Assembly (NCBI GenBank): GCA_003223515.1
Contig: QHVI01000020.1
Location: forward strand, 1 to 61,153
Direction: 5' to 3'
From: Candidatus Angelobacter sp. Gp1-AA117
GTDB lineage: Bacteria > Acidobacteriota > Terriglobia > Terriglobales > Acidobacteriaceae
Length of the DNA: 61,153 nucleotides
The position numbers and the translations under genes were made by a program. The notes beneath the pieces are model-generated. The model did no database searches. It was not told where the DNA came from and worked only from the letters and a program-made list of their open reading frames with translations. Positions within the stretch are counted from its first letter, which is position 1, and each line of letters opens with the position of its first letter. Of this stretch, positions 1 to 61,153 are shown one piece after another.

Positions 1-1
1 G

Positions 2-139
2 GTCGAAGCTGTGAATGGAAACATCAAGAATTTGCTACGGCGCGGGCGCGGTTACAAGAATCTGCACTATCTGCTGCTCAAGGCCCAGCGTATGGCGGTT
101 ACCAGGACGGAATTCGTAGCTTTCAGGAAAGCAGCCTAA
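2..139 (+). CDS. ISL3-family transposase, C-terminal end (partial)
   Basis: The first 46 codons of the window are open and end in TAA at 137-139. The peptide runs VEAVNGNIKNLLRRGRGYKN, then LHYLLLKAQRMAV, which is the conserved C-terminal tail of ISL3-type DDE transposases (the VEAxNGxIKxLLRRGRGY motif). The rest of the gene lies outside the window, so it cannot be judged intact. About 30 bases downstream an IS-end-like sequence is visible. A transposase end is clear; the exact IS family is recalled from the motif, not searched. Confidence 0.8.
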   Translation, partial: VEAVNGNIKNLLRRGRGYKNLHYLLLKAQRMAVTRTEFVAFRKAA

Positions 140-143
140 AATG

Positions 144-172
144 CCTATTCCCACTAATTCTCGCGCAGAGCC
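144..172. mobile_element. Probable right terminal repeat of the ISL3-type element
   Basis: Just after the transposase stop the sequence ends in GCGCAGAGCC. Read from outside inward this gives GGCTCTGCGCGAGAATTAGT, the kind of GGCTCT-starting terminal repeat found in ISL3 elements. The left end is outside the window, so the repeat pair cannot be verified. The following 8 bases (173-180, aacgtttc) would be the target duplication if this is the true end. Confidence 0.5.
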
Positions 173-189
173 AACGTTTCAACGCACTT

Positions 190-1179
190 GTGATATCGTG
201 CATTGGATTAACATCAATGAACTGGCGTGATTGGACTCTTTTGGCCTTTGGATGTTCTGGTTGGATCGTTGTTTTGATTCAACGGCTCAGCAATCGGCAA
301 TCTTCTATTGTCCCACAAAAGGAATATAGAACCGTATCAGCACCTGGTTCCACAGTATCTTCACGGAGCTTGTCCAGCGGAGAAGTTAATCAGATTCATG
401 TCCGAGCTGTTAGAGCCACATCTGGCAACATATTTGCGATAGAGGGAAAGGCTCGAGGAAGATATGCAGCTTTGTTCTTGATCGTGATTTGCGTGCTAGC
501 TGCGATAGCCCTTGTCTGGAATGCAAAGCATGCTGTCAAGTTACCTATCAACATAACTTCTTCGCTTAACGTCGCCTTTATACAGACTATTGAAAGCAAG
601 AGTTTGCCAGAGGTTCCACGATGGAAAGCAACAGCTATTAGGACAACTGATAGTTTTGGCAATGATATAGAAGTCATTGTTGGTGTTCTTTGGGATCCAT
701 ATCGCTGGGTCAAAGGAAACGCAGAACTTGTTGCAATTGATGAAGCGGAGAAACACCGTTATTCAATAGAGGATGTTATCAGGAGCTTCCAAAACAATGA
801 GCATCGTCCGATCATTGCGATCGGATTAGCATCTCACGAAAACGTTAGAGAGAATCCCGATCAAGAAAATGAACGGGCGGGAGATAGAGCAGATAGACTC
901 GTTGAGTTGTGTGGGAGACACTTCATAAGTAAGCCACACATTTATAGTCTTAATTTTGGTGCATATAGTCCGAACGGCAACCCTAGCCGTTTTTCCGCGT
1001 CTGAACGCCGGGTCGTCTTAGTCGTCATTAATCAAGGCGAGAATAGCCCTGAATTGATGCAGAGACTCAAACCGGCGTTACTACAGGCCTGGCAGCAGGG
1101 AAGCCTGATGTTCAATCCCAAAGATTATTTATTATTTGACACCCCGGAGTTTCAGCTGAAAAAACGGCAGAATTTTTGA
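190..1179 (+). CDS. Unknown protein with two membrane segments
   Basis: I do not recognise this 329-residue protein. A first hydrophobic stretch lies near residues 13-32 and a second, strong one near 92-110 (ALFLIVICVLAAIALVW), leaving about 215 residues after it. That C-terminal part contains AIGLASHE followed by a charged ENERAGDRADRLVELC helix, a layout loosely like OmpA C-terminal domains, but I would not assign it. The start is GTG at 190 or ATG at 217. It begins only 18 bases after the presumed IS end, so the original N-terminus may have been cut off by the insertion. Base composition is more AT-rich than the neighbouring genes, which suggests acquired DNA. Confidence 0.6.
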   Translation: MISCIGLTSMNWRDWTLLAFGCSGWIVVLIQRLSNRQSSIVPQKEYRTVSAPGSTVSSRSLSSGEVNQIHVRAVRATSGNIFAIEGKARGRYAALFLIVICVLAAIALVWNAKHAVKLPINITSSLNVAFIQTIESKSLPEVPRWKATAIRTTDSFGNDIEVIVGVLWDPYRWVKGNAELVAIDEAEKHRYSIEDVIRSFQNNEHRPIIAIGLASHENVRENPDQENERAGDRADRLVELCGRHFISKPHIYSLNFGAYSPNGNPSRFSASERRVVLVVINQGENSPELMQRLKPALLQAWQQGSLMFNPKDYLLFDTPEFQLKKRQNF

Positions 1180-1219
1180 TGGGATTGATGAAGTATAAAG
1201 ATTGGGTGCCCCTCGGCTT

Positions 1220-2323
1220 TTAGCTCCTTGCTACCTTGGCGTCCGTCGCGTCCTTTGCGGTAAATGTGCCTGACGGTTCGCTGGCGAATGTCTCCGTGAG
1301 CGCGTCCTCGCAGGTGTAGCGCAGCACTTTCTTATAGTCGTCTCCCAGAAAAGTGCGGAGCCTTGCTGTTTCCAGCACCGAGGGTTCCAGCAGGTAGGCA
1401 AGAGTCTCGGGAGGCACATCAGAGATGCCCAGGTTCCACAACAGACGCATCGCCATGCGGCAGCCGCTTCGTCCTATTACCCGCTTAATTTCACAATTGG
1501 CGATGCGGGCGGCTGACTGAAAGGTGACGGGATCACCGCGTCCGGCTACGTTCATGATCGTGAGTTGCGGATCGGTCTGCCTGCGCCTGAAAATGCAGGC
1601 AATCAGGCGGGCCAGATCATCTACGTGAACCACCTGAAGCTTATGTTCGAGATAATTGCCGCGCGAAGGCAGCACCAGCGGCAACCGTGAGTTGCGCCTG
1701 CGCAGCCGGTCGGCCAGCTTTCCGGTTCCTGTTGGAACTCCGCGCAAGGTATGAATCAAATGATTCTCTACTGCCGGACCGGCGAGGAAGTGCGGACGCA
1801 GAATATAAGTTTTGCATTTCAAGGCCGCCACGCGTGCCTGCACCGCAACATCGGTTTCCCGGGCATCCAGCGCATAAGGCAGCGTGTGTGCCTGAAGCGG
1901 AGCATCTTCAGAAACAGCTTTTGACGAGCCGGGACCATAAGCGGCCGCGCTGCTGGCAAAGACAAACTTGTGCACTCCTCCCAGCATGCGGTTGTGCTCG
2001 GCAATGGCTTCCAGCACCCGCCCGGTGCCCGCTACATTCATATGCCACATTCGGGTACGATCAGGAGCGCCTCCGCGCAAAGATTGGTCCGAGACTCCCA
2101 GGTGTGCGATTCCTTCAGGCCGGTAGCTGCGCAATAATTCCAGCAATTGACCGCACGAACGCTCTTCCCTGAGATCAACCTCCTCAAAGACAGAAATCCT
2201 GGCAGACGTGACAGGTGCGTGGACATCGACACCGATCACGTCGAATTCAGGCAGGAATTCAAGCAGCCGCAGTCCCAGTTGACCTGAGACCCCGGTAATC
2301 AGGATTGCCGGCTTTTGCGCCAT
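1220..2323 (-). CDS. NAD-dependent epimerase/dehydratase (extended SDR)
   Basis: A 367-residue extended short-chain dehydrogenase/reductase. The N-terminal Rossmann fold shows ILITGVSGQLG (glycine motif at residues 11-17), an acidic residue after the second strand (GVDVH), and FASSAAAYGPG, which carries the serine region of the active site. The usual YxxxK is not intact: the expected tyrosine (about residue 150, LPYALDA) is followed at +4 by alanine instead of lysine. It could therefore be a binding protein or an unusual isomerase. Its last residues (KDATDAKVARS) are encoded by a copy of the dispersed repeat found between genes here. It starts 2 bases after the stop of the upstream isomerase gene, so the two are probably co-transcribed. 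Substrate unknown. Confidence 0.8.
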   Translation of the reverse strand: MAQKPAILITGVSGQLGLRLLEFLPEFDVIGVDVHAPVTSARISVFEEVDLREERSCGQLLELLRSYRPEGIAHLGVSDQSLRGGAPDRTRMWHMNVAGTGRVLEAIAEHNRMLGGVHKFVFASSAAAYGPGSSKAVSEDAPLQAHTLPYALDARETDVAVQARVAALKCKTYILRPHFLAGPAVENHLIHTLRGVPTGTGKLADRLRRRNSRLPLVLPSRGNYLEHKLQVVHVDDLARLIACIFRRRQTDPQLTIMNVAGRGDPVTFQSAARIANCEIKRVIGRSGCRMAMRLLWNLGISDVPPETLAYLLEPSVLETARLRTFLGDDYKKVLRYTCEDALTETFASEPSGTFTAKDATDAKVARS

Positions 2324-2325
2324 GA

Positions 2326-3480
2326 TTACTTCGGCGGAGCTTTCTTTGGTTGCGCTGCCGGCGCGGCGCTGGTTGAAGCGGGTTTTGCGGTGGAAGCTGC
2401 CGGCGGTTTTGGCTGAGCTCCGGCATTGCCTGCGCCCGGAGTTGCAGGTGAGGCTGGGGCCGGGCCGAAGTATTGGTCGTTGTAATCCGTATGTACGGAT
2501 TCGGTAACCGCCTTTACCTGCGTTTCCATTTTTTGCCGGACCAATTCGCGCCCTATCTCATCCTTCACCTGATCCAGAGGCACTGTCTGCTTGCTGACAA
2601 TTTTATAGATGATGAAACCTGTAGGTTCTTTCTCAACTTTGGAGAACTCGCCGGGCTTGAGTGCGAAGATTTCCTCTTCTTCCTGCGGCATCATCATGCC
2701 TTTCCGGCGTGTGCCCGCGTCGGAAGAAGGCGCCGGGGTGGTCAGGCCCAGGGTGGTATAAGCTTCATGCTGAAGCTTTTCCAAGTCTTCACCTTTCAGG
2801 GCGCGCGCGCGCATGTCATCGGCGACCTGCTCGGCTTTCTTCTCAAACTCCCCTTTATCCTGCGTGGCCGGAGCCGTGGCATTGGTTTTGGGGATAAAGA
2901 TACGCCCCAGCTTTACTTCCACATACTTGCCGCTGTTCTGGTTGTAGTAGGCCTCAATTTCCTGCGGGGACGAGTTGCGGCTTTTCTGCTCGATGCTGCG
3001 CTGATACATGTCCTGCAAAGTGCGCATGCGCACCACGCGCATTATCTCCTCGAACTTTGGATCGTTGGCGATACCGGCTTTTTCGGCGGCCTGGGCGAAA
3101 GTCATGAGTCCGACTAATGCCTGCGCGAGGTTGCGCCGCATTTGAGGCGGAATAGGCTGGTTATTGCTGTTGATGGCCTCAAGCAGCTTCTCAAACTGTT
3201 CTTTGGTAAGCACCGTAGTGCAGGTGGAGGTGTCAGTACTCCCGATTTGCTCGCTATGACTGCACTCGCCGTGAATGGTAATCACCGGCTGGCTGGCCGG
3301 CACTGACGCCCCAGGATCGGGCGGAGGCAACGTGGGCAGCGTTTCCGGCCCTTGTGTCGGTCTTCCTGATTGGGATGGTGCCGGAGCCTGGGAACCCGCC
3401 GAGCCTCGCGGAGGCGTTGAGGCCTGTGTTTGCGCCAGGGCTGCCGCGCCTAGAATAAACGTAAGCAAAAATCGCTTCAT
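2326..3480 (-). CDS. Secreted PpiC/SurA-type peptidyl-prolyl isomerase
   Basis: A 384-residue exported protein. The N-terminus (MKRFLLTFILGAAALAQ) is a signal peptide, followed by a Pro/Ser-rich linker up to about residue 65. Next comes a helical SurA-like region (KEQFEKLLEAIN to the MYQRSIEQK helix) and then a parvulin-like domain (VKLGRIFIP, FEKKAEQVADDMRARALKGEDLEKL, GFIIYKIVSK). The tail is Pro/Ala/Lys-rich and low complexity. The family folds or escorts outer-membrane and periplasmic proteins. The parvulin core looks reduced, so a chaperone role is as likely as true isomerase activity. The epimerase gene follows at once on the same strand. Confidence 0.8.
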   Translation of the reverse strand: MKRFLLTFILGAAALAQTQASTPPRGSAGSQAPAPSQSGRPTQGPETLPTLPPPDPGASVPASQPVITIHGECSHSEQIGSTDTSTCTTVLTKEQFEKLLEAINSNNQPIPPQMRRNLAQALVGLMTFAQAAEKAGIANDPKFEEIMRVVRMRTLQDMYQRSIEQKSRNSSPQEIEAYYNQNSGKYVEVKLGRIFIPKTNATAPATQDKGEFEKKAEQVADDMRARALKGEDLEKLQHEAYTTLGLTTPAPSSDAGTRRKGMMMPQEEEEIFALKPGEFSKVEKEPTGFIIYKIVSKQTVPLDQVKDEIGRELVRQKMETQVKAVTESVHTDYNDQYFGPAPASPATPGAGNAGAQPKPPAASTAKPASTSAAPAAQPKKAPPK

Positions 3481-3752
3481 TGTGGGAGTACCCTCTCTAA
3501 TAATCTCAATAAATGATAAGGGATTCTGGGGAGACAGTCATCGTAACATTGTTTCTGTGGCCACAGAACAGAACGATTCTCACAATTGCCGCAATTGCTA
3601 AGGCTTTTACCTGTGTTGCCTATGCCCTGGAACTCAAGTGTTATGCGTTTCCTCAAAACTTCCGATTAGACATCTTTCTGGTCCGCCAACGTTTCCAACC
3701 TTGGCACTTATGGTAATTTTGGCAATTCTCCCAATCTTGAGACAATGACATT

Positions 3753-5186
3753 GTGGCTACCACAGAGATAAATCCAGTGCTGGAGAGCATGCGCGCGGAA
3801 AAACGCGCTGTGGCTCTGAACTCGCTGCTCGCCGCGCTGGCCGTGACTGTGCTGAAGCTGCTGGTAGGCATTTCTACCCGCAGTCTGGGCATCTTGTCTG
3901 AGGCGGCGCATTCCGGCCTTGATCTGGTAGCCGCATTCATCACTCTGCTCTCGGTGCGTGTCTCTGATAAACCTGCTGACGCCGAGCATCAATATGGCCA
4001 TGGGAAGGTTGAAAACTTCTCCGCATTTATCGAAACCGGTCTGCTGCTGCTGACCTGTATCTGGATCCTCTGGGAAGCGGCACGGCGCCTGGCCGGTTAT
4101 CACGCGGTGGATATCGAGCCCACTCCTGCTGCATTTGCGGTGCTGTTCATCTCCATGGCGGTGGACTGGTGGCGCTCCCGCAAGCTGAAGCGCATTGCCC
4201 GCAAGTATGACAGCCAGGCTCTGGAGGCCGATGCCCTTCACTTCAGCACCGATATTTTTTCCAGCGCAGTGGTCGCGCTGGGACTGGGCCTGGTATGGCT
4301 CGGGCGCATATGGCAGCATCCATTGCTGGACAAAGCCGATTCAATCGCTGCCCTGGTCGTCTCTGGCGTAATTGTCTATGTGAGCTGGCGTCTGGCCCGG
4401 CAGACGATTGATTCCCTGCTGGACGCGGCGCCAGCCGGTTACCGCAATCGCGTGATCGAAGCTGTGCTGAATATTTCCGGAGTCATCGAGGTAGAGCGGG
4501 TGCGCATCCGCCGCGCCGGAAATCGCTATTTTGCCGACCTCACCGTTGGCCTTGCCCGTAACGTCACCTTCCAGCGCTCCGGCCAGGTAGTGGCCGATAT
4601 CTCTGATGCCGTGCACCGTATCCTGCCCGATGCCGATGTGGTCATCCATTCGGTGCCGCGCGAAACCGGCCAGGAAAACATCTTTGATCGCATTCGGGCT
4701 GTGGCTGCCCGCAATAATTTCAGCGTCCATGACGTAAGCGTGCAGGATCTGGGCGGACGCCTTCACGTGGAGCAGCACCTGGAACTGAATGAAACTCTTA
4801 CCTTGAAGCAGGGCCATGATCTGGTTACAGTGCTTGAAGGTGAGATGCGCCATGACGTGCCTGAAATCTCCACCATCCTGACCCACATCGAGAGCGAACC
4901 GGCAACCATCGAGCCTGGGAGGAAGATGATTCGCGATGCTGCGCTGGAGAACAAGCTGCGTCCCATCTTGAATGAATTCCCGGAAATTCTCGATATGCAT
5001 GATGTAGAGATCAAGCGCGTCCGCGAAAAAGTCTATATGTCATGCCATTGCACCATGTCCGATGATTTACCGCTGGCGCGCGTCCATGATATTTCTACAG
5101 AGTTGGAGATTCGCTTCAAGCAGGTAGCGCCGGAGCTGTTCAAGGTATTGATTCATCCCGAACCGCAGACTGATAACAGGAGATAA
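3753..5186 (+). CDS. CDF-family cation efflux transporter with extended C-terminus
   Basis: A cation diffusion facilitator that would export divalent metals such as zinc, iron or manganese across the inner membrane. Both metal-site motifs are visible: H53xxxD57 in AAHSGLDLV (TM2) and H163xxxD167 in ALHFSTDIF (TM5), with six hydrophobic segments in residues 20-220. At 477 residues it is much longer than the usual ~300. After the first cytoplasmic CDF domain (about 225-300) two more similar stretches follow, one around EQHLELNETLTLKQGHDL and one around YMSCHCTMSDDLPLARVHDI, suggesting three stacked ferredoxin-like domains. The start is GTG at 3753. The osmC-like gene begins 3 bases after its stop, so they are co-transcribed. 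Confidence 0.9.
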   Translation: MATTEINPVLESMRAEKRAVALNSLLAALAVTVLKLLVGISTRSLGILSEAAHSGLDLVAAFITLLSVRVSDKPADAEHQYGHGKVENFSAFIETGLLLLTCIWILWEAARRLAGYHAVDIEPTPAAFAVLFISMAVDWWRSRKLKRIARKYDSQALEADALHFSTDIFSSAVVALGLGLVWLGRIWQHPLLDKADSIAALVVSGVIVYVSWRLARQTIDSLLDAAPAGYRNRVIEAVLNISGVIEVERVRIRRAGNRYFADLTVGLARNVTFQRSGQVVADISDAVHRILPDADVVIHSVPRETGQENIFDRIRAVAARNNFSVHDVSVQDLGGRLHVEQHLELNETLTLKQGHDLVTVLEGEMRHDVPEISTILTHIESEPATIEPGRKMIRDAALENKLRPILNEFPEILDMHDVEIKRVREKVYMSCHCTMSDDLPLARVHDISTELEIRFKQVAPELFKVLIHPEPQTDNRR

Positions 5187-5189
5187 ACA

Positions 5190-5630
5190 GTGGTTGAAGC
5201 CAGAACAGACTGGATTGACGGCGAGCGTTTTGTGGCCCGCGCCAGCAGTGGCCATGCCATGGTCATCGATTCGGATCGTCAGCGCAATAGCGCGCCCGGA
5301 CCAATGGAACTGGTATTGATGGGACTGTGTGCCTGTGCGGCTACCGATGTAGTGATTATTCTCAAGAAGAAGCGGGAGCCGTTCACCGGGGTGGAAGTCC
5401 ATGCCGAGGCGGAGCGCGCACCCGACCCACCCTCCGTGTATACCAGCATTAAGCTGGTGTTTACGATCAGTGGCCATATCTCAACCAAGGCCGCCGAGGA
5501 TGCGGTGCGGCTGTCCGAGGAGAAATACTGCTCGGTGGCCGCCATGCTGAAGCACACCGCCACCATCACTACTGAAGTAAGGATTGTGGAACCCACAACC
5601 GCCCCTGAACAGGAGCTGGCATCCCGGTAA
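5190..5630 (+). CDS. OsmC-family peroxide-detoxifying protein
   Basis: A 146-residue OsmC/Ohr-like protein, the usual family length. Members reduce organic or fatty-acid hydroperoxides with a pair of thiols. The two expected cysteines are present: one in CACAATDVV (Cys49 aligns with the family position, Cys47 is extra) and one in EEKYCSVAAML (Cys114). The start is GTG with a good Shine-Dalgarno (caggaga) inside the end of the transporter gene. A probable selenocysteine glutaredoxin follows 141 bases downstream, so metal export and thiol/peroxide chemistry are grouped here. Confidence 0.9.
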   Translation: MVEARTDWIDGERFVARASSGHAMVIDSDRQRNSAPGPMELVLMGLCACAATDVVIILKKKREPFTGVEVHAEAERAPDPPSVYTSIKLVFTISGHISTKAAEDAVRLSEEKYCSVAAMLKHTATITTEVRIVEPTTAPEQELASR

Positions 5631-5635
5631 TCACT

Positions 5636-5684
5636 TTAGCTCGTTGGTACCTTTACGTCCTTAGCGTCCTTTGCGGTTAAAACT
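5636..5684 (+). repeat. Dispersed repeat R1, short copy
   Basis: A degraded copy of the family 'tacctttgcgtcctctgcgg' that recurs many times between genes in this window. It separates the osmC-like gene from the glutaredoxin gene. Confidence 0.6.
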
Positions 5685-5771
5685 TGCTAGACTGTGGGCA
5701 GAAAGAAATTTTCGCAACCTCAGGGCTTTATTGTTATTCCAATGTTGTGAGACTCATTACCAGGAGCCAGA

Positions 5772-6011
5772 ATGCCGCACAAAAAGATAGTGGTCTACAG
5801 CCAGCCCGGATGACCGCCGTGTTATACGGCTAAAGCCTTCCTCGCGGAGCGGGGAGTTGAATTTGAAGTAAAAGATGTAAGTGTCGATCAGAAAGCAGTG
5901 TTTGAGTTGGTGCGCACCTACAACAGCCGTTCCACTCCGACCATTGTGGTCGGCGATCAGGTCATGATCGGCTTTGATCCTGAACGACTGGACCAGATGC
6001 TTGCAGAGTAA
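5772..6011 (+). CDS. Probable selenocysteine-containing glutaredoxin (in-frame TGA)
   Basis: Starting at ATG 5772, a 79-residue glutaredoxin reads through one in-frame TGA (5811-5813) to TAA at 6009. The protein reads MPHKKIVVYSQPG-[TGA]-PPCYTAKAFL, so the TGA stands exactly at the first cysteine of the CPPC redox motif. If it is decoded as selenocysteine the active site is UPPC. The rest is a complete glutaredoxin: a helix AKAFLAERGVEFEVKDV, the cis-proline loop STPTIVVGDQ and the final helix PERLDQMLAE. A clear Shine-Dalgarno (aggag, 5762-5766) stands 5 bases before ATG. Hairpins follow the TGA (see separate entry). Alternatives are a nonsense-mutated gene or a sequencing error. Conventional gene callers would miss it. 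Confidence 0.75.
5814..5856 (+). promoter_or_regulatory. Candidate bacterial SECIS element
   Basis: Two hairpins can be drawn after the TGA. One is GCCGT-GTTAT-ACGGC (5816-5830), with loop G directly after the stem but only about 7 bases from the TGA. The other pairs 5836-5843 with 5847-5854 (CCTTCCTC with GAGCGGGG, one C-C mismatch and two G-U pairs) around a GCG loop about 30 bases after the TGA. The second fits the usual spacing of bacterial SECIS elements, which carry a G at the start of the apical loop. Drawn by eye, not folded. Confidence 0.4.
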
Positions 6012-6042
6012 GATAGCGACAGGAACTTCCAGCCTCTCCCCG

Positions 6043-6948
6043 GTGCAACACACCCATCCGTGGAGAGGCTATTTCTGTATAGCGGCTGCTACGCTGTGCT
6101 GGGCCGCAGGCGCCAGCTTTGCCAAAGGCATCTTCAATGGCAAACTCTTTCCCGGCCAGCCGCCGATCTCGCCCCTGGTTTTCACACAAACGCGCACTAC
6201 CTTCGCCGTCCTTGTCCTCGGCGTCTTCCTATTTCTGCGCAGCGGGGTTGAAGTTCTTCGGATCGGCAAACGTGATCTGCTGTTATGCGCCGTTACGGGA
6301 ACTCTTGGTCTTGCCGGCTCAAACTTTTTCTATTATGTGGCCATTCAGAAGACCACGGTTGCCATGGCCATCACCGTGCAATACACCGCGCCCGTATGGG
6401 TGCTGCTCTACATGGTGCTGCGCGGAAAGCAGCGGGCTACGCCCGAACGCATCCTGGCTGTACTGCTGGCGCTTTTGGGGATCGCCATGGCTATAGGCCT
6501 GTTTTATTCCGGACTGAAGCTGAACTTGCCCGGTGTCGGATCAGCCCTGCTGGCTGCATTTTCGTTCTGCCTGTATAACGTGGCTGGACAAGGACTGGTT
6601 ACACGCTATCCGCCCCTGAAGATCATGTTCCTTGCTCTGCTCAGTTCGGCAGTGATGTGGCTGCTGCTCGATCCGCCATGGAAGCTTGCCGCCCAGCACT
6701 TCACCGTGCTGCAATGGGGATTCATGTTCGCCTTCGGCTGCTTTTCCATGCTGCTGCCCTACGTGTTCTATTTCAGCGGCTTGAAATACCTTGATCCTAC
6801 CCGCGCCGTGGTGACGAGCTGCCTTGAGCCGGTCTTTGCCATTTTGTTTGCAGCGCTCTTTATCGGGGAAACCGTGCGCCTGCTGCAGATCATTGGTATT
6901 GCCGCTGTACTTACGGCGACTGTGATCGTTCAGAAGAGCAGCCATTGA
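6043..6948 (+). CDS. EamA/DMT-family transporter
   Basis: A ten-segment drug/metabolite transporter with two EamA repeats (about residues 10-145 and 155-300). Typical features are GYFCIAAATLCWAAG at the start of TM1, QYTAPVWVLLYMVL at the end of the first repeat, and LDPTRAVVTSCLEPVFAILFAALFIGE near the end, which is the classic EamA closing motif. The substrate is unknown; relatives export amino acids or metabolites. The frame is open back to 5974 inside the glutaredoxin gene, but GTG 6043 is the likeliest start because TM1 follows closely. It lies 31 bases after the glutaredoxin and is probably in the same transcript. Confidence 0.85.
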   Translation: MQHTHPWRGYFCIAAATLCWAAGASFAKGIFNGKLFPGQPPISPLVFTQTRTTFAVLVLGVFLFLRSGVEVLRIGKRDLLLCAVTGTLGLAGSNFFYYVAIQKTTVAMAITVQYTAPVWVLLYMVLRGKQRATPERILAVLLALLGIAMAIGLFYSGLKLNLPGVGSALLAAFSFCLYNVAGQGLVTRYPPLKIMFLALLSSAVMWLLLDPPWKLAAQHFTVLQWGFMFAFGCFSMLLPYVFYFSGLKYLDPTRAVVTSCLEPVFAILFAALFIGETVRLLQIIGIAAVLTATVIVQKSSH

Positions 6949-6976
6949 GATTGGTACCTTGCCCCCTTGCAGAAAT

Positions 6977-7806
6977 CTACGACAAATATGCCGCGATCAA
7001 GAGAGCAGTAAAGACGATATTGTGAAGCAGTTCGGTCCAGCCCAGGCGATGTAGGTGAAGTGGTTGCGGCCGGGAACTCATCCACACGATGATGCGCAGC
7101 GCAGCAGGCACGAATGCCAGGGCCAGCAATACCGGGCCATAGATCAACGCCAAAAGAATGACGGCCATGTGCAGGGCCAGTAACTTTCTGCCGGCTTCAT
7201 ACTTCCTCAAACGTGAGCGCGGTGAAGCTGTGCGCAGCCGCAATTGCACATATTCAATCTGTTCCACGGCGAAAAGGGAGCTGGCCAGCCATAGAAGGAT
7301 CGCCGTTTTCGTCACCACTCCGGTCATCATGTAATAGGCTCCCGCCGCAGTCGCGGTGAGCGCGATGGTGCCGATCAGTTCCTTCAACACGCGGTTTTTG
7401 CGGGAGAAGCCAAAAAAGGCACGTTGTGCAAAAGCAATGCCGCCCACAAAGACCAGCGCGATCAGCCATACGTATCCCACTGCAACAATTGCATTGCCGA
7501 AAGCACGGCCAGGGCGCCGAATCCCGATAGCCAGGCGATCACGGCGTTCCGTTCGTGCTGGTTCCTGATCTTCAGAACCGATAAATCCAGCAGTACCTCC
7601 ATAGGCTGATTCAGGAGAAAAACACAGGCTGACATGCAGTAGAACCAAGCCAGGGGCGCGATGCGTTCATGAGAGACTGAAAACCCCACGACCGCGCCGC
7701 TGATCAGCGGCAGGATCCACAGACCCCAGGAGCCATGTTCGCGTGGAATCAGCAGCCGTCCGGCGGACGGGGTTTTTACGACAGCGACATCGGCGACAGC
7801 TTGCAT
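6977..7806 (-). pseudogene. YwiC-like membrane protein, frameshifted
   Basis: Two overlapping minus-strand frames together make one YwiC-like integral membrane protein. The first, from ATG at 7806, reads MQAVADVAVV then RLLIPREHGSWGLWILPLI, the conserved YwiC start, and ends in LLQWDTYG at 7462. The second frame takes over near 7462-7510 (AIVAVGYVWLIALVFVGGIAF) and continues to 6977 with several membrane segments. The 830-base span is not a multiple of three, as expected for one indel. Either the gene is broken or there is one sequence error. Both halves keep good protein character, so the lesion is recent or artefactual. Confidence 0.7.
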
Positions 7807-7887
7807 GATGACCCGCTTGTACTTTAGCGGGCCGGGCTGAATATGTCTGTGATGAAAGTCACAAAAGAAGCAATGAGCCAAACCATC

Positions 7888-8205
7888 CACCACAGCCGTG
7901 GCGAGCCACAACCAAACGGCTTTAACCGCAGAGAACGCAGAGAGCGCAGAGGAAGGCAAGTAAGCCGCGAATGACGCGAATTTACGCGAATCAGAAATGG
8001 GGTTAGCATTTAGCTGCCCAAGCAGAATTCTTCGCGGCTTGAGACGAATTTGATTGTTAGCAATGCAGAGGCCGCAGAGAACGCAAACGCGGGTGCGGTC
8101 CATAGGGAGCAACACACCGCCAATTCATACACATCAACTACTTTTGTTACCTTTGCGTCCTCTGCGGTTAAAGCCGTTTGGTTGTGGCTCGCCACGCTGC
8201 GGAGA
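7888..8205. repeat. Dispersed repeat R1, inverted pair of copies
   Basis: A minus-oriented copy (about 7888-7962, GTGGCGAGCCACAACCAAAC then the ctctgcg-type tract) and a plus copy (8119-8203, acacatcaactacttttgtt then the tract and GTGGCTCGCCAC) face each other. Between them lies a stretch with gaattcttcgcg and a gggagcaacacaccgcc motif also seen near 33950. No gene is supported here. Confidence 0.7.
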
Positions 8206-8216
8206 AATGAAACTGC

Positions 8217-10796
8217 TTACTCCATTCCCGCCCATTCAATCGCATTGAAGAGCATCGGGAAGGTGCCTTCCGTCTGTGCGCGGTGCTGTACGCGGAAGCC
8301 AAACATCACCACCTTGCCTTTGCCGCGCGTAAAGCCGACCACAGCAGCTTTGCGCTCCAGTCGTTCAGCGCCATAAGCGTAGCCGGAGAGAAGCATGTCT
8401 TTGGCATCGTCCGGATACCACGCGATCACGGAGCGTTGCGTATCCGGAGCCGGAGAGGTGGTCTGGAAGGCCAGTGGCGCATCCACAAAAGCCGCAACTT
8501 CTTTCGGCATGCCCCATCCGACCGGATGCTGGTTATCGATATAAACCCGCAGCAGCGAGCCGGGTATATTGAAGTCGGAGGTGGAAGCCGAGCCGCGGCC
8601 ACCCGCGCCGGAGATGACATTGCGCACCGGCAAGTTGAACTCTTCCCCCATCACCACTTCGGAGGCGCGAGCCAGAGTAATGAGCGTACCGCCCTTATCG
8701 ACAAAATCTTTGAGTGCGCGTAGACCCTCCCGGCCAATTCCGCCTGTATACTCCGGCGGCAGCTCTTCCGAATAGCCCTCGCGTCCCTGGCGTCCATCGA
8801 CGATCACCTCACGCGAAGAATCAGGAAGGATGATTACATCGAAAGCAGCATTGAGATTCCCGGCGCGCACCTGCTTGTTTTCGATGTTCTTTACGTCGAA
8901 GCCATATTGTTCCAGAACAAAGCGCGTCCAGCCCTCGTCAAGAGAAGGGACATAAGACTTGTACAGCCCGATACGAGGCCGTTGCAGAGCAATCTCTGAT
9001 TTTGGCAGCCCCCCGGTGGATCCAAGTTGCAGGTGGAAGCGTTCAGCCAAATCAGCAAGCTGGGGATGCGCAGTAAAGATCAGCACATGATCCCCTCGGG
9101 CGCCATCGACAGGAATGCTTGGTGCGGCATAAGCCTTTACTTCCAGCTTCTGCGCAGCGTTCATGAATGCGAACACATTATTTCCCTGATATTGCAGAAT
9201 TAGATATTTGGCATTGCCTCCCACAGCTTCGGTTTTTGCCCATGGAACCTCATGCAGAACTGTGGCTGCCTTCAGCTCTTCAGGCGTGAGATAAGTCTTC
9301 TGTACATCCACGCCCATCATCAGCGGGAGAGACCAGGCCGCGACATCGTAAGGTTCGAGAATGCCGCTATTGGGCGCGGGACGCACCTCCGGATATCGTT
9401 GTATCCCCAGCATCTCCTCGACAAAGCGGCTGTAAGGCTGCCGTGTCGGAATCAGGAATGTCTTTTTATCACCGGAAAGCTGTACCTCGACTCCGTGTTC
9501 CAGCAAGAGAGATGCAAGACGTGCGGCCGTGATGGGGTCACGCTGGTCTTTTCTCGAGATGGTCCAGTACTGGGTGGGCTGGGCAGATTCCATAGCCTCT
9601 TCCGCCATGCTGGCCACACCGCGTAGTAACTCACGCCGGTACTTGCTCATGGTTTCCAGTGCTGCGTCAGAGACGATCAGCTCGTAATCCATGATGTCGC
9701 GCAGCCGCCACGTTCCACCCGGCCAGGGATTGGGAAAGTTGATCTGCTGCTGGTACTGGATCAATCCCTTGGTGCCGCCCTGCAGTTCCGTGGGAGCAAT
9801 CTGTATCGGTGTAGCAATGCGCGCCGAGGCCACCTCGGTCAGCACGCCATACATGTTCTTCCACCAGCCGGTATTGCGGGTGCCGCCCGGCCAGTAGGCG
9901 TCAAACGAGTAGTTGTAGATCACCCCCGATTTGCCCGCCTCTTCCAGCCGCCAGCCCATGGTCGCGCCCAGCAGATTGTTGCCGCGGTGAACCAGTGGAT
10001 TTACCAGCTTGGCTACGGGGTCGGCATTTGGAGGAATGTAGATTCGCGGACCATAGGGGCCCATCTGGTGTTCATCCAGCCAGAACTGCGGAAACCATTC
10101 GTGATACACCTCGCGGTTCACGTTTTTGGTTTCAATCTGCGTGAGCATGTACCAGTCGCGGTTATTGTCGTGACCGGCGTAATGGTGATAGAGATAGGGC
10201 ATCGCGCCGCCCTCGTATTTTGTTCCCAGGTATTTTCGGTACCACTCGGTCACCATGATCTGTCCGTCAGGATTGAGCGAAGGCACCAGCAGCACGATTA
10301 CGTCATTGAGACGCCGCATCATCTCCGGATCGCTGGTGGTGGCCAGCTTATAGGCCCACTCCATCGCCATCTGGCTGGAGCCGATCTCGGTAGAGTGAAT
10401 GTTGCAGGTAAGCAGCAAAATGCCTTTGCCGTCATTGGCGAGGGAATCGATCTGCTCTTTGGACAGCCCACGGGGATCAGCCAGCTTGTGCGCAATCTCC
10501 TGGTATTTGCTTTTATCGCGCAGGTTTTCCGGCGTGGAGATTACCGCCATGAACATCTCCTCACCCAGGGTAGTCTTGCCCAGAACTTCGATCTGAACGC
10601 GGTCGCTCGCCGCACTCAGCGCTTTGAAATAGGCCGCGATCTGGCGATAGTCGGCCAGCTTGCGGTCGGCGCCGACCTCAAAACCTGCGAACTCCGAGGG
10701 TGTGGGCACATGGGAGTTTTTCTGCGCGTAAGCGGTTGCGGCATTCCAGACAAGAACCAGCGCCAGCAGCAGCGTGGAGCACTTCTGTTTGTTCAT
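8217..10796 (-). CDS. Secreted M14-family zinc carboxypeptidase
   Basis: A large exported metallopeptidase (about 859 residues from ATG 10796). The signal peptide is LLLALVLVWNAATAYAQ. The zinc-binding HxxE is in LLTCNIHSTEIGSSQMAMEW, and a later histidine in FWLDEHQMGP is the third ligand candidate; NPDGQ and NNRDW fit the M14 core. The second half (from about residue 400) is a long C-terminal region with a glutamine-amidotransferase-like flavour (GREGLRALKDFVDKGGTLITL), common in M14 peptidases of this group. The frame extends to 10880, with another ATG at 10811. The protein would trim peptides outside the cytoplasm. R1 repeats follow it. Confidence 0.9.
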   Translation of the reverse strand: MNKQKCSTLLLALVLVWNAATAYAQKNSHVPTPSEFAGFEVGADRKLADYRQIAAYFKALSAASDRVQIEVLGKTTLGEEMFMAVISTPENLRDKSKYQEIAHKLADPRGLSKEQIDSLANDGKGILLLTCNIHSTEIGSSQMAMEWAYKLATTSDPEMMRRLNDVIVLLVPSLNPDGQIMVTEWYRKYLGTKYEGGAMPYLYHHYAGHDNNRDWYMLTQIETKNVNREVYHEWFPQFWLDEHQMGPYGPRIYIPPNADPVAKLVNPLVHRGNNLLGATMGWRLEEAGKSGVIYNYSFDAYWPGGTRNTGWWKNMYGVLTEVASARIATPIQIAPTELQGGTKGLIQYQQQINFPNPWPGGTWRLRDIMDYELIVSDAALETMSKYRRELLRGVASMAEEAMESAQPTQYWTISRKDQRDPITAARLASLLLEHGVEVQLSGDKKTFLIPTRQPYSRFVEEMLGIQRYPEVRPAPNSGILEPYDVAAWSLPLMMGVDVQKTYLTPEELKAATVLHEVPWAKTEAVGGNAKYLILQYQGNNVFAFMNAAQKLEVKAYAAPSIPVDGARGDHVLIFTAHPQLADLAERFHLQLGSTGGLPKSEIALQRPRIGLYKSYVPSLDEGWTRFVLEQYGFDVKNIENKQVRAGNLNAAFDVIILPDSSREVIVDGRQGREGYSEELPPEYTGGIGREGLRALKDFVDKGGTLITLARASEVVMGEEFNLPVRNVISGAGGRGSASTSDFNIPGSLLRVYIDNQHPVGWGMPKEVAAFVDAPLAFQTTSPAPDTQRSVIAWYPDDAKDMLLSGYAYGAERLERKAAVVGFTRGKGKVVMFGFRVQHRAQTEGTFPMLFNAIEWAGME

Positions 10797-10880
10797 GGTG
10801 GTTGATTCCATTTCTCGCTGAATGAAGAAGCGTAACAGTATAGCTGCTGCCTGCCAGGGGGAGCCGCGGAGCCGTGTCAC

Positions 10881-11288
10881 AACAAAATCTTATGGAGCGC
10901 AGCCGCCCTCCGCTGCGGGGGAGATGCGTCACCACAACAAAAAAGGCAGAGCGCTTACCCGTGTGCGCTCTGCCTAAAAAGAAGGATCCTATGGATGTGA
11001 CGCGTAACGCACCGAAACAGGCGTGCTCCGTCCAAGTACGCGCGATTTCGGTCGGTTGAGATTGACTGGCGTCTTCAGCAGCGGCGCAGCGGGTTGAAGA
11101 CGGCTGAGCTTGAGTTCCTTCGAGTCCAGTGCCGCCTCCGAGAGTGGGAGCGGCTACTAAATAGCAAGATATCCAGTAGTAACACTACTTGTCAAATGTA
11201 CCGATATCGCTTTCATCGTTAGAGTTTCTGCTGCCTATTTAGGAATTGACACTTGCTGCGGCGGGTCTCTTAGGCTAATCTTTGCCTT
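10881..11288. other. Gap with REP-like tract, terminator and possible orphan transcript
   Basis: No conventional gene. From left to right: a 'tggagcgcagccgccctc' tract (10893-10920) that recurs near 49411 and 49615; a strong hairpin terminator (10945-10974) oriented for minus-strand transcription; a minus-strand stretch ending in TAG just before that terminator; a minus-strand TTGACA/TATCTT promoter candidate near 11175-11200; and a plus-strand TTGACA (11246-11251) for the TetR gene. Confidence 0.5.
10936..10974 (-). terminator. Rho-independent terminator (minus strand)
   Basis: Perfect 10-base arms GGCAGAGCGC (10945-10954) and GCGCTCTGCC (10965-10974) with a 10-base loop. On the minus strand the stem is followed by TTTTTTGTTG. 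It lies 150 bases upstream of the M14 gene, so it must end a transcript coming from the 11.0-11.2 kb region. Confidence 0.75.
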
Positions 11289-11900
11289 ATGAATTCCCCT
11301 GTTACCGGCAGACAGCTTCCGACGCGTGCCCGGGTCTTATCCGCGGCCAAGGAACTGTTTTCCAGTGGCGGATATGAGAGCACTACTACCTCTGCCATCG
11401 CTCGTCAGGCGGAAACCAGCGAATCGCAACTGATCAAGCACTTTGGCGGAAAAGAAGGAATTCTGCAGGCTATCTTTGAAGAAGGATGGCAGAAGATTGC
11501 TCCGGCTTTTGCGGCTACCACGGTGATTCGCGAGCCCCGGGAAAAGTTACGCGTAGCCTTTGAACTCATGCTCCAGGCCATGGAAGCTGATTCACAGCTT
11601 GCCGAGCTTATGCTTCTGGAAGGCCGCCGGGTGCGCCGGGGCAGTGATGAAGTGCTGATCACCGAGGGTTATCTGCGCTTTGTTGGCATGATCGAAGCCA
11701 TGGTCGCGCAGCTTTGCACCGAACGCGGTATTTCAGAGATAAGTCCACGTGCGCTCGCCTCCGGCTTGATCGGCATGTTTGAAGGATTGCTGCGCGACCG
11801 CATGCTGCAGGTTCGCGCCGGCAAGCAGCCGGTCTGGTCCCTGGATGAAATCAAGAAAACCTTCGAATTCTGTATTCCAAGACTGTTTGGCGAAAAATAG
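11289..11900 (+). CDS. TetR/AcrR-family transcriptional regulator
   Basis: A 203-residue one-domain repressor. Residues 13-60 form the TetR helix-turn-helix: TRARVLSAAKELFSSGGYES then TTTSAIARQAETSESQLIKHFGGKEGIL. The C-terminal ligand-binding half is helical and ends at FCIPRLFGEK. The target is unknown; TetR proteins usually control a neighbouring gene, but no transporter is adjacent, so it may act on itself or at a distance. A TTGACA lies 38 bases before ATG. An R1 repeat follows its stop. Confidence 0.9.
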   Translation: MNSPVTGRQLPTRARVLSAAKELFSSGGYESTTTSAIARQAETSESQLIKHFGGKEGILQAIFEEGWQKIAPAFAATTVIREPREKLRVAFELMLQAMEADSQLAELMLLEGRRVRRGSDEVLITEGYLRFVGMIEAMVAQLCTERGISEISPRALASGLIGMFEGLLRDRMLQVRAGKQPVWSLDEIKKTFEFCIPRLFGEK

Positions 11901-11935
11901 TCTCCTTAGGGACTGCGCATATATAACTTCAACAA

Positions 11936-12035
11936 TTCAATACACATAAACTACTTTTGTTACCTCTGCGTCCTCTGCGCCCTCTGCGGTAAAAGGTTTT
12001 GGTTGTGGCTCGCCACGCTGTGGTTAAACCGCATT
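11936..12035 (+). repeat. Dispersed repeat R1
   Basis: A complete copy: acacataaactacttttgtt, the cctctgcg tract, then ggttttggttgtggctcgcc and cacgctgtgg. The GTGGC-TC-GCCAC element is a small palindrome. It lies between the TetR gene and the first SYLF gene. Confidence 0.8.
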
Positions 12036-12086
12036 TAGTTTGATGTAAACTGCTCACCATACATGGAATGGTGCAGGAGGGTGATG

Positions 12087-12821
12087 ATGAAGAGAATCTA
12101 TATCTTTATCGCAGCAGTTTTGATGGGTGTTGCGGCTCTGGCGCAGGAACACGAAGAAGACCGCCTGAAACATGCAGGCGAGGTGTTGCAGGAAATTCTC
12201 AACATTCCAGACAACATTCCCAAATCGCTTCTCGATCGTGCCGAATGCGTCATCGTTTTTCCTTCAGTGAAAAAGTTCGCTATTGGAATTGGGGGCAGCT
12301 ACGGGCGCGGAGCCATGTCATGCCGCAACGGACAGAACTACACCGGGCCGTGGGGCCCGCCGGCGATGTACGCGCTGGAGGGTGGCAACATCGGCCTGCA
12401 ACTGGGCGGACAGGCCACCGATTTTGTTCTGCTGGTGGTGAATCCCAAGGGAGTCGATTCGCTGCTGAAGAGCAAGATCAAGCTGGGCGGAGACGCTGCT
12501 GCTGCCGCCGGTCCCAAAGGACGCGATGCCCAGGCCGATACCGACCTGCTTATGCACTCAGAGATTCTCTCGTATTCACGTTCGCGCGGCCTGTTTGCTG
12601 GTGTCTCGCTGGAAGGCTCGACTCTGCGCCAGGATGGCAGCGCCAACGAAAAAATCTACGGACATAAAATTACCGCCAGAGAGATTGTCCGCTTGCATAA
12701 GGTAGGCACTCCTGCTGCCGGACGTACCCTGGTTGCCGCCCTGCAGAAAGCCTCGCCCAAAAATCTCTCCGATCCCAAGTCTCTGCAGAACGTTCCACCA
12801 GAAAAGGAAAAGAAGAAATAA
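12087..12821 (+). CDS. SYLF-domain (YSC84-like) lipid-binding protein, exported
   Basis: A 244-residue SYLF/DUF500 protein. The signal peptide is MKRIYIFIAAVLMGVAALAQ. The SYLF fold covers most of the rest: RLKHAGEVLQEILNIPDNIP, CVIVFPSVKKFAIGIGGSYGRG, DFVLLVVNPKGVDSLLKSK and the SYSRSRGLFAGVSLEGS motif that gives the family its signature. Family members bind phosphoinositides or other lipids; the role in bacteria is unsettled. ATG 12087 is chosen because AGGAGG (12075-12080) lies 6 bases before it. The next gene but for a repeat-filled gap is a paralogue. Confidence 0.9.
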   Translation: MKRIYIFIAAVLMGVAALAQEHEEDRLKHAGEVLQEILNIPDNIPKSLLDRAECVIVFPSVKKFAIGIGGSYGRGAMSCRNGQNYTGPWGPPAMYALEGGNIGLQLGGQATDFVLLVVNPKGVDSLLKSKIKLGGDAAAAAGPKGRDAQADTDLLMHSEILSYSRSRGLFAGVSLEGSTLRQDGSANEKIYGHKITAREIVRLHKVGTPAAGRTLVAALQKASPKNLSDPKSLQNVPPEKEKKK

Positions 12822-13216
12822 GCCTCTCGCATCTGCCGAGCGCAGCGTTCACGAATGCTGCGCTCTGCTTGCTTCGCATCCTTCGCACTGCTAACTACAA
12901 TCAAATTTGTGCCACCCGCGAAGAATTCTGTCGAGCAGATGCATTCCTGCTCCCGATCTTTTAATTCGTGTAAATTCTCGCTGTCGCGTCATTCGCGGCT
13001 TCTTGCTCTTCTCTCAAAAGCTTTTCCTCCGTGCCCTTTGTGAAACCTTTGTGTCCTCTGTGGTTAGGTTTAGTGGCGGCTCTGCTGCGCTGCGGTTAAA
13101 CCCTCGACAACCCAGAATTCGCAAGCTGCTGCTCAAAAGCTTCCAACCTCCTGATGAGTAGCGCATCAGACTTAGTAGTTATTCAGGCATTCCGCCATTC
13201 TCGAAAGGCAAATAAA
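12822..13216. other. Gap filled with degraded repeats
   Basis: No gene supported. It holds a gcgcagcgttcacgaatgct tract just after the SYLF gene, a 'gcgaagaattctgtcgagca' stretch resembling the one near 8020-8040, and a degraded R1 repeat (about 13025-13105) with gtgtcctctgtggtta. A Shine-Dalgarno-like aaaggc precedes the next gene. Confidence 0.5.
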
Positions 13217-13978
13217 ATGAAAAGGGCAGTTTTGGGATTAGTGTTGTTCATGCTGGCGATTGTATTCGCAGGCTGTCGCCACCAGATGCGCAACAGTCCG
13301 AACCAGACCGCGTCTACTCAGTCGAATCCGGGACCAAAGGGTGACCAGCCGGAAGTGATGGACCGTCTGCAGGATTCAGCCAAGGTTCTGGATCAACTCA
13401 TGAATGTGCCGGAAAACAACATTCCGGAAACAGTGCTGGCCAAGGCGCGTTGCGTGGCTGTGATTCCTTCCATGGTCAAAGGCGGGTTTGTGATCGGCGG
13501 ACGTCACGGACGCGGCGTCGTAACTTGCCGCACAGGACATGGTTGGAGCGCACCGGCATTTCTTACTCTCTCCGGCGGAAGCTGGGGCGCGCAGATAGGC
13601 GTGGAAGAAGTGGATCTGGTGCTGTTGTTCATGAACCAGCGCGGCGTTGACAGTTTAATGAAAGACAATTTCAAGATCGGCGTAGATGCTTCTCTGGCAG
13701 CCGGTCCGATTGGCCGCTCGGCTGAAGCTTCTACTGACATGAAAGCCAACTCCGAGATACTGGCATACTCCCGCGCTAAAGGCCTGTTTGCGGGCCTGGA
13801 ACTGAGCGGCGCGGCTGTGCGTCCTGATGAAGACTCGAACACCGCATTCTACGGACGCAACATCAACTGGCGGAACACGCTCTCCGGCTCGGTACAGTCG
13901 CCCGAAGGCGCGAACGTCTTCATCTCTGAAGTTCGCAAGGTATTCCGCGAGGCACGCACCGATAGATCCGGTCAGTGA
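13217..13978 (+). CDS. SYLF-domain (YSC84-like) lipoprotein
   Basis: A 253-residue paralogue of the upstream SYLF protein. The N-terminus MKRAVLGLVLFMLAIVFAGC is a lipoprotein signal with lipobox FAGC, so the mature protein would be lipid-anchored, unlike its neighbour. The SYLF core is clear: ARCVAVIPSMVKGGFVIGGR, GVVTCRTGHGWSAPAFLTLS, VDLVLLFMNQRGVDSLMKD and LAYSRAKGLFAGLELSGAAV. The ATG at 13217 is preferred over the upstream 13154 because the lipobox then sits at residue 20. A strong terminator follows. Confidence 0.9.
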   Translation: MKRAVLGLVLFMLAIVFAGCRHQMRNSPNQTASTQSNPGPKGDQPEVMDRLQDSAKVLDQLMNVPENNIPETVLAKARCVAVIPSMVKGGFVIGGRHGRGVVTCRTGHGWSAPAFLTLSGGSWGAQIGVEEVDLVLLFMNQRGVDSLMKDNFKIGVDASLAAGPIGRSAEASTDMKANSEILAYSRAKGLFAGLELSGAAVRPDEDSNTAFYGRNINWRNTLSGSVQSPEGANVFISEVRKVFREARTDRSGQ

Positions 13979-14001
13979 TAGGTTGATAGAGTGGATTGAT
14001 C

Positions 14002-14030
14002 AAAAGGGCCGGTAAACTCCGGCCCTTTTT
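14002..14030 (+). terminator. Rho-independent terminator after the SYLF lipoprotein gene
   Basis: AAAAGGGCCGG (14002-14012), loop TAAACT, CCGGCCC then TTTTT. A perfect stem with a U-run on the plus strand; the A-run on the left makes it usable for the minus-strand zinc ribbon gene as well. Confidence 0.9.
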
Positions 14031-14046
14031 GTCTTAAGCGGTTCTC

Positions 14047-14208
14047 TTAGTAGAAATCGCTGCAACTCAGAAAAAATCCGCAGGTCTTGCAGACCATTTT
14101 GCAGCGCGAGTCGCTCATCTGCGAGCCGCAATTCGGGCAGTAGCTGGAGGGATCTGATACCTGCTGTCGCTGCGGTTCGGACGGATTGGATGTGTTATCT
14201 TGCGACAT
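14047..14208 (-). CDS. Small zinc-ribbon protein (53 aa)
   Basis: A 53-residue protein that falls below usual ORF length limits. After a polar start (MSQDNTSNPSEPQRQQ) it has YCPNCGSQMSDSRCKMVCKT then CGFFLSCSDFY, with CxxC...C...CxxC cysteines arranged as a rubredoxin/zinc-ribbon knuckle pair and an ending CSDFY that I recall as conserved in small bacterial zinc-ribbon proteins. It probably binds one zinc; function unknown. It converges on the SYLF lipoprotein gene and shares its terminator. The regular cysteine spacing argues strongly that it is real. Confidence 0.75.
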   Translation of the reverse strand: MSQDNTSNPSEPQRQQVSDPSSYCPNCGSQMSDSRCKMVCKTCGFFLSCSDFY

Positions 14209-14213
14209 ATGCC

Positions 14214-14301
14214 GCCCGCTACGCGGGCTTTCATAGTTCCTCTTCCATCGCTACCCACGGCTTGCGCCGTGGGCTAGAAGAATATCGCCAGCTTCGCTGG
14301 C
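14214..14301. repeat. Cluster of three REP-like palindromes
   Basis: GCCCGCTACGCGGGC (14214-14228), CCCACGGCTTGCGCCGTGGG (14254-14273) and GCCAGCTTCGCTGGC (14287-14301) lie in one intergenic stretch. Each is a short perfect or near-perfect hairpin. Related palindromes occur at 21013-21030 and 22214-22233. Confidence 0.7.
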
Positions 14302-14355
14302 TAACTATTTCATTGGCTAACTATCTTGTTGATGACCTGCTGCGGCCTCGCGGGC

Positions 14356-15339
14356 TTACCTTTTTCTCTTTAACACCGATCGTACTGCCTCAACGATGAA
14401 CGGGGCAGTCAAACCGTACTTTTCCATGAGTTGCTCGGGCGTGGCAGACTCGGCATAGGTATTCTGAATCCCCACGAATTCCATGGGCGCCGGATAGCTC
14501 TTCGCCACAGCCCGGGCGACTTGTGAACCGAGGCCGCCATCCAGCAGGTGCTCCTCGGCGGTTACGATTGCGCCGCACTCCTTGGCCGCCTGCGCGATAG
14601 CTGTCTCGTCGACTGGCTTAATAGTATGCATGTCGAGAACCCGCGCCTGAATGCCTTCTTCGGCAAGCTGCGCCTGGGCCTGCAAGGCGTAACCGACCTC
14701 CAACCCGCAGGCCACAATGGCGACATCGCGCCCATTGCCATGTTGCTTGGCCTTGCCGATCTCGAATGTATCGCCGGGGCCATAGAGGATGGGAGCCTTG
14801 GGGCGGCCGGTGCGCATATAAACCGGTCCATTGTGCTCGGCCATGCGATGCACCAGGGCCCGCCCACAAAATTCGTCAGAAGGATTGAGCACCACAAAGC
14901 CCGCCAGCGCACTCATCAACGCATAATCTTCCACCGCCTGCTGGCTGGGGCCATCTTCACCGATGGAAATGCCGCCATGCGAGCCAACGAACTTGGCATT
15001 CACACCCGGATACGCCACGCACATGCGAAGCTGGTCGTAACCCTTGTCGCAAAGAAAGACGGCAAATGACGACGCGAAAGGAAGTTTTCCCGCCAGAGCC
15101 AGACCGCTGGCAATGCCCACCATGTTGGCCTCGGCAATGCCGCAGGTATAGAAACGATCGGGAAATTCCTTCTGAAATTTTGCGCTGAATGTGGATTTCG
15201 CCAGATCGGCGTCCAATGCCACTACGTTGGGGTTTTTGCGGCCAAGTTCAACCAGCGCCTGTCCATAGGCCTCGCGGGTGGCCACACCCATCTTCAACTC
15301 GAACTTCGCGGTGGTATTTGGCATGGTGGTTGAGCTCAA
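14356..15339 (-). CDS. Transketolase, C-terminal subunit
   Basis: The 327-residue pyrimidine-binding plus C-terminal half of a split transketolase. It shows TREAYGQALVELGRKNPNVV, GIAEANMVGIASGLALAGK (the glutamate that activates thiamine diphosphate), FVGSHGGISIGEDGPSQQ, MRTGRPKAPI and the C-terminal EEHLLDGGLGSQVA. It pairs with the N-terminal subunit encoded 15 bases upstream to move two-carbon units in the pentose phosphate and Calvin-type pathways. The TTG start at 15339 is supported by gaggag 5 bases before it. Archaea and many bacteria use the same two-gene form. Confidence 0.93.
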   Translation of the reverse strand: MSSTTMPNTTAKFELKMGVATREAYGQALVELGRKNPNVVALDADLAKSTFSAKFQKEFPDRFYTCGIAEANMVGIASGLALAGKLPFASSFAVFLCDKGYDQLRMCVAYPGVNAKFVGSHGGISIGEDGPSQQAVEDYALMSALAGFVVLNPSDEFCGRALVHRMAEHNGPVYMRTGRPKAPILYGPGDTFEIGKAKQHGNGRDVAIVACGLEVGYALQAQAQLAEEGIQARVLDMHTIKPVDETAIAQAAKECGAIVTAEEHLLDGGLGSQVARAVAKSYPAPMEFVGIQNTYAESATPEQLMEKYGLTAPFIVEAVRSVLKRKR

Positions 15340-15354
15340 GTGTTCTCCTCAGGA

Positions 15355-16230
15355 TTACAGGTGTTTGGCTTTTTCTTGCAGTTCCGTAACTGCAGCGGAA
15401 ACCTGATCAGGCTTGGGCGCCACTCCGTGCCACTCGGGATTGTTTTCCATGAATGACACGCCTTTGCCCTTGACGGTATTCGCAACAATGCAGGTCGGGC
15501 GCGCGTCTTTATTTTTGCCGTTGCGTGCCTCTTCCAGTGCGGGAATGACCTGCTCCAGGTCGTGGCCGTCAATCTCTACGGCGCGCCAGCCGAATGCTTC
15601 AAACTTTTCCCGCAGCGGTGAAACGTCGAGAATGTCTTTGGTGAATCCATCAAGCTGCTGGTGGTTGTAGTCGATGATGATTGTAAGATTCTCCAGCTTG
15701 TGGTAAGGCGCGAACATGGCCGCTTCCCAGTTCTGGCCTTCCTGTATCTCGCCGTCGCCAACCATCACAAAAGTGTGCCAGTCTTTTTTATCCAGCTTCG
15801 CGGCAATGGCCATGCCGATCCCGATGGAGAGCCCCTGCCCGAGAGAGCCGGTATTCGCTTCAAGCACCGGCAAAAAGCGCTTGTCCGGATGACCCTGAAG
15901 CGGCGATCCCAACTTGCGCAGGGTACCCAGCACGGAATGATCGAGATAGCCAGTCTCGGCCAGCACTGCGTAGAGCGCGGGGCAGCCATGTCCCTTGGAA
16001 AGAATGAAGCGGTCGCGCTCCGGCCACTCCGGATTGCGTGGATCATGCCGCAGCACGCGGAAATACAGGGCTGTAAGCAGCTCAACTTCTGAGAGCGAGC
16101 CGCCCGGATGTCCACTGCCCGCCGCTCCGATCATCTTCACGATCTCGATGCGCAGGCGGTTGCAAATACGTTTCAGTTCAGCAATAGATTCAACTTTAGG
16201 GGCCGCAGTGACATCGGCAATGGTGGTCAT
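15355..16230 (-). CDS. Transketolase, N-terminal subunit
   Basis: The 291-residue thiamine diphosphate-binding half of the split transketolase. Visible motifs are MIGAAGSGHPGGSLS, SKGHGCPALYAVL, ANTGSLGQGLSIGIGMA and the ThDP/Mg motif VGDGEIQEGQNWEA with IIDYNHQQLDG. The frame is open back to 16266; ATG 16230 gives the expected family start. The C-terminal subunit gene lies 15 bases downstream, so both are translated from one message and assemble 1:1. Confidence 0.93.
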   Translation of the reverse strand: MTTIADVTAAPKVESIAELKRICNRLRIEIVKMIGAAGSGHPGGSLSEVELLTALYFRVLRHDPRNPEWPERDRFILSKGHGCPALYAVLAETGYLDHSVLGTLRKLGSPLQGHPDKRFLPVLEANTGSLGQGLSIGIGMAIAAKLDKKDWHTFVMVGDGEIQEGQNWEAAMFAPYHKLENLTIIIDYNHQQLDGFTKDILDVSPLREKFEAFGWRAVEIDGHDLEQVIPALEEARNGKNKDARPTCIVANTVKGKGVSFMENNPEWHGVAPKPDQVSAAVTELQEKAKHL

Positions 16231-16312
16231 TGGAGTCAGTTTAGCGTTGCCGCAAATGAGGGTCAACGTTAATTAGAATGCATCATTCTTAGTGCAGGGG
16301 AAGAAAGACCTG

Positions 16313-16387
16313 ACCACTGATTTGCACAGATAAACACAGATCGGATTCGTGAGAATCTATCAGTGTTTATCTGTGCAAATCTGTGGT
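16313..16387. repeat. Long inverted repeat (R2 family)
   Basis: Two 25-base arms (16313-16337 and 16363-16387) match as reverse complements with one mismatch, around a 25-base spacer. The core is ttgcacagataaacac. Parts of the same sequence (ctgtgttcatctgtggt) recur at 39756-39795, 47012-47050 and 54652-54682. No U-run is adjacent, so it is more likely a repeat element than a terminator, although it sits after the S9 peptidase stop. Confidence 0.8.
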
Positions 16388-16395
16388 GAATTTTT

Positions 16396-18351
16396 TCAGT
16401 CGTAAATGTTGCAGCCGCAATTTGCCGGCTTGGCGTATTTCTTCAGGAAATCGGCCATGCGCGTGTAAGCGTCAATCTGGTTTTCCACTTTGGCGAAGCC
16501 GTGGCCTTCATTCTCATACACTTTCAACTCGGCTACCCCGTTGCGCTTCTTGATGGCGCTGGCCACCTGCTCAGCTTCGGTCTTAGGACAGCGCGGATCG
16601 TGTCCTCCAGCCAGCAGCAGCAGCGGGGCCTTGATCTGGTCGATAAAGTTAACCGGAGAACGCTCCTGGAAGCGCGTTTTATCCTTCACTGGATCACCCA
16701 TAGTTGCCAGATCATACTGGCGCAGCGCCGGGTCTTCATTTTCCACTTCCGTGAACCAGTTCACAAAGGGAACAATGGGCACGCCCGCAGCCCAGAGATC
16801 AGGAGCCTTGGTCACCGCCATCATGGTGAGATAGCCGCCATAGCTGCCCCCCATAACCGCAACTTTCTTCGGATCGATATAGCCGGTCCTCTTGATCCAC
16901 TCGGCGGCGGAGATCACATCTTCAAGGTCGCCGCCGCCCATATCAAAGCGATTGGCATCCATGAATTCTTTGCCGTATCCGGTCGAGCCACGATAGTTCG
17001 GGGCGATCACGAAGAATCCCTGGTTCACCAGAAATTGAATGTTGCGGCTGAACGAATTGATGGTTTGGCTGGTCGGGCCGCCATGAATGTAGACAATCGC
17101 CGCGTTCTGGCCATTCTTTTCCGCGTTGTACGGCACATAGACGAAGGCAGAAATTTGCCATTTGCCATCTTTGCTGGGGTAGTGGACAAGGAAGGGCTCA
17201 ACCATGTCTTCACTGCGGATTCCGGCAATCAAGGCATGAGTAAGCTGGTGCGGTTTCGAAGCAGGGAAGTCATAGACCCAGATGTCATTCGGAGCATTGG
17301 GGCCGTTGTGCGAGAGCAGCATATGCGCGCCATCACGGCTGAATGCAGTGGTGTCACCCGCCGGGCTGTTTACGCCTTTCGGCAGAGGCAAAGCGTGGGC
17401 CTGGCGGGTCTCGACATCATAAATAAAGAGCTCGCCATTGCCATCCACGTTGGCCGTCCAGGTAAGCCGTTTGCCATCGGGTGAGAAGCCGCCGGAGTTG
17501 ATCTCCCATTTGTCGGTAGTGAGCCATGTGATTTTCTTGCTCGCGACATCCAGTAGACCCACATTGTCATACCCATTGCCGGCATTCGAGGTAATCAGAA
17601 CAGTTTTTCCGTCTGGAGAGATGTCACTGGCGCTGAAAATATGCTCACCTTCATGGGGGGTGAGATTCGTCGCTTTGCCTGTAGCTGCATCGGCGATGAA
17701 AATATTGGTGTCCTTGCCCGCTGCGTTGGCCTGGGTAAACACAATCCATTTTCCATTTTTTGACCAACGGGGATTGAAATTGCTCAGCTCTTTCGGTGTA
17801 TTCACGGTAATGTGGCGGACTTTTTTGGTGGCCACTTCCATGATGTCGATTTCGTGAGTGGGCGAGTCTTTGGGCTTTACCGTGTAGGCCAGGAATTCAC
17901 CATCCGGCGACCACATCGGATTTTCTTCAGAAATTTCGGCAGTGTTCGTGATGTTCAGCACCTGGCCACTCCTGGGTGAGACCAGGAAAATATCCCATTG
18001 TTCGTTGCCATCGTAATCGGATTGATAGGCGATCCAGCGTCCATTTGGCGCCCAGGTAATGCTGGCCTGCCTTTGGTTGCTGACCGTGAGCTGATTCGGC
18101 CAGCCTCCTTCTGCAGGAACAATCCAGATGTTATTGCGGCCGGTAATGTTGGAGACGAAGGCTACCTGCTTGTTATCAGGCGACCACTCGCAATCACCCA
18201 CAAAGCGCGTCATGTAGAGCTTGTCTACGCTCAGCGGCTGGATGTCCAGCTTGCTTTTGGCGGCAATCTGCGCTGGGTCGGTGATGACTGTCTGGGAAAC
18301 GGCGCTCGCGCTGGTCAATAACACAAATATGAATGAAAGTATGCTTCTCAT
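16396..18351 (-). CDS. Secreted S9-family prolyl oligopeptidase/acylaminoacyl peptidase
   Basis: A ~651-residue serine peptidase. After a signal peptide (RSILSFIFVLLTSASAVSQ) comes a beta-propeller of TolB/WD40-like repeats with recurring WSPDG, WSKNGKW and FSPDGKR turns. The catalytic alpha/beta-hydrolase domain is at the end: nucleophile in VAVMGGSYGGYLTMMA, aspartate near LLLAGGHDPRCPKTEAEQ and histidine in YENEGHGFAKVEN. It would cleave short peptides outside the cytoplasm. ATG 18351 is chosen over 18360 and 18390 because gagga lies about 9 bases upstream. Confidence 0.93.
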   Translation of the reverse strand: MRSILSFIFVLLTSASAVSQTVITDPAQIAAKSKLDIQPLSVDKLYMTRFVGDCEWSPDNKQVAFVSNITGRNNIWIVPAEGGWPNQLTVSNQRQASITWAPNGRWIAYQSDYDGNEQWDIFLVSPRSGQVLNITNTAEISEENPMWSPDGEFLAYTVKPKDSPTHEIDIMEVATKKVRHITVNTPKELSNFNPRWSKNGKWIVFTQANAAGKDTNIFIADAATGKATNLTPHEGEHIFSASDISPDGKTVLITSNAGNGYDNVGLLDVASKKITWLTTDKWEINSGGFSPDGKRLTWTANVDGNGELFIYDVETRQAHALPLPKGVNSPAGDTTAFSRDGAHMLLSHNGPNAPNDIWVYDFPASKPHQLTHALIAGIRSEDMVEPFLVHYPSKDGKWQISAFVYVPYNAEKNGQNAAIVYIHGGPTSQTINSFSRNIQFLVNQGFFVIAPNYRGSTGYGKEFMDANRFDMGGGDLEDVISAAEWIKRTGYIDPKKVAVMGGSYGGYLTMMAVTKAPDLWAAGVPIVPFVNWFTEVENEDPALRQYDLATMGDPVKDKTRFQERSPVNFIDQIKAPLLLLAGGHDPRCPKTEAEQVASAIKKRNGVAELKVYENEGHGFAKVENQIDAYTRMADFLKKYAKPANCGCNIYD

Positions 18352-18385
18352 GATTAGCATTCCTCGTGCGTGGCCTTTTCCTTCA

Positions 18386-18475
18386 CTCAACTACTTTTGT
18401 TACCTTTGCGCCCTTTAGGTCCTCTGTGGGAAAAGGTTTTGGTTGTGGCTCGCCACACTGCGGTTAAAACCGATT
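18386..18475 (+). repeat. Dispersed repeat R1
   Basis: A full copy (caactacttttgttacctt, the ctctg tract, ggttttggttgtggctcgcc and cacactgcgg) between the endonuclease III gene end and the S9 peptidase start. Confidence 0.8.
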
Positions 18476-18478
18476 GGG

Positions 18479-19228
18479 TTATGGTTTCGCCGCTTTATGA
18501 ATCTCTACGGTTGACCATGTTTTATCCGCCGCGTGACAGATGTTTTCCAGCGGGCACTCGGCGCATTTGGGCTTTCGCGCTACGCACAAGGCGCGTCCGT
18601 GGTGGATGATCTGGTGGGAAAAACCGATCCACTTCTCCTGCGGGAGCACCTTCATCAAATCCTGCTCGATAGTCTTGGGATCGTCATTGCGGGTCAGCTC
18701 CAATCGCCGCGAAATCCGGTGGACGTGGGTATCCACCACCACACCCACAGCTTTCTTGAACCATGAGCCCAGCACGACATTGGCGGTTTTTCGAGCCGCC
18801 CCTGGCACGGTCAGCAGCTTGTCCATCTCATCCGGCACTTGGCCGCCAAAATCCTGCATGATGGTTTTGGCCGCACCTACAATGGATTTGGATTTATTCC
18901 GGAAGAACCCCGTCGAGCGAATATCGGGCTCAAGCTGCTCCGGTTTGAGTGCTGCAAAATGCGCCGGCGTGGGATACTTTCTGAACAGCTCCGGGGTGAC
19001 CATGTTCACGCGCACGTCAGTGCATTGTGCGGAAAGAATCGTGGCCACCAGTAATTCCCAGGCATTCTTGTGTTTTAATGCGCAGGTTACGCCGGGATAC
19101 GTCTGATCCAGCCGCTGTAAGATGGTCTTTATTCTGCCAGGGGCTAGAGGGTCGTAGCCGTTTTTCCTGGCCTTGGCTGTCTTGGCGGCAGCAGTGGGTT
19201 TGCGGACTTTGGCTTGTGCTGAAGGCAT
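18479..19228 (-). CDS. nth: Endonuclease III
   Basis: A 249-residue base-excision repair glycosylase/lyase that removes oxidised pyrimidines. Visible features are the helix-hairpin-helix LLTVPGAARKTANVVLGSWF with the catalytic lysine, the catalytic aspartate in VVDTHVHRIS, and the [4Fe-4S] cluster cysteines in the exact C-x6-C-x2-C-x5-C spacing (CVARKPKCAECPLENIC). The N-terminal 25 residues are Ala/Lys-rich and extra. It is divergent from hemQ, with a 68-base shared promoter region. Confidence 0.95.
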   Translation of the reverse strand: MPSAQAKVRKPTAAAKTAKARKNGYDPLAPGRIKTILQRLDQTYPGVTCALKHKNAWELLVATILSAQCTDVRVNMVTPELFRKYPTPAHFAALKPEQLEPDIRSTGFFRNKSKSIVGAAKTIMQDFGGQVPDEMDKLLTVPGAARKTANVVLGSWFKKAVGVVVDTHVHRISRRLELTRNDDPKTIEQDLMKVLPQEKWIGFSHQIIHHGRALCVARKPKCAECPLENICHAADKTWSTVEIHKAAKP

Positions 19229-19296
19229 AATGAAAGGCCTCGCAACCGCGATTTTTGATTGCCGGGGCTTACAATCACAATAGCAGAGGAAAACAC

Positions 19297-20169
19297 ATGG
19301 CTTCCACTACCAGCGGAATTGATACCACCACGATGAAACAGCAGCTTCCCGCCGTCCCCATCACCATTGAAGGCTCCAGCGTGCTTCACCAGATGTTTCG
19401 TTTTCGCTGGACGGAGTGGCGCAAGCTTGGCGAACAGCAGAAACAGGAGATTGCCCGCGAAGCTGCTTCGTTGCTCGAAAAGCTCGAACACAATGAAGAC
19501 GGCCAGACCGCGCTCTTTTCCCTGTTGGGACATAAAGGCGATCTGCTGCTGGTGCATTTCCGCCAATCTTTCGAGCAGCTCAAGGCCGCGGAACTTCAGC
19601 TCGCCAACCTGAAACTGAGCGATTTCCTCGAACAAACCACCTCTTATTTATCTGTGGTGGAGTTGGGCCTGTATGAATCCTCAGTCAAAATGTACCGCGC
19701 CTTGCAGGAGCAGGGCGTACAGCCAAACTCGCCGGAATGGAACGAGGTGATGCAGGAAACCATCAAGCGCCAGACTGAGGCCATGCGCTCCCGGCTCTAT
19801 CCGCAGATTCCGCCTGCGCGCTACATCTGCTTTTATCCCATGGACCGCCGCCGGGGCGAGGACAAGAACTGGTATCAGCTTCCCATTGAAGAGCGCCAGC
19901 GCCAGATGGAAGAGCACGGGTTAATCGGCCGCCGCTACGCCGGGCTCGTGAAGCAGATCATTACCGGCTCCATCGGCTTTGACGACTGGGAGTGGGGTGT
20001 CGATTTGTTTGCCGATGATCCGCTGGAATTCAAGAAATTGATTTACGAAATGCGCTTCGATCAAGTCAGCGCCGTTTATGCGCTTTTCGGCACGTTTTAC
20101 GTCGGGGTGAGATGTCCAGCCAGCGGATTCAGTGGGTTGCTGAGCGGAAAGCTGCCACCGCAGGGGTGA
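19297..20169 (+). CDS. hemQ: Coproheme decarboxylase (chlorite dismutase-like)
   Basis: A ~290-residue member of the chlorite dismutase superfamily. In the coproporphyrin-dependent route HemQ turns coproheme into heme b in the cytoplasm. The typical signatures are present: YICFYPMDRRRGEDKNWY, with the substrate-contact tyrosine and arginines, and EEHGLIGRRYAGLVKQIITG, which carries the proximal histidine, followed by SIGFDDWEWGVDLF. The start ATG 19297 has gagga 6 bases upstream; earlier frame-open codons back to 19255 are unlikely. No other heme genes are adjacent. Confidence 0.92.
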   Translation: MASTTSGIDTTTMKQQLPAVPITIEGSSVLHQMFRFRWTEWRKLGEQQKQEIAREAASLLEKLEHNEDGQTALFSLLGHKGDLLLVHFRQSFEQLKAAELQLANLKLSDFLEQTTSYLSVVELGLYESSVKMYRALQEQGVQPNSPEWNEVMQETIKRQTEAMRSRLYPQIPPARYICFYPMDRRRGEDKNWYQLPIEERQRQMEEHGLIGRRYAGLVKQIITGSIGFDDWEWGVDLFADDPLEFKKLIYEMRFDQVSAVYALFGTFYVGVRCPASGFSGLLSGKLPPQG

Positions 20170-20530
20170 GCCCAAACCACCAACAATCTAAGACGCGAAG
20201 TCCGCGCGAAACCAGGGTTCTCTGAAAGCATTGTTCTGCTTATGGAAAAGTCCCGAATTGATACTAAATTCCTATGCCAGTACCCATGAATTTTGGGGTA
20301 TCCGGGTGGCCTGCAATGACGGGGTGTGCTACCTGATTGATTCCGCTAGAGTTGTTAATTTTTTCCGAAAATAGAACATTTGTAATTTTTTTTATGAGTT
20401 CTTTACCTTTCCATATAAAGTGCATACTCAGTTGGCTGGGTGAATTATTTTCTTTAATCAGAATAGGTGAAAACAACAGTCCCGACCCCGGATTTTAAAC
20501 TCCAGTGTGCCCAAAGATGAAGGAGCTTGA
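20170..20530. other. AT-rich gap before the first DUF2292-like gene
   Basis: No gene supported. The stretch is notably AT-rich around 20340-20470 (ttaattttttccgaaaatag, taattttttttatgagttc), unlike its surroundings, and probably holds the promoter of the gene at 20531. Aaggag lies 6 bases before that gene's ATG. No riboswitch or repeat was recognised. Confidence 0.5.
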
Positions 20531-20737
20531 ATGCAGTCGGTCACATCCATCCAGGACGGTAAACACCAGTATCTCGTGGTTGCTCCAGACGGCAACAACA
20601 TCGAGATTCCTAAAGAACTCTTCGGTGTGCTCTGGGATTTCCTGCAGGGAAACAAAGCGACCGGCTCAGTCGTGATTCAATTTAGAAACGGCGGCATTGC
20701 GGGATTGGAAGCTCTGGTGAAGAAAACCTATAAATAA
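20531..20737 (+). CDS. Small DUF2292-like protein, copy A (68 aa)
   Basis: A 68-residue cytoplasmic protein. Its second half, IPKELFGVLWDFLQGNKATG then SVVIQFRNGGIAGLEALVKK, resembles the small DUF2292 family (a helix followed by GSVxIxxxNGxIxxIE). It shares the arrangement APDGNNIEIPKEL...GSxxIQFRxGxIxxxEAxxKKTY with the protein at 21223, so the two are paralogues. It has a good Shine-Dalgarno and its own terminator (20850-20885). Function unknown. Confidence 0.75.
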   Translation: MQSVTSIQDGKHQYLVVAPDGNNIEIPKELFGVLWDFLQGNKATGSVVIQFRNGGIAGLEALVKKTYK

Positions 20738-21222
20738 TGCAGTCTTAATTAGAGCTTGTTTGATAAGTGAGTTTAGCGTTGGTATTTACAAAATAGTAAA
20801 TAAGTGAGCCCCGATTCCGGTTCCCGGCTTCCGGTGTGACGAGGAATTTGGCTCAGAGACACAGCTCTCTGGGCCATTTTGCGTTTCAGGGTTTTGATGA
20901 GGGACCCTCCAATTCAGACGTTCAACTGGGCTTTGGCCCAAGGAGTGACAAATGAGACGGATGATACCCCCAGCCATCCAACCTGCGCTTGGTCACGTCT
21001 TCCTCCGACGTCCGCGGGCTCAAGCCCGCGCTGTATCGGAACCCGGGAGAGTTGAAGCGCAATCCATTCTGGTACTTTGTCCCCCGCAGCCAGACCTCTG
21101 CATGCCTCGATGTCAATGCCTGAGAACATGTTGATTCGCATCGCTTAATCATGGCCCGGGCGCCTGCTGCCCGTGGCGCAAACCTCAGACGCAAAAGTTC
21201 TCAAGAAAAGGAATTCAACATC
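20738..21222. other. Gap with a structured 3' region and palindromes
   Basis: After the DUF2292-like gene A there is a GC-rich stretch (20806-20849, agccccgattccggttcccg and on) leading into a terminator, and its layout is repeated after gene B at 21550-21643. Further on are the REP-like palindrome CGCGGGCT-CA-AGCCCGCG (21013-21030) and a Shine-Dalgarno-like aaaagg before gene B. The open frames in the gap look like shadows. Confidence 0.5.
20850..20886 (+). terminator. Terminator after DUF2292-like gene A
   Basis: GGCTCAGAGA (20850-20859), loop CACAGC, TCTCTGGGCC (20866-20875), then ATTTTGCGTTT. One G-U pair. It closely matches the terminator after gene B. Confidence 0.8.
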
Positions 21223-21513
21223 ATGGCAGAGTCCAGAGTCTACGTTGCGAATACTGCGCTCAAACTGTCGCAAAACGGTGGTGCAGTGGGTGTAGTGGCG
21301 CCGCCTGCCACCACTGACTTGTCTTCCGCTCCTGCCGAAGGGAAATATATTGCTATTTCACCCAACGGGAACAACGTGCAGATCCCCAAGGAACTGTACA
21401 TTGCCTTGCTGGATTTCATTAAAACCCGCAAGTATCCCGGTTCCATCAACATTCAATTCCGCAGCGGCGAAATCATTTGTGTGGAGGCCGTTGCCAAGAA
21501 GACTTACCGCTAA
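21223..21513 (+). CDS. Small DUF2292-like protein, copy B (96 aa)
   Basis: A 96-residue paralogue of the protein at 20531. It has an extra N-terminal part (MAESRVYVANTALKLSQNGG and an Ala/Pro-rich stretch) before the shared module YIAISPNGNNVQIPKELYIA...GSINIQFRSGEIICVEAVAK. ATG 21223 is preferred to the in-frame upstream ATG 21151 because an aaaagg stretch lies upstream and the 24 extra residues are very basic and unlike copy A. It is followed by the same kind of structured region and terminator as copy A. Function unknown. Confidence 0.7.
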   Translation: MAESRVYVANTALKLSQNGGAVGVVAPPATTDLSSAPAEGKYIAISPNGNNVQIPKELYIALLDFIKTRKYPGSINIQFRSGEIICVEAVAKKTYR

Positions 21514-21605
21514 TGGCGTAAGTAGCGCTGCTGCGCAGCGCTAGTATTTATCGGGCCAGGGGCCCCGATCTTCGTTACCGGCAGTGCCGGGTACGACCAG
21601 GATTC

Positions 21606-21643
21606 GGCCCAGAGATGGAATATCTCTGGGCCGTTTTTGTTTT
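21606..21643 (+). terminator. Terminator after DUF2292-like gene B
   Basis: Perfect 11-base arms GGCCCAGAGAT (21606-21616) and ATCTCTGGGCC (21622-21632), loop GGAAT, followed by GTTTTTGTTTT. Confidence 0.92.
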
Positions 21644-21701
21644 AGAGGTAACGCGCTTTGTGTTCGCGGACAGAAGGCGCCCATAGAAGGAGCCGATCGA
21701 A

Positions 21702-22025
21702 ATGAGAAGAGTAAAAATGATCAACGTTTTTCTGGTGGCGAGCGTTTCAGCGGTGCTGCATGGAGCCATGGCGGTGCTGTTTGTTCCCGTCATGTCACTG
21801 TTTTTCCTGGCACAGCATGCCTCCCTCAGCCAGTTGAATAACCCCATTACCGAAAACGCGATGGTACTGGCGGTCATTGCTCCTGTTGCATGGGCGGCGG
21901 TTGGATTTGCTGCCGGAGCATTCATGGGCTTTGTCTGGAACATGTTTGCCGGAGCGCCGATCAAACCGCAAATCGTCAGAATGGCGGTGCCCATCCGCGC
22001 TGCCTCACAGACGTCCGCAGCCTGA
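21702..22025 (+). CDS. Small unknown membrane protein (107 aa)
   Basis: A 107-residue protein with two hydrophobic segments, about residues 8-37 (VFLVASVSAVLHGAMAVLF, VPVMSLFFLA) and 54-82 (MVLAVIAPVAWAAVGFAAGA). A short basic tail follows. I do not recognise the family; the glycine/alanine-rich second segment suggests tight helix packing. It stands alone after the terminator of copy B with 'agaaggagccgatcga' upstream as a ribosome-binding site. Confidence 0.65.
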   Translation: MRRVKMINVFLVASVSAVLHGAMAVLFVPVMSLFFLAQHASLSQLNNPITENAMVLAVIAPVAWAAVGFAAGAFMGFVWNMFAGAPIKPQIVRMAVPIRAASQTSAA

Positions 22026-22282
22026 TAGTTCGCCAGCGGCTGCACTTGCCGGGAACTGCCTTGCTCCCCTCAAACAAGGCAGTTCCTGCTGAGTCGGCCA
22101 CGCTCGATGCAAGCTGCTGCTTCCGTTTTCAGGGCATAGCTCGCCCAAGCAGAGTAGCTGGATCGCCTTCCAAGTTGGATCGTTCCAAGCGCCAGAGGCG
22201 CGTAATTATTGAGCCCACGTCGGAAGACGTGGGTAAATATGAAACAGACGATCAGAGTCCCGGAAGGGCGATATAGGAATGC
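22026..22282. other. Gap with one REP-like palindrome
   Basis: No gene supported. It contains a CCCACGT-CGGAAG-ACGTGGG palindrome (22214-22233), which resembles those at 14254 and 21013, and a short gaactgcctt/aaggcagttc inverted repeat near 22053-22085. Confidence 0.5.
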
Positions 22283-22696
22283 CTAACTAGCGGCAACCTT
22301 CTTAGGACGTCCCCCAAGCCTTCCATTTACTCGGGCAGCAGCACGTTTAGCAGTGCTTGTTGATTTCCCGCCTGCCTGTCCTAATCTGGCGGCCATCCAC
22401 TGTCGCGATCCTAGAAATCCTTCCAGCAGAGCCGGTAAATAAATATCTGCGTCAAGTTTGGGAAAGTGAATACCAAAACCTGATGGACTGATTTCTATTT
22501 CTTTCAGTTGAGAAGGCTTCGCGTCTTCTAGTCCCTGGGCATCACGGGGCGAGAAACTCAGGTCTACTTTGGAACTGAGATGAATAACGATGCGTCCGGC
22601 CTTTCCATCATATTTAGCAGAAACAGCTTTGGGACTAGTTCTCTGCCGGTCTTTCGCGCGTGTATTCGCCAGTTCAAATTTGTCATGCATTGCCAT
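22283..22696 (-). CDS. DUF2442-domain protein
   Basis: A 137-residue protein with the DUF2442 core: AKYDGKAGRIVIHLSSKVDL, LEDAKPSQLKEIEISPSGFG and IHFPKLDADIYLPALLEGFL. The C-terminus is rich in Lys/Arg/Ala (AKRAAARVNGRLGGRPKKVA), which suggests nucleic-acid binding, as in an antitoxin. Its start overlaps the end of the DUF4160 gene by 14 bases. The DUF4160/DUF2442 pair is a recurrent two-gene unit that has been suggested to be a toxin-antitoxin or defence module; no activity can be read from the sequence. Confidence 0.8.
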   Translation of the reverse strand: MAMHDKFELANTRAKDRQRTSPKAVSAKYDGKAGRIVIHLSSKVDLSFSPRDAQGLEDAKPSQLKEIEISPSGFGIHFPKLDADIYLPALLEGFLGSRQWMAARLGQAGGKSTSTAKRAAARVNGRLGGRPKKVAAS

Positions 22697-22931
22697 GAAG
22701 AGCCTCCCATTCCTCGCACAGATTTCTCAGATGATTTGTGAGTACAAACTCAATCTGAACAATCTCGCGCCGCGAAAACCGGTAACTCTCTCGAAGCTCA
22801 ACCGGCCCGTTCGGGCAATTCAGATTGAACAGCGCTTCGCACCCTCTGCCTATCACATGGACGTGGGCGGGACGGTGGTCGTTTGGATAAATCACTACTC
22901 TAAGCCCTTCAAACCTGAGGACTGTAGGCAT
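22683..22931 (-). CDS. DUF4160-domain protein
   Basis: An 82-residue DUF4160 protein with the family signature MPTVLRFEGLRVVIYPNDHR then PAHVHVIGRGCEALFNL and the C-terminal helix EIVQIEFVLTNHLRNLCEEW. Start ATG 22931 matches the usual MPTV start of the family; the frame is open to 22949. It overlaps the DUF2442 gene downstream, so the two are translationally coupled. Predicted as the first partner of a toxin-antitoxin-like pair. Confidence 0.85.
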   Translation of the reverse strand: MPTVLRFEGLRVVIYPNDHRPAHVHVIGRGCEALFNLNCPNGPVELRESYRFSRREIVQIEFVLTNHLRNLCEEWEALHGNA

Positions 22932-22996
22932 TCGTTCAAATCCTAGCATAATCCTAAGCGCTTAGGTACTTCAAAGGTTTTGGATTTTTCAGCGGC

Positions 22997-23019
22997 GATC
23001 AGCGTTCATCAGCGGCAAA
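22997..23019. repeat. Dispersed repeat R3
   Basis: A gatcagcgttcatcagcggc element followed by aaa. Other copies lie at 39799-39827, 41958-41987 and 54610-54635 (reversed). Confidence 0.7.
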
Positions 23020-23094
23020 TTCCTGCTCTCGACCCCACCATACGAACCTCTCTTGTTATTACCTGCCTGTTTCCCCGGCGGGCATACTGGAAAC

Positions 23095-24009
23095 GTGAAT
23101 GCCGCCAACCAGCGCGTCCTCGGCCGGTTCCGCGATTACCTGAAAGTCGAAAAAGGACTCGCTGCCCTGACGGTCGCCTCTTACCAATCAGACCTAATTC
23201 AGTTTGCGGAATTCCTGGAGCGCCGCCGCAAAGAGCTGTTGCAGGCGCGGCGCGAAGATGTTCGTGCCTTCCTGAGCCGGTTGTTTGCTCATGCAGTGAA
23301 GGATCGTTCGGTGGCCCGGAAGCTGTCTGCCTTGCGGCATTTCTATAAATATCTGCTGCTCGACCGCATGATCCAGCATGATCCTACGCTCGATATTGAG
23401 AGTCCCCGCCAGTGGAAAGTCTTGCCCAAAGCCCTGGCAGGTTCTGAGATTGATTCCATGCTGGAAGCCGTGAAGACTGCAAAGGATTCCGCCTTGGCAG
23501 CCGCTATAGCTCAGCGCGATCATGCTATGCTGGAGTTGCTCTATGCTGCCGGGGTGCGCGTCTCCGAGCTCATCAATGTGAAGCTCGAAGATCTGAAGCT
23601 GGAACTCGGGCATGTACTGGTTCGCGGAAAAGGCGATAAAGAGAGACTCGTGCCTCTCGGGCGTGCCGCGCAGAATTCCATCCGCGCTTACATTGCCGAC
23701 GGCCGGCAGGCGCTATTGCAAGGGAAGATCTCGCCCATACTCTTCGTCAAGCGTGGCGGCGGACGCCTCAGCCGCCAGCGTGTATGGATGATGGTAAGAG
23801 CTGCATCTGCCTCCGGACGTCACGCCAGCCCGCACACTCTGCGTCATAGCTGCGCCACTCACATGGTAGGCAATGGCGCGGACCTCCGCACCGTGCAGAC
23901 TATCCTGGGGCACGCCGACATTTCCACCACCCAGATCTACACCCATGTCGCCCTCGACCGGCTGCGCACCGTCTATCGCGAATATCATCCACGGGCTAAA
24001 CGGAAATGA
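23095..24009 (+). CDS. xerD: Tyrosine recombinase XerD-like
   Basis: A ~304-residue tyrosine recombinase. An N-terminal SAM-like core-binding domain ([20 protein letters not shown]) is followed by the catalytic domain with all expected residues: Arg in [12 protein letters not shown], Lys in [14 protein letters not shown], HxxR in [13 protein letters not shown], His in [16 protein letters not shown] and its nucleophile Tyr. XerC/XerD resolve chromosome dimers at dif. The start is GTG 23095; the frame is open to 23053. The last 4 bases overlap the start of the next recombinase gene (ATGA), so the two are translated together. Assignment as XerD rather than XerC is by resemblance only. Confidence 0.85.
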
Positions 24010-24926
24010 AGCAGGCCACGCTGCAAACCAACCCTGAAATCACTAAGGCTCTCCGGAAATTTCTGGAGTCCCTGAAAGGGAAGAACGCCTCCGAACACAC
24101 CCGGCGCGCTTATCTGAAGGAACTGACCCGCTTTGCTGAATTCCTGGGGCCGGAGATGCGCTGGAAGCATGTAGATCACGTATTCATCCGTAGCTTTCTT
24201 TCTCATCTGCACGAAAATGGATTGAGCAAAGTCTCGGTGGCCCGTGCGCTGGCTGCGGTGCGCTCTCTATATAAGTGGCTGGCGCGTGAAGGGATTGTCC
24301 AGCAAAATCCCGCCAAGCTGGTCGCCACACCCAGGCTGCCCGGGAAATTGCCGCGTGTGCCTACGCTGGAAGAGATGAACGGTCTGCTTGACAGCGAAAT
24401 GCCTGAACAGGCAGCTTTTCCCGAACGCGACCGCGCTATTTTCGAACTGCTTTATGGCTGTGGCTTGCGCAATTCTGAATTGACGGGCATTGACCTTGGT
24501 GACATCGATTATGCCAATGGCGTGATTCTGATTTGCGGTAAAGGAAAAAAGCAGCGCTATGTCCCCCTTGAGGGCCAGGCAGAAGAAGCATTGAAAGCGT
24601 ATATGAATGCGCGCCGGAAGGTGCTGTCTGAAAGCGGCAAAACTGCTCGGCGATTGTTCATCAACCGCCGTGGCGGACCACTCACATCTCGCAGCGTCGC
24701 CCGCATCGTAAAGCAGATCGCCATAGCCAGGGGGTTGCCGCCAGACGTCCATCCGCATACGCTGCGCCATGCTTTTGGCACGCACATGCTGAGCGAGGGC
24801 GCCGATCTGCGCGCCATCCAGGAACTCTTAGGACACGAACGTCTTTCGACCACCCAAAAGTACACCCAGCTTTCCATACGCCAGATCATGGACGTCTACG
24901 ACCGTACCCATCCCCGCGCCCGGTAG
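24006..24926 (+). CDS. xerC: Tyrosine recombinase XerC-like
   Basis: A 306-residue tyrosine recombinase with the same architecture as its upstream neighbour but clearly different sequence. Catalytic residues: Arg in [15 protein letters not shown], Lys in [15 protein letters not shown], HxxR in [14 protein letters not shown], His in [16 protein letters not shown] and its Tyr. Its N-terminal domain reads [20 protein letters not shown]. Adjacent and overlapping with the XerD-like gene, it probably forms the heterotetramer partner. No dif-like sequence was recognised by eye nearby. Confidence 0.85.
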
Positions 24927-24949
24927 CTGTGATATAGTTCACGCAAAAC

Positions 24950-25038
24950 ATGGGCATTTTATCGGGTAATTTCGGTAACGGAATTATCCTCCAGGTAATC
25001 GCCATCGTGCATTTCATCCGCCGCCGTCCAGATACGCC
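24950..25038 (+). pseudogene. Possible N-terminal scrap of a PLDc_N-like membrane protein
   Basis: A short open frame from ATG 24950 reads MGILSGNFGNGIILQVIAIV then HFIRRRPDTP. The hydrophobic segment followed by HF-RRRPDT resembles the start of small phospholipase-D-N-terminal-like membrane proteins (…HFxxRRPDxYW…). It breaks off where the DUF2059 frame begins in another phase, so it looks like the remains of a deletion joining two genes. Weakly supported. Confidence 0.3.
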
Positions 25039-25446
25039 ATGCAGCAGGCAAAAGCCGCTTTCGCACAAACATTTCAACAGCAGATGGCTGATGCCACCCC
25101 GAACGAAATCAAACACCTCAATGAGATGTTGGACGGAGTCATGCAGGACGTAGTGGACACCATGCACATAGATGAAATCATTGAAGCGATGGTGCCTATG
25201 TACCAACGGCATTTCACCAATGCAGATATTGATGTCGTGCTGGCATTCTATTCTTCTCCCACAGGGCAGAAGTTCCTCAATGAACTGCCATCGATTATGC
25301 AGGAGAGCATGGTTGCTGTGGGCCCTATACAGCAGAAGATGATGCAGGAAATGATGCAAAAAGTCGGGCAGCGTACGGAAAAGCTGATTGAAGAAGAGAA
25401 AGCCAGCCAGAAGAACGGTAACTCTAAGCCACCATCCCGCAAGTAG
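25039..25446 (+). CDS. DUF2059-domain protein, N-terminally truncated
   Basis: A 135-residue protein. The second half is a DUF2059 domain: MVPMYQRHFTNADIDVVLAF YSSPTGQKFLNELPSIMQES, a motif family recall matches well. DUF2059 proteins normally carry a signal peptide and are periplasmic, but here the ATG opens directly into helix MQQAKAAFAQTFQQQMADAT, and no signal sequence is found in frame (an upstream in-frame TAA lies at 24976). A membrane-protein scrap in another frame precedes it. The C-terminus is charged and polar. Likely a product of a deletion; expression doubtful. Confidence 0.6.
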   Translation: MQQAKAAFAQTFQQQMADATPNEIKHLNEMLDGVMQDVVDTMHIDEIIEAMVPMYQRHFTNADIDVVLAFYSSPTGQKFLNELPSIMQESMVAVGPIQQKMMQEMMQKVGQRTEKLIEEEKASQKNGNSKPPSRK

Positions 25447-25461
25447 TTCTCTGTTCTCATC

Positions 25462-25505
25462 CGGGCTTCGCATCATCGCAAACGCTGCGAAGCCCGTTTA
25501 CTTTC
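25462..25505 (+). terminator. Terminator after the DUF2059 gene
   Basis: Perfect 11-base arms CGGGCTTCGCA (25462-25472) and TGCGAAGCCCG (25486-25496), followed by TTTACTTTCC. The long loop (13 bases) and imperfect U-run make it moderate. Confidence 0.7.
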
Positions 25506-25592
25506 CGGGATACACCTGGCGAAATCCTATTCCCGCCGGAGCCAATCTGAGTCACAATCTGCTTTAAATCTAAAGTTTTATAGCGTGAAGGG

Positions 25593-25629
25593 CGTCACGG
25601 TGAGTTGTGCTCAAAAGCACAACGTGACG
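25593..25629 (+). promoter_or_regulatory. Nested hairpin in the fibre-operon leader
   Basis: CGTCACG (25593-25599) pairs with CGTGACG (25623-25629), and within it TTGTGCT (25605-25611) pairs with AGCACAA (25616-25622) around loop CAAA; five bases bulge on the left side. No U-run follows directly, so it is a structural leader element or an operator-like inverted repeat rather than a plain terminator. Confidence 0.5.
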
Positions 25630-25878
25630 TGTACTTTTTGCTCAGGGAACTCGAATTTTCTCAGGAAGAAGCCGCTGATGGGCGGTGTATTACCTCTGTA
25701 CGCAGTCTTCTTGAGGAAAAAAGCCCTGAAAAATAAGGGGAAATCCCCTATAGAACGTGGCGATTACGGAAGTACTGTTGAACATCCTTAGAAGAACTTA
25801 AACAATGTGGGCTGGAGAGGACGATTGTCCTTCCGTAATAGATGTCGTTCCACGATGAGATACAAGGAGAGAGAAAAG

Positions 25879-26499
25879 ATGAAGAAATACCTGGCATTCG
25901 TAGTGATGGGGTTGATGGCGACTGCGGCCTTTGCAGGCACGCAGAACACCAGCAGCAATACAGTGTCGCCGACACTTCAGGTTTCAGCAAACGTACAGTC
26001 GGCCGTCCGGCTAACTCTGAGCACTGGTACAGCGGCTACGCCCCACTGTACAGTTACACCCTTAGGCACACCGGATTACAGCGTAGATTTCGGCACGGTA
26101 GATGCATTGGCCATTAATGCGCCAACCTGCGGCAGCGTCTTTGCCCCGACAACTCCCGGAAGCAGCAACGCCATTTACTGGTCTGATTACAACCTGACGC
26201 CAGTATTTGCCGGACAGTCCACACCCAACAACACAATCACCGCGAAAGTAACCACGAATTTCACGGCTGCTGATATCGCCGTGGTTCGTGACAGCGCGAA
26301 CTCCGCCACCGTACCTACGGCCGTTGGTCAGTTCACTCCGCTGGCTACCGGCGCTGTCCCGGACACGATCGTTACTAACGCCGCTAATGGCCAGGCCCAG
26401 ACCCGCTTCATCGGTGTGGCCGTGAGCCCCACCAACGGCGCAGGCACTTTGACCGGAGCGCAAACGGCAACTGTAACCTTTACATTGACGGTCCAGTAA
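25879..26499 (+). CDS. Secreted fibre/pilus subunit-like protein
   Basis: A 206-residue exported protein, first gene of a four-gene operon. The signal peptide is MKKYLAFVVMGLMATAAFAG. The mature part is Thr/Ala/Asn-rich with beta-strand patterns: QVSANVQSAVRLTLSTGTA, PDYSVDFGTVDALAINAP, YNLTPVFAGQSTPNNTITAK, and an end TGAQTATVTFTLTVQ whose alternating hydrophobic last strand fits donor-strand-type subunits. Two cysteines (in HCTV and APTCGS) could form a disulfide. The same domain occurs twice in the next protein. Start chosen for the signal peptide and aaggagagag upstream. The family name is unknown to me; the function is inferred from the operon. Confidence 0.75.
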   Translation: MKKYLAFVVMGLMATAAFAGTQNTSSNTVSPTLQVSANVQSAVRLTLSTGTAATPHCTVTPLGTPDYSVDFGTVDALAINAPTCGSVFAPTTPGSSNAIYWSDYNLTPVFAGQSTPNNTITAKVTTNFTAADIAVVRDSANSATVPTAVGQFTPLATGAVPDTIVTNAANGQAQTRFIGVAVSPTNGAGTLTGAQTATVTFTLTVQ

Positions 26500-26641
26500 T
26501 AATACTTACCTCCTCCTCCTGTATCGTCATTGATGAGTATGGTTTTGAATTGGAATGATGAGAGCAAGCAAGAGTGCAGATGCTCAAGCCACAATCTTTC
26601 CTGCCGATAAACGAAATGGAAAGGTGTGTGCGGCAGTATCT

Positions 26642-27694
26642 ATGTCCTCAAGAGCGGCTCTCATCATTCTTTTTCTGACCTTCACCCTGCCTGCCTGGGC
26701 GGGTGCCAACTTCGACCTCGTTTCCGCGGCCGGGGGAATCACCCTGAGCCAAGTCGGCAACAACTACATCAGCTCTTTCGGAACCATGAATGCCCTGGGA
26801 ATCGGCACGCCCGCTGCTGGTGTGACGGTGATCAAGCTGACCAACGGGGCGCTTTACCTTACCACCTATAGTCTTTTCGTTCATGGAGGGCTGGCGGCCA
26901 ACGACACCGGCTTTGTAACAGCTTACGCCAGCACTAATTTCGGAAATCCGGTGGCGCTCGTTCTGCAAAGCTGTCCGTCTTCTTCGTCCTGTACTGCCTC
27001 CGTGCAATTCTCAAATTTGTCCACCAACGCGGGAGCCCAAACCACGGTGATTGCGCGGCCGGGGATCGCAAAAAGCGTAACCGTCAATGCCGGGCTGGCG
27101 ATCTTTGTTCCTGACAATAACGGCGCCAATGCATTCCAGGGCACGGATTCAGCCGTGATTACCTTCACCATGTTCAGCAACAACAATGGAGGAGTGATCG
27201 AAACTCTCCAACTCTCGCTGAACAATCCCCGCGAGACCCTGCAAAGTGCCGTGCAACTTACGCTGGGAACTGCTACTGGCGGCCTCACTGTCTCACCCGC
27301 AGCCGATTACGCCATCAACTTCGGCAACGTGAACGGTTTGGGAATCAGTCCCTCTGCAGGATTAACGGTCAACTCCGCTACTGGCGGCGTGATTTATGCA
27401 ACTCCGTACCTGCTGCAGCCTGCGTTCTCTGACCAGTCTTCAACCACGGCCACTATATCCGTGAAGAGGACCACAAACTTCGTGCATCCCACGATTCTGA
27501 TACCCCAGGACGCCGCTGCCGTTACTGGCGCATTCACCCCAATTGTGGGAGGCGGGGTAACGATTACAACTACAGCCGCCAATCGAAGCACGATCACGCG
27601 CTATCTGGGGCTGTTTGTCTCCAACACGAATGGCGGGGCTGCCTTTACTGGCGCCGACACCGCCGTTCTTACATTCCAAATGACTGTGCCATGA
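26642..27694 (+). CDS. Two-domain fibre subunit (possible tip protein)
   Basis: A 350-residue exported protein. The signal peptide is MSSRAALIILFLTFTLPAWA. Two copies of the subunit domain follow: one to about residue 185 (DLVSAAGGITLSQVGNNYIS, QGTDSAVITFTMFS) and one from LQSAVQLTLGTATGGLTVSP to TGADTAVLTFQMTVP. The second copy aligns with the upstream subunit (QSAVxLTL, DYxxxFGxVxxLxI, FTPxxxGxV). A two-domain subunit in this type of operon is often the tip adhesin or a pilus base. The frame is open back to 26555, but ATG 26642 leads directly into the signal peptide. Its stop overlaps the next start (ATGA). Confidence 0.7.
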   Translation: MSSRAALIILFLTFTLPAWAGANFDLVSAAGGITLSQVGNNYISSFGTMNALGIGTPAAGVTVIKLTNGALYLTTYSLFVHGGLAANDTGFVTAYASTNFGNPVALVLQSCPSSSSCTASVQFSNLSTNAGAQTTVIARPGIAKSVTVNAGLAIFVPDNNGANAFQGTDSAVITFTMFSNNNGGVIETLQLSLNNPRETLQSAVQLTLGTATGGLTVSPAADYAINFGNVNGLGISPSAGLTVNSATGGVIYATPYLLQPAFSDQSSTTATISVKRTTNFVHPTILIPQDAAAVTGAFTPIVGGGVTITTTAANRSTITRYLGLFVSNTNGGAAFTGADTAVLTFQMTVP

Positions 27695-28515
27695 CAACCA
27701 GACGTTATTACATTTCGCTTCCCGCTTTCTTGCTGTTGGCCGCGCTGCTTTTACCAGTGGCAACTCTGGCCCAGTCCGTCGGCCTGGCTCCTGCATTGAT
27801 CAGAAAACAATTCAAACCGGGCGTTCCCTTTGAATTGGAACTGGCGACGGTGAACAATGGCCAGACACCGGTAGAAATGAGCGTGCAGATTACCGATCTC
27901 TGGTATGACCAGAAGAATGAGAAGGTGTTCTCCGAGCCGGGAAGCTCTCCGCGCTCAGCCGCCAACTGGATTCAGTTCGTTCCTGAGCACTTCCAGGTTG
28001 CTGTAAACGGCACGCAGAAGATGAAGGCCATCGTTACGCCGCCTGCAGATGCCAAAGGCGGATACTATGCGACCTTGTTCGTGATTTCCACGCCGCAACT
28101 TGCCTTCGACCGCGACAAGACCCCGGACAAGCGGCAGGTATACACCAATATGCGTCTTGGATGCCTGATTCTACTGAGCGCTGAAAAAACTGAGGAATAC
28201 AAGATAGAACTCAGCAATATCAAAGTTTCTCCTCCAGGCGCGAATCAGGGGCTAGACGTGTCGTTCACGCTTGAAAATATGAGCAACACTCATGTGCTGC
28301 CCCGCGCTCGCGTGGCCGTCATGGATTCCCAGCGCAAGCTGGTGGCTAAGGCGGAAACCGAACAAAAAAGATTTTTGCCGGGACAGAAAGACAGCATGCA
28401 CGTGGACTGGACCGGAACTCTTCCGGCGGGGAACTACACGGCCATACTTACGGTTGCTTACGCTGAAGACCGCATTGAAACCCATCAGGTGCCCTTTAGC
28501 GTGGCGCAGCCATAG
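27691..28515 (+). CDS. Periplasmic pilus chaperone-like protein
   Basis: A 274-residue exported protein. The signal peptide is about residues 1-28 (LLLAALLLPVATLAQ). Two immunoglobulin-like halves follow. The first, VGLAPALIRKQFKPGVPFEL, then SVQITDLWYD, WIQFVPEHFQVAVNGTQKMK and AKGGYYATLFVIS, follows the PapD/DUF916-like pattern (W-x-x-hxP-x-x-h, then P-x-x-x-x-G-x-Y). The second reads GLDVSFTLENMSNTHVLPRA ... LPAGNYTAILTVAYAED. It would hold subunits until they reach the usher. It overlaps the subunit gene by 4 bases and lies 12 bases before the usher gene. Similarity to classical chaperones is weak, so the role rests largely on operon position. Confidence 0.65.
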   Translation: MTTRRYYISLPAFLLLAALLLPVATLAQSVGLAPALIRKQFKPGVPFELELATVNNGQTPVEMSVQITDLWYDQKNEKVFSEPGSSPRSAANWIQFVPEHFQVAVNGTQKMKAIVTPPADAKGGYYATLFVISTPQLAFDRDKTPDKRQVYTNMRLGCLILLSAEKTEEYKIELSNIKVSPPGANQGLDVSFTLENMSNTHVLPRARVAVMDSQRKLVAKAETEQKRFLPGQKDSMHVDWTGTLPAGNYTAILTVAYAEDRIETHQVPFSVAQP

Positions 28516-28527
28516 GAACGTTTCGTA

Positions 28528-31500
28528 ATGCGCTGGAAACGGCAAATCACGATTTTGATGGCAGCGTTGAGCATCCTCGCGCTGGTGATGATTGCTGTTC
28601 CGGTGGCTTTCGGCCAATCAACGGCCAATTCCGTGTCATCGCTGCCGTCGCTGGTCGAGGTTTACTGGCAATCATCGAAGAGCGTGGTTATTCCGGGAAT
28701 TACCAATCTGGTGATTCTCGATCCGGATATTGCCAAAGTTGAAACCAGTTATGACACCATCCAGTTCTTCGGCGTGGAACGCGGCGAAACCATAGCCCTT
28801 GGATATATCGGTGATAAGCCGGTAAGCATCCGCATCCGTGTGGTTGCCCGCCCGGTAATTTTCCCTTCACCCGCTATGCTGCGTCGCCAGGCCGAGCTTG
28901 CGCATGGCCTGGTTGGCTCCACGGTGCAGCTTTTCAACAGCAATGGCAATACGACTGTTTCTTTGCTCAGCAACATGGCATGGTCACAGCTTGCCGGGAA
29001 TAACGGTCGGCTTGATGTTACCGCTCAGACTGAAGACAACAACTATGCCGCTGGACACACCTTCAACATCAGGAATGGTTCGGTCTATTACCACAATCCC
29101 GGCCTTGATCTTCATGCTCTCGATTACTCTGTAAGCCTCACCAATAACGATCCCATATACCACATGAGCCCCTATATCGGCTCCGATGTCATTCAGTTGC
29201 GCGGGGCCGCGGTTACGCTGAGACGCGGTGATAACCAGTACATGTTTTTCGGTGGTACTACGATTCCCTTTTTTTACCTGACTTTTGCTTCCACCCGTGA
29301 CATTGGTGGATTTTCGTTTCTGCACAAGCAGTCGGACAAGCTGAGCCTGTTCACCACCAGCAGCTACATCGATACTCCTACTGATTTTCTTGGATTAAGC
29401 GGTAAGCGCGAGAATGAATTCATGCAGACCGGTGGCTTCACCTATGCACTCGATAAGCACTGGATGCTGCAGGGTACGGGTGGCGGCGGAAGCCATGGTG
29501 GAATGGGGCGCGGCGAAGTCGATTATGTGGGCAAAGGCCTGAGCTTCTTTGCCGCCGGATCAAAATCCTCCACACTGTTTCCGCTCAATCAGTTATTCTC
29601 GCTGTTTTCCAGCAATACTTCCGTGAAGAGCGGCTTGTCTCTGCGGAGCGGTGAGCATTTTACCGAGAGCCTCTATTATCAGCACTCCATCACTGACGCT
29701 TTTAACAACATCATTCACCCTGGGAGCTCCGATTATCTTTCTCCGGTGGTCATTTACAGGATCACCCGTGCCCAGGACCTGATGTTCACCTATACCTACA
29801 GCCATAACACGGGTGGATTTGCGAACCAGGCTTCTACCGGCAACCGCTTTGATACTAACTGGCGCTATCAATTGGCTCCCCAGATGTCTAACGATGCGGA
29901 ACTGATCATCGGTTCAGTGCAGGATCCGCTGCAGTTGAATTCTGAAGACGAATTTACTCTCCGTGATTCTTTCAGCTTCCCGGTGAAAGGCGGCAATATG
30001 CTGGCAGCCTTCCAGCACACGCGCCGCAATCCTTCCCTGGTGCAGAAGATAAATTCGGAGCTGGGACTCCTCTCGCCTGCTTTGCAGGCAGTCTTCCTCG
30101 CCGATCCAGCGGCCTTTATTGCCAACAATAATGTGCCGCCGGAAGTGCGGGCGCTATTGGATGCCCAGGTGCCCTTCGATACTTCGGTTTTTGCTTCCGG
30201 GCAGTTTCATCTCGGCAGGAAACTCTTCTTGTCCCCCAATTTCTCTCTGGCGCGTGGCTCCTCAGGAACAAGCGCAACCTGGACGCCATTCGTCGGCTAC
30301 AACCTCATCTATGAGCTGACTCCCACACTCCGGCTGAACTCGGGCCTGAGCAATGTCTGGACCTTCAACGATCACACCCATGCTGCCCAGCGCACCACGC
30401 TCTTTTCCTTCGGTTTCCAGAAGAGCTTCAGCGTGATGCCGGCCTCCTTGCTCATCGGCCACCACGGCGGGCGCATCATCGAAGGCCGCGTCTTCCGTGA
30501 TACCAACGTCAACGGCACCTTCAACGCCGGTGAGCGCGGTTATCAGGGCATCAGGGTAGAGTTGGAGAATGGCGATGCTGCTCTGACCGATGAGTTAGGC
30601 CGCTTCAGGTTTAACAATGTGGATGGCGGCGAGCATATGGTTTCCCTCAGCCTGACCCAGTTTCCCGCAGCCGTGCGCATGACCACCAGGAACGAAGCTC
30701 AGGTGGATCTGATCCGCCAGAGAATTGCCATCGTGGATTTTGGCATTGTGGACTTTGCCCGCCTGATGGGAAACGTCTTCAATGACCAGCGCTTCCAGGG
30801 CAAGCGGCAAGTGGATTCCAAAGGCATCTCTGACGTTCACCTGATTCTTGATGATGGCAAGCGTCCCCGTACCATTGTGGCAGTAGGGGGCGGCGACTTT
30901 GAAGTGGATGATGTTCCGCCCGGTGATTACAAACTGACCGTAGATGCCTCTACGCTGCCGGCCAACTACACTGTCTTGGCAGATACTTTCCAGATTCACG
31001 TTGCTCCGGTCTCCACCGTGATTCAGAACATTCCTTTGCGTGCAGTGCGCTCCATCGCTGGCCGCGTCTTCCTCAAAGCCATGATCGATCCTAATGCGCC
31101 TCCTGCCGATCCCGGAAAACTGAAGATCGGCGGCATGCCCTCTGGTACGGTTCGCACTCAGCGTGGCGGACAGGGCGGCAAGATTGGCCAGGCTGGCGGA
31201 CAGGTCACCCATGGCGTTCAGCAGGGACCGGGCGGTGCAGGCCAGGGAACTGAGTACAATCTGGTTCCGCTCTCCGGCATCCAGCTCAGCGCCGGATTTG
31301 GCAACGTGAAGACTGACGAGAACGGCAACTTTCTGTTGCGTGACCTGCCGGCCGGAGAACTCAACGTGACTATTGTTCCGGTGAAGCCGGTGCCCGCAGA
31401 CATGAAGGTTCCCAGCGGTGTGGTTCGCCTTCCGGCAGATCCCATCCAGGTGCAGGGCGCGACCATCGTGATCAGCAATCCCGATCTGGTGCCGTATCTT

Positions 31501-31845
31501 CTCGACTCTGACCATACCAAGACCCTGCCAATCAATAGAAAGGACGCACCGGAACCTGCTGCCAAAGCCACTCCTGCAGTGCCTTCGCCTGCTGTGCCGC
31601 CCGGTACTGCGCCTGCCGCTCCTGCGGCGCAGCCTGCGGGCGCTGAGATCAGCGCTCCGGCCCCGCAGCCTGAAACTGGAAGGAAAATGGTTTCCCGAGG
31701 AGCGCCCCTGGGAACACTGGGTATCTCTGAACAGAGGACTGTGGGCGACTTGACCCTGAAAACGGCTGCCTGCCTACTGAAGCACGATTGTGACGGTCTT
31801 CAGCACAGCATTCGTAGTGCCGCCGCTTCCGGTGATTCTCACTAA
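28528..31845 (+). CDS. Large outer-membrane usher-like protein with SdrD-B-like domains
   Basis: A 1105-residue exported protein. After a signal peptide (residues 1-29) comes a domain like the pilus-formation N-terminal domain (SSKSVVIPGITNLVILDPDI, then DTIQFFGVERGETIALGYIG; about 45-110). Residues ~115-650 alternate amphipathic strands and turns as in a beta-barrel usher. Then come SdrD-B/carboxypeptidase-regulatory-like modules: GRVFRDTNVNGTFNAGERGY ... TDELGRFRFNNVDGGEHMVS, and repeats near 760-830 and 950-1000. A Gly/Gln-rich linker (~880-920) and a Pro/Ala-rich linker (~1030-1065) precede a charged tail. It would form the assembly pore for the subunits. The domain order differs from classical FimD/CooC ushers. 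Assignment is by architecture. Confidence 0.65.
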   Translation: MRWKRQITILMAALSILALVMIAVPVAFGQSTANSVSSLPSLVEVYWQSSKSVVIPGITNLVILDPDIAKVETSYDTIQFFGVERGETIALGYIGDKPVSIRIRVVARPVIFPSPAMLRRQAELAHGLVGSTVQLFNSNGNTTVSLLSNMAWSQLAGNNGRLDVTAQTEDNNYAAGHTFNIRNGSVYYHNPGLDLHALDYSVSLTNNDPIYHMSPYIGSDVIQLRGAAVTLRRGDNQYMFFGGTTIPFFYLTFASTRDIGGFSFLHKQSDKLSLFTTSSYIDTPTDFLGLSGKRENEFMQTGGFTYALDKHWMLQGTGGGGSHGGMGRGEVDYVGKGLSFFAAGSKSSTLFPLNQLFSLFSSNTSVKSGLSLRSGEHFTESLYYQHSITDAFNNIIHPGSSDYLSPVVIYRITRAQDLMFTYTYSHNTGGFANQASTGNRFDTNWRYQLAPQMSNDAELIIGSVQDPLQLNSEDEFTLRDSFSFPVKGGNMLAAFQHTRRNPSLVQKINSELGLLSPALQAVFLADPAAFIANNNVPPEVRALLDAQVPFDTSVFASGQFHLGRKLFLSPNFSLARGSSGTSATWTPFVGYNLIYELTPTLRLNSGLSNVWTFNDHTHAAQRTTLFSFGFQKSFSVMPASLLIGHHGGRIIEGRVFRDTNVNGTFNAGERGYQGIRVELENGDAALTDELGRFRFNNVDGGEHMVSLSLTQFPAAVRMTTRNEAQVDLIRQRIAIVDFGIVDFARLMGNVFNDQRFQGKRQVDSKGISDVHLILDDGKRPRTIVAVGGGDFEVDDVPPGDYKLTVDASTLPANYTVLADTFQIHVAPVSTVIQNIPLRAVRSIAGRVFLKAMIDPNAPPADPGKLKIGGMPSGTVRTQRGGQGGKIGQAGGQVTHGVQQGPGGAGQGTEYNLVPLSGIQLSAGFGNVKTDENGNFLLRDLPAGELNVTIVPVKPVPADMKVPSGVVRLPADPIQVQGATIVISNPDLVPYLLDSDHTKTLPINRKDAPEPAAKATPAVPSPAVPPGTAPAAPAAQPAGAEISAPAPQPETGRKMVSRGAPLGTLGISEQRTVGDLTLKTAACLLKHDCDGLQHSIRSAAASGDSH

Positions 31846-32115
31846 TAGGTGTATCTCTTCCTTGATATCCATGTACTGTTTTTGATCCATCAGGTTGTAG
31901 CTGACGCCGGAGTCCTCCCTGTGTTTCTTGTGTGGCGGCCGCATCACGACGGGAATAACATTTACCCTGACGTGAAGTTCCGCTTCAGGTTTCTTGCTGC
32001 GTGGACGTCCATTTTGTGCCAGGGCAGAAGTGCTGATGAACAATAGAATCAAGGTAATGACAAAGCAGCGTGAGCGGCTACGCTGCCATGCATGAGTACA
32101 GATCTTGGCGTGCAT
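31774..32115 (-). CDS. Small secreted protein, convergent with the usher gene
   Basis: A 113-residue protein whose N-terminal part is a good signal peptide (CFVITLILLFISTSALAQ). The mature part is basic (RPRSKKPEAELHVRVNVIPV, PPHKKHREDSG) and ends in LLVRITGSGGTTNAVLKTVT then IVLQ. The last 72 bases overlap the 3' end of the usher gene on the opposite strand. The family is unknown. The signal peptide argues that the frame is real; the overlap argues some caution. It may be a surface component connected with the fibre operon, but that is inference. Confidence 0.5.
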   Translation of the reverse strand: MHAKICTHAWQRSRSRCFVITLILLFISTSALAQNGRPRSKKPEAELHVRVNVIPVVMRPPHKKHREDSGVSYNLMDQKQYMDIKEEIHLLVRITGSGGTTNAVLKTVTIVLQ

Positions 32116-32197
32116 TGCATTTCCCCCCGCGCGCCTTCACTCTCGTTCCAGCGCGTGGTCTTTTTATGGGAAGAAATGAAATGGTCCACTCGTGTGG

Positions 32198-32266
32198 CAC
32201 AGCCGCCGGGGCTCCCATTGTGCGCCGGGGTTTGCGCACAATGGGGTGGAGTCGCCCCCGGCTGTG
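32198..32266. repeat. Large nested inverted repeat
   Basis: CCCATTGTGCGC (32214-32225) and GCGCACAATGGG (32234-32245) form a perfect 12-base stem with an 8-base loop; CACAGCCG on the left and CGGCTGTG on the right extend it outward with some mismatches. It lies in the gap before the start of the small secreted protein gene (minus strand), downstream of the beta-CASP gene. Confidence 0.7.
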
Positions 32267-32338
32267 CGGATTATCTTGAAAGAGGAAAACGATATTTGCA
32301 CAACGTAGCTCTACAAACTTCGTCCGCCTCTGTGATCT

Positions 32339-33772
32339 CTACGTCAACTGCACCTTCTCCAACCAATGGGCGATCTCTACGTTCCATCCCATCTTAGAAG
32401 AGATGGTCTGTTGCAGCAGAGAGGCTGCCTCGGCTTCGCCATGTACCAGATAGGTGCTTTGTGGCTTTTTCCTGAAAGTCTGCAGCCAGCGCAGCAGTTC
32501 TTCTGTATCTGCATGGTCGCTGAACTGCTCCAGCGCCGCCACCCGTGCCCGGATCGACACCTCTTCCGAGAAGATGCGCACCGTTTTAGCCCCGCTTTTG
32601 ATGATCGCCCCACGCGTGCCGGGTGCCTGAAATCCGATAAAGATGACCTGATGGCGCGGATCGCTCAGCCGCTGCATCAGGTGATGGAGAACCCGTCCGC
32701 CGGTGACCATGCCGCTGGAGGAGACGATGATGCAGGGGTAATGCACCTCGTTGATCTTTTTGGAATCCTCCTGCTTGGGCGCGAAATGAAATCCCTCCCA
32801 GTTCAGAGGAGAGCCGAATCGCTGCACCAGCCGCTTGGCTTCATCATTGAATTCGTTGCTGTATTTCATGAAGATCTCGACCGCCTTGATCGCCATGGGG
32901 CTGTCACTGAATACCGGCACACGCGGAACCTGGCCTGATTCGATCAGGTCTTTCACAATGAACAGAAACTTCTGTGTGCGCTCCACCGCAAACGCCGGGA
33001 CGATCACGCTGCCACCATGATGCACCGCGTCTGAGATCAATTTGGCCAGTTCGGGGCGCACATCCGTATGGGGATGGTTGCGGTTGCCGTAGGTCGATTC
33101 CATCACCAGCACGTCCGGATCTTCGTTGCTATCCGGACCGGCGTGCACTACGCGGCCCGGTGCGGTGGGATCAAGCGGCACCCGGCCAATGTCACCGCTG
33201 AACAGGAATTTGCGCGTGCCCCCATTCTGGTTGAGAAAAACCTCCACCATCGCGGAACCGAGAATGTGTCCGGCATGGACATAGCGAAATGACATGCCGT
33301 TGGAGAGCTGCTTCAGTTCGCCAAAGTCCACTGGTTGGAACTGTGCCAGGCAATCCTCTGCGTCCTGAAGCGTGTAAAGCGGCAGCGCTGGCTTGTGCTT
33401 GGACGATCCTTTCTTATTATGGTATCCAGCTTCTTCTTCCTGCAGGTGCCCCGAGTCGGGCAGCATGACCGAGCAGAGATCAATCGTCGGCGGGGTAGCG
33501 TAGATGGGACCTTTGAAACCCTCCTTGACCAGCCGCGGTATGTAACCGGCATGGTCGAGGTGAGCATGAGTAAGCACGATAGCGTCAATCTCCCGTGCCG
33601 GAACCGGTGTTGGCTGCCAGTTGCGCTCGCGCCATTCTTTCTGGCCCTGGAACAACCCGCAGTCGAGCAGAACCTGCAGTCCCTGTTTGCCGCTGATATC
33701 TTCTGATGTGTTGATGAGGTGTTTTGATCCGGTCACGGTGCCGGCCGCGCCAAGAAATTGCAGATAGGCCAA
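32339..33772 (-). CDS. MBL-fold beta-CASP RNA-processing exonuclease/endonuclease
   Basis: A 477-residue metallo-beta-lactamase/beta-CASP protein of the YSH1/CPSF73-like bacterial branch. Motif 2 is in VLTHAHLDHAGYIPRLVKEG, motif 3 near VHAGHILGSAMVE, motif 4 is FLFSGDIGR, and the beta-CASP part shows SVIVPAFAVERTQKFLF, CIIVSSSGMVTGGRVLHH and SDHADTEELLRWL. The C-terminal HGE motif (TYLVHGEAEAA) completes the site. It binds two zinc ions and cuts RNA; exact substrate unknown. All active-site residues are present and the length is normal. Confidence 0.93.
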   Translation of the reverse strand: MAYLQFLGAAGTVTGSKHLINTSEDISGKQGLQVLLDCGLFQGQKEWRERNWQPTPVPAREIDAIVLTHAHLDHAGYIPRLVKEGFKGPIYATPPTIDLCSVMLPDSGHLQEEEAGYHNKKGSSKHKPALPLYTLQDAEDCLAQFQPVDFGELKQLSNGMSFRYVHAGHILGSAMVEVFLNQNGGTRKFLFSGDIGRVPLDPTAPGRVVHAGPDSNEDPDVLVMESTYGNRNHPHTDVRPELAKLISDAVHHGGSVIVPAFAVERTQKFLFIVKDLIESGQVPRVPVFSDSPMAIKAVEIFMKYSNEFNDEAKRLVQRFGSPLNWEGFHFAPKQEDSKKINEVHYPCIIVSSSGMVTGGRVLHHLMQRLSDPRHQVIFIGFQAPGTRGAIIKSGAKTVRIFSEEVSIRARVAALEQFSDHADTEELLRWLQTFRKKPQSTYLVHGEAEAASLLQQTISSKMGWNVEIAHWLEKVQLT

Positions 33773-34241
33773 GTTTCGCTCCTCTGGAGGTTCAGTGAAT
33801 GAAGTTCGCTGAATGATGTGTCGATGAAATTCGGGAATACAAAACTATACGCTTAGCCTCAGAATTTTTCCCCTATATTACTAACGTTCGAATTCTTCTC
33901 TGCTTGCGACGAATTCTCCCGCGCAGCGAAAGATGGGTGCAGTCCAGAGGGAGCAACACACCGCCAAATTCAATACACATCAACTACTTTTGTTACCTTT
34001 GCGTCCTCTGCGTCGCATTGATATATACAAAATTCTTGTTTTCCTGCAAAGATTTTCATGCTGCTTTTGCATCCTTCCATATCCAAGCTTTGGCGACCGA
34101 AAATTTTGAGAGACTAAACAGTGCCGGATCAAATACACATCAACTACTTTTGTTACCTCTGCGTCCTTTGCGTCCTCTGCGGTAAAAGGTTTTTGGTTGT
34201 GGCTCGCCACGCTGTGTTGTATTGACATCTAAGTCACTAAG
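33773..34241. other. Gap filled by a composite R1 repeat
   Basis: 469 bases without a gene. About 33895-33960 holds a gggtgcagtccagagggagc tract seen also near 8095. About 33965-34217 is a two-unit composite: R1, then a ~110-base middle block (attcttgttttcctgcaaag, catgctgcttttgcatcctt, ccaagctttggcgacc), then R1 again ending in ggttgtggctcgccacgctg. The same composite occurs at 50400-50640. Confidence 0.7.
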
Positions 34242-34910
34242 ATGAGGGGGGACTTGCGAATAACTTTACAACTTACGATTGTGGCACTGCTGTTGAGCGT
34301 CTCTCCTGCCATGGCGCAGAACCAGCAGAGTACCGGCACGCGTAGCGTAAGCAAAGGCTCACAACAGCCGCTGACTGTCGGCGGCAAATTCCGTTATTTT
34401 GCGAATGAATCCTTCCGCCCTGGAGTCTTCCTGGTTGCGGGCTTTTATACCGGCCTGGCAATGGCCAATCCCCCAAAAGCTTATCCACGCGAATGGCGGC
34501 AGGGCGCAGCCGGGTTCGGCCGTAACTATGGCGATTTTATTGCAAGCTGGACGGCGGTGCAGGGCGGAAAGTTCATTGCGGCCTCCGCGCTGCATGAAGA
34601 TCCCCGATACATTCGTTCCAGCAGCCGCAATCTTTTCGCGCGAGCTTTTCATGCGGTCAGCTTTGCCGTAATCGACAAATCAGATACAGGTCACAACCGG
34701 CCGGCACTATCGAACGTGGCGGGCGCCTTCGCTGGAGACTTTGTTGGCAACGCCTATCTGCCTGATGGATGCAACGACGTGGCGCATGGGCTCCAGCGCA
34801 GTGCCCTGGCTCTCAGCGGATTTGCCACCAGCAACCTCGTCGACGAATTCCGTCCCGAGATAAGAAAAATCGGCCACAAACTTAAAATTCCATTCATTGA
34901 TAAGTTCTGA
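34242..34910 (+). CDS. Exported protein of unknown function
   Basis: A 222-residue protein with a clear signal peptide (LTIVALLLSVSPAMAQ). The mature part has glycine-rich weakly hydrophobic segments (FLVAGFYTGLAMANPP) and conserved-looking blocks YPREWRQGAAGFGRNYGDFI, AASALHEDPRYIRSSSRNLF and LSNVAGAFAGDFVGNAYLPD. I recall similar exported proteins in Acidobacteria (W-R-Q-G-x-x-G-F-x-R-N-Y-G and HEDPRY), but no function is known. It probably resides in the outer membrane or periplasm. It stands alone after a repeat. Confidence 0.7.
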   Translation: MRGDLRITLQLTIVALLLSVSPAMAQNQQSTGTRSVSKGSQQPLTVGGKFRYFANESFRPGVFLVAGFYTGLAMANPPKAYPREWRQGAAGFGRNYGDFIASWTAVQGGKFIAASALHEDPRYIRSSSRNLFARAFHAVSFAVIDKSDTGHNRPALSNVAGAFAGDFVGNAYLPDGCNDVAHGLQRSALALSGFATSNLVDEFRPEIRKIGHKLKIPFIDKF

Positions 34911-34944
34911 AAGCTTCGCGTCCTTCGCGGCCTTGGCGGTAATT

Positions 34945-36102
34945 CTACGACGCTGTTTGTGCGCGTGATGCTCCCTGCAGCAATTTCACCCGCAACGCCT
35001 TATTGAGGGGTTCCGAATAGAAGCGCGCCACCAGGTAACCCAGCGCTCCCGAGAGCGCGGTCATTGCCAGAAACCACAGCAGAGCCGAGTTCAGAGGCTG
35101 CTGAGAATGGTAGAAGATGCCCACCAGGGGCCAGATCACGAACATGTGCGTCAGGTAGATTTCGTAGCTGTTGCGGCCATACCAGCGAAGAATAGCTGTC
35201 GACCAGTGTCCACTGGAAGAGCTGGTTTCGAACCGCTGCTGCACAGCAATGACCAGCATTGCCGTTCCCAATTCCAGCAGGGTTACCTCCAGCCCGATTT
35301 TATATATCCCCAGCAGCCCGGCGGTGGCGCGGAAAACCGTAATAAAAATGCACAAAGATGTCCCCAGCATTCCCAGTACGATGTTGGCGCGGCGGCTCAA
35401 TTGAATCTTCCGTACCAGAATTGCCGCCAGACAGCCCAGTGCAATTCCATCCATACAGGAGAGGTAGCCGTTATCGCTCCAGTACGGATTGTGAGTAAAA
35501 ACCGTCCGGGCAAATGGGCCAATCACCACGAAACTAGCCAGCACGGAAATCAGGGCCCATTGTTTTCGTGTCCAGATGCACACCAGCGGAAAGAAGAGAT
35601 AAAACATCTCCTCGATGGAGAGCGACCAGAGGACATCCCATGAAGCCGGCAGATAACCAGTGCGCGATTCCAGCCAGTTGACGTGAAACGTCAGCGCTGC
35701 AATTAAAGCGCGTGGCAGGGAACTGCGCTGTGGGTTGATGACAAACTGCGGAGCGTGGGCAAGATGAAGGATGCTGAGAGCTGCGAGTAAGGCCAGCAGG
35801 CAGGGCATGATGCGGGCGAATCGCATCACATAGAACTGCCGCTGGTTGACCTGTTGCAGCGTGCCCCAGCGTTTCAAAGACCACGTGGTGATCAGGAACC
35901 CGGAAATCACGAAGAAGACGATCACTCCGTAATATCCGTTCCAGAACAGGACGCGATGTGTGGCAGGGGAGAGCAGCTTTCCCAGCGAGCAGTTCTGAAA
36001 CCTGATCCGCAGGTTGATGTGGTGCAGAACGACTGCCACAATGCACAGCCCGCGCAGGACATCAATCCCCTGAACACGCTTTTCAGTTTGCGAGGAAGGC
36101 AC
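34945..36102 (-). CDS. Acyltransferase family 3 (OafA/YrhL-like)
   Basis: A 385-residue integral membrane acyltransferase with about ten hydrophobic segments. The N-terminal signature is intact: RVQGIDVLRGLCIVAVVLHH, with the catalytic-type RG...H motif, then WNGYYGVIVFFVISGFLITT. YEIYLTHMFVIWPLVGIF near the end is also typical. It would acetylate or acylate a surface polysaccharide or lipid from a cytoplasmic donor. Isolated gene, but a glycosyltransferase and a PIG-L-like deacetylase lie about 1 kb away. A degraded R1 tract lies just past its stop. Confidence 0.9.
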   Translation of the reverse strand: MPSSQTEKRVQGIDVLRGLCIVAVVLHHINLRIRFQNCSLGKLLSPATHRVLFWNGYYGVIVFFVISGFLITTWSLKRWGTLQQVNQRQFYVMRFARIMPCLLALLAALSILHLAHAPQFVINPQRSSLPRALIAALTFHVNWLESRTGYLPASWDVLWSLSIEEMFYLFFPLVCIWTRKQWALISVLASFVVIGPFARTVFTHNPYWSDNGYLSCMDGIALGCLAAILVRKIQLSRRANIVLGMLGTSLCIFITVFRATAGLLGIYKIGLEVTLLELGTAMLVIAVQQRFETSSSSGHWSTAILRWYGRNSYEIYLTHMFVIWPLVGIFYHSQQPLNSALLWFLAMTALSGALGYLVARFYSEPLNKALRVKLLQGASRAQTAS

Positions 36103-36294
36103 CCTTCAGGCTTGCTCTTTTCTGTGAATTCAACTCCCTAATCAGGTTCTATCACAGCTTCGGTGTCGCCAGCCATCCAGCTTTTGCCTTGTTTCCATTG
36201 CGTCGTTCGCATTGCCTCAGACCAGTTCTTCCGTGATGTGGTCACCAATATTTATGGGGCAATGTCAACCACGAAGCACCGGCGGTGGACTCGC

Positions 36295-36325
36295 AAAAAA
36301 GCGGCGCTTGTGCGCCGCTTTTTGT
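36295..36325. terminator. Bidirectional terminator
   Basis: AAAAAAGCGGCGC-TTGT-GCGCCGCTTTTT. Perfect 7-base GC stem flanked by A and T runs, so it can work both ways. It ends the glycine-zipper gene (minus strand, stop at 36343). Confidence 0.9.
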
Positions 36326-36342
36326 TGCTCTCTCTGCTTTCA

Positions 36343-36684
36343 TTATTTGGGTATAACCGGTTTGTTCTGCGTCTTGCGGTCGTAAACATAACCACCGCCT
36401 CCGCCGGCCAGGGCGCCAACGGCTGCGCCTTTCTTGCCGCCGACTAATCCACCAACGGCTGCGCCACCCAGTGCCGAGCCGCCAATAATGGCTGCTGATT
36501 TTTTCTTCGAGCGGCGGCGTACACGCTTTTTGACCGGCGTGGCCGCGGAAGAGTTGTAAGCGGCTGCCGCCATGAAGCTATGGCTCGCTTGCGGCAGCGC
36601 TGAATGAAAGCTCTGGGCTGGCAGGCTCATGGCCGCCAGCAGAGGCGCAGCCATAAAGGCGCGCATAAATCTGTTCTTCGTCAT
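36343..36684 (-). CDS. Exported glycine-zipper protein
   Basis: A ~113-residue protein. The signal peptide is FMRAFMAAPLLAAMSLPAQS. A very basic stretch follows (VKKRVRRRSKKKSAAI), then a glycine-zipper segment GGSALGGAAVGGLVGGKKGA AVGALAGGGGGYVYDRKTQN. Such segments insert into or cluster at the outer membrane or span the cell-wall boundary. ATG 36684 is chosen because gggagga lies close upstream; the frame opens at 36702. Function unknown. It has its own terminator. Confidence 0.75.
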   Translation of the reverse strand: MTKNRFMRAFMAAPLLAAMSLPAQSFHSALPQASHSFMAAAAYNSSAATPVKKRVRRRSKKKSAAIIGGSALGGAAVGGLVGGKKGAAVGALAGGGGGYVYDRKTQNKPVIPK

Positions 36685-37047
36685 TGGTCCTCCCGGAGAC
36701 ATTCACGATGCTGGCACACAAATTCCCGTGGCTGTGTGCATAATGAAGTCTTGACTGATCTGTTGTTGAGTAAGATGAGCGGGAAGGCCACGCGAGTTGG
36801 AGCTTTTTCGAGAGCAGCTCATAAAAAGGAGAATCAACCAAATAAGGGAGGCAGTATCGTTTAAGATTAAAAAACGTCTTTCATGCGATTGCCCTGATAA
36901 AGAACCTGAGCGTTCGTATGCAGTCATTTTCTGGTATTTTCCACGACTTCTTCTTCCGAACCGGTTCTATTCTAGACATCAGGCCTGGCTGTCCCTATTT
37001 TCTGTTGACGCGCAACGCGATAGAACGATAAGTTTGAGGACAAGTCG
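36685..37047. other. Divergent promoter region
   Basis: 363 bases without a gene between the glycine-zipper gene and the PIG-L-like gene. It is more AT-rich than its neighbours. A weak promoter candidate for the plus strand is TTGACG (37005-37010) with TAAGTT about 18 bases on. Gagga lies 7 bases before ATG 37048. Nothing else was recognised. Confidence 0.4.
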
Positions 37048-37929
37048 ATGACGGTACCTGAGCAAAGCCGTATTCCGGGCGGACTTGATATGCCCCTCGC
37101 CTGTTTGTGCGCGCCTGAACCTCTATCCTCCTTTGGGAATGCGGCCCTGGTAGTAGCCCATCCCGGGCACGAACTGCGGGTCTTTGGATGGATGTCGCAA
37201 TGGAAGCCGCGTGTCTATGTCATCACCGATGGCTCTGGCCGCCATGGCGTATCCCGGGTACCTTCCACCTCCCGCATACTGGACAGGCTGAATATCCCTT
37301 CCGGTGAAATCTTTGGCTGCATCAACGATACTGGAATCTATCAGGCTATTCGGCAGCAGGATTTCTCGTTCTTTCTGAGCGTCACTGACCGCTTGGCTTC
37401 CGCTTTGATCAAGCATCGCATCAGCTTTGTTGCCGGAGATGCCACCGAAGGCTATAACACCTCCCACGATCTTTGCCGGGTTATAGTGAATGCTGCCGTG
37501 CAGATTGCCTCATGTGCATCGGCGGTGCCCATTGCAAATTATGAGTTCTGCCTCACCGAATGGGATCAGACGGGCTCGGCTGTTCACGATGACCGGTGCC
37601 TGCATTTCCGCCTGAATGATCAACTGCTCTCACACAAGCTGGAGGCGGCGCAGCAATATGCCGAGCTGAAAGAGGAAGTCTCCGCCGGAATTGCCCACCG
37701 TGGCGCGGAATACTTCCGCCTGGAATGCCTGAGAAAAGTGAACTGGGATCGGGAGCGCATCCTGTCGGAGAAGCCGTTTTATGAGACATGGGGTGAGCGG
37801 CGTGTCAGCAGCGGCGCATATCCATCCGTAATTCGCTATAGAGAACACATCTTGCCGCTGACTGCGGCGATCATGGATCATGCTGCACGCATCTCTGCTC
37901 GCCGGCCCGCTGCGGCGGCGGTACGTTGA
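37048..37929 (+). CDS. PIG-L/LmbE-like deacetylase (variant motif)
   Basis: A 293-residue protein whose first part follows the PIG-L deacetylase fold: ALVVAHPGHELRVFGWMSQW replaces the usual AHPDDE zinc motif by AHPGHE, then VYVITDGSGRHGVSR. A second metal-site region is VAGDATEGYNTSHDLCRVIV. Family members remove N-acetyl groups from sugar derivatives. The altered first motif could change the metal or substrate, or reduce activity. Its stop overlaps the TTG start of the glycosyltransferase gene, so the two act together, probably on the same sugar. Confidence 0.7.
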   Translation: MTVPEQSRIPGGLDMPLACLCAPEPLSSFGNAALVVAHPGHELRVFGWMSQWKPRVYVITDGSGRHGVSRVPSTSRILDRLNIPSGEIFGCINDTGIYQAIRQQDFSFFLSVTDRLASALIKHRISFVAGDATEGYNTSHDLCRVIVNAAVQIASCASAVPIANYEFCLTEWDQTGSAVHDDRCLHFRLNDQLLSHKLEAAQQYAELKEEVSAGIAHRGAEYFRLECLRKVNWDRERILSEKPFYETWGERRVSSGAYPSVIRYREHILPLTAAIMDHAARISARRPAAAAVR

Positions 37930-39047
37930 AAATCCTCCTCACCAACTCGGATCTTGATCTCTACGCCGGCACACAGGTTGTGGTGAGGGACTTATCGCTG
38001 GAGCTGCAAAGGCTGGGCCATCAGCCCATGGCCTGGTCCCGCAAGCTCGGAGATGTTGCCCGTGAGTTGCTGGCCCACGGGGTTGAAGTCACAGATGATT
38101 TGCGGCGGTTAAGCAGTGCCCCGGATGTGATTCATGGCCAGCATCATCCTCTGGTGATGGACGCTTTGCTGCATTTCCCCAATGTTCCTGCGGTACTGGT
38201 TTGCCACGCGGCCAAAGGTTTCACGGAAGCGCCCTTTTATTCACCCAGGATCATGCGCTACGTGGCCGTGGATAACCGCTGTCGCGCGCGGCTTGAGAAA
38301 CATTCGCAGATTCCTGCGCACCGCATTCAGGTGATCTTGAATGCCGTTGACCTGGAGCGTTTTCGTCCCCGGGGCCGGCTGCCTGCACGGCCACTGCGCG
38401 CCGCTGTTTTCAGCAACAACGCCAGCCGCTTTACTCATCTGCCTGCCATTCGCAAGCTTGCAAAAGAAATGGGATTGCAACTGGAGGTATTAGGACGGCG
38501 GCGGGGAAAAACTGTGCCCGATCCGCAGAATTTTCTTCCCCGCTATGACGTTGTTTTTGCCAAGGCGCGCTGTGCCCTGGAGGCCCTGGCGGTTGGCAAC
38601 GTAGTGGTGCTCTGCGATGTCGCCGGTGCGGGCCCGCTGGTGACGACAAAAAATTTCGATGCACTGCGTCCCATGAATTTCGGGGCCGGGGTGCTGGTGA
38701 ATCCGGTTTCGGCCGGAGTTCTTCGCGCCGAACTCGAGCGTTACGACCCTGTAGATGCTGCCCAGGTATCCGCGCGCGTGCGCAGCGAAGCCGGCTTGCA
38801 GGCGGCTGCTCGCCAGTGGCTTGATGTTTATGCCTCAGCCGTCGAAGAATTGGCGCGCACTGAAATTCATCCCAGCGAGGAGAATGCTGCGACAGAGAAC
38901 TATTTCCAGCAGTGGGGACGTGAAAAACGATTAGAGTGGGCCAAGGCGCAGTTCCGCAGGATCAAGTCAATTCCCCTGGTTGGCACGGGTTTGCACCATC
39001 TGGGACGCCGCGCGGCGCGAGCCTGGATGAAGAATCCCGAACTCTAG
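37926..39047 (+). CDS. Glycosyltransferase family 4/1-like
   Basis: A 373-residue GT-B-type glycosyltransferase. The N-terminal domain begins KILLTNSDLDLYAGTQVVVR, the acceptor-side Rossmann start, and contains PDVIHGQHHPLVM. The donor side has VILNAVDLERFRPRG, and FAKARCALEALAVGNVVVLC stands where the usual donor-binding glutamate region lies. It would transfer a nucleotide-sugar residue in cell-surface glycan or lipid synthesis. It starts with TTG and overlaps the deacetylase gene by 4 bases. Its end overlaps the convergent membrane protein gene by 86 bases. Confidence 0.85.
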   Translation: MKILLTNSDLDLYAGTQVVVRDLSLELQRLGHQPMAWSRKLGDVARELLAHGVEVTDDLRRLSSAPDVIHGQHHPLVMDALLHFPNVPAVLVCHAAKGFTEAPFYSPRIMRYVAVDNRCRARLEKHSQIPAHRIQVILNAVDLERFRPRGRLPARPLRAAVFSNNASRFTHLPAIRKLAKEMGLQLEVLGRRRGKTVPDPQNFLPRYDVVFAKARCALEALAVGNVVVLCDVAGAGPLVTTKNFDALRPMNFGAGVLVNPVSAGVLRAELERYDPVDAAQVSARVRSEAGLQAAARQWLDVYASAVEELARTEIHPSEENAATENYFQQWGREKRLEWAKAQFRRIKSIPLVGTGLHHLGRRAARAWMKNPEL

Positions 39048-39690
39048 GCCGAAACTCGCTCCTTCTGGCCAGCATGAATATCCCTGTGAATGCCGCCAGG
39101 GGCAGCAGTAATCCGGCCAGCGGGAAAAATGACTCGGCCGAAAGAAAGATCACCGTTGTCCACCAGCTCAACTTTGATCCAGCATCGGAAACAGCCGCGG
39201 CCAGCAGCATTAGAAGAAGAGCTGTGCCCGCAGATGTAGCGAACGGCCGCTGCATGAATGATTTAAACCTGCATGCAATCAGCGGAGCCAGCACACATCC
39301 CAGTAAGGTCAGAACCAGGGCCGCCACTGCGTAGGGCACAGAGAATTTCAAAAGGTATTGCGCATGATGCTGGTAGAACTCGTACTCTGTAGGCAGATGC
39401 GGCTTTCCCCAGTAGATTCCCGGCCCCGGCCCGTGGCCTCCATTGCTGATAGGCGCAATCTGCCAGAGCAGGTAAAGAGCGAGAAAATAGTAAACCGGCG
39501 TACACCATAGCCAATAGCGCCGGTCGGTACGCTTGCGCGTTCGTGAACTCGACCAGAAGACAAATGCGGCCACATTGGCCAGCAGCAGGGTAGTGACCAC
39601 TGCGACTCGCGAATCCCATGCGGCAGCAAGCACGGCAACCCCGGCCAGCACCGCCGCCCGTAGTGCCCGCTTGAATTGCAGAACGCTCAC
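38962..39690 (-). CDS. Unknown membrane protein, convergent with the glycosyltransferase
   Basis: A 242-residue protein with about six hydrophobic segments, including AVLAGVAVLAAAWDSRVAVV, TPVYYFLALYLLWQI, YAVAALVLTLLGCVLAPLIA and GTALLLMLLAAAV. A loop carries GGHGPGPGIYWGKPHLPTEY. I do not recognise the family. The last 86 bases overlap the 3' end of the glycosyltransferase gene on the other strand; the C-terminal tail read from that overlap (RRSEFRPRVRDSSSRLAPRG) is low in membrane character, so a shorter protein might be functional. Confidence 0.6.
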   Translation of the reverse strand: MSVLQFKRALRAAVLAGVAVLAAAWDSRVAVVTTLLLANVAAFVFWSSSRTRKRTDRRYWLWCTPVYYFLALYLLWQIAPISNGGHGPGPGIYWGKPHLPTEYEFYQHHAQYLLKFSVPYAVAALVLTLLGCVLAPLIACRFKSFMQRPFATSAGTALLLMLLAAAVSDAGSKLSWWTTVIFLSAESFFPLAGLLLPLAAFTGIFMLARRSEFRPRVRDSSSRLAPRGVPDGANPCQPGELT

Positions 39691-39755
39691 ACCAGATTAG
39701 ACACCACAGCGGCAAGAAAGGGCATCCGCCGCTCGAATTGCATTGTTACTTTCCC

Positions 39756-39827
39756 AATCAGTGTTCATCCGTGTTCATCTGTGGTGAATTTTGGTTTTCA
39801 GCGTTATTAGCGTTCATCAGCGGCAAA
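39756..39827. repeat. R2 and R3 repeats in tandem
   Basis: aatcagtgttcatccgtgtt with catctgtggtgaatt (R2), then cagcgttattagcgttcatc with agcggcaaa (R3). The two families are adjacent here, just before the Y-family polymerase end. Confidence 0.7.
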
Positions 39828-39859
39828 AATGAACCGCCGTTCCGCTGATGCAATGATGG

Positions 39860-41146
39860 CTATTTGAGGTTCGTGTCCGGGATACTCTGAAACGCAATTC
39901 GTGGCGGTGCGGTTTCACGCACAGTATGAATGCCGCCCAGATACAAAGTGCTTGAACCGTACTTCTCATTGACCGTGTCCATCACCTGCGCGAGGCGGTT
40001 GAACTTCCATTCGCCGTACATGTCGCCAAAAAGGCTCAGGTTCTGCATCTCTTCCGGAACCAGATCCACAAGCGCCACACTCACCAGCACCGGTTTCAGT
40101 TTGGGACACTGCGCCCACGCCTGCTGGAAGACATTTATCAGCGTCATGGTGTCCTGGCAGGCAGGGAAGCCGAGATTTGCCTCCCACAGCGGACGCTCCG
40201 AATGCAGCCAATAGGAGCTGCCGGACTGCTCATCCTTGCCTTTGGAAAAAAGAACGAAGATGCTCATGCCGCTGGTGAAGAGTTTTGCCCGGCGCAGGCG
40301 CACTGCAGCTTTGTGCAGCAGCTTCTGGCCAACGGCGGCGGCCTGCTCGCGGGTGCGCAACTCCGGCGGCAGCACATGCTGATGTCCAATACTGGTCTTC
40401 TGTGACGCGGGATCATCAAAATCCAGGCCGCGCAACTTGAGCCAATAGCGTGTTCCCAGCACTCCTCCCCACAATTTGGTCATGGCATCCATATCGAGAT
40501 CCAGAAGCTGCTTCATGGTCACGATGCCCTGCTTGCGCAAGCGCAGCTCCATGCGTTCGCCGACTCCCGGAATATCGCGCAGCTTAAGAAGAAGGAGCAC
40601 CTCGGGAAGCTGATTGCGGGTGATCATCACCAACCCATCGGGTTTTTGCATGTTGGAGGCCATCTTGGCCAGCAACCGGTTGGGAGCCAGTCCAATCGAG
40701 CACCGCAGGTACTCGCCCACTCTATTACGGATCGCCTTTTTCACCTGTTGCGCCAGAGTGCGCGCAGGTTGCGGTTCACGCTCACGGCCCATAAGCTGGC
40801 ATTCCATTTCATCGACAGAAACAATCTTAGAAACGTGAAGGCAGCTCTCCACCGCTTCTTTGATCCGGTTATGGTACTTCACATAAAGATCATGGCGCGC
40901 TTCGATCACCTGCAGAGCAGGGCAGCGTTTCTTGGCATCCCCCAATTGAGTTCCGGTGCTCACGCCAAAGGCTTTGGCTTCATAGCTGGCGGCGATGCAG
41001 CAGGTGGAATCGACATCTACGGTCACAACTGCCGTCGGCTTGCCGCGAAGCTGTGGCTGCTCCTGTTGTTCGACCGAGGCGAAGTAGGAGTTCATGTCCA
41101 CGAACAACCAGTTCACCTGCTCGCCAGGATTGGCTATACCCGCCAT
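39860..41146 (-). CDS. Y-family DNA polymerase (translesion synthesis)
   Basis: A 428-residue UmuC/DinB-type polymerase that copies past damaged bases. The first metal site is FVDMNSYFASVEQQ (Asp17), the catalytic pair is SVDEMECQLMG (Asp112, Glu113; DinB usually reads DEAYLD), and the helix-hairpin-helix thumb shows LRDIPGVGERMELRLRKQGI. The C-terminal finger-like little-finger domain follows. Closest in feel to plasmid- or chromosome-encoded DinB2/ImuB-like proteins, but all three acidic residues are present, so it should be active. No LexA-type box was recognised in the divergent 62-base region. Confidence 0.88.
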   Translation of the reverse strand: MAGIANPGEQVNWLFVDMNSYFASVEQQEQPQLRGKPTAVVTVDVDSTCCIAASYEAKAFGVSTGTQLGDAKKRCPALQVIEARHDLYVKYHNRIKEAVESCLHVSKIVSVDEMECQLMGREREPQPARTLAQQVKKAIRNRVGEYLRCSIGLAPNRLLAKMASNMQKPDGLVMITRNQLPEVLLLLKLRDIPGVGERMELRLRKQGIVTMKQLLDLDMDAMTKLWGGVLGTRYWLKLRGLDFDDPASQKTSIGHQHVLPPELRTREQAAAVGQKLLHKAAVRLRRAKLFTSGMSIFVLFSKGKDEQSGSSYWLHSERPLWEANLGFPACQDTMTLINVFQQAWAQCPKLKPVLVSVALVDLVPEEMQNLSLFGDMYGEWKFNRLAQVMDTVNEKYGSSTLYLGGIHTVRETAPPRIAFQSIPDTNLK

Positions 41147-41208
41147 AAGAAATACGATACTATAGAGGCGAATAAAAGGCGATATACATCACCGGAGAAA
41201 AACCGACA

Positions 41209-41940
41209 ATGTCCAGAAAACTCTCGTTCATTGCCATTGTGGTTCTCGTCATATTGGGAATTGCTTACAGCCAGAAGCAGGAAACCAGCAACCAGCGCCA
41301 GTTGTTTCTTGTGTTTCTGAAGCGGCCTGCCAACCCTCCGCAGCTCGACAAAGAGGCAGCGGAAAAGCTTCAGAACGAGCACATGGCCAACATCAGGAAG
41401 ATGTATGCGGAGAATAAGCTGGTTATGGCTGGCCCCTTTGGTGCGGATACACCGCTGCGCGGAATTTTTGTCCTGACCGCCAGCTCGGCCGAAGAGGCAA
41501 CCAAATGGGCCAATGAATATCCAGCGGTGAAAGCGGGACGGCTCGCCATAGACGTGCGTGGGCCATGGAGAATCAAGCCCGAAGAAGCCATTCACCACCT
41601 GGACCAAGAAACGCAGGGACTGGAGCAGTACACACTAGTCTGCATGTTTCGTGGAGAGAAATGGACTCCGGAGTTTCCCCTGAAAGATTACCTCCCGAAG
41701 CACCTGGCTTTCCTGCAGGACATGATGAGCAAGGGAAAAATCGCAGTGGCTGGCCCATTCACGGATCGAGGCGATCCTCTGGGAGTCTCGATCTACACGG
41801 TTCCCGCGGATGAAGCCATGAAGCTGGCCCAGGATGATCCCCTGGTCAAAGCAGGCTACTTCAAACTCGAACCTCATGCCTGGCTCACCGGTAAAGGCGT
41901 GCTGGCGCCGGGAATGCCCTTCAAACCGCAACCACACTAG
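41209..41940 (+). CDS. Exported protein with two YCII domains
   Basis: A 243-residue protein. Signal or anchor segment: FIAIVVLVILGIAYSQ. Two YCII-like ferredoxin-fold domains follow. Each holds the characteristic H...(K/G)KhhhAGPF: NEHMANIRKMYAENKLVMAG PFGAD in the first and PKHLAFLQDMMSKGKIAVAG PFTDR in the second, each followed by the IxxxxA turn. YCII proteins are small enzymes or binding modules of unclear role; in this exported form they may be periplasmic. Divergent from the polymerase gene. The rbs is cggagaaa. Confidence 0.8.
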   Translation: MSRKLSFIAIVVLVILGIAYSQKQETSNQRQLFLVFLKRPANPPQLDKEAAEKLQNEHMANIRKMYAENKLVMAGPFGADTPLRGIFVLTASSAEEATKWANEYPAVKAGRLAIDVRGPWRIKPEEAIHHLDQETQGLEQYTLVCMFRGEKWTPEFPLKDYLPKHLAFLQDMMSKGKIAVAGPFTDRGDPLGVSIYTVPADEAMKLAQDDPLVKAGYFKLEPHAWLTGKGVLAPGMPFKPQPH

Positions 41941-41957
41941 CCTTATTCGAAATTAAA

Positions 41958-41987
41958 TCAGCGTCATCAGCGTTCATCAGCGGCAAA
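41958..41987. repeat. Dispersed repeat R3
   Basis: aatcagcgtcatcagcgttc with atcagcggcaaa, in the gap before the GlmS-like gene. The remaining gap to 42232 shows no glmS ribozyme-like motif by eye. Confidence 0.6.
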
Positions 41988-42232
41988 GAGTTTTTTCAAT
42001 CCTCAAGGAATGTCTTCAGCCGGGAGAGCGCCTGATCTCATTGTGCAAACACAGTGCAGGTAAACCACGCAAATCATTGCAACCATTGGCCCGTTCCACA
42101 CATCTTTCCTGAGTAGCTACTGAACGGAGCGGGTGCCTGATTTCGCGCGCTGGCAGCAAGAGACCGCAAATAAGACTACTGATAAGATTGGGTATGCTGA
42201 TGATCCTCAAGGGGTCAAAGGAGAATTTTTGA

Positions 42233-45200
42233 ATGTGCGGTATTGTGGGTTTTCTCTCAGCCGGCCATCTTAATCGGCCCGCCGCCCTCACAGTCTATTC
42301 TGACCTCATCCAGAACCTGAAGGATGCGCCTGGCCGTAACGAGTGGAACAAGGTTGAGAATGCTCTTGCAACCCTGGCCGGCAGCTTCGATGAGTTGATG
42401 TCCTTCGCGACCTTTCACGATGTTGTTACCCACGCTCCCAGCAAGAATGTCCTGACGAATCTTGTCTCAGCATTGAAGAGCGCGCTTGATGTGGTTGGCA
42501 AGCGCATTGCCGAAGGTGGATCGTCTGACCTGTTTCGCAAACTGAGTGAAAGCCTTCGCGATTACCTGTGGCAGGTCGAGGTTGAAGTACTGGGCCTGGA
42601 AGACAAGCTGAATGCCATCCTGCCCGATGCAGAGAGCAAGAAAAATACCGCGCGCCTGTTCCTGGCGTGGTCTGTTGAGCGAGTGCTTGGCAGCCTGGAT
42701 AAATTAGAGGTCCGGGGCCGCGATTCCGCGGGTGTCACCGTCGTCCTTCCGCTTAAAGCAAATTGGTCGTTGAAGCCGTCACTCAATGACGAACTCAAGC
42801 GCCGCTCCGCTATCGACGAGACCGCCACCGGTAATGCCGTGCTGTCATCCAGCAAGAAACGTCCGGTGCTCCGGGTAATGCATAAGGTTGCGAACTTGGT
42901 AGGCAAGCTGGGCGATAATGGAGCTGCCCTGCGTGCAGCTATCAAGGGAGACTCTCTGCTCTGGGCAGCCGCAGAGGCCCTGAATGGAATCAACATTGTC
43001 GCGCATACGCGCTGGGCTTCGAACGGGCATATCACCATTGCCAATTGTCATCCGGTTTCAGGGCAAGTGACCGGCAGCCCCGCAGGCCGCGACATTCTCG
43101 CCGTAATCAATGGTGACATCGATAACTACGCGCAATTGCTGGCTACCGCTGTCCGCAGCCGTGGCTTCGAGTGCAATCACGCAGTCACGACCGATGCCAA
43201 GATTCTGCCGGTCAAGCTCGCTCTCGATACCGATCCTGCCGCCGTGCCGGATGAGCGAGTCATGATGGCATTGCGGGCATGCAATGGTTCATTGGCTACT
43301 GCTGTCCAGTTCATGGACGAGCCCTCACAACTCATCGTTGGGCAGCAGGGAAGTGGTCAGGCGCTCTACATTGGCGCAACTGCTGATGGATGGATATTCG
43401 CTTCAGAGGTCTACGGCCTCGCTGCTGTCTGCCGCAGCTACCGCGCTATGAATACCGGCGGAGAAACCGGCGTGGTGGCGGATTTGGCAATACGGGGTGA
43501 CGAACTGGTTTTCAGCGGAAGACGAGTTACGGGCGAGCCCTGGAATTCTTCGGTGGAAGAAATCAGCATCTTCTCCCGCGATATCTTCCGCGGAGAATAC
43601 GACCACTTCATCGAAAAAGAAATTGCGGAAGCAGCGGCCAGTGTGCGCAAGACCTTTGCCGGGAAATATGTCTTTGAAGGCCACGGAGTCAAGTTTCTTA
43701 CCGCTGCTTTCGGCAATGGTGCGGCGCTGGCTGAGCGCCTGCACGCCAGTGACAGAAAGCCGGTCCGGCGCATCCTGATCATCGGCCATGGTACGGCCTC
43801 GATTTCCGGCTTCGGTATCTCCTATCTCATGAAGCGCGCGCTGAGCAGGGCTTCTCTGGATGTGGAGTGGTCAAAGGCTTCAGAACTCTTCGGCTTTGCC
43901 TCGAATAGCCGGCTTGACGACACCATTGTCGTGGCGGTTTCCCAGAGCGGCACGACCACTGATACGAACCGCATCGTTGATATCGCCCGCAAGAGAGGCG
44001 CATGGGTACTTGCCATTGTGAACCGGCGCAACTCATCGCTGGTGCAGAAATCTGATTCGTATCTGTATACCAGCGACGGCCGTGACGTTGAAATGTCTGT
44101 GGCTTCCACCAAAGCCTATTACTCGCAGGTTGCGGCCGGGAAGCTTCTGAGCCTTTTCCTTGCCGATCAGCTTCATGCTCTTGACGGCCCGGAACTCGCC
44201 GCCGAGCTACTGGAACTAGAATCCCTTCCGGCAAAGATAGAGACGGTGTTGAAGCTGATGCCGCAGCTTACAGAGCTGGCGAAAACCTATGCTGTACGCG
44301 TCCGCAACTGGGCCGTGGTTGGCAATGGCGCTAACCGGGTTGCCGCCGAAGAAATCCGCATCAAGTTGAGCGAGCTTTGCTACAAGGCCATTCCTGCCGA
44401 TGTGACCGAAGACAAGAAGCACATCGATCTTTCCACTGAGCCTCTCACTATTGTCGTTGCCAATGATCTGCTTGAGGAAGTGGTTCAGGACACGGTCAAG
44501 GAGGTCTCCATCTTCAAGGCCCACAATGGCCGTCCATTGGTGCTTTGTGCGGCTGATGAGAGCCGTTTTGATGGGGTAGCGCAGGCTGTGATCCGGCTTC
44601 CTGAAATAGGAGGCGGCCTCGGTTTCGTACTTGCTACTGTCGCCGGACATCTATTCGGTGTAGCCGCTGCAAAGGCCATCGATGCCAGTGCCCAGCCTCT
44701 GCGTATCGCCCGTGCCGAGTTGACTCGCTTGCGGGACAATCCATCGCTGTGGGATCGCAAGACGGTGATGGCGAGATTGTCTGCGGTGACCGAGGCGATT
44801 GAAAGCGGCGTGACCGATACGGCCTTGCCCGCCAGCCTTGGCGCTATCTTCGCCCGTCAGGTGGCACAGTTTGAGCGCGAAACCGCTGCTCCCAGCCAGG
44901 CAGAGCTGGACAAAATGATCGCTTTCCTCCATGTGATGATCGAGGAGTTAAGCCGCCCCATCGATACCATTCGCCATCAGGCCAAGACGGTTACGGTGGG
45001 AGTGTCGCGCCCGCAGTTGGAACTCTCTCCATTGATAGAAGAGGCGCTATGGCGGTTGGGCCTTCCCGCTTCCAGTCTCAAAGACCGCGACCGGGAAATG
45101 CTGGAAGCCATTTCACCGCTCATCACCCGCGTGAAGGGCGCGATTCGTTATGCGGTCACAAAACTTTCAGATGAAGGTGACTGGGCGCTCAAGGCAGGCA

Positions 45201-45643
45201 CGGCTAGCGGCGAATCGCGTACTACAGACAGCCGCTACCTGAACAGCGCCCCGGCAGCAGGCACAAAGCGTACCGCCCTGCGCACCGGCTCCATGCAGTT
45301 TGGTCTGGGACGTAATGGAGGCCAGAACATTGTGGTCGCTCCTATCTGGCAGGAAGGGGTGCCAACCGATCTCCTCTTGATGGATCTCGATCTGCTTTCT
45401 GAAGCTCCGGTCACGCAGATTATCAGCATTCTCAAAATGCTGCGCTCCCGCTACGACGAGTTGGTGGAAGCCATCGGTGAATACCAGCCCGGACGCACGG
45501 TCTCCCAGGTGCTGGAAGGCCTCTCTCCCCGCGATGTAATCTTCCAGGATGCCAAGTTCCTCTTGCAGACCATGGTCGAGCCGCTTCAATCAAAGGAAGC
45601 AAAGAAGGCCAAAATGCACGCCGCCGAAGAAGTCTTACGGTAG
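42233..45643 (+). CDS. Giant GlmS-like amidotransferase/SIS protein (1136 aa)
   Basis: The protein has the GlmS layout but nearly twice the length. Cys2 (MCGIVGF) is the class II glutaminase nucleophile. A helical insert of ~150 residues follows before VRGRDSAGVTV, HTRWASNGHITIANCHPVSG and VINGDIDNY, all glutaminase landmarks. Two SIS (sugar isomerase) domains lie at about 515-660 and 690-830 with SQSGTTTDTNRIVD and MSVASTKAYYSQVA. A C-terminal extension of about 280 residues follows, with a LRTGSMQFGLGRNGGQNIVV block. It probably aminates a keto-sugar phosphate using glutamine, perhaps with extra subunits or regulation. A strong rbs (aaaggag) precedes ATG. Whether this is the cell's only GlmS is not known. 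Confidence 0.8.
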   Translation: MCGIVGFLSAGHLNRPAALTVYSDLIQNLKDAPGRNEWNKVENALATLAGSFDELMSFATFHDVVTHAPSKNVLTNLVSALKSALDVVGKRIAEGGSSDLFRKLSESLRDYLWQVEVEVLGLEDKLNAILPDAESKKNTARLFLAWSVERVLGSLDKLEVRGRDSAGVTVVLPLKANWSLKPSLNDELKRRSAIDETATGNAVLSSSKKRPVLRVMHKVANLVGKLGDNGAALRAAIKGDSLLWAAAEALNGINIVAHTRWASNGHITIANCHPVSGQVTGSPAGRDILAVINGDIDNYAQLLATAVRSRGFECNHAVTTDAKILPVKLALDTDPAAVPDERVMMALRACNGSLATAVQFMDEPSQLIVGQQGSGQALYIGATADGWIFASEVYGLAAVCRSYRAMNTGGETGVVADLAIRGDELVFSGRRVTGEPWNSSVEEISIFSRDIFRGEYDHFIEKEIAEAAASVRKTFAGKYVFEGHGVKFLTAAFGNGAALAERLHASDRKPVRRILIIGHGTASISGFGISYLMKRALSRASLDVEWSKASELFGFASNSRLDDTIVVAVSQSGTTTDTNRIVDIARKRGAWVLAIVNRRNSSLVQKSDSYLYTSDGRDVEMSVASTKAYYSQVAAGKLLSLFLADQLHALDGPELAAELLELESLPAKIETVLKLMPQLTELAKTYAVRVRNWAVVGNGANRVAAEEIRIKLSELCYKAIPADVTEDKKHIDLSTEPLTIVVANDLLEEVVQDTVKEVSIFKAHNGRPLVLCAADESRFDGVAQAVIRLPEIGGGLGFVLATVAGHLFGVAAAKAIDASAQPLRIARAELTRLRDNPSLWDRKTVMARLSAVTEAIESGVTDTALPASLGAIFARQVAQFERETAAPSQAELDKMIAFLHVMIEELSRPIDTIRHQAKTVTVGVSRPQLELSPLIEEALWRLGLPASSLKDRDREMLEAISPLITRVKGAIRYAVTKLSDEGDWALKAGTASGESRTTDSRYLNSAPAAGTKRTALRTGSMQFGLGRNGGQNIVVAPIWQEGVPTDLLLMDLDLLSEAPVTQIISILKMLRSRYDELVEAIGEYQPGRTVSQVLEGLSPRDVIFQDAKFLLQTMVEPLQSKEAKKAKMHAAEEVLR

Positions 45644-45773
45644 CTTTCGTTCATTGGAACATTGGAACCACGGTTTTGCGAAAACGCAGAATCGTGGCTT
45701 AGGTTGCTCGGCGCCGATCACGCAAACTCAGCGTTATCAGCCCGAAGGTTTATCATAGATGTCGAGAGGCTGA

Positions 45774-46715
45774 ATGATGGCCCATCCTGTAACGCACACC
45801 ATTTCTGATCAGCCCAACTGCTGGCCGGCCTTGCCGCTCGCGGCCTGGAAAGATACCTGTGCAACACTGCACATGTGGACGCAGATCGTAGGTAAAGTCC
45901 GGCTGGCGCTTACCCCGGCCATGAACCACTGGTGGAACGTGCCGCTCTATGTGAGCGCGCGCGGGCTGACTACCTCGCCCATGCCTTATGATTCGCGTGC
46001 CTTTGAGGTGGAATTTGATTTTGTGGAGCATAAGCTCTTCATCCGCGTGAATGATGGAACCGGCCGAGAGATCGCCCTGGTTCCGCGGTCGGTGGCGGAT
46101 TTCTATAAAGAGTTCATGTCTACATTGCACGGCTTGGGCCTCGATGTTCCTATCTGGAAGATGCCGGTCGAAATTCCTGATCCGATTCCGTTTGATGAAG
46201 ACCGGGTGCATGCCTCTTATGATCCCGAGTATGCGCATCGGTTCTGGCAGATTCTGGTTTCGGCAGATAGCGTCCTCAAAGAGTTCCGCTCACGCTTTAT
46301 CGGCAAATCGAGCCCTGTACATTTCTTCTGGGGCAGCTTTGATCTGGCTGTGACCCGCTTTTCCGGACGCAAAGCCCCCGAACGCGAAGGTGCAGATCCT
46401 ATTACTCGCGAAGCCTATTCGCATGAGGTCATCAGCGTGGGTTTCTGGCCGGGCAGCGGAGATGTGCAGGATGCTGCATTCTATGCCTACGCAGCCCCTG
46501 AACCGGCCGGGTTCCCCACCGCTCCTGTGCGCCCGCAGAGAGCCTTCTATCATCCACAATTGAAGGAATTCATCCTGATGTATGAGGATGTGCGGTCGTC
46601 AAAGTCTCCTACTGCGGCATTACTCGACTTTGCGCAGAGCACGTATGAGGCTGGAGCTACGCTGGGGCAGTGGAACCGTGAAGCTTTGGAACGTCCCACC
46701 ACAAACGTAGCCTGA
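45774..46715 (+). CDS. DUF5996-family protein
   Basis: A 313-residue cytoplasmic protein. It fits DUF5996: WPALPLAAWKDTCATLHMWT, the conserved first segment, then QIVGKVRLALTPAMNHWWNV, PVHFFWGSFDLAVTRFSGRK and FWPGSGDVQDAAFYAYAAPE. The histidine/tryptophan-rich blocks suggest a binding pocket or enzyme site. The function of the family is unknown. It is followed after 12 bases by a UBP zinc-finger gene, probably in one operon. Confidence 0.85.
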   Translation: MMAHPVTHTISDQPNCWPALPLAAWKDTCATLHMWTQIVGKVRLALTPAMNHWWNVPLYVSARGLTTSPMPYDSRAFEVEFDFVEHKLFIRVNDGTGREIALVPRSVADFYKEFMSTLHGLGLDVPIWKMPVEIPDPIPFDEDRVHASYDPEYAHRFWQILVSADSVLKEFRSRFIGKSSPVHFFWGSFDLAVTRFSGRKAPEREGADPITREAYSHEVISVGFWPGSGDVQDAAFYAYAAPEPAGFPTAPVRPQRAFYHPQLKEFILMYEDVRSSKSPTAALLDFAQSTYEAGATLGQWNREALERPTTNVA

Positions 46716-46727
46716 AAAAGAAAGATT

Positions 46728-46988
46728 ATGGAACAGAATTGCGATCATATCGAAAAAGTTAAGATTACTAACACCGATAAACACGTCTGCGAAGATTGCA
46801 TCAAGATCGGCGACACCTGGGTCCACCTGCGCCTGTGCATGGAATGCGGCCATGTCGGCTGCTGTGACTCTTCCAAGAACAAGCACGCCACCAGGCACTT
46901 CCACAAGACTCAGCACCCAGTGATCCGCTCCATCGAGCCCGGAGAAAGCTGGCGCTGGTGCTACGTGGATGAATTGTTCGCCGAGTAA
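46728..46988 (+). CDS. UBP-type zinc-finger protein
   Basis: An 86-residue protein that is almost entirely one ZnF_UBP domain: CDHIEKVKITNTDKHVCEDC, then WVHLRLCMECGHVGCCDSSK, NKHATRHFHKTQHPVIRSIE and WRWCYVDELF. The cysteine and histidine ligands for zinc are all present. In eukaryotes the domain binds ubiquitin C-termini; in bacteria, which lack ubiquitin, the role is unclear. Short stand-alone copies are common. It follows the DUF5996 gene by 12 bases. Confidence 0.9.
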   Translation: MEQNCDHIEKVKITNTDKHVCEDCIKIGDTWVHLRLCMECGHVGCCDSSKNKHATRHFHKTQHPVIRSIEPGESWRWCYVDELFAE

Positions 46989-47065
46989 TCACGGCCTGCA
47001 AATGTTGCCATAAAGAATCTGTGTTCGTCTGTATTTATCAGTGGTAATGTAGTCCCTTCCATTCC

Positions 47066-47854
47066 ATGAACAATCCGGATGGCAGCATTGCAATTCAGTT
47101 TTCGAATGTAACTTACCGCACGGCTGATGGCCGTCCTTTGCTTGCTCATCTCAATCTGCAGGTCTTAACCGGAGAGACTCTGGTGCTGCTGGGCCGCAGT
47201 GGCTCTGGAAAAACTACAACTCTCAAACTCATCAACAATCTGCTCGCCTGCCAGGAAGGGCAGGTCATCGTCGAAGGCAAATCCACGAATGACTGGGACC
47301 CCATACGCCTGCGCCGCCATATTGGTTATGCCATCCAGGAAGTCGGATTGTTCCCGCACATGAACGTCGAGAAGAACGTTGCTCTGGTGCCGCAACTGGA
47401 AGGCTGGGCTGCGGAAAAGATTCATGGGCGGGTGGAGGAATTGCTTGCACTGGTGGGATTGCCGCCTGCGGAGTTTCGCCGGCGCTATCCGCATCAGCTC
47501 TCTGGAGGACAACGCCAGCGCGTGGGATTGGCCCGCGCCCTGGCTGCCGATCCCCCGATTCTTCTCATGGATGAACCTTTTGGCGCTCTTGATCCTGTAA
47601 CCCGGGCAGATATCCAGCGGGAATTCAAGGCGCTGCAGCAGCGCATGCATAAAACCGTGGTCTTCGTGACCCATGATGTGCGTGAAGCCATGTTCCTGGG
47701 AAACAGAATCGCTGTGCTCGAAAAAGGCGCATTGCAGGGCGTTTATTCTCCCACCGAATTCCTGCAATCGAAAGACCCGGTTGTGGCCGAGTACGCCAAC
47801 GTGCTGCGTTCTGAAATGGAATTCATGCAGGAGGTAAGAAAGGCAAGCCGATGA
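47066..47854 (+). CDS. OpuC/OsmF-type ABC transporter, ATP-binding subunit
   Basis: A 262-residue ATPase of the osmoprotectant (glycine betaine/choline) uptake family. Walker A is LLGRSGSGKTTTLKLINNLL (residues ~41-60), signature LSGGQRQRVGLARALA, Walker B ILLMDEPFGALDPVTRADIQ and switch histidine VFVTHDVREAM. It lacks the C-terminal CBS pair found in OpuA/ProV. Its ATGA stop overlaps the permease start, and the permease stop overlaps the binding-protein start, so the three are one operon. It energises import into the cytoplasm. Confidence 0.92.
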   Translation: MNNPDGSIAIQFSNVTYRTADGRPLLAHLNLQVLTGETLVLLGRSGSGKTTTLKLINNLLACQEGQVIVEGKSTNDWDPIRLRRHIGYAIQEVGLFPHMNVEKNVALVPQLEGWAAEKIHGRVEELLALVGLPPAEFRRRYPHQLSGGQRQRVGLARALAADPPILLMDEPFGALDPVTRADIQREFKALQQRMHKTVVFVTHDVREAMFLGNRIAVLEKGALQGVYSPTEFLQSKDPVVAEYANVLRSEMEFMQEVRKASR

Positions 47855-48486
47855 ATCTCGTGCAATTCTTTGCTGCGCACTGGTCAGAGATTATGCGCTC
47901 GGCGTTTGAGCATATCCGCATGGTTATGATTGCCATGTTGCTGGCCGCTGGCACTGGTATCCCGCTGGGTATCTTTGCCACCCGCTGGCGTAGTCTGCGT
48001 GCGCCGGTGCTGGGCATCAGCAATATGATTCAAACCATTCCCAGCCTCGCCCTGTTCGGATTTCTGTTGCCTGTGCCCTGGCTGGCCGAGCGCTCCAGCC
48101 GCCTGGCCATTGTCGCGCTGGCTCTGTATTCGCTTCTGCCGATCGTGCGCAATACCTATGCGGGCATCATGGGAGTTGATCCGGCCGTGCGCGAGGTGGG
48201 AAGAGGCATGGGCATGACCGGTGCCCAACTGCTGTGGCGTGTGGAAATGCCCCTGGCCATGAGCACCATTCTCGCGGGCATTCGCGTGGCTACAGTGATT
48301 GCTGTGGGAGTGGCTACTATTGCCGCCGCCATTGGCGCCGGTGGGCTGGGTGAATTTGTTTTTCGCGGAGTTGCCATGGTCGACAACCAATTCATCCTGG
48401 CAGGCGCAATTCCCGCCGCTGTTCTGGCGCTGACCGCCGATTTCACGTTAGGGCTCCTGCAAAAGCGGTTGCAGAGACACAACTGA
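47851..48486 (+). CDS. OpuC/OsmF-type ABC transporter, permease subunit
   Basis: A 211-residue BPD-type permease with about five to six membrane segments. The EAA-like loop reads GVDPAVREVGRGMGMTGAQL LWRVEMPLAMSTILAGIRVA, typical of this family, and GISNMIQTIPSLALFGFLLP is another typical block. It forms the transmembrane channel of the transporter with the ATPase upstream and the lipoprotein downstream. Both ends overlap neighbouring genes by 1-4 bases. Confidence 0.92.
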   Translation: MNLVQFFAAHWSEIMRSAFEHIRMVMIAMLLAAGTGIPLGIFATRWRSLRAPVLGISNMIQTIPSLALFGFLLPVPWLAERSSRLAIVALALYSLLPIVRNTYAGIMGVDPAVREVGRGMGMTGAQLLWRVEMPLAMSTILAGIRVATVIAVGVATIAAAIGAGGLGEFVFRGVAMVDNQFILAGAIPAAVLALTADFTLGLLQKRLQRHN

Positions 48487-49361
48487 TGCGCTCCGTAAAG
48501 ACTCTCTTTATTTTTATTGTTGTGTGTCTGCTCGGCTGCCACACGCAGCAGCCCAACATTGTCATAGGTTCCAAAAACTTTACCGAGCAGACTGTCCTGG
48601 GCGAGATTCTGGCCCAGCATATCGAGAACAAGACCGGGCTTAAGGTTGAGCGCCACTTTTATCTGGCCGGTACCTACATCTGCCAGCAGTCACTGCTTGC
48701 CGGGCGCATTGACATGTACGTGGAATATACAGGAACAGCGCTGACCGCGGTGCTCAAGCAGAAACCTTCAGGGTTTTCACAAGAGGTATTTCAACAGGTG
48801 AAAGAAGATTACCAGAGCCGCTTCGGCCTGGAGGTTGCGCCGCCGCTGGGCTTCAACAACAGCTTTGCCCTGGTGATTCGCGGAGAAGATGCGCAACGCC
48901 TGCACCTGCGCACGCTTTCTGATGCAGAGAGATATGCTCCCAACTGGCGGCTGGGAGTAGGGTACGAATTCCTTGAGCGCCCTGATGGTTTCGCCGGTCT
49001 GGCCAAAGCCTACAACTTCCATTTTGCCGAACCACCGCGCGTGATGGATCTCGGTTTGCTCTACCGTGCTCTCACCACCAAACAGGTAGATATGATCGTC
49101 GGCTCAGCCACGGATGGCCTGATTCAGGCGCATGGCCTCGTTATCCTGGAGGACGACCAACATTATTTTCCGCCTTATGATGCTGTGCCTGTGGTGCGGG
49201 AGCAAACGCTGAAGCGCTATCCCCAGGTGCGTGCCGCCCTCGCCGATCTGGCAGGGAAGATCACCGCTGAGGATATGCAACGGCTGAACTATGCCGTCGA
49301 TGGCCAGCATCGCGACCCCAGGCAACTGGTAGCGGAGTTTTTGAAAGAGAAACACCTCTAA
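48486..49361 (+). CDS. OpuC/OsmF-type substrate-binding lipoprotein
   Basis: A 291-residue binding protein. The N-terminus LFIFIVVCLLGCHTQ carries lipobox LLGC (Cys18), so it is membrane-anchored. The mature part shows NIVIGSKNFTEQTVLGEILA and MYVEYTGTALTAVLKQ, characteristic of glycine betaine/carnitine/choline binding proteins (OpuAC family). Its substrate could also be another quaternary amine. It is the last gene of the operon. Confidence 0.92.
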   Translation: MRSVKTLFIFIVVCLLGCHTQQPNIVIGSKNFTEQTVLGEILAQHIENKTGLKVERHFYLAGTYICQQSLLAGRIDMYVEYTGTALTAVLKQKPSGFSQEVFQQVKEDYQSRFGLEVAPPLGFNNSFALVIRGEDAQRLHLRTLSDAERYAPNWRLGVGYEFLERPDGFAGLAKAYNFHFAEPPRVMDLGLLYRALTTKQVDMIVGSATDGLIQAHGLVILEDDQHYFPPYDAVPVVREQTLKRYPQVRAALADLAGKITAEDMQRLNYAVDGQHRDPRQLVAEFLKEKHL

Positions 49362-49819
49362 CCGCCAAGGACGCAACACGGCAGAGCCGTAACCAAAACG
49401 AAAATCTTTATGGAGCGCAGCCGCCCTCGGCCAATGTCACTTACTTTAGGGACACCATGCTATATCCCAATGAGAGATGTCATTCCGAACGCCCGTTAAG
49501 CTCACGCGCGTTTTCTTCAGCGCGTGAGTAGGGCGGAGGAATCTGCCCCGCTGCTGCCCGCCCGTGCGAAAATTCTTTTAAATTCATGCTCGAATGTGCA
49601 AAGTAAGTGATATTAGCCGCCCTCGGCTGCGGGGATAAATCTTCGCGAGTCGAGAAGAATTTGACGAATAGTAATACATAAGGACGCAACGCAGCAGAGT
49701 CGTAACCAAAGACAGCCCTGCAAATTATCAATGAATCCCCGGAATTCAATTTGAAAGCACTTTGCACTGCAACGGAATAAAAATCGGATAGAAGTAGGTT
49801 CCCTGAGTACAATCTCTCC
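49362..49819. other. Gap of degraded repeats and one palindrome
   Basis: 458 bases without a supported gene. It holds R1-like tract ccgccaaggacgcaacacgg, 'tggagcgcagccgccctcgg' tracts (49411 and ~49612), a palindrome CTCACGCGC...GCGCGTGAG (49501-49509/49520-49528), and a cattccgaac...gaggaatctgcc tract of a widespread repeat type. Confidence 0.6.
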
Positions 49820-50350
49820 ATGCCAACACTTCCTTTTGCCGACTATGCTAAACGGGTGCAGGAGCACCTGGAGCGCGATTACGGGATTCCGGTCATTACC
49901 CGTGACATTCCCGACCCGCTCACCGGCGATCTGGATGGCGCGGAGATCGACGTGGATTATGCCATTACCCCGGAACAGCGTCTGTTTCTGTTGGCCCACC
50001 TGTTCGGCCATACGGTGCAGTGGAATGTGAATGAGAGCGCATTCGATCTGGGCCGTCAATATAAGCCTCCGGTGGATGAGGCGCTCTTTCCCGACGTGCT
50101 GGCCTATGAAGGTGAGGCGGCCCGCTATGGACTGACCCTGCTTCACCAGATGGGCATTACGGATGTTGACCAGTGGTTCTCAAACTATACGGCTGCCGAC
50201 CAGACTTACCTGCTGCACTTCTACCGCACCGGAGATAAAGGCGAGTTCAGCGCATTCTGGAAGGAAGGCGCGACTTTGATCGAACCTAAACCGATTCCCA
50301 TATTCAAACCGACCAAGCGCGTCTTTCGTATGGATGGAGTGGTGATCTAA
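49820..50350 (+). CDS. Unknown protein with an ImmA/IrrE-like motif
   Basis: A 176-residue protein. FLLAHLFGHTVQWNVNES lies where ImmA/IrrE metalloproteases have HEXXH, but the glutamate is replaced (HLFGH), and LAYEGEAARYGLTLLHQ fits the downstream E motif. So it may be a degenerate zinc-peptidase-like protein or one with altered catalysis. The rest (an IDVDYAITPEQRLFLL start, DQTYLLHFYRTGDKGEFSAF) is not recognised. It stands alone between repeats. Confidence 0.6.
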   Translation: MPTLPFADYAKRVQEHLERDYGIPVITRDIPDPLTGDLDGAEIDVDYAITPEQRLFLLAHLFGHTVQWNVNESAFDLGRQYKPPVDEALFPDVLAYEGEAARYGLTLLHQMGITDVDQWFSNYTAADQTYLLHFYRTGDKGEFSAFWKEGATLIEPKPIPIFKPTKRVFRMDGVVI

Positions 50351-50699
50351 AGTACTCAGCAATCAGCCCTAAACATGATTGGGAACTAAGTTCTTGGTCT
50401 CTTTTTTCTTTCTTCCTCTGCGTCCTTTGCGCCCTCTGCATTGCTATATCCAAAATTCTTGTTTTCCTGAGAAGAATTTCATGCTGCTTTTACCCCCCCT
50501 TCCACTCCAGCTTTGGCGACGAAAAAGTCTTAAGGAACTGAAACAGTGCCAGATCAGATACACATAAACTTACTTTTGCTTCCTCTGCGTCCTCTGCGGT
50601 AAAAGGTTTTTGGTTGTGGCTCGCCACGCTGCGGTAAATCAGAAAGTGCATCTGTCCGGATTACATTTGCGGTAGACGGGAATGCTTGTGGGTTGAATG
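50351..50699. other. Gap filled by a composite R1 repeat
   Basis: No gene. The region 50400-50640 matches the composite at 33965-34217: R1-like tract, middle block (caaaattcttgttttcctga, catgctgctttt, ccagctttggcgacg), then R1 with ggttgtggctcgccacgctg. The two copies are about 16 kb apart. Confidence 0.7.
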
Positions 50700-51554
50700 T
50701 TACTTCAGAAACTCCGTCGTTTCATTCAGAAACAATCCAAGCTGATCGTGATGCACCCAATGTCCCGCTTTCGGCACTTTGATCAAGCGGAGATTCTTGA
50801 TAGCTGCGACGCGCGCATCATCCTCAGGCACAGGGGCGATGCTTTCGAGTCCCCAGAAGAGCAGCGTGGGGGAGGTAATCTGCGAGTAGAGTTCCGCCAC
50901 GTCCTCCATGTGATGACCATAAGGAGAGATGGCCCGCGCATAATTATCGAATTTCCACACGATGGAGCCGTCCGCATCGAAGTTGGTTCCATGGCGCGTG
51001 AGATGATGGGCGACTTCATCGGAAAGATGAGGGTTGGCCTCTTTCATGCGCGCCACGGCAGACTCCAGATCGGGATAACTCTTCTGGTGCCGCTTCTCCA
51101 GGCCGCGCACATCTTCAATCCAGCGGCGTAGGCGCTGCGATGCCGGGCCGTGTACGCGATAGCCGGCGCGAAACCCTATGCCTTCCACCGAAACGGCTTT
51201 ACGCACACGGTCGGGATAAATTCCCGCGTAGTGCAGAACAATGATGCCGCCCAGCGAATGGCCGACCAGCCGAATCGGGAACTCACCGATAATATCGAGC
51301 AGCGCCGAGAGATCAAGCACATGCTCGGCCACGCCGTACATCGCTCCCGGAGCCCAGGCGCTGTTGCCGTGTCCGCGCAGATCCAGGGCATAGACGTGAT
51401 AATGCTCGCGCAGGGAACGTGCTACCCAGTCCCACATGCGGGCGTGATCGAGTCCGCCATGCACCAGCACCAGTGACGGCTTGCCATCCTGCCCGTAATC
51501 CCAGAATTGCAACTTCAGACGGTCGGAATAGAAAAAATGTGAGATGGGCTCCAT
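50700..51554 (-). CDS. Alpha/beta-fold hydrolase
   Basis: A 284-residue alpha/beta hydrolase. The oxyanion region is LVHGGLDHARMWD, the nucleophile elbow is VGHSLGGIIVLHYAGI, the acid is likely in LFWGLESIAPVPEDDA and the catalytic histidine in KAGHWVHHDQ. No signal peptide, so cytoplasmic. It could be an esterase, lipase or carboxylesterase; the substrate is unknown. A repeat-filled gap precedes it on the right side of its 3' end. Confidence 0.9.
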   Translation of the reverse strand: MEPISHFFYSDRLKLQFWDYGQDGKPSLVLVHGGLDHARMWDWVARSLREHYHVYALDLRGHGNSAWAPGAMYGVAEHVLDLSALLDIIGEFPIRLVGHSLGGIIVLHYAGIYPDRVRKAVSVEGIGFRAGYRVHGPASQRLRRWIEDVRGLEKRHQKSYPDLESAVARMKEANPHLSDEVAHHLTRHGTNFDADGSIVWKFDNYARAISPYGHHMEDVAELYSQITSPTLLFWGLESIAPVPEDDARVAAIKNLRLIKVPKAGHWVHHDQLGLFLNETTEFLK

Positions 51555-51659
51555 GAGAAGTTAGTCTGTCGCTATCACCTAAAGTAAAAGGGAGACGTTT
51601 ACCGCATCTCCCTTCCAATTCGTTTACCCATTACCAAATTACTCATTTACTAATTGTCT

Positions 51660-52403
51660 TCATCTCCGGTCGCGGAACTTGGCCAGCAGGCGGAGGATTT
51701 CAAAATACAGCCAGATCAGCGTGACCAGCAGCGCAAAGCCGCCGTACCACTCCATGTATTTCGGCGCTCGCGAGTTGACGCCGTTTTCGATCATGTCGAA
51801 ATCCAGCACCAGGTTCAGCGCCGCAATCACCACCACGAATAGGCTGAAGCCAATGCCGATCATTCCTGAACCGTAGAGCGAGGTGAACCGGATGCCGAAG
51901 AAACCCAGAATAAATGTGAGAAAGTAAAACAGGGCAATGCCACCAGTGGCTGCTGCCACGCCCAGTCGGAACTTGTCGGTGACACGAATCATGCCTGCGC
52001 GATACGCGATCAGCATCGCCAGCAGCGTGCCGAAAGTAAGACCCACCGCCTGAATGGCAATGCCGGGATAGCGCTGTTCAAAGAGGGAAGAGATGCTGCC
52101 CAGCACCAGCCCTTCCAGCAGTGCGTAGATGGGCGCGGTCACCGGTGCCCATGATTTCTTGAAGATGGTGACAAAGGCGGCGATCAGTCCACCGATCAAG
52201 CCCGGAAGCAGCAGCCCGATGGCGCGATCCGGTGAGGTGGTAGCGACATTCCACGACCAGGCGGCTGTAGCAATCGCGCATATCAGCAGCAAGCCGGTCT
52301 TGTTGACCGTGCCGCTCAGGGTCATGGTATCGCCAAATGCAACGCCTTCGCCTCTGAAGGTGTTGTCGTTCAATGCAGGATTCGAAGTTTTCATGAGTGC
52401 CAT
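51660..52403 (-). CDS. Bax inhibitor-1/YccA-family membrane protein
   Basis: A 247-residue protein with seven hydrophobic segments. The family layout is visible: GLLLICAIATAAWSWNVA, GLIGGLIAAFVTIFKKSWAP, YALLEGLVLGSISSLFEQRY and LYGSGMIGIGFSLFVVVIAA. The bacterial proteins (YccA-like, longer variant) are related to FtsH regulators. ATG 52403 is chosen because aaggagagcagt precedes it; the frame is open to 52430. Located in the inner membrane. Confidence 0.9.
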   Translation of the reverse strand: MALMKTSNPALNDNTFRGEGVAFGDTMTLSGTVNKTGLLLICAIATAAWSWNVATTSPDRAIGLLLPGLIGGLIAAFVTIFKKSWAPVTAPIYALLEGLVLGSISSLFEQRYPGIAIQAVGLTFGTLLAMLIAYRAGMIRVTDKFRLGVAAATGGIALFYFLTFILGFFGIRFTSLYGSGMIGIGFSLFVVVIAALNLVLDFDMIENGVNSRAPKYMEWYGGFALLVTLIWLYFEILRLLAKFRDRR

Positions 52404-52494
52404 ACTGCTCTCCTTGTTTGACCAGGACACACAATTAGCAAGTGGTGGCCAAACATATCCGTGTAAGTCTCTACTGAAATTCTAGCAGGTATGA

Positions 52495-54531
52495 CTAATG
52501 CTGCTGCACCAGAACGCCGATCCTGGCCAGCGCCTGCAAATACTCCACTACCATTGCCAGGGGCACTGGCCCGTACTCGGCAGACACGGCATCGCGAATC
52601 TGTTGCGCGTTGTGCTTGCCGCCCACGAAGTTCAGCGTCTCGTAAGCGTATTCCTCGCCTGCACCCCAGAGTCCCTGGTAATCGAGCAGCTTGGGTCTCG
52701 CAATTCCTGCTTTACCGGAATGATCTTCAAAATAGTCATAACCGAAAACGGCCAGCGGTCCTTTCGGCTGAGGGTTGCGCGTGAAGATGAGCAGACCGTC
52801 ACCGCTGGCTGGCTTCTCAGGAGGCAGGTTTTGAACTCCCGGTAAACCCGGCGGTGTACCTGGAAGTTCCACGTTTTCTAGCCCAAGCGATGTACTCAGC
52901 GATTGAACTACCTGCTGCATGTAATTGTAATGAGCACGCACCATGCTCACCGTTTCATCCTTATTCAGGCCATTTGCCCTGCGCATAGAGTCAATCATGT
53001 TCTGTGCTTCTGAAAGCAGGATTGAACCCGGAAAGTCCGGCGCACTCTGAAACTCTGGCCGTGAAAGAAAATATCCGCTGGCCGCCCCTATGAACGCTGC
53101 CCGCTTCAGCTTGGTAGGGTCGATATTGGCCGCAGAATCGAAATTGGTATGAATGTAGCGATCGGGCCAGTCATTCAGGTAAATCGCCGGGATGCGGAAG
53201 CCGCCTTCCTGGTAAACATCATGATCGCTGCCCATGGAATAAGGTGCGAATTCGGCGCGCAACGGTTCCTTGCCGCCTTCAGGTGAGATCAGCGGATAGC
53301 CGCCTGAACCGGTTTTGGCAAATTTTTCCGTCTCCCGATTTACGAAATCTGCGAATGCTCCCGCCACATCGTGCACAAACGACGGCAGGCTCATCGGTCC
53401 GCGGGTGACATGAAAGATAGCTTTCGTGACTGGGCCGCCACCTACCATATCCATGTGGATGACAGCCTTGATGCGCTGCGCAAATTCCGGCTTGGCATTC
53501 AGCAGCGTCTCGGTACCCTCGATCTCCGGCGGCCAGATAAACCGGATAGTTCGTTGCGGCGGCGCCAGTTTGCCTTCTTTGATCAGCTTTTGCAGCGTGC
53601 GCGCGACTTCGAGAATGGTCACACATCCGCTGGCATTGTCATTGGCTCCCGGCCGCTGATGATCGAGATGGCAACTGAAGGCGATCTCTTCGCTCTTGAG
53701 CTTGGGATCGGCGCCCGGAATCGTGCCGGTCACAATCTCGTAACTTCCAGGATGTTGTCCCGCGCGGACCACAGCATGAAGCCGCACCTGCTCGCCATGC
53801 GCCAGCCGCTCACGCAACGCTCGCGCCATTTTAAGCGAAGCCATGAAAGCAAAGGTCCTGATTTTCGGAAATGATTCCAGGTGGCCCCAGCGGATGAGGT
53901 TTTCATCTTCACCGCGCCATGCCTGCGGCTGATTCAGGGCATAGCTGATGATGCCAGCCGCGCCGAATTTATCGACAGCCAGTTCCTGCACTGCGCCGGG
54001 CTGTGCCGCCGCCAGCACCATCTTGCCACGCACATCTTTTCCGGTGTAGTCGTTTTCTGCCGTACCGTTGCCTACATCAACCAGGTCGGCAGTCACATCC
54101 GCGCTCTCACTGTCCTCGGCCAAACTTACCGGGACGGCCTCATAGCTGGCCATCAGCACCGAAGGCTTCCACTGCTCGCCTTCTTTCTTCATCTCCCATA
54201 ATTCGGCAAACTCTGCGTCCCAGGGCATGCGCGAGCGCTGCGTGCCGTAAAAGATTTTCCCGTCGGCAGGGAACTGAAGAATGGTCACATCGCTCAGGCC
54301 GTAGGCACGGGCCCGCTCCGCCACCAGTTCAGCGGCGGCATGAAATCCCTGTGATCCGCGCTGGCGGTGATTGCGTACGATTCCCTCCAGGTTGCGCATG
54401 GCGGTTTCGCCGGAGAGTTCCTGCGCCAGCGCCTTTACATCCTGCTCCGGCAGGAGTGGCGGTTTCTGTGCAAAGGCTGTGAGTGACAGCAGAAAAACAG
54501 CGGGCAGGAAAACAAATGCTCTTCGTAACAT
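52495..54531 (-). CDS. Secreted M28-family aminopeptidase with PA domain
   Basis: A 678-residue metallopeptidase. After a signal peptide (FVFLPAVFLLSLTAFAQ) comes a PA-like inserted domain (YTGKDVRGKMVLAAAQPGAV) and then the M28 catalytic domain: zinc ligands in AFSCHLDHQRPGANDNASGC, glutamate in RFIWPPEIEGTE, aspartate in VIHMDMVGGGP and histidine in MGSDHDVYQEGGF. It would cleave N-terminal residues outside the cytoplasm. A long C-terminal helical part follows. It is the third secreted peptidase in this window. Confidence 0.92.
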   Translation of the reverse strand: MLRRAFVFLPAVFLLSLTAFAQKPPLLPEQDVKALAQELSGETAMRNLEGIVRNHRQRGSQGFHAAAELVAERARAYGLSDVTILQFPADGKIFYGTQRSRMPWDAEFAELWEMKKEGEQWKPSVLMASYEAVPVSLAEDSESADVTADLVDVGNGTAENDYTGKDVRGKMVLAAAQPGAVQELAVDKFGAAGIISYALNQPQAWRGEDENLIRWGHLESFPKIRTFAFMASLKMARALRERLAHGEQVRLHAVVRAGQHPGSYEIVTGTIPGADPKLKSEEIAFSCHLDHQRPGANDNASGCVTILEVARTLQKLIKEGKLAPPQRTIRFIWPPEIEGTETLLNAKPEFAQRIKAVIHMDMVGGGPVTKAIFHVTRGPMSLPSFVHDVAGAFADFVNRETEKFAKTGSGGYPLISPEGGKEPLRAEFAPYSMGSDHDVYQEGGFRIPAIYLNDWPDRYIHTNFDSAANIDPTKLKRAAFIGAASGYFLSRPEFQSAPDFPGSILLSEAQNMIDSMRRANGLNKDETVSMVRAHYNYMQQVVQSLSTSLGLENVELPGTPPGLPGVQNLPPEKPASGDGLLIFTRNPQPKGPLAVFGYDYFEDHSGKAGIARPKLLDYQGLWGAGEEYAYETLNFVGGKHNAQQIRDAVSAEYGPVPLAMVVEYLQALARIGVLVQQH

Positions 54532-54609
54532 GCAGGGAGTCTCCGGGCAAAGTTATAGCATGTCCGGTGAGCGCCAACTAAATATCACAACAGAGCCGGA
54601 ATTCTAATT

Positions 54610-54682
54610 TTGCCGCTGATGAACGCTGAGTGCGCTGAAAAACAAGAATCTAACCACCGATCAACACAGATGAACTGATCGG
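54610..54682. repeat. Dispersed repeats R3 and R2
   Basis: ttgccgctgatgaacgctga (R3, reversed) is followed by caccgatcaacacagatgaa with ctgatcgg (R2-like). Same order of the two families as at 39756-39827, inverted. Confidence 0.6.
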
Positions 54683-54686
54683 CTGC

Positions 54687-55727
54687 TTACCATCCTGCTT
54701 CATTCACCAGCGTCCTGAGCAGATCAGCCGCCTTCAGCGGGCGGGCCAGTGAAGCGGCTTGTCCTGCCCATAACGAAAGCATTTCTGGATTGTTCGCCTT
54801 TGCAGCCGCGTTGCGCATAGGACGCGTGAGATTATTTTGCCAGGGGAATGCCAGTATTACCTCCGGATGAGCCTCACCTTCGAGCATGAAGCGATTGCGA
54901 ATGCCTCTGGCTGGTCTTCCCGAAAAAGCGCGCGTGATCTGGGTGCTGTCATCCGTGGCATTCAGGACAGCCTTTTTGTAGCACTCAGGAATACTCGATT
55001 CCGGGCAGACGAGGAATGCTGTGCCAAGCTGTACCGCAGCCGCTCCAAGCTCAAGAGCAGCGCGTATGCCTTTGCCATCCATGATGCCGCCTGAAGCAAT
55101 GATCGGCAAAGAGACACTGCGTACCAGTTGCGGCACCAGCGCCATAGTCGAGACCATCGCCTGTTCAAACGGATGATTGAAAGTTCCGCGATGTGCCCCG
55201 GCCTCGCTGCCCTGCGCCACAATCGCATTCACTCCTGCTGCTTCCAGGATCTTTCCCTCAGCCACCGTGGTCGCTGTGCCAATGATCTTTGTTCCTTTGG
55301 CCTTGAATGCCTGCAGGATCGTCGGCGAGGGCACGCCAAAGGTGAAGCTGAAGATGGGAATATCCAATTCAAGAAGCACCCGTGTCTGTTCTTCGAATGT
55401 GGGACCGGCAGAGGGTCGCTCCGGCTTTCCAATTCCAAGCTCCTGATAAAAAGGCGCCATCAGTGCCAGTGCTGCCGAAACATCATCGGGAGCCGGAGGA
55501 AACTCAATGGCGAACAGATTCACATTGAATGGCCGGTCAGTCAGTTGCCGCATGCGTGCCACCATCTCTGCGATTTGCGCAGGCGTGGAATAAGCGGCGG
55601 CCAGCGATCCCAAGCCACCGGCATTCGCAACCGCAGCCGCCATCTCCGGTGTGGATGCCCCTGCCATGGGCGCCTGAATGATGGGATAACGCACGTTGAA
55701 GAGGGAAGAGAAATGGTTGCTGTTCAT
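54687..55727 (-). CDS. Nitronate monooxygenase (2-nitropropane dioxygenase-like)
   Basis: A 346-residue FMN-dependent TIM-barrel enzyme. The family signs are RYPIIQAPMAGASTPEMAAA, VANAGGLGSLAAAYS, NAIVAQGSEAGAHRGTFNHP (FMN phosphate/His region), LPIIASGGIMDGKGIRAALE and LGAAAVQLGTAFLVCPESSI. It oxidises toxic nitronates or acts as an enoyl-ACP-reductase-like flavoprotein; the His in EAGAHRG supports nitronate monooxygenase. Cytoplasmic, single gene, divergent from the glycosylase gene. Confidence 0.9.
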   Translation of the reverse strand: MNSNHFSSLFNVRYPIIQAPMAGASTPEMAAAVANAGGLGSLAAAYSTPAQIAEMVARMRQLTDRPFNVNLFAIEFPPAPDDVSAALALMAPFYQELGIGKPERPSAGPTFEEQTRVLLELDIPIFSFTFGVPSPTILQAFKAKGTKIIGTATTVAEGKILEAAGVNAIVAQGSEAGAHRGTFNHPFEQAMVSTMALVPQLVRSVSLPIIASGGIMDGKGIRAALELGAAAVQLGTAFLVCPESSIPECYKKAVLNATDDSTQITRAFSGRPARGIRNRFMLEGEAHPEVILAFPWQNNLTRPMRNAAAKANNPEMLSLWAGQAASLARPLKAADLLRTLVNEAGW

Positions 55728-55766
55728 AAACCACTGATGTTGTTATAGCAGGTTGAGAAAGTGAAT

Positions 55767-55795
55767 TGACACTTGGGCAGGCGGGTTCTAATGTT
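55767..55795 (+). promoter_or_regulatory. Sigma-70-type promoter of the Fpg/Nei gene
   Basis: TTGACA (55767-55772), 17-base spacer, TAATGT (55790-55795). The predicted start site lies about 8 bases before the TTG start codon at 55810, so the leader would be very short. The same TTGACACTTG plus GGCGGGT core occurs before the TetR gene. Confidence 0.65.
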
Positions 55796-55809
55796 TTGGT
55801 AGGTGCGAG

Positions 55810-56709
55810 TTGCCGGAACTGCCGGACATCGTCGTCTATCTTGAAGCGCTGGAGCAGCGTATTCAAGACCACGTTCTTGAGCAGGCGGAGATTCGCGGGC
55901 CTTTTCTGCTGCGCACCGTCGATCCTCCCATTGAATCAATCCAGGGCAAAAAGATAACCGAACTGCGCCGCGTAGGAAAACGGATTGCCCTCGGTTTCGA
56001 AAACCATCTCTGGCTGGTCTTTCATCTCATGATTGCCGGCAGGCTGCACTGGAGCCGGCGCCGCGTAACTCCGGATGGCCGTCGCACGCTTGCGGCACTC
56101 CATTTCGATTCAGGCACTCTCACTCTGACTGAAGCGGGCACGCGCAAACGCGCATCACTGCACCTCGTGGCGGGAGAGGCCGGGCTGGCGAAGCTCGATC
56201 CCGGTGGAATTGACGTGTTTGCCGCCTCGCTGGAGCAGTTTCGAGCGGCGCTTACAGCCACCAACCACACGCTGAAACGCGCCCTTACCGATCCGCATAT
56301 ATTCAGCGGAATCGGCAATGCCTACTCTGACGAGATACTTCATGCTGCCCAGCTCTCACCGGTAACTTTGACCCAACGGCTGAATGAAGCAGAGATCACC
56401 CGGCTCTTCGAAGCAACACGCCACACGCTGAACAAGTGGACTCACGACCTGCGCACGCAGTCGGGAGCTAAGTTCCCGGAAAAGGTTACTGCGTTTCATG
56501 AAGCCATGGCTGTCCATGGAAAGTATGGGAAGCCGTGTCCGCGATGCCGCGCCAAAATCCAGCGGATACGCTACGCCTCGAATGAAACCAACTACTGCGC
56601 ACCCTGCCAGACCCAAGGGAAGCTGCTGGCCGACCGTTCCCTGAGCCGCCTGCTCGGCAAAGACTGGCCACGTACATTGGAAGAACTGGAAGACTTGAAG
56701 GCACGCTGA
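55810..56709 (+). CDS. Formamidopyrimidine-DNA glycosylase family protein (MutM/Nei)
   Basis: A 299-residue bifunctional DNA glycosylase for oxidised bases. The N-terminal catalytic Pro2-Glu3 ([16 protein letters not shown]) is intact, the H2TH segment includes [20 protein letters not shown] and a four-cysteine zinc finger follows ([20 protein letters not shown] with CAPC). The TTG start at 55810 is set by the required PE motif. MutM or Nei cannot be told apart by eye. Endonuclease III, another base-excision enzyme, is also in the window. Promoter directly upstream. Confidence 0.9.
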
Positions 56710-56920
56710 TCCTTGAGCCCTCATTTAAAAAAGTTGTTCCGCAGGAGTGGGTGTGTGTGTCTTACTCCATAGAAGGTATCCAGGTTGGCTGCTCAACCCA
56801 GCACGGCGCTTCAACTCTATCCCGTACAGACGGACTGCATTCCAGACCGTTTTGAAGAGAAGCGCTGTATCCGTTCCGGCCAGGAGGCGTTGGCAAGCTC
56901 TCCTTCCAGCGTCTCTGTGC

Positions 56921-56959
56921 CGGAACGGGCCAGTTCCGCCATTGCTATAATCCCGGTAA
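56921..56959 (+). promoter_or_regulatory. Promoter with operator-like palindrome for the sigma factor gene
   Basis: TATAAT (56945-56950) sits 8 bases before ATG, giving a nearly leaderless message. CGGAAC-GGGCCA-GTTCCG (56921-56938) covers the -35 area; its GGAAC half is also the common ECF -35 core, so either an operator or an auto-recognition site is possible. Confidence 0.5.
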
Positions 56960-57582
56960 TGCAGTGGGAAGACCTCTCCGATGAAGCACTCATTGCCCGA
57001 TACCGTTCTGAGGAACGGAGTTCCTCCGCAGAACTGTATTTAAATGAGCTTTTTCGCCGCCATCATGTAAAGGTGGCGCGCTGGTGCCTGGGATTCACCG
57101 GCGACCGCGAGTCAGCGGCCGATCTGGCCCAGGAAATTTGCGCCAAGGCTTATCAAAATCTTCCCTCCTTCAAAGGCCAGTCAAAATTTTCCACTTGGTT
57201 GTTCTCCATCGCCCGCAATCATTGTCTCAATGCAGTGAGAGCCAGAGGCAACGCTCCAAACATGACTTCGGAAGAAGAGGTAATAGACACGCTTCCGGAT
57301 ATGGGTGGCCACGACCCATTTGCCGGCCTGGAACGCCGGCAAGCGGCAGACCTGGCGCGGCAGATCATGAATGAAGCGCTGGGAGAAACAGAAAAAGTGG
57401 TTTTCACACTCCATTTTTCCGAAGAACTTCCGTTGGATGTAATCACGCGGGTACTCAAACTGGAAAACGCCAGCGGCGCCAAGGCTTACCTGGTGAGCGC
57501 TAAACGGAAACTGGAGAAAGCAGTCAGTCGATGGAAAGCCCGCGCACAAGGCGCGATCGAAGGTGAGATCAATGGCCGATAA
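56959..57582 (+). CDS. ECF-type RNA polymerase sigma factor
   Basis: A 207-residue sigma-70-family factor. Region 2: RRHHVKVARWCLGFTGDRES AADLAQEICAKAYQNLPSFK and SKFSTWLFSIARNHCLNAVR; region 4: LPLDVITRVLKLENASGAKA YLVSAKRKLEKAVSRWK. It would direct RNA polymerase to a regulon, held back by the membrane protein encoded next. ATG 56959 is chosen because TATAAT lies just before it (56945-56950); the frame opens at 56785. The anti-sigma gene overlaps its end by 11 bases. Confidence 0.88.
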   Translation: MQWEDLSDEALIARYRSEERSSSAELYLNELFRRHHVKVARWCLGFTGDRESAADLAQEICAKAYQNLPSFKGQSKFSTWLFSIARNHCLNAVRARGNAPNMTSEEEVIDTLPDMGGHDPFAGLERRQAADLARQIMNEALGETEKVVFTLHFSEELPLDVITRVLKLENASGAKAYLVSAKRKLEKAVSRWKARAQGAIEGEINGR

Positions 57583-58321
57583 TAATAAATCCCGGGAGGC
57601 GTGGCGCGCAGCCGTGTCCACGACTGGGAACTGTCTTTCTATCAATGATCTGGAGCGCCTGGCGGAAAGCGTTCCTCTTCCGGATGAAAAATTGAATGCG
57701 CATCTCGCCGAGTGTCCACGCTGCCAGACCGAGCTGGCCATGCTGAAGAACTTTGAATCGGCGGCTCCGGCGCACGATGAAGGCGCAGCCGTCGCCTGGA
57801 TTACCGCCCAGTTAGGCCGCAATTCCTTGAAATCAGCCCCGCAGACGGCAGTTGCGGGCCGCCTGGGCTTTTTCCGTAACTTCTTTCGTAATTCGTATGC
57901 TATTGCAGCAGTAGCAGTTGCACTGATTATTATTTTTAGTGTTTCACTCTATATTTCTGAGCACCAGGCCGCACCCCAATTAAATGCAGGATTAAATAAT
58001 CCTAATCCTGGCCAAATCCTGAGGTCGCAGAGTATCCGGCTGATCGGACCATCAGGCGACCTCAAGGGTCTCCCGGAAAATTTCCGCTGGGATGTTTATC
58101 CCGGTGCAACATCGTATCGGGTTGAACTGACCGAGGTGGATGGCACTCTGGTGCGGCAAGAGACGGTCAACCAAAACGTCCTTTCCGTGACACCAGACTG
58201 GAAGAGCCTTATCCATACGGGAAAGCCATACAACTGGCAGGTGACCGCTCTGGATGCTTCAGGTAAGGCGGTTGTCAGTTCCAGCCGCGAACATTTTCGG
58301 GTTGGAACCGTAAAGCCGTAA
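57572..58321 (+). CDS. Anti-sigma factor-like membrane protein
   Basis: A 249-residue protein. The N-terminal part holds a zinc-finger-like HLAECPRCQTEL motif (His...C-x2-C), as in ZAS-domain anti-sigma factors. A single membrane segment AIAAVAVALIIIFSVSLYI lies near residue 110, and the outside domain (FRWDVYPGATSYRVELTEVD, KPYNWQVTALDASGKAVVSS) is FN3-like. It would hold the sigma factor until an outside signal releases it. ATG 57572 overlaps the sigma stop. Confidence 0.85.
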   Translation: MADNNKSREAWRAAVSTTGNCLSINDLERLAESVPLPDEKLNAHLAECPRCQTELAMLKNFESAAPAHDEGAAVAWITAQLGRNSLKSAPQTAVAGRLGFFRNFFRNSYAIAAVAVALIIIFSVSLYISEHQAAPQLNAGLNNPNPGQILRSQSIRLIGPSGDLKGLPENFRWDVYPGATSYRVELTEVDGTLVRQETVNQNVLSVTPDWKSLIHTGKPYNWQVTALDASGKAVVSSSREHFRVGTVKP

Positions 58322-58340
58322 CCGTTGAGGAGAAGTAAGA

Positions 58341-59573
58341 ATGTTGCAGTGGATGCATTCGCGAAGGATCGTTTCAGTTACAGGTTTGTTTCTCTGCGCA
58401 GCCACCTTATGTTCTGCTGGTACTGTACTGCGCGATCTGTCGTTCTTCGCCAAACCAACAGCGGCTGCCAAAACGGCCAAGGCTGCGGCCGCCGGGGAAC
58501 CAGTCCCAGCGCCCTTTGCCGGTGTATCGCTGAGCGTGAACGATGCAACTGTTCCTCCGGGCGGAATTTTTCAATATCAATTACTTTTAACCGAGCCCAA
58601 GCCGATGGGCCGCGGCAGCACCACTCCTACGATCCCGACTACCAGCACCGGACCGGCGCGCGGCCTCTCCCTCAATGATCCTTCAGGTCAGGCGTGTGGT
58701 GTGGCTGTGCAGGGCGCCAGCGGCCTGCAGGTCAATTTCATCTCGCCCAACTTTACTTTTGGCACAAACGCAATCGACTATCCGATTCTGACCATCACCT
58801 TTCCCGTAAAAACGGATGCCGTGGTTGGCACACAAGTGCCGCTCAACATCGACCTCAACTCGTCCTTCTTCATCGATCCGGCAACCGGCCTGCCTTATCC
58901 GCAGGAAAGCGCTCCCGGCAAATTGACGATCGGCGGGCATATGTCGATTACAGACGTGCTGCCTGGAGAGGGGCTCATTCCGGCAGGCACTCCGTTCTCG
59001 ATCACCGGGATGAATCTTCCCGCAGCGCCGAAAGTCCAGGTGGAGGGAGCCACTGTCGTGACCGCCGATGCCGTATCTTCCAGCCGGATTGATGTCACAC
59101 TCGACCGCGACATACAACTGCAAGGAACGCGTATTCGCGTTATTGATAAGAACACGGCTGAAAAAGTTACGTATTACTCCTATCTGCGCGCCAACGCAGT
59201 TGGACAGAGCTTGCGTCCGTTGCTGGCCGCCAGCTATCCCATCTTCTCCAGCCAGAAATATACTTCAGCCACATTGCCCTGGACCAAAAGCCAGACGGTA
59301 TTCACTGGCCTGGCCCTGCAGAATCCAAACACCACAGCCGCCCCGGTAAAGCTGGAACTGCTCTCCTCCACCAACCAGGTGCTGCAGTCGCTCAACTTCT
59401 TACTGGAATCACGCACCAGGGTGGCACGCGATCTGCTGGAGGTTTTTCCCCTGGGCATTTTCGTGAATGGAGCCTCAGTGCGCATCACCTCCGCCCAGCC
59501 GATTCAGATGCTGGGACTACAGGGTGACACCTCCATCGGTGCAGTAGCGCCCCTGGTAGTCACCCCACAGTAG
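58341..59573 (+). CDS. Secreted beta-rich protein of unknown function
   Basis: A 410-residue exported protein. Signal peptide: VTGLFLCAATLCSAG. The rest is beta-strand-rich, with an IPT/TIG-like segment (LIPAGTPFSITGMNLPAAPK, TVVTADAVSSSRIDVTLDRD) in the middle and a C-terminal domain (FTGLALQNPNTTAAPVKLEL, VFPLGIFVNGASVRITSAQP) like those in secreted cell-surface proteins of Acidobacteria. It follows the anti-sigma gene by 19 bases, so it is likely in the same operon and a target of, or a signal input to, that sigma/anti-sigma pair. Function unknown. Confidence 0.7.
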   Translation: MLQWMHSRRIVSVTGLFLCAATLCSAGTVLRDLSFFAKPTAAAKTAKAAAAGEPVPAPFAGVSLSVNDATVPPGGIFQYQLLLTEPKPMGRGSTTPTIPTTSTGPARGLSLNDPSGQACGVAVQGASGLQVNFISPNFTFGTNAIDYPILTITFPVKTDAVVGTQVPLNIDLNSSFFIDPATGLPYPQESAPGKLTIGGHMSITDVLPGEGLIPAGTPFSITGMNLPAAPKVQVEGATVVTADAVSSSRIDVTLDRDIQLQGTRIRVIDKNTAEKVTYYSYLRANAVGQSLRPLLAASYPIFSSQKYTSATLPWTKSQTVFTGLALQNPNTTAAPVKLELLSSTNQVLQSLNFLLESRTRVARDLLEVFPLGIFVNGASVRITSAQPIQMLGLQGDTSIGAVAPLVVTPQ

Positions 59574-59740
59574 CCGGTTTTCAAAAAGACATATTCAGGT
59601 GGTGCCCCGGTTGGCTGGGAGCCCGATAACCGGATGCCCTGCGCCGTAGTGGCCGCAGCCAGCGCGGCATTGAAGGCAGCGGTAAAGCGAAGGTCTGCCG
59701 AGATGGCGGTTACCTTGGAATCATTCAAGCTGCGCTTCAC
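59504..59740 (-). pseudogene. HEPN-type toxin-like gene remnant
   Basis: The frame reads MKRSLNDSKVTAISADLRFT AAFNAALAAATTA, a match to the start of HEPN-domain proteins of the kind partnered with MNT nucleotidyltransferases (…SADxRFxxAYNAALxxATxALxAxGYR…). After this the frame breaks: the next phase continues as ASGYRAPNRG and another as GHHLNMSF, so two lesions have disrupted the GYR...HH motif. The rest overlaps the 3' end of the secreted protein gene. Decayed gene. Confidence 0.5.
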
Positions 59741-59760
59741 AATACTCAGGAGACCTTATT

Positions 59761-60060
59761 TCATTTGGACTGCTGGCCTCGCGTTTTACCCACCCGTATT
59801 CCAGCCATTTTTCTAAGCTCATGCTCGCTTCCAATCAGGAATACCTTCTTGCCCTTCATTACCGCGTTTAAGAAATGATTTCCGTTCGCGATCTTCTGCT
59901 TGAACTCTCTGGCAGAATACACGGTCGGATTCGTCGGACGGCCCACGCTACGCTCTACGTTTGACAGGCGGGAGAGGATTTCATTTGCGTGAAGACTAGC
60001 AATCTCTAAAATGCTCGTGGGAATAGCTATCAGTTTTCCACCTATTTTAAGTCCAGCCGG
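59761..60060 (-). pseudogene. MNT-like nucleotidyltransferase remnant (antitoxin-type)
   Basis: The open frame from 60060 to 59761 carries HANEILSRLSNVERSVGRPT NPTVYSAREFKQKIANGNHF LNAVMKGKKVFLIGSEHELR. This matches the C-terminal half of MNT-fold nucleotidyltransferases (…RLGRPVNPTxYxxxExxxKxxxGNxFLxxVLxGPKxFLIGxExDLR). The N-terminal catalytic GS-D-x-D part is missing; the frame meets TGA at 60061 just upstream. Together with the HEPN scrap downstream it forms a decayed MNT/HEPN toxin-antitoxin pair in normal gene order. Confidence 0.6.
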
Positions 60061-60308
60061 TCACGCGTTCCTGCGCCAATGTCGTACCAAATGCCCAGCC
60101 CCGCAGCATTTGGCCAAGGTTCTCCGAGAGCGCCTGGTGATCACCAGCATCGGTGTACCGGAATCGTCTTGCAAAAGCACGGCTCGGATCAGAAATTCAT
60201 CCGAAGGGCTAGCATAGAGGCTAGGGCTGTTCCTCAAGCATGAAAACGTTGGGCTGAAAACGATTGGCGAGCAATCTAGTATTAGAAGGAAACGGGGTGA
60301 AGACGTTC
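60061..60308. other. Gap before the HNH-like gene
   Basis: 248 bases without a supported gene. It should hold the missing start of the MNT remnant but shows only degraded frames. Low-level palindrome cctaGCCTCTATGCTAGCcct near 60209 is present. No promoter could be chosen for the HNH gene. Confidence 0.4.
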
Positions 60309-60923
60309 ATGTCAATAACATACGGCGAGTGGCCTGAGGGTCACCCCCACCTGACGAAAATCGGTGGTTATCCATTCGGAATTGCAAAGGTCACATGTCC
60401 AGACCCACTGACATACAAAAATAGGGATGGATATGCTGCCAGTTTCAAGCGCCTGTACAACAACTATAAAAGGCGAGCGGCCAAGCAGGGTTTAGAATTC
60501 ACTCTGACTGAAAAGATTTTCTTTGAGCTTACCAGCCAGCCTTGTTATTTCTGTGCAGCTCCCCCATCTCGAAAGGTAAACAAGAAAGCCAAGAATTCAT
60601 ACGTCTACAACGGACTTGACCGATTCGATTGCAACAAAGGTTACATTGCCAGTAACTGTATCGGTTGCTGTTGGGAGCATAACGACCTCAAGGGTAGACT
60701 CACATTCATGGACTTTTATCAGCAATCGCTCGCTGTGGTGCTTTCAATCTCCTCTAAAACGGCTTTAGACATCGGTGACCTTGAGTGTTTGAATCGCCTT
60801 ATTGATCTTTGGCCGAATGTGCGCTTTCTGAAAGAACATCGTTCTGCTCTGTTGGAGGATATGGAAAAATATCCAGACCGATTCAGATTTAATTGGCTGT
60901 TGCAACCTGTGAAATGGCAATAG
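60309..60923 (+). CDS. HNH-like putative endonuclease
   Basis: A 204-residue protein with a phage- or plasmid-like zinc-binding HNH-type region: FELTSQPCYFCAAPPSRKVN, then YVYNGLDRFDCNKGYIASNC IGCCWEHNDLKGRLTFMDF. The pattern C-x2-C, then NGhDRhDxxKGYxxxNChxCCxxxNxxKG matches small HNH-like nucleases of mobile DNA. The N-terminal part (TYKNRDGYAASFKRLYNNYK) is basic. The start could be TTG 60264; ATG 60309 is preferred. It sits in the decayed right-hand accessory zone and its AT-richer composition suggests transfer. Confidence 0.65.
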   Translation: MSITYGEWPEGHPHLTKIGGYPFGIAKVTCPDPLTYKNRDGYAASFKRLYNNYKRRAAKQGLEFTLTEKIFFELTSQPCYFCAAPPSRKVNKKAKNSYVYNGLDRFDCNKGYIASNCIGCCWEHNDLKGRLTFMDFYQQSLAVVLSISSKTALDIGDLECLNRLIDLWPNVRFLKEHRSALLEDMEKYPDRFRFNWLLQPVKWQ

Positions 60924-61077
60924 AGAATTGATCCGGATCGTGCGTTTCCCGATTACGCGCACCTCCACGAGGAAACTGAAAAGGGGTAAAGCCCCAATTT
61001 CATTCTTCCGTGGGAGTGCATAATGCCAAACAACTCCTAGTTTGTTGTGGGGGCAATTGTGCTCAATAAATATGGGC

Positions 61078-61153
61078 TCAAAATAGCAGTCCCCAGCCTT
61101 GTTGCAGCACCGCCACCGTCTTACCATAGGGCAGCCCAAACCGTTGTTCAGCA
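61078..61153 (-). mobile_element. Possible transposase fragment at the window edge
   Basis: The last 25 codons on the minus strand read AEQRFGLPYGKTVAVLQQGW GLLF then stop. The AEQRFGLPYGK..xxLxQ-x-x-G start resembles a transposase region I recall from IS66-like or related elements. It stops prematurely and runs off the window, so the gene is partial or dead. Confidence 0.25.

Follow-up and report, generated by a model that had tools for sequence, protein, structure and literature searches.

Selenocysteine-containing glutaredoxins (Sec-Grx) are an established kind of bacterial selenoprotein. In the accessible text of two sources (PMC13188914 and PMC9312934) they appear as Grx, PF00462, with a UxxC motif and WP_010943784.1 as an example. 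They stand there ahead of families that are merely predicted, and both sources credit Kim et al. 2011 for them. Grx selenoproteins are also counted in the accessible parts of PMC1088965 and PMC1794560. For Acidobacteria, the part of PMC1794560 available to us counts three selenoprotein families and four selenoproteins, and that of PMC12013277 counts three known selenoprotein genes in Occallatibacter riparius. The gene described below may be among those counted in either source, as far as their available text goes.

The locus described here comes from Candidatus Angelobacter sp. Gp1-AA117, an acidobacterium, and was analyzed within a 61,153-nucleotide stretch of contig QHVI01000020.1 (hereafter the window). 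A first-pass annotation, made from the sequence alone, had proposed that a glutaredoxin gene in it is probably a selenoprotein gene. This reading is now supported by the sel genes of the genome, by the TGA and Cys codons of relatives, by the neighboring genes and by a SECIS-like hairpin.

A glutaredoxin frame with one in-frame TGA, and the sel genes of its genome

The gene lies on the forward strand at 5772-6011 and encodes 79 amino acids, from an ATG at 5772-5774 to a TAA at 6009-6011. Its translation is MPHKKIVVYSQPG*PPCYTAKAFL...MLAE*, with a single internal TGA (the first asterisk) at 5811-5813 (codon 14). Reading the frame confirmed two of the original observations: the one TGA falls at the first active-site cysteine of a CPPC motif, giving UPPC, and an RBS-like AGGAG (5762-5766) precedes the start at a spacing of five bases. 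The UPPC motif occupies residues 14-17, placing a U-x-x-C site near the N-terminus, as is characteristic of Sec-Grx. With the TGA-encoded residue entered as cysteine, the protein matches the Pfam Glutaredoxin profile (PF00462) with 52.3 bits, above the gathering cut-off of 22.9. This match extends over residues 6-64 and therefore covers both sides of the TGA, where glutaredoxin sequence had been said to be intact. We use "glutaredoxin" as the name of the fold predicted by the PF00462 match. The gene is missing from the mechanical list of open reading frames of 60 amino acids or more, in line with the claim that standard callers do not see it. Any gene caller for which TGA always means stop would miss or truncate a gene of this kind.

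The genome (6.48 Mb in 206 contigs, rated 100% complete) contains the complete set of genes on which bacterial selenoproteins depend, for which a search had been proposed as a check. These are selA (547.3 bits), selB (399.7 bits, covering model positions 1-579 of 581), selD (372 bits; L018:1501-2430, minus strand) and a tRNA-Sec with anticodon UCA (L001; 71.9 bits), which ARAGORN also calls tRNA-SeC. SelD is probably a selenoprotein itself, since its gene has an in-frame TGA (AAGUASKL). The Rfam cut-off for tRNA-Sec is unspecific when used alone: all 14 control genomes gave a match and five exceeded it. One such match in the present genome (L003, 48.9 bits, over the cut-off) was called tRNA-Ser by ARAGORN and was rejected. 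A possible second selB on contig C78 was likewise dismissed as an EF-Tu fragment, with 234-237 bits on EF-Tu models vs 106.8 on selB.

Besides L001, a further tRNA-Sec-like gene of the genome (L002:1497-1595; G000:C190:14815-14909, minus strand; 57.9 bits) carries the anticodon UCA; its minimum-energy fold differs from the cloverleaf given by L001. Second tRNA-Sec matches of 56 bits or more occur in three other genomes (G055, G030 and G019).

Sec and Cys forms and their genomic neighborhood

A search of 61 genomes, including that of the window, matched 24 at E <= 1e-12. Among the 23 homologs from the 60 other related genomes, codon 14 is TGA in 22 and TGC in one (G025). This sharing goes beyond chance, as had been argued on the grounds that a random nonsense mutation would rarely hit this codon. 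All 23 genomes with a TGA gene, the window's included, have selA over its cut-off, and in 20 of them a tRNA-Sec match reaches at least 64 bits. The best tRNA-Sec matches in the other three, which have both the TGA gene and selA, reach only 48.1, 44.9 and 46.9 bits (G005, G009 and G015; completeness 81, 90 and 89%). The genome with the TGC form lacks selA and has no tRNA-Sec at E <= 1e-9. Six of eight congeners carry the TGA gene; the other two (G001 and G002) have selA and no strong homolog.

A single base separates TGA from a Cys codon, and homologs with Cys do exist, so the frame might be thought a pseudogene, that is, a CPPC glutaredoxin hit by a nonsense mutation, or the product of an assembly error at 5811-5813. 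The 22 of 23 strong homologs that share the codon in other genomes speak against this, as does purifying selection 3' of the TGA (mean pS 0.564 and pN 0.125 over the 28 pairs of eight close Sec genes, the window's among them).

In 200 genomes of the order, again including the window's, the gene was found in 50 at E <= 1e-10, and the same codon reads TGA in 29 and TGC or TGT in 21. An in-frame UGA thus aligns with Cys in homologs, the pattern by which selenoprotein genes are recognized. The comparisons suggested at the outset came out accordingly: relatives have either the same TGA or Cys at this position and no random stops. At E <= 1e-50, selA is present in 89 of the 200 genomes, including 28 of the 29 with the Sec form and 12 of the 21 with the Cys form among those that carry the gene (Fisher p 0.0009, a value that ignores relatedness; the nine selA-free Cys genomes belong to one clade). 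In G173, the sole Sec genome without selA at this threshold, the tRNA-Sec scores 63.1 bits. At E <= 1e-9, tRNA-Sec is missing from all nine selA-free Cys genomes and present in all five that were sampled from the 12 selA-bearing Cys genomes. The two Sec genomes in the same 16-genome check were G173, which was positive, and G009, which was negative.

The protein tree (54 sequences and 77 columns, with 21 of 51 inner branches open) calls for at least five changes between Sec and Cys, and well-supported branches force three of these. Its midpoint root is for drawing only, so the tree does not give the direction of these changes. Among named records, the closest is from an Acidobacteriaceae MAG, at 77% identity, followed by the Cys form of Silvibacterium bohemicum at 68%. 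Seven further loci (L043, L044 and L052-L056) lie outside the sets used for the 200-genome codon reading, the tree, the neighborhood and the core pairs. Three distant homologs with in-frame TGA (L043, L044 and L045) have the motifs UIFC or UMFC and look like a second Sec-Grx subgroup.

The gene had been placed between an OsmC-like gene and a transporter, and both neighbors proved to be correctly described. Upstream, on the same strand, are a CDF cation-efflux transporter gene (3753-5186; TIGR01297, PF01545) and an OsmC-family gene (5190-5630; PF02566), an open reading frame without in-frame TGA. Downstream is an EamA-family transporter gene (PF00892), also on the forward strand and listed at 5974-6948; with its start as listed, it overlaps the 3' end of the glutaredoxin gene. 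We searched 54 loci for these three neighbors with tblastn, using the window's proteins. At the 33 Sec loci, including the window's, OsmC was found in at least 26, EamA in at least 30 and CDF in at least 22, counts that are lower bounds because the flanks extend to 1.5 kb at most and to about 0.4 kb for L105. At the 21 Cys loci OsmC was found in seven and EamA in nine, with flanks of just about 0.4 kb in 16 of the 21.

Both OsmC and EamA genes adjoin seven Cys genes, all in selA-bearing genomes, a pattern suggestive of in situ exchange between Sec and Cys. The nine selA-free Cys genomes all fall inside one clade of 11 rows, where no OsmC, EamA or CDF gene was found in the flanks examined. Since none of the three neighbors was seen there, this clade may represent a different locus.

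Two repeats were noted in the window. A short dispersed repeat, CTTAGCGTCCTTTGCGGTTAAA, occurs at 5660-5681, 8151-8172 and 34166-34187 with 0, 2 and 3 mismatches, vs no copies expected, and an exact copy lies just upstream of the tRNA-Sec gene (L001:1468-1489). A 23-base repeat, GCCGTTTGGTTGTGGCTCGCCAC, forms an inverted pair at 7898-7920 (minus strand) and 8173-8195 (plus strand).

A conserved SECIS-like hairpin downstream of the UGA

According to the accessible text of PMC1088965, bacterial SECIS elements are structures downstream of the UGA whose small apical loop contains a conserved G. The window has a predicted hairpin at 5838-5856 (plus strand) that fits this published description: it lies just 3' of the UGA and carries G in a small apical loop. 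Its core consists of six base pairs (5840-5845 with 5849-5854) around the loop GGA (5846-5848), with 32 nt separating the UGA from the loop. Taken by itself, folding of this stretch of the window is unexceptional (z -0.32 vs dinucleotide shuffles), and 6.9% of synonymous shuffles are equally stable. Across 20 Sec genes, a set that omits L052 (identical in protein to L023) and the distant L043-L045, the fold is matched by fewer than 5% of synonymous shuffles in 15, the window's gene and four others being the exceptions. Of two Cys genes treated in the same way, one passes the 5% level with a different hairpin (L053, 1.7%) and one fails (L038).

Comparison among relatives identifies the element. 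RNAalifold, given 19 Sec sequences (one of which, L041, was mislocated), returned the six-pair core as the sole structure. In the window a different stem lies closest to the UGA; it was rejected as the SECIS, as most relatives' folds lack it. All six core pairs form in 30 of 32 Sec genes, a count that covers 32 of the 33 Sec rows and omits L045 (UMFC, in a different register). The loops are GGA in 23, GGC in seven and GGG in two. When the Sec genes were recoded synonymously in 1000 trials, complete cores numbered 0.38 on average and four of 32 at most. None of the 21 Cys genes has a complete core, and 54 of their 126 core pairs form vs a null mean of 52.2; pairing in Cys genes therefore does not exceed what coding alone would produce. 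At two positions of the core both partners of the pair vary (C-G/U-A and U-A/G-C). Outside the core, the pair at columns 28-44 is formed by just 21 of the 32 Sec genes. Codon choice differs as well: the Arg codon AGA occurs in 20 of the 32 hairpins vs five of 201 Arg codons outside the hairpin, the latter counted over the 54 genes less any unlocated. The conserved hairpin, which was absent from the first-pass annotation, is the strongest evidence added here for the Sec reading.

A core intact in 30 of the 32 Sec genes but in none of the 21 Cys genes is also hard to reconcile with a nonsense mutation or an error. On the cross-species conservation of both codon and hairpin we reject the pseudogene reading, which we regard as exceedingly improbable. 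Slightly less remote, and still very improbable, is that a tRNA-Sec-like RNA or allo-tRNA inserts another amino acid, such as Cys or Ser, at the UGA. Allo-tRNAs have been reported from Acidobacteria (PMC7609411, in its available part), and the second tRNA-Sec-like gene of this genome has the anticodon UCA. Against such decoding stand the full set of selA, selB, selD and tRNA-Sec, and a conserved SECIS-like hairpin of the kind expected under SelB-dependent decoding. The reading of the UGA as Sec, which we infer from the codon, the machinery and the hairpin, is well supported by comparison. The presence of Sec and Cys relatives in one order, with the hairpin in the Sec forms only, makes this gene a clean system for Sec/Cys exchange.

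Proposed function and comparison with known redoxins

We are highly confident that the frame encodes a Sec-containing thiol-disulfide oxidoreductase of the glutaredoxin fold, with Sec inserted at residue 14 in a SelB-dependent manner. In the proposed mechanism, SelB loaded with Sec-tRNA-Sec(UCA) would be recruited by the hairpin 3' of the UGA, Sec would be inserted at residue 14, and translation would then run to the TAA at 6009. Sec14 would probably act as the attacking nucleophile and Cys17 as the resolving residue of the UPPC redox site. Redox chemistry would be expected of such a protein by analogy with its family.

An alternative role for a Sec protein of this type is metal or metalloid binding, as considered for UXX-star proteins, in place of disulfide reduction. 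A CDF cation-efflux gene is nearby at two-thirds or more of the Sec loci (the 22 or more of 33 given above), and the protein scores 56.6 bits on the UXX-star model (NF041212, Uxx_star), though this is below the curated cut-off of 66. The accessible text of a review (PMC13188914) raises the possibility that Sec in UXX-star proteins binds metal or unknown substrates. However, UPPC retains a second Cys, and CxxC is preserved in the Cys forms. The top NCBIfam match is moreover the redoxin-like YruB (TIGR02196, 84.7 bits), which is also below its curated cut-off (88.55), as were the scores of all nine relatives tested against this model. Linkage to OsmC, in turn, suggests peroxide or thiol chemistry. 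We consider a main role in metal binding unlikely, and disulfide reduction by the Sec-glutaredoxin is the reading that we retain.

The bacillithiol synthesis gene bshA is present (G000:C189:20306-21433, L122; 568.2 bits, cut-off 273.7), and glutathione synthetase (PF02955) has no match in the genome at E <= 0.001; the same PF02955 search gave matches in nine of 14 control genomes, eight of them over the cut-off. On this gene content, the role of glutathione may fall to bacillithiol or a flavoprotein reductase. The electron donor could conceivably be bacillithiol, a thioredoxin-reductase-type enzyme or another reductant, and a possible substrate is the neighboring OsmC protein. A more specific scenario, which we offer as speculative and rather doubtful, is a selenium-based redoxin that works with bacillithiol instead of glutathione as the dedicated reductant of the adjacent OsmC protein, within a conserved CDF-OsmC-Grx-EamA unit for metal and peroxide stress. 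Given the link to OsmC and the presence of bshA, both partner and electron donor are accessible to experiment. If the bacillithiol and OsmC-reductant reading were true, Sec/Cys exchange at the same locus would amount to a natural experiment on the benefit of Sec.

Among solved chains the top match is PDB 3zit/3zij, named "thioredoxin" (62.6 bits) and presumably a Bacillus cereus protein. Its CPPC site aligns to UPPC, with Cys there and Sec here. Two entries named "Glutaredoxin", PDB 7c10 and 7c12/7c13, match with 52.2 and 47.6 bits; we take them to be the Sec-Grx of Clostridium (Alkaliphilus) oremlandii. Their CPHC (7c10) and CPHS (7c12) align to UPPC, with PH there and PP here, and relative to the protein described here these chains are one residue shorter immediately ahead of the TP/VP segment.

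No description of a CDF-OsmC-Grx-EamA gene group was found in the titles and opening lines of abstracts of a partial set of the literature. With published Sec-Grx the protein has in common the glutaredoxin fold, Sec as the first residue of UxxC, and the existence of Cys homologs. It differs from them in its UPPC subgroup, its acidobacterial order, its OsmC and EamA neighbors, and a genome with bshA and without a PF02955 match. Selenoproteins of this kind are already known, UxxC Sec-glutaredoxins having been published, and the gene is a further member with a conserved local context.
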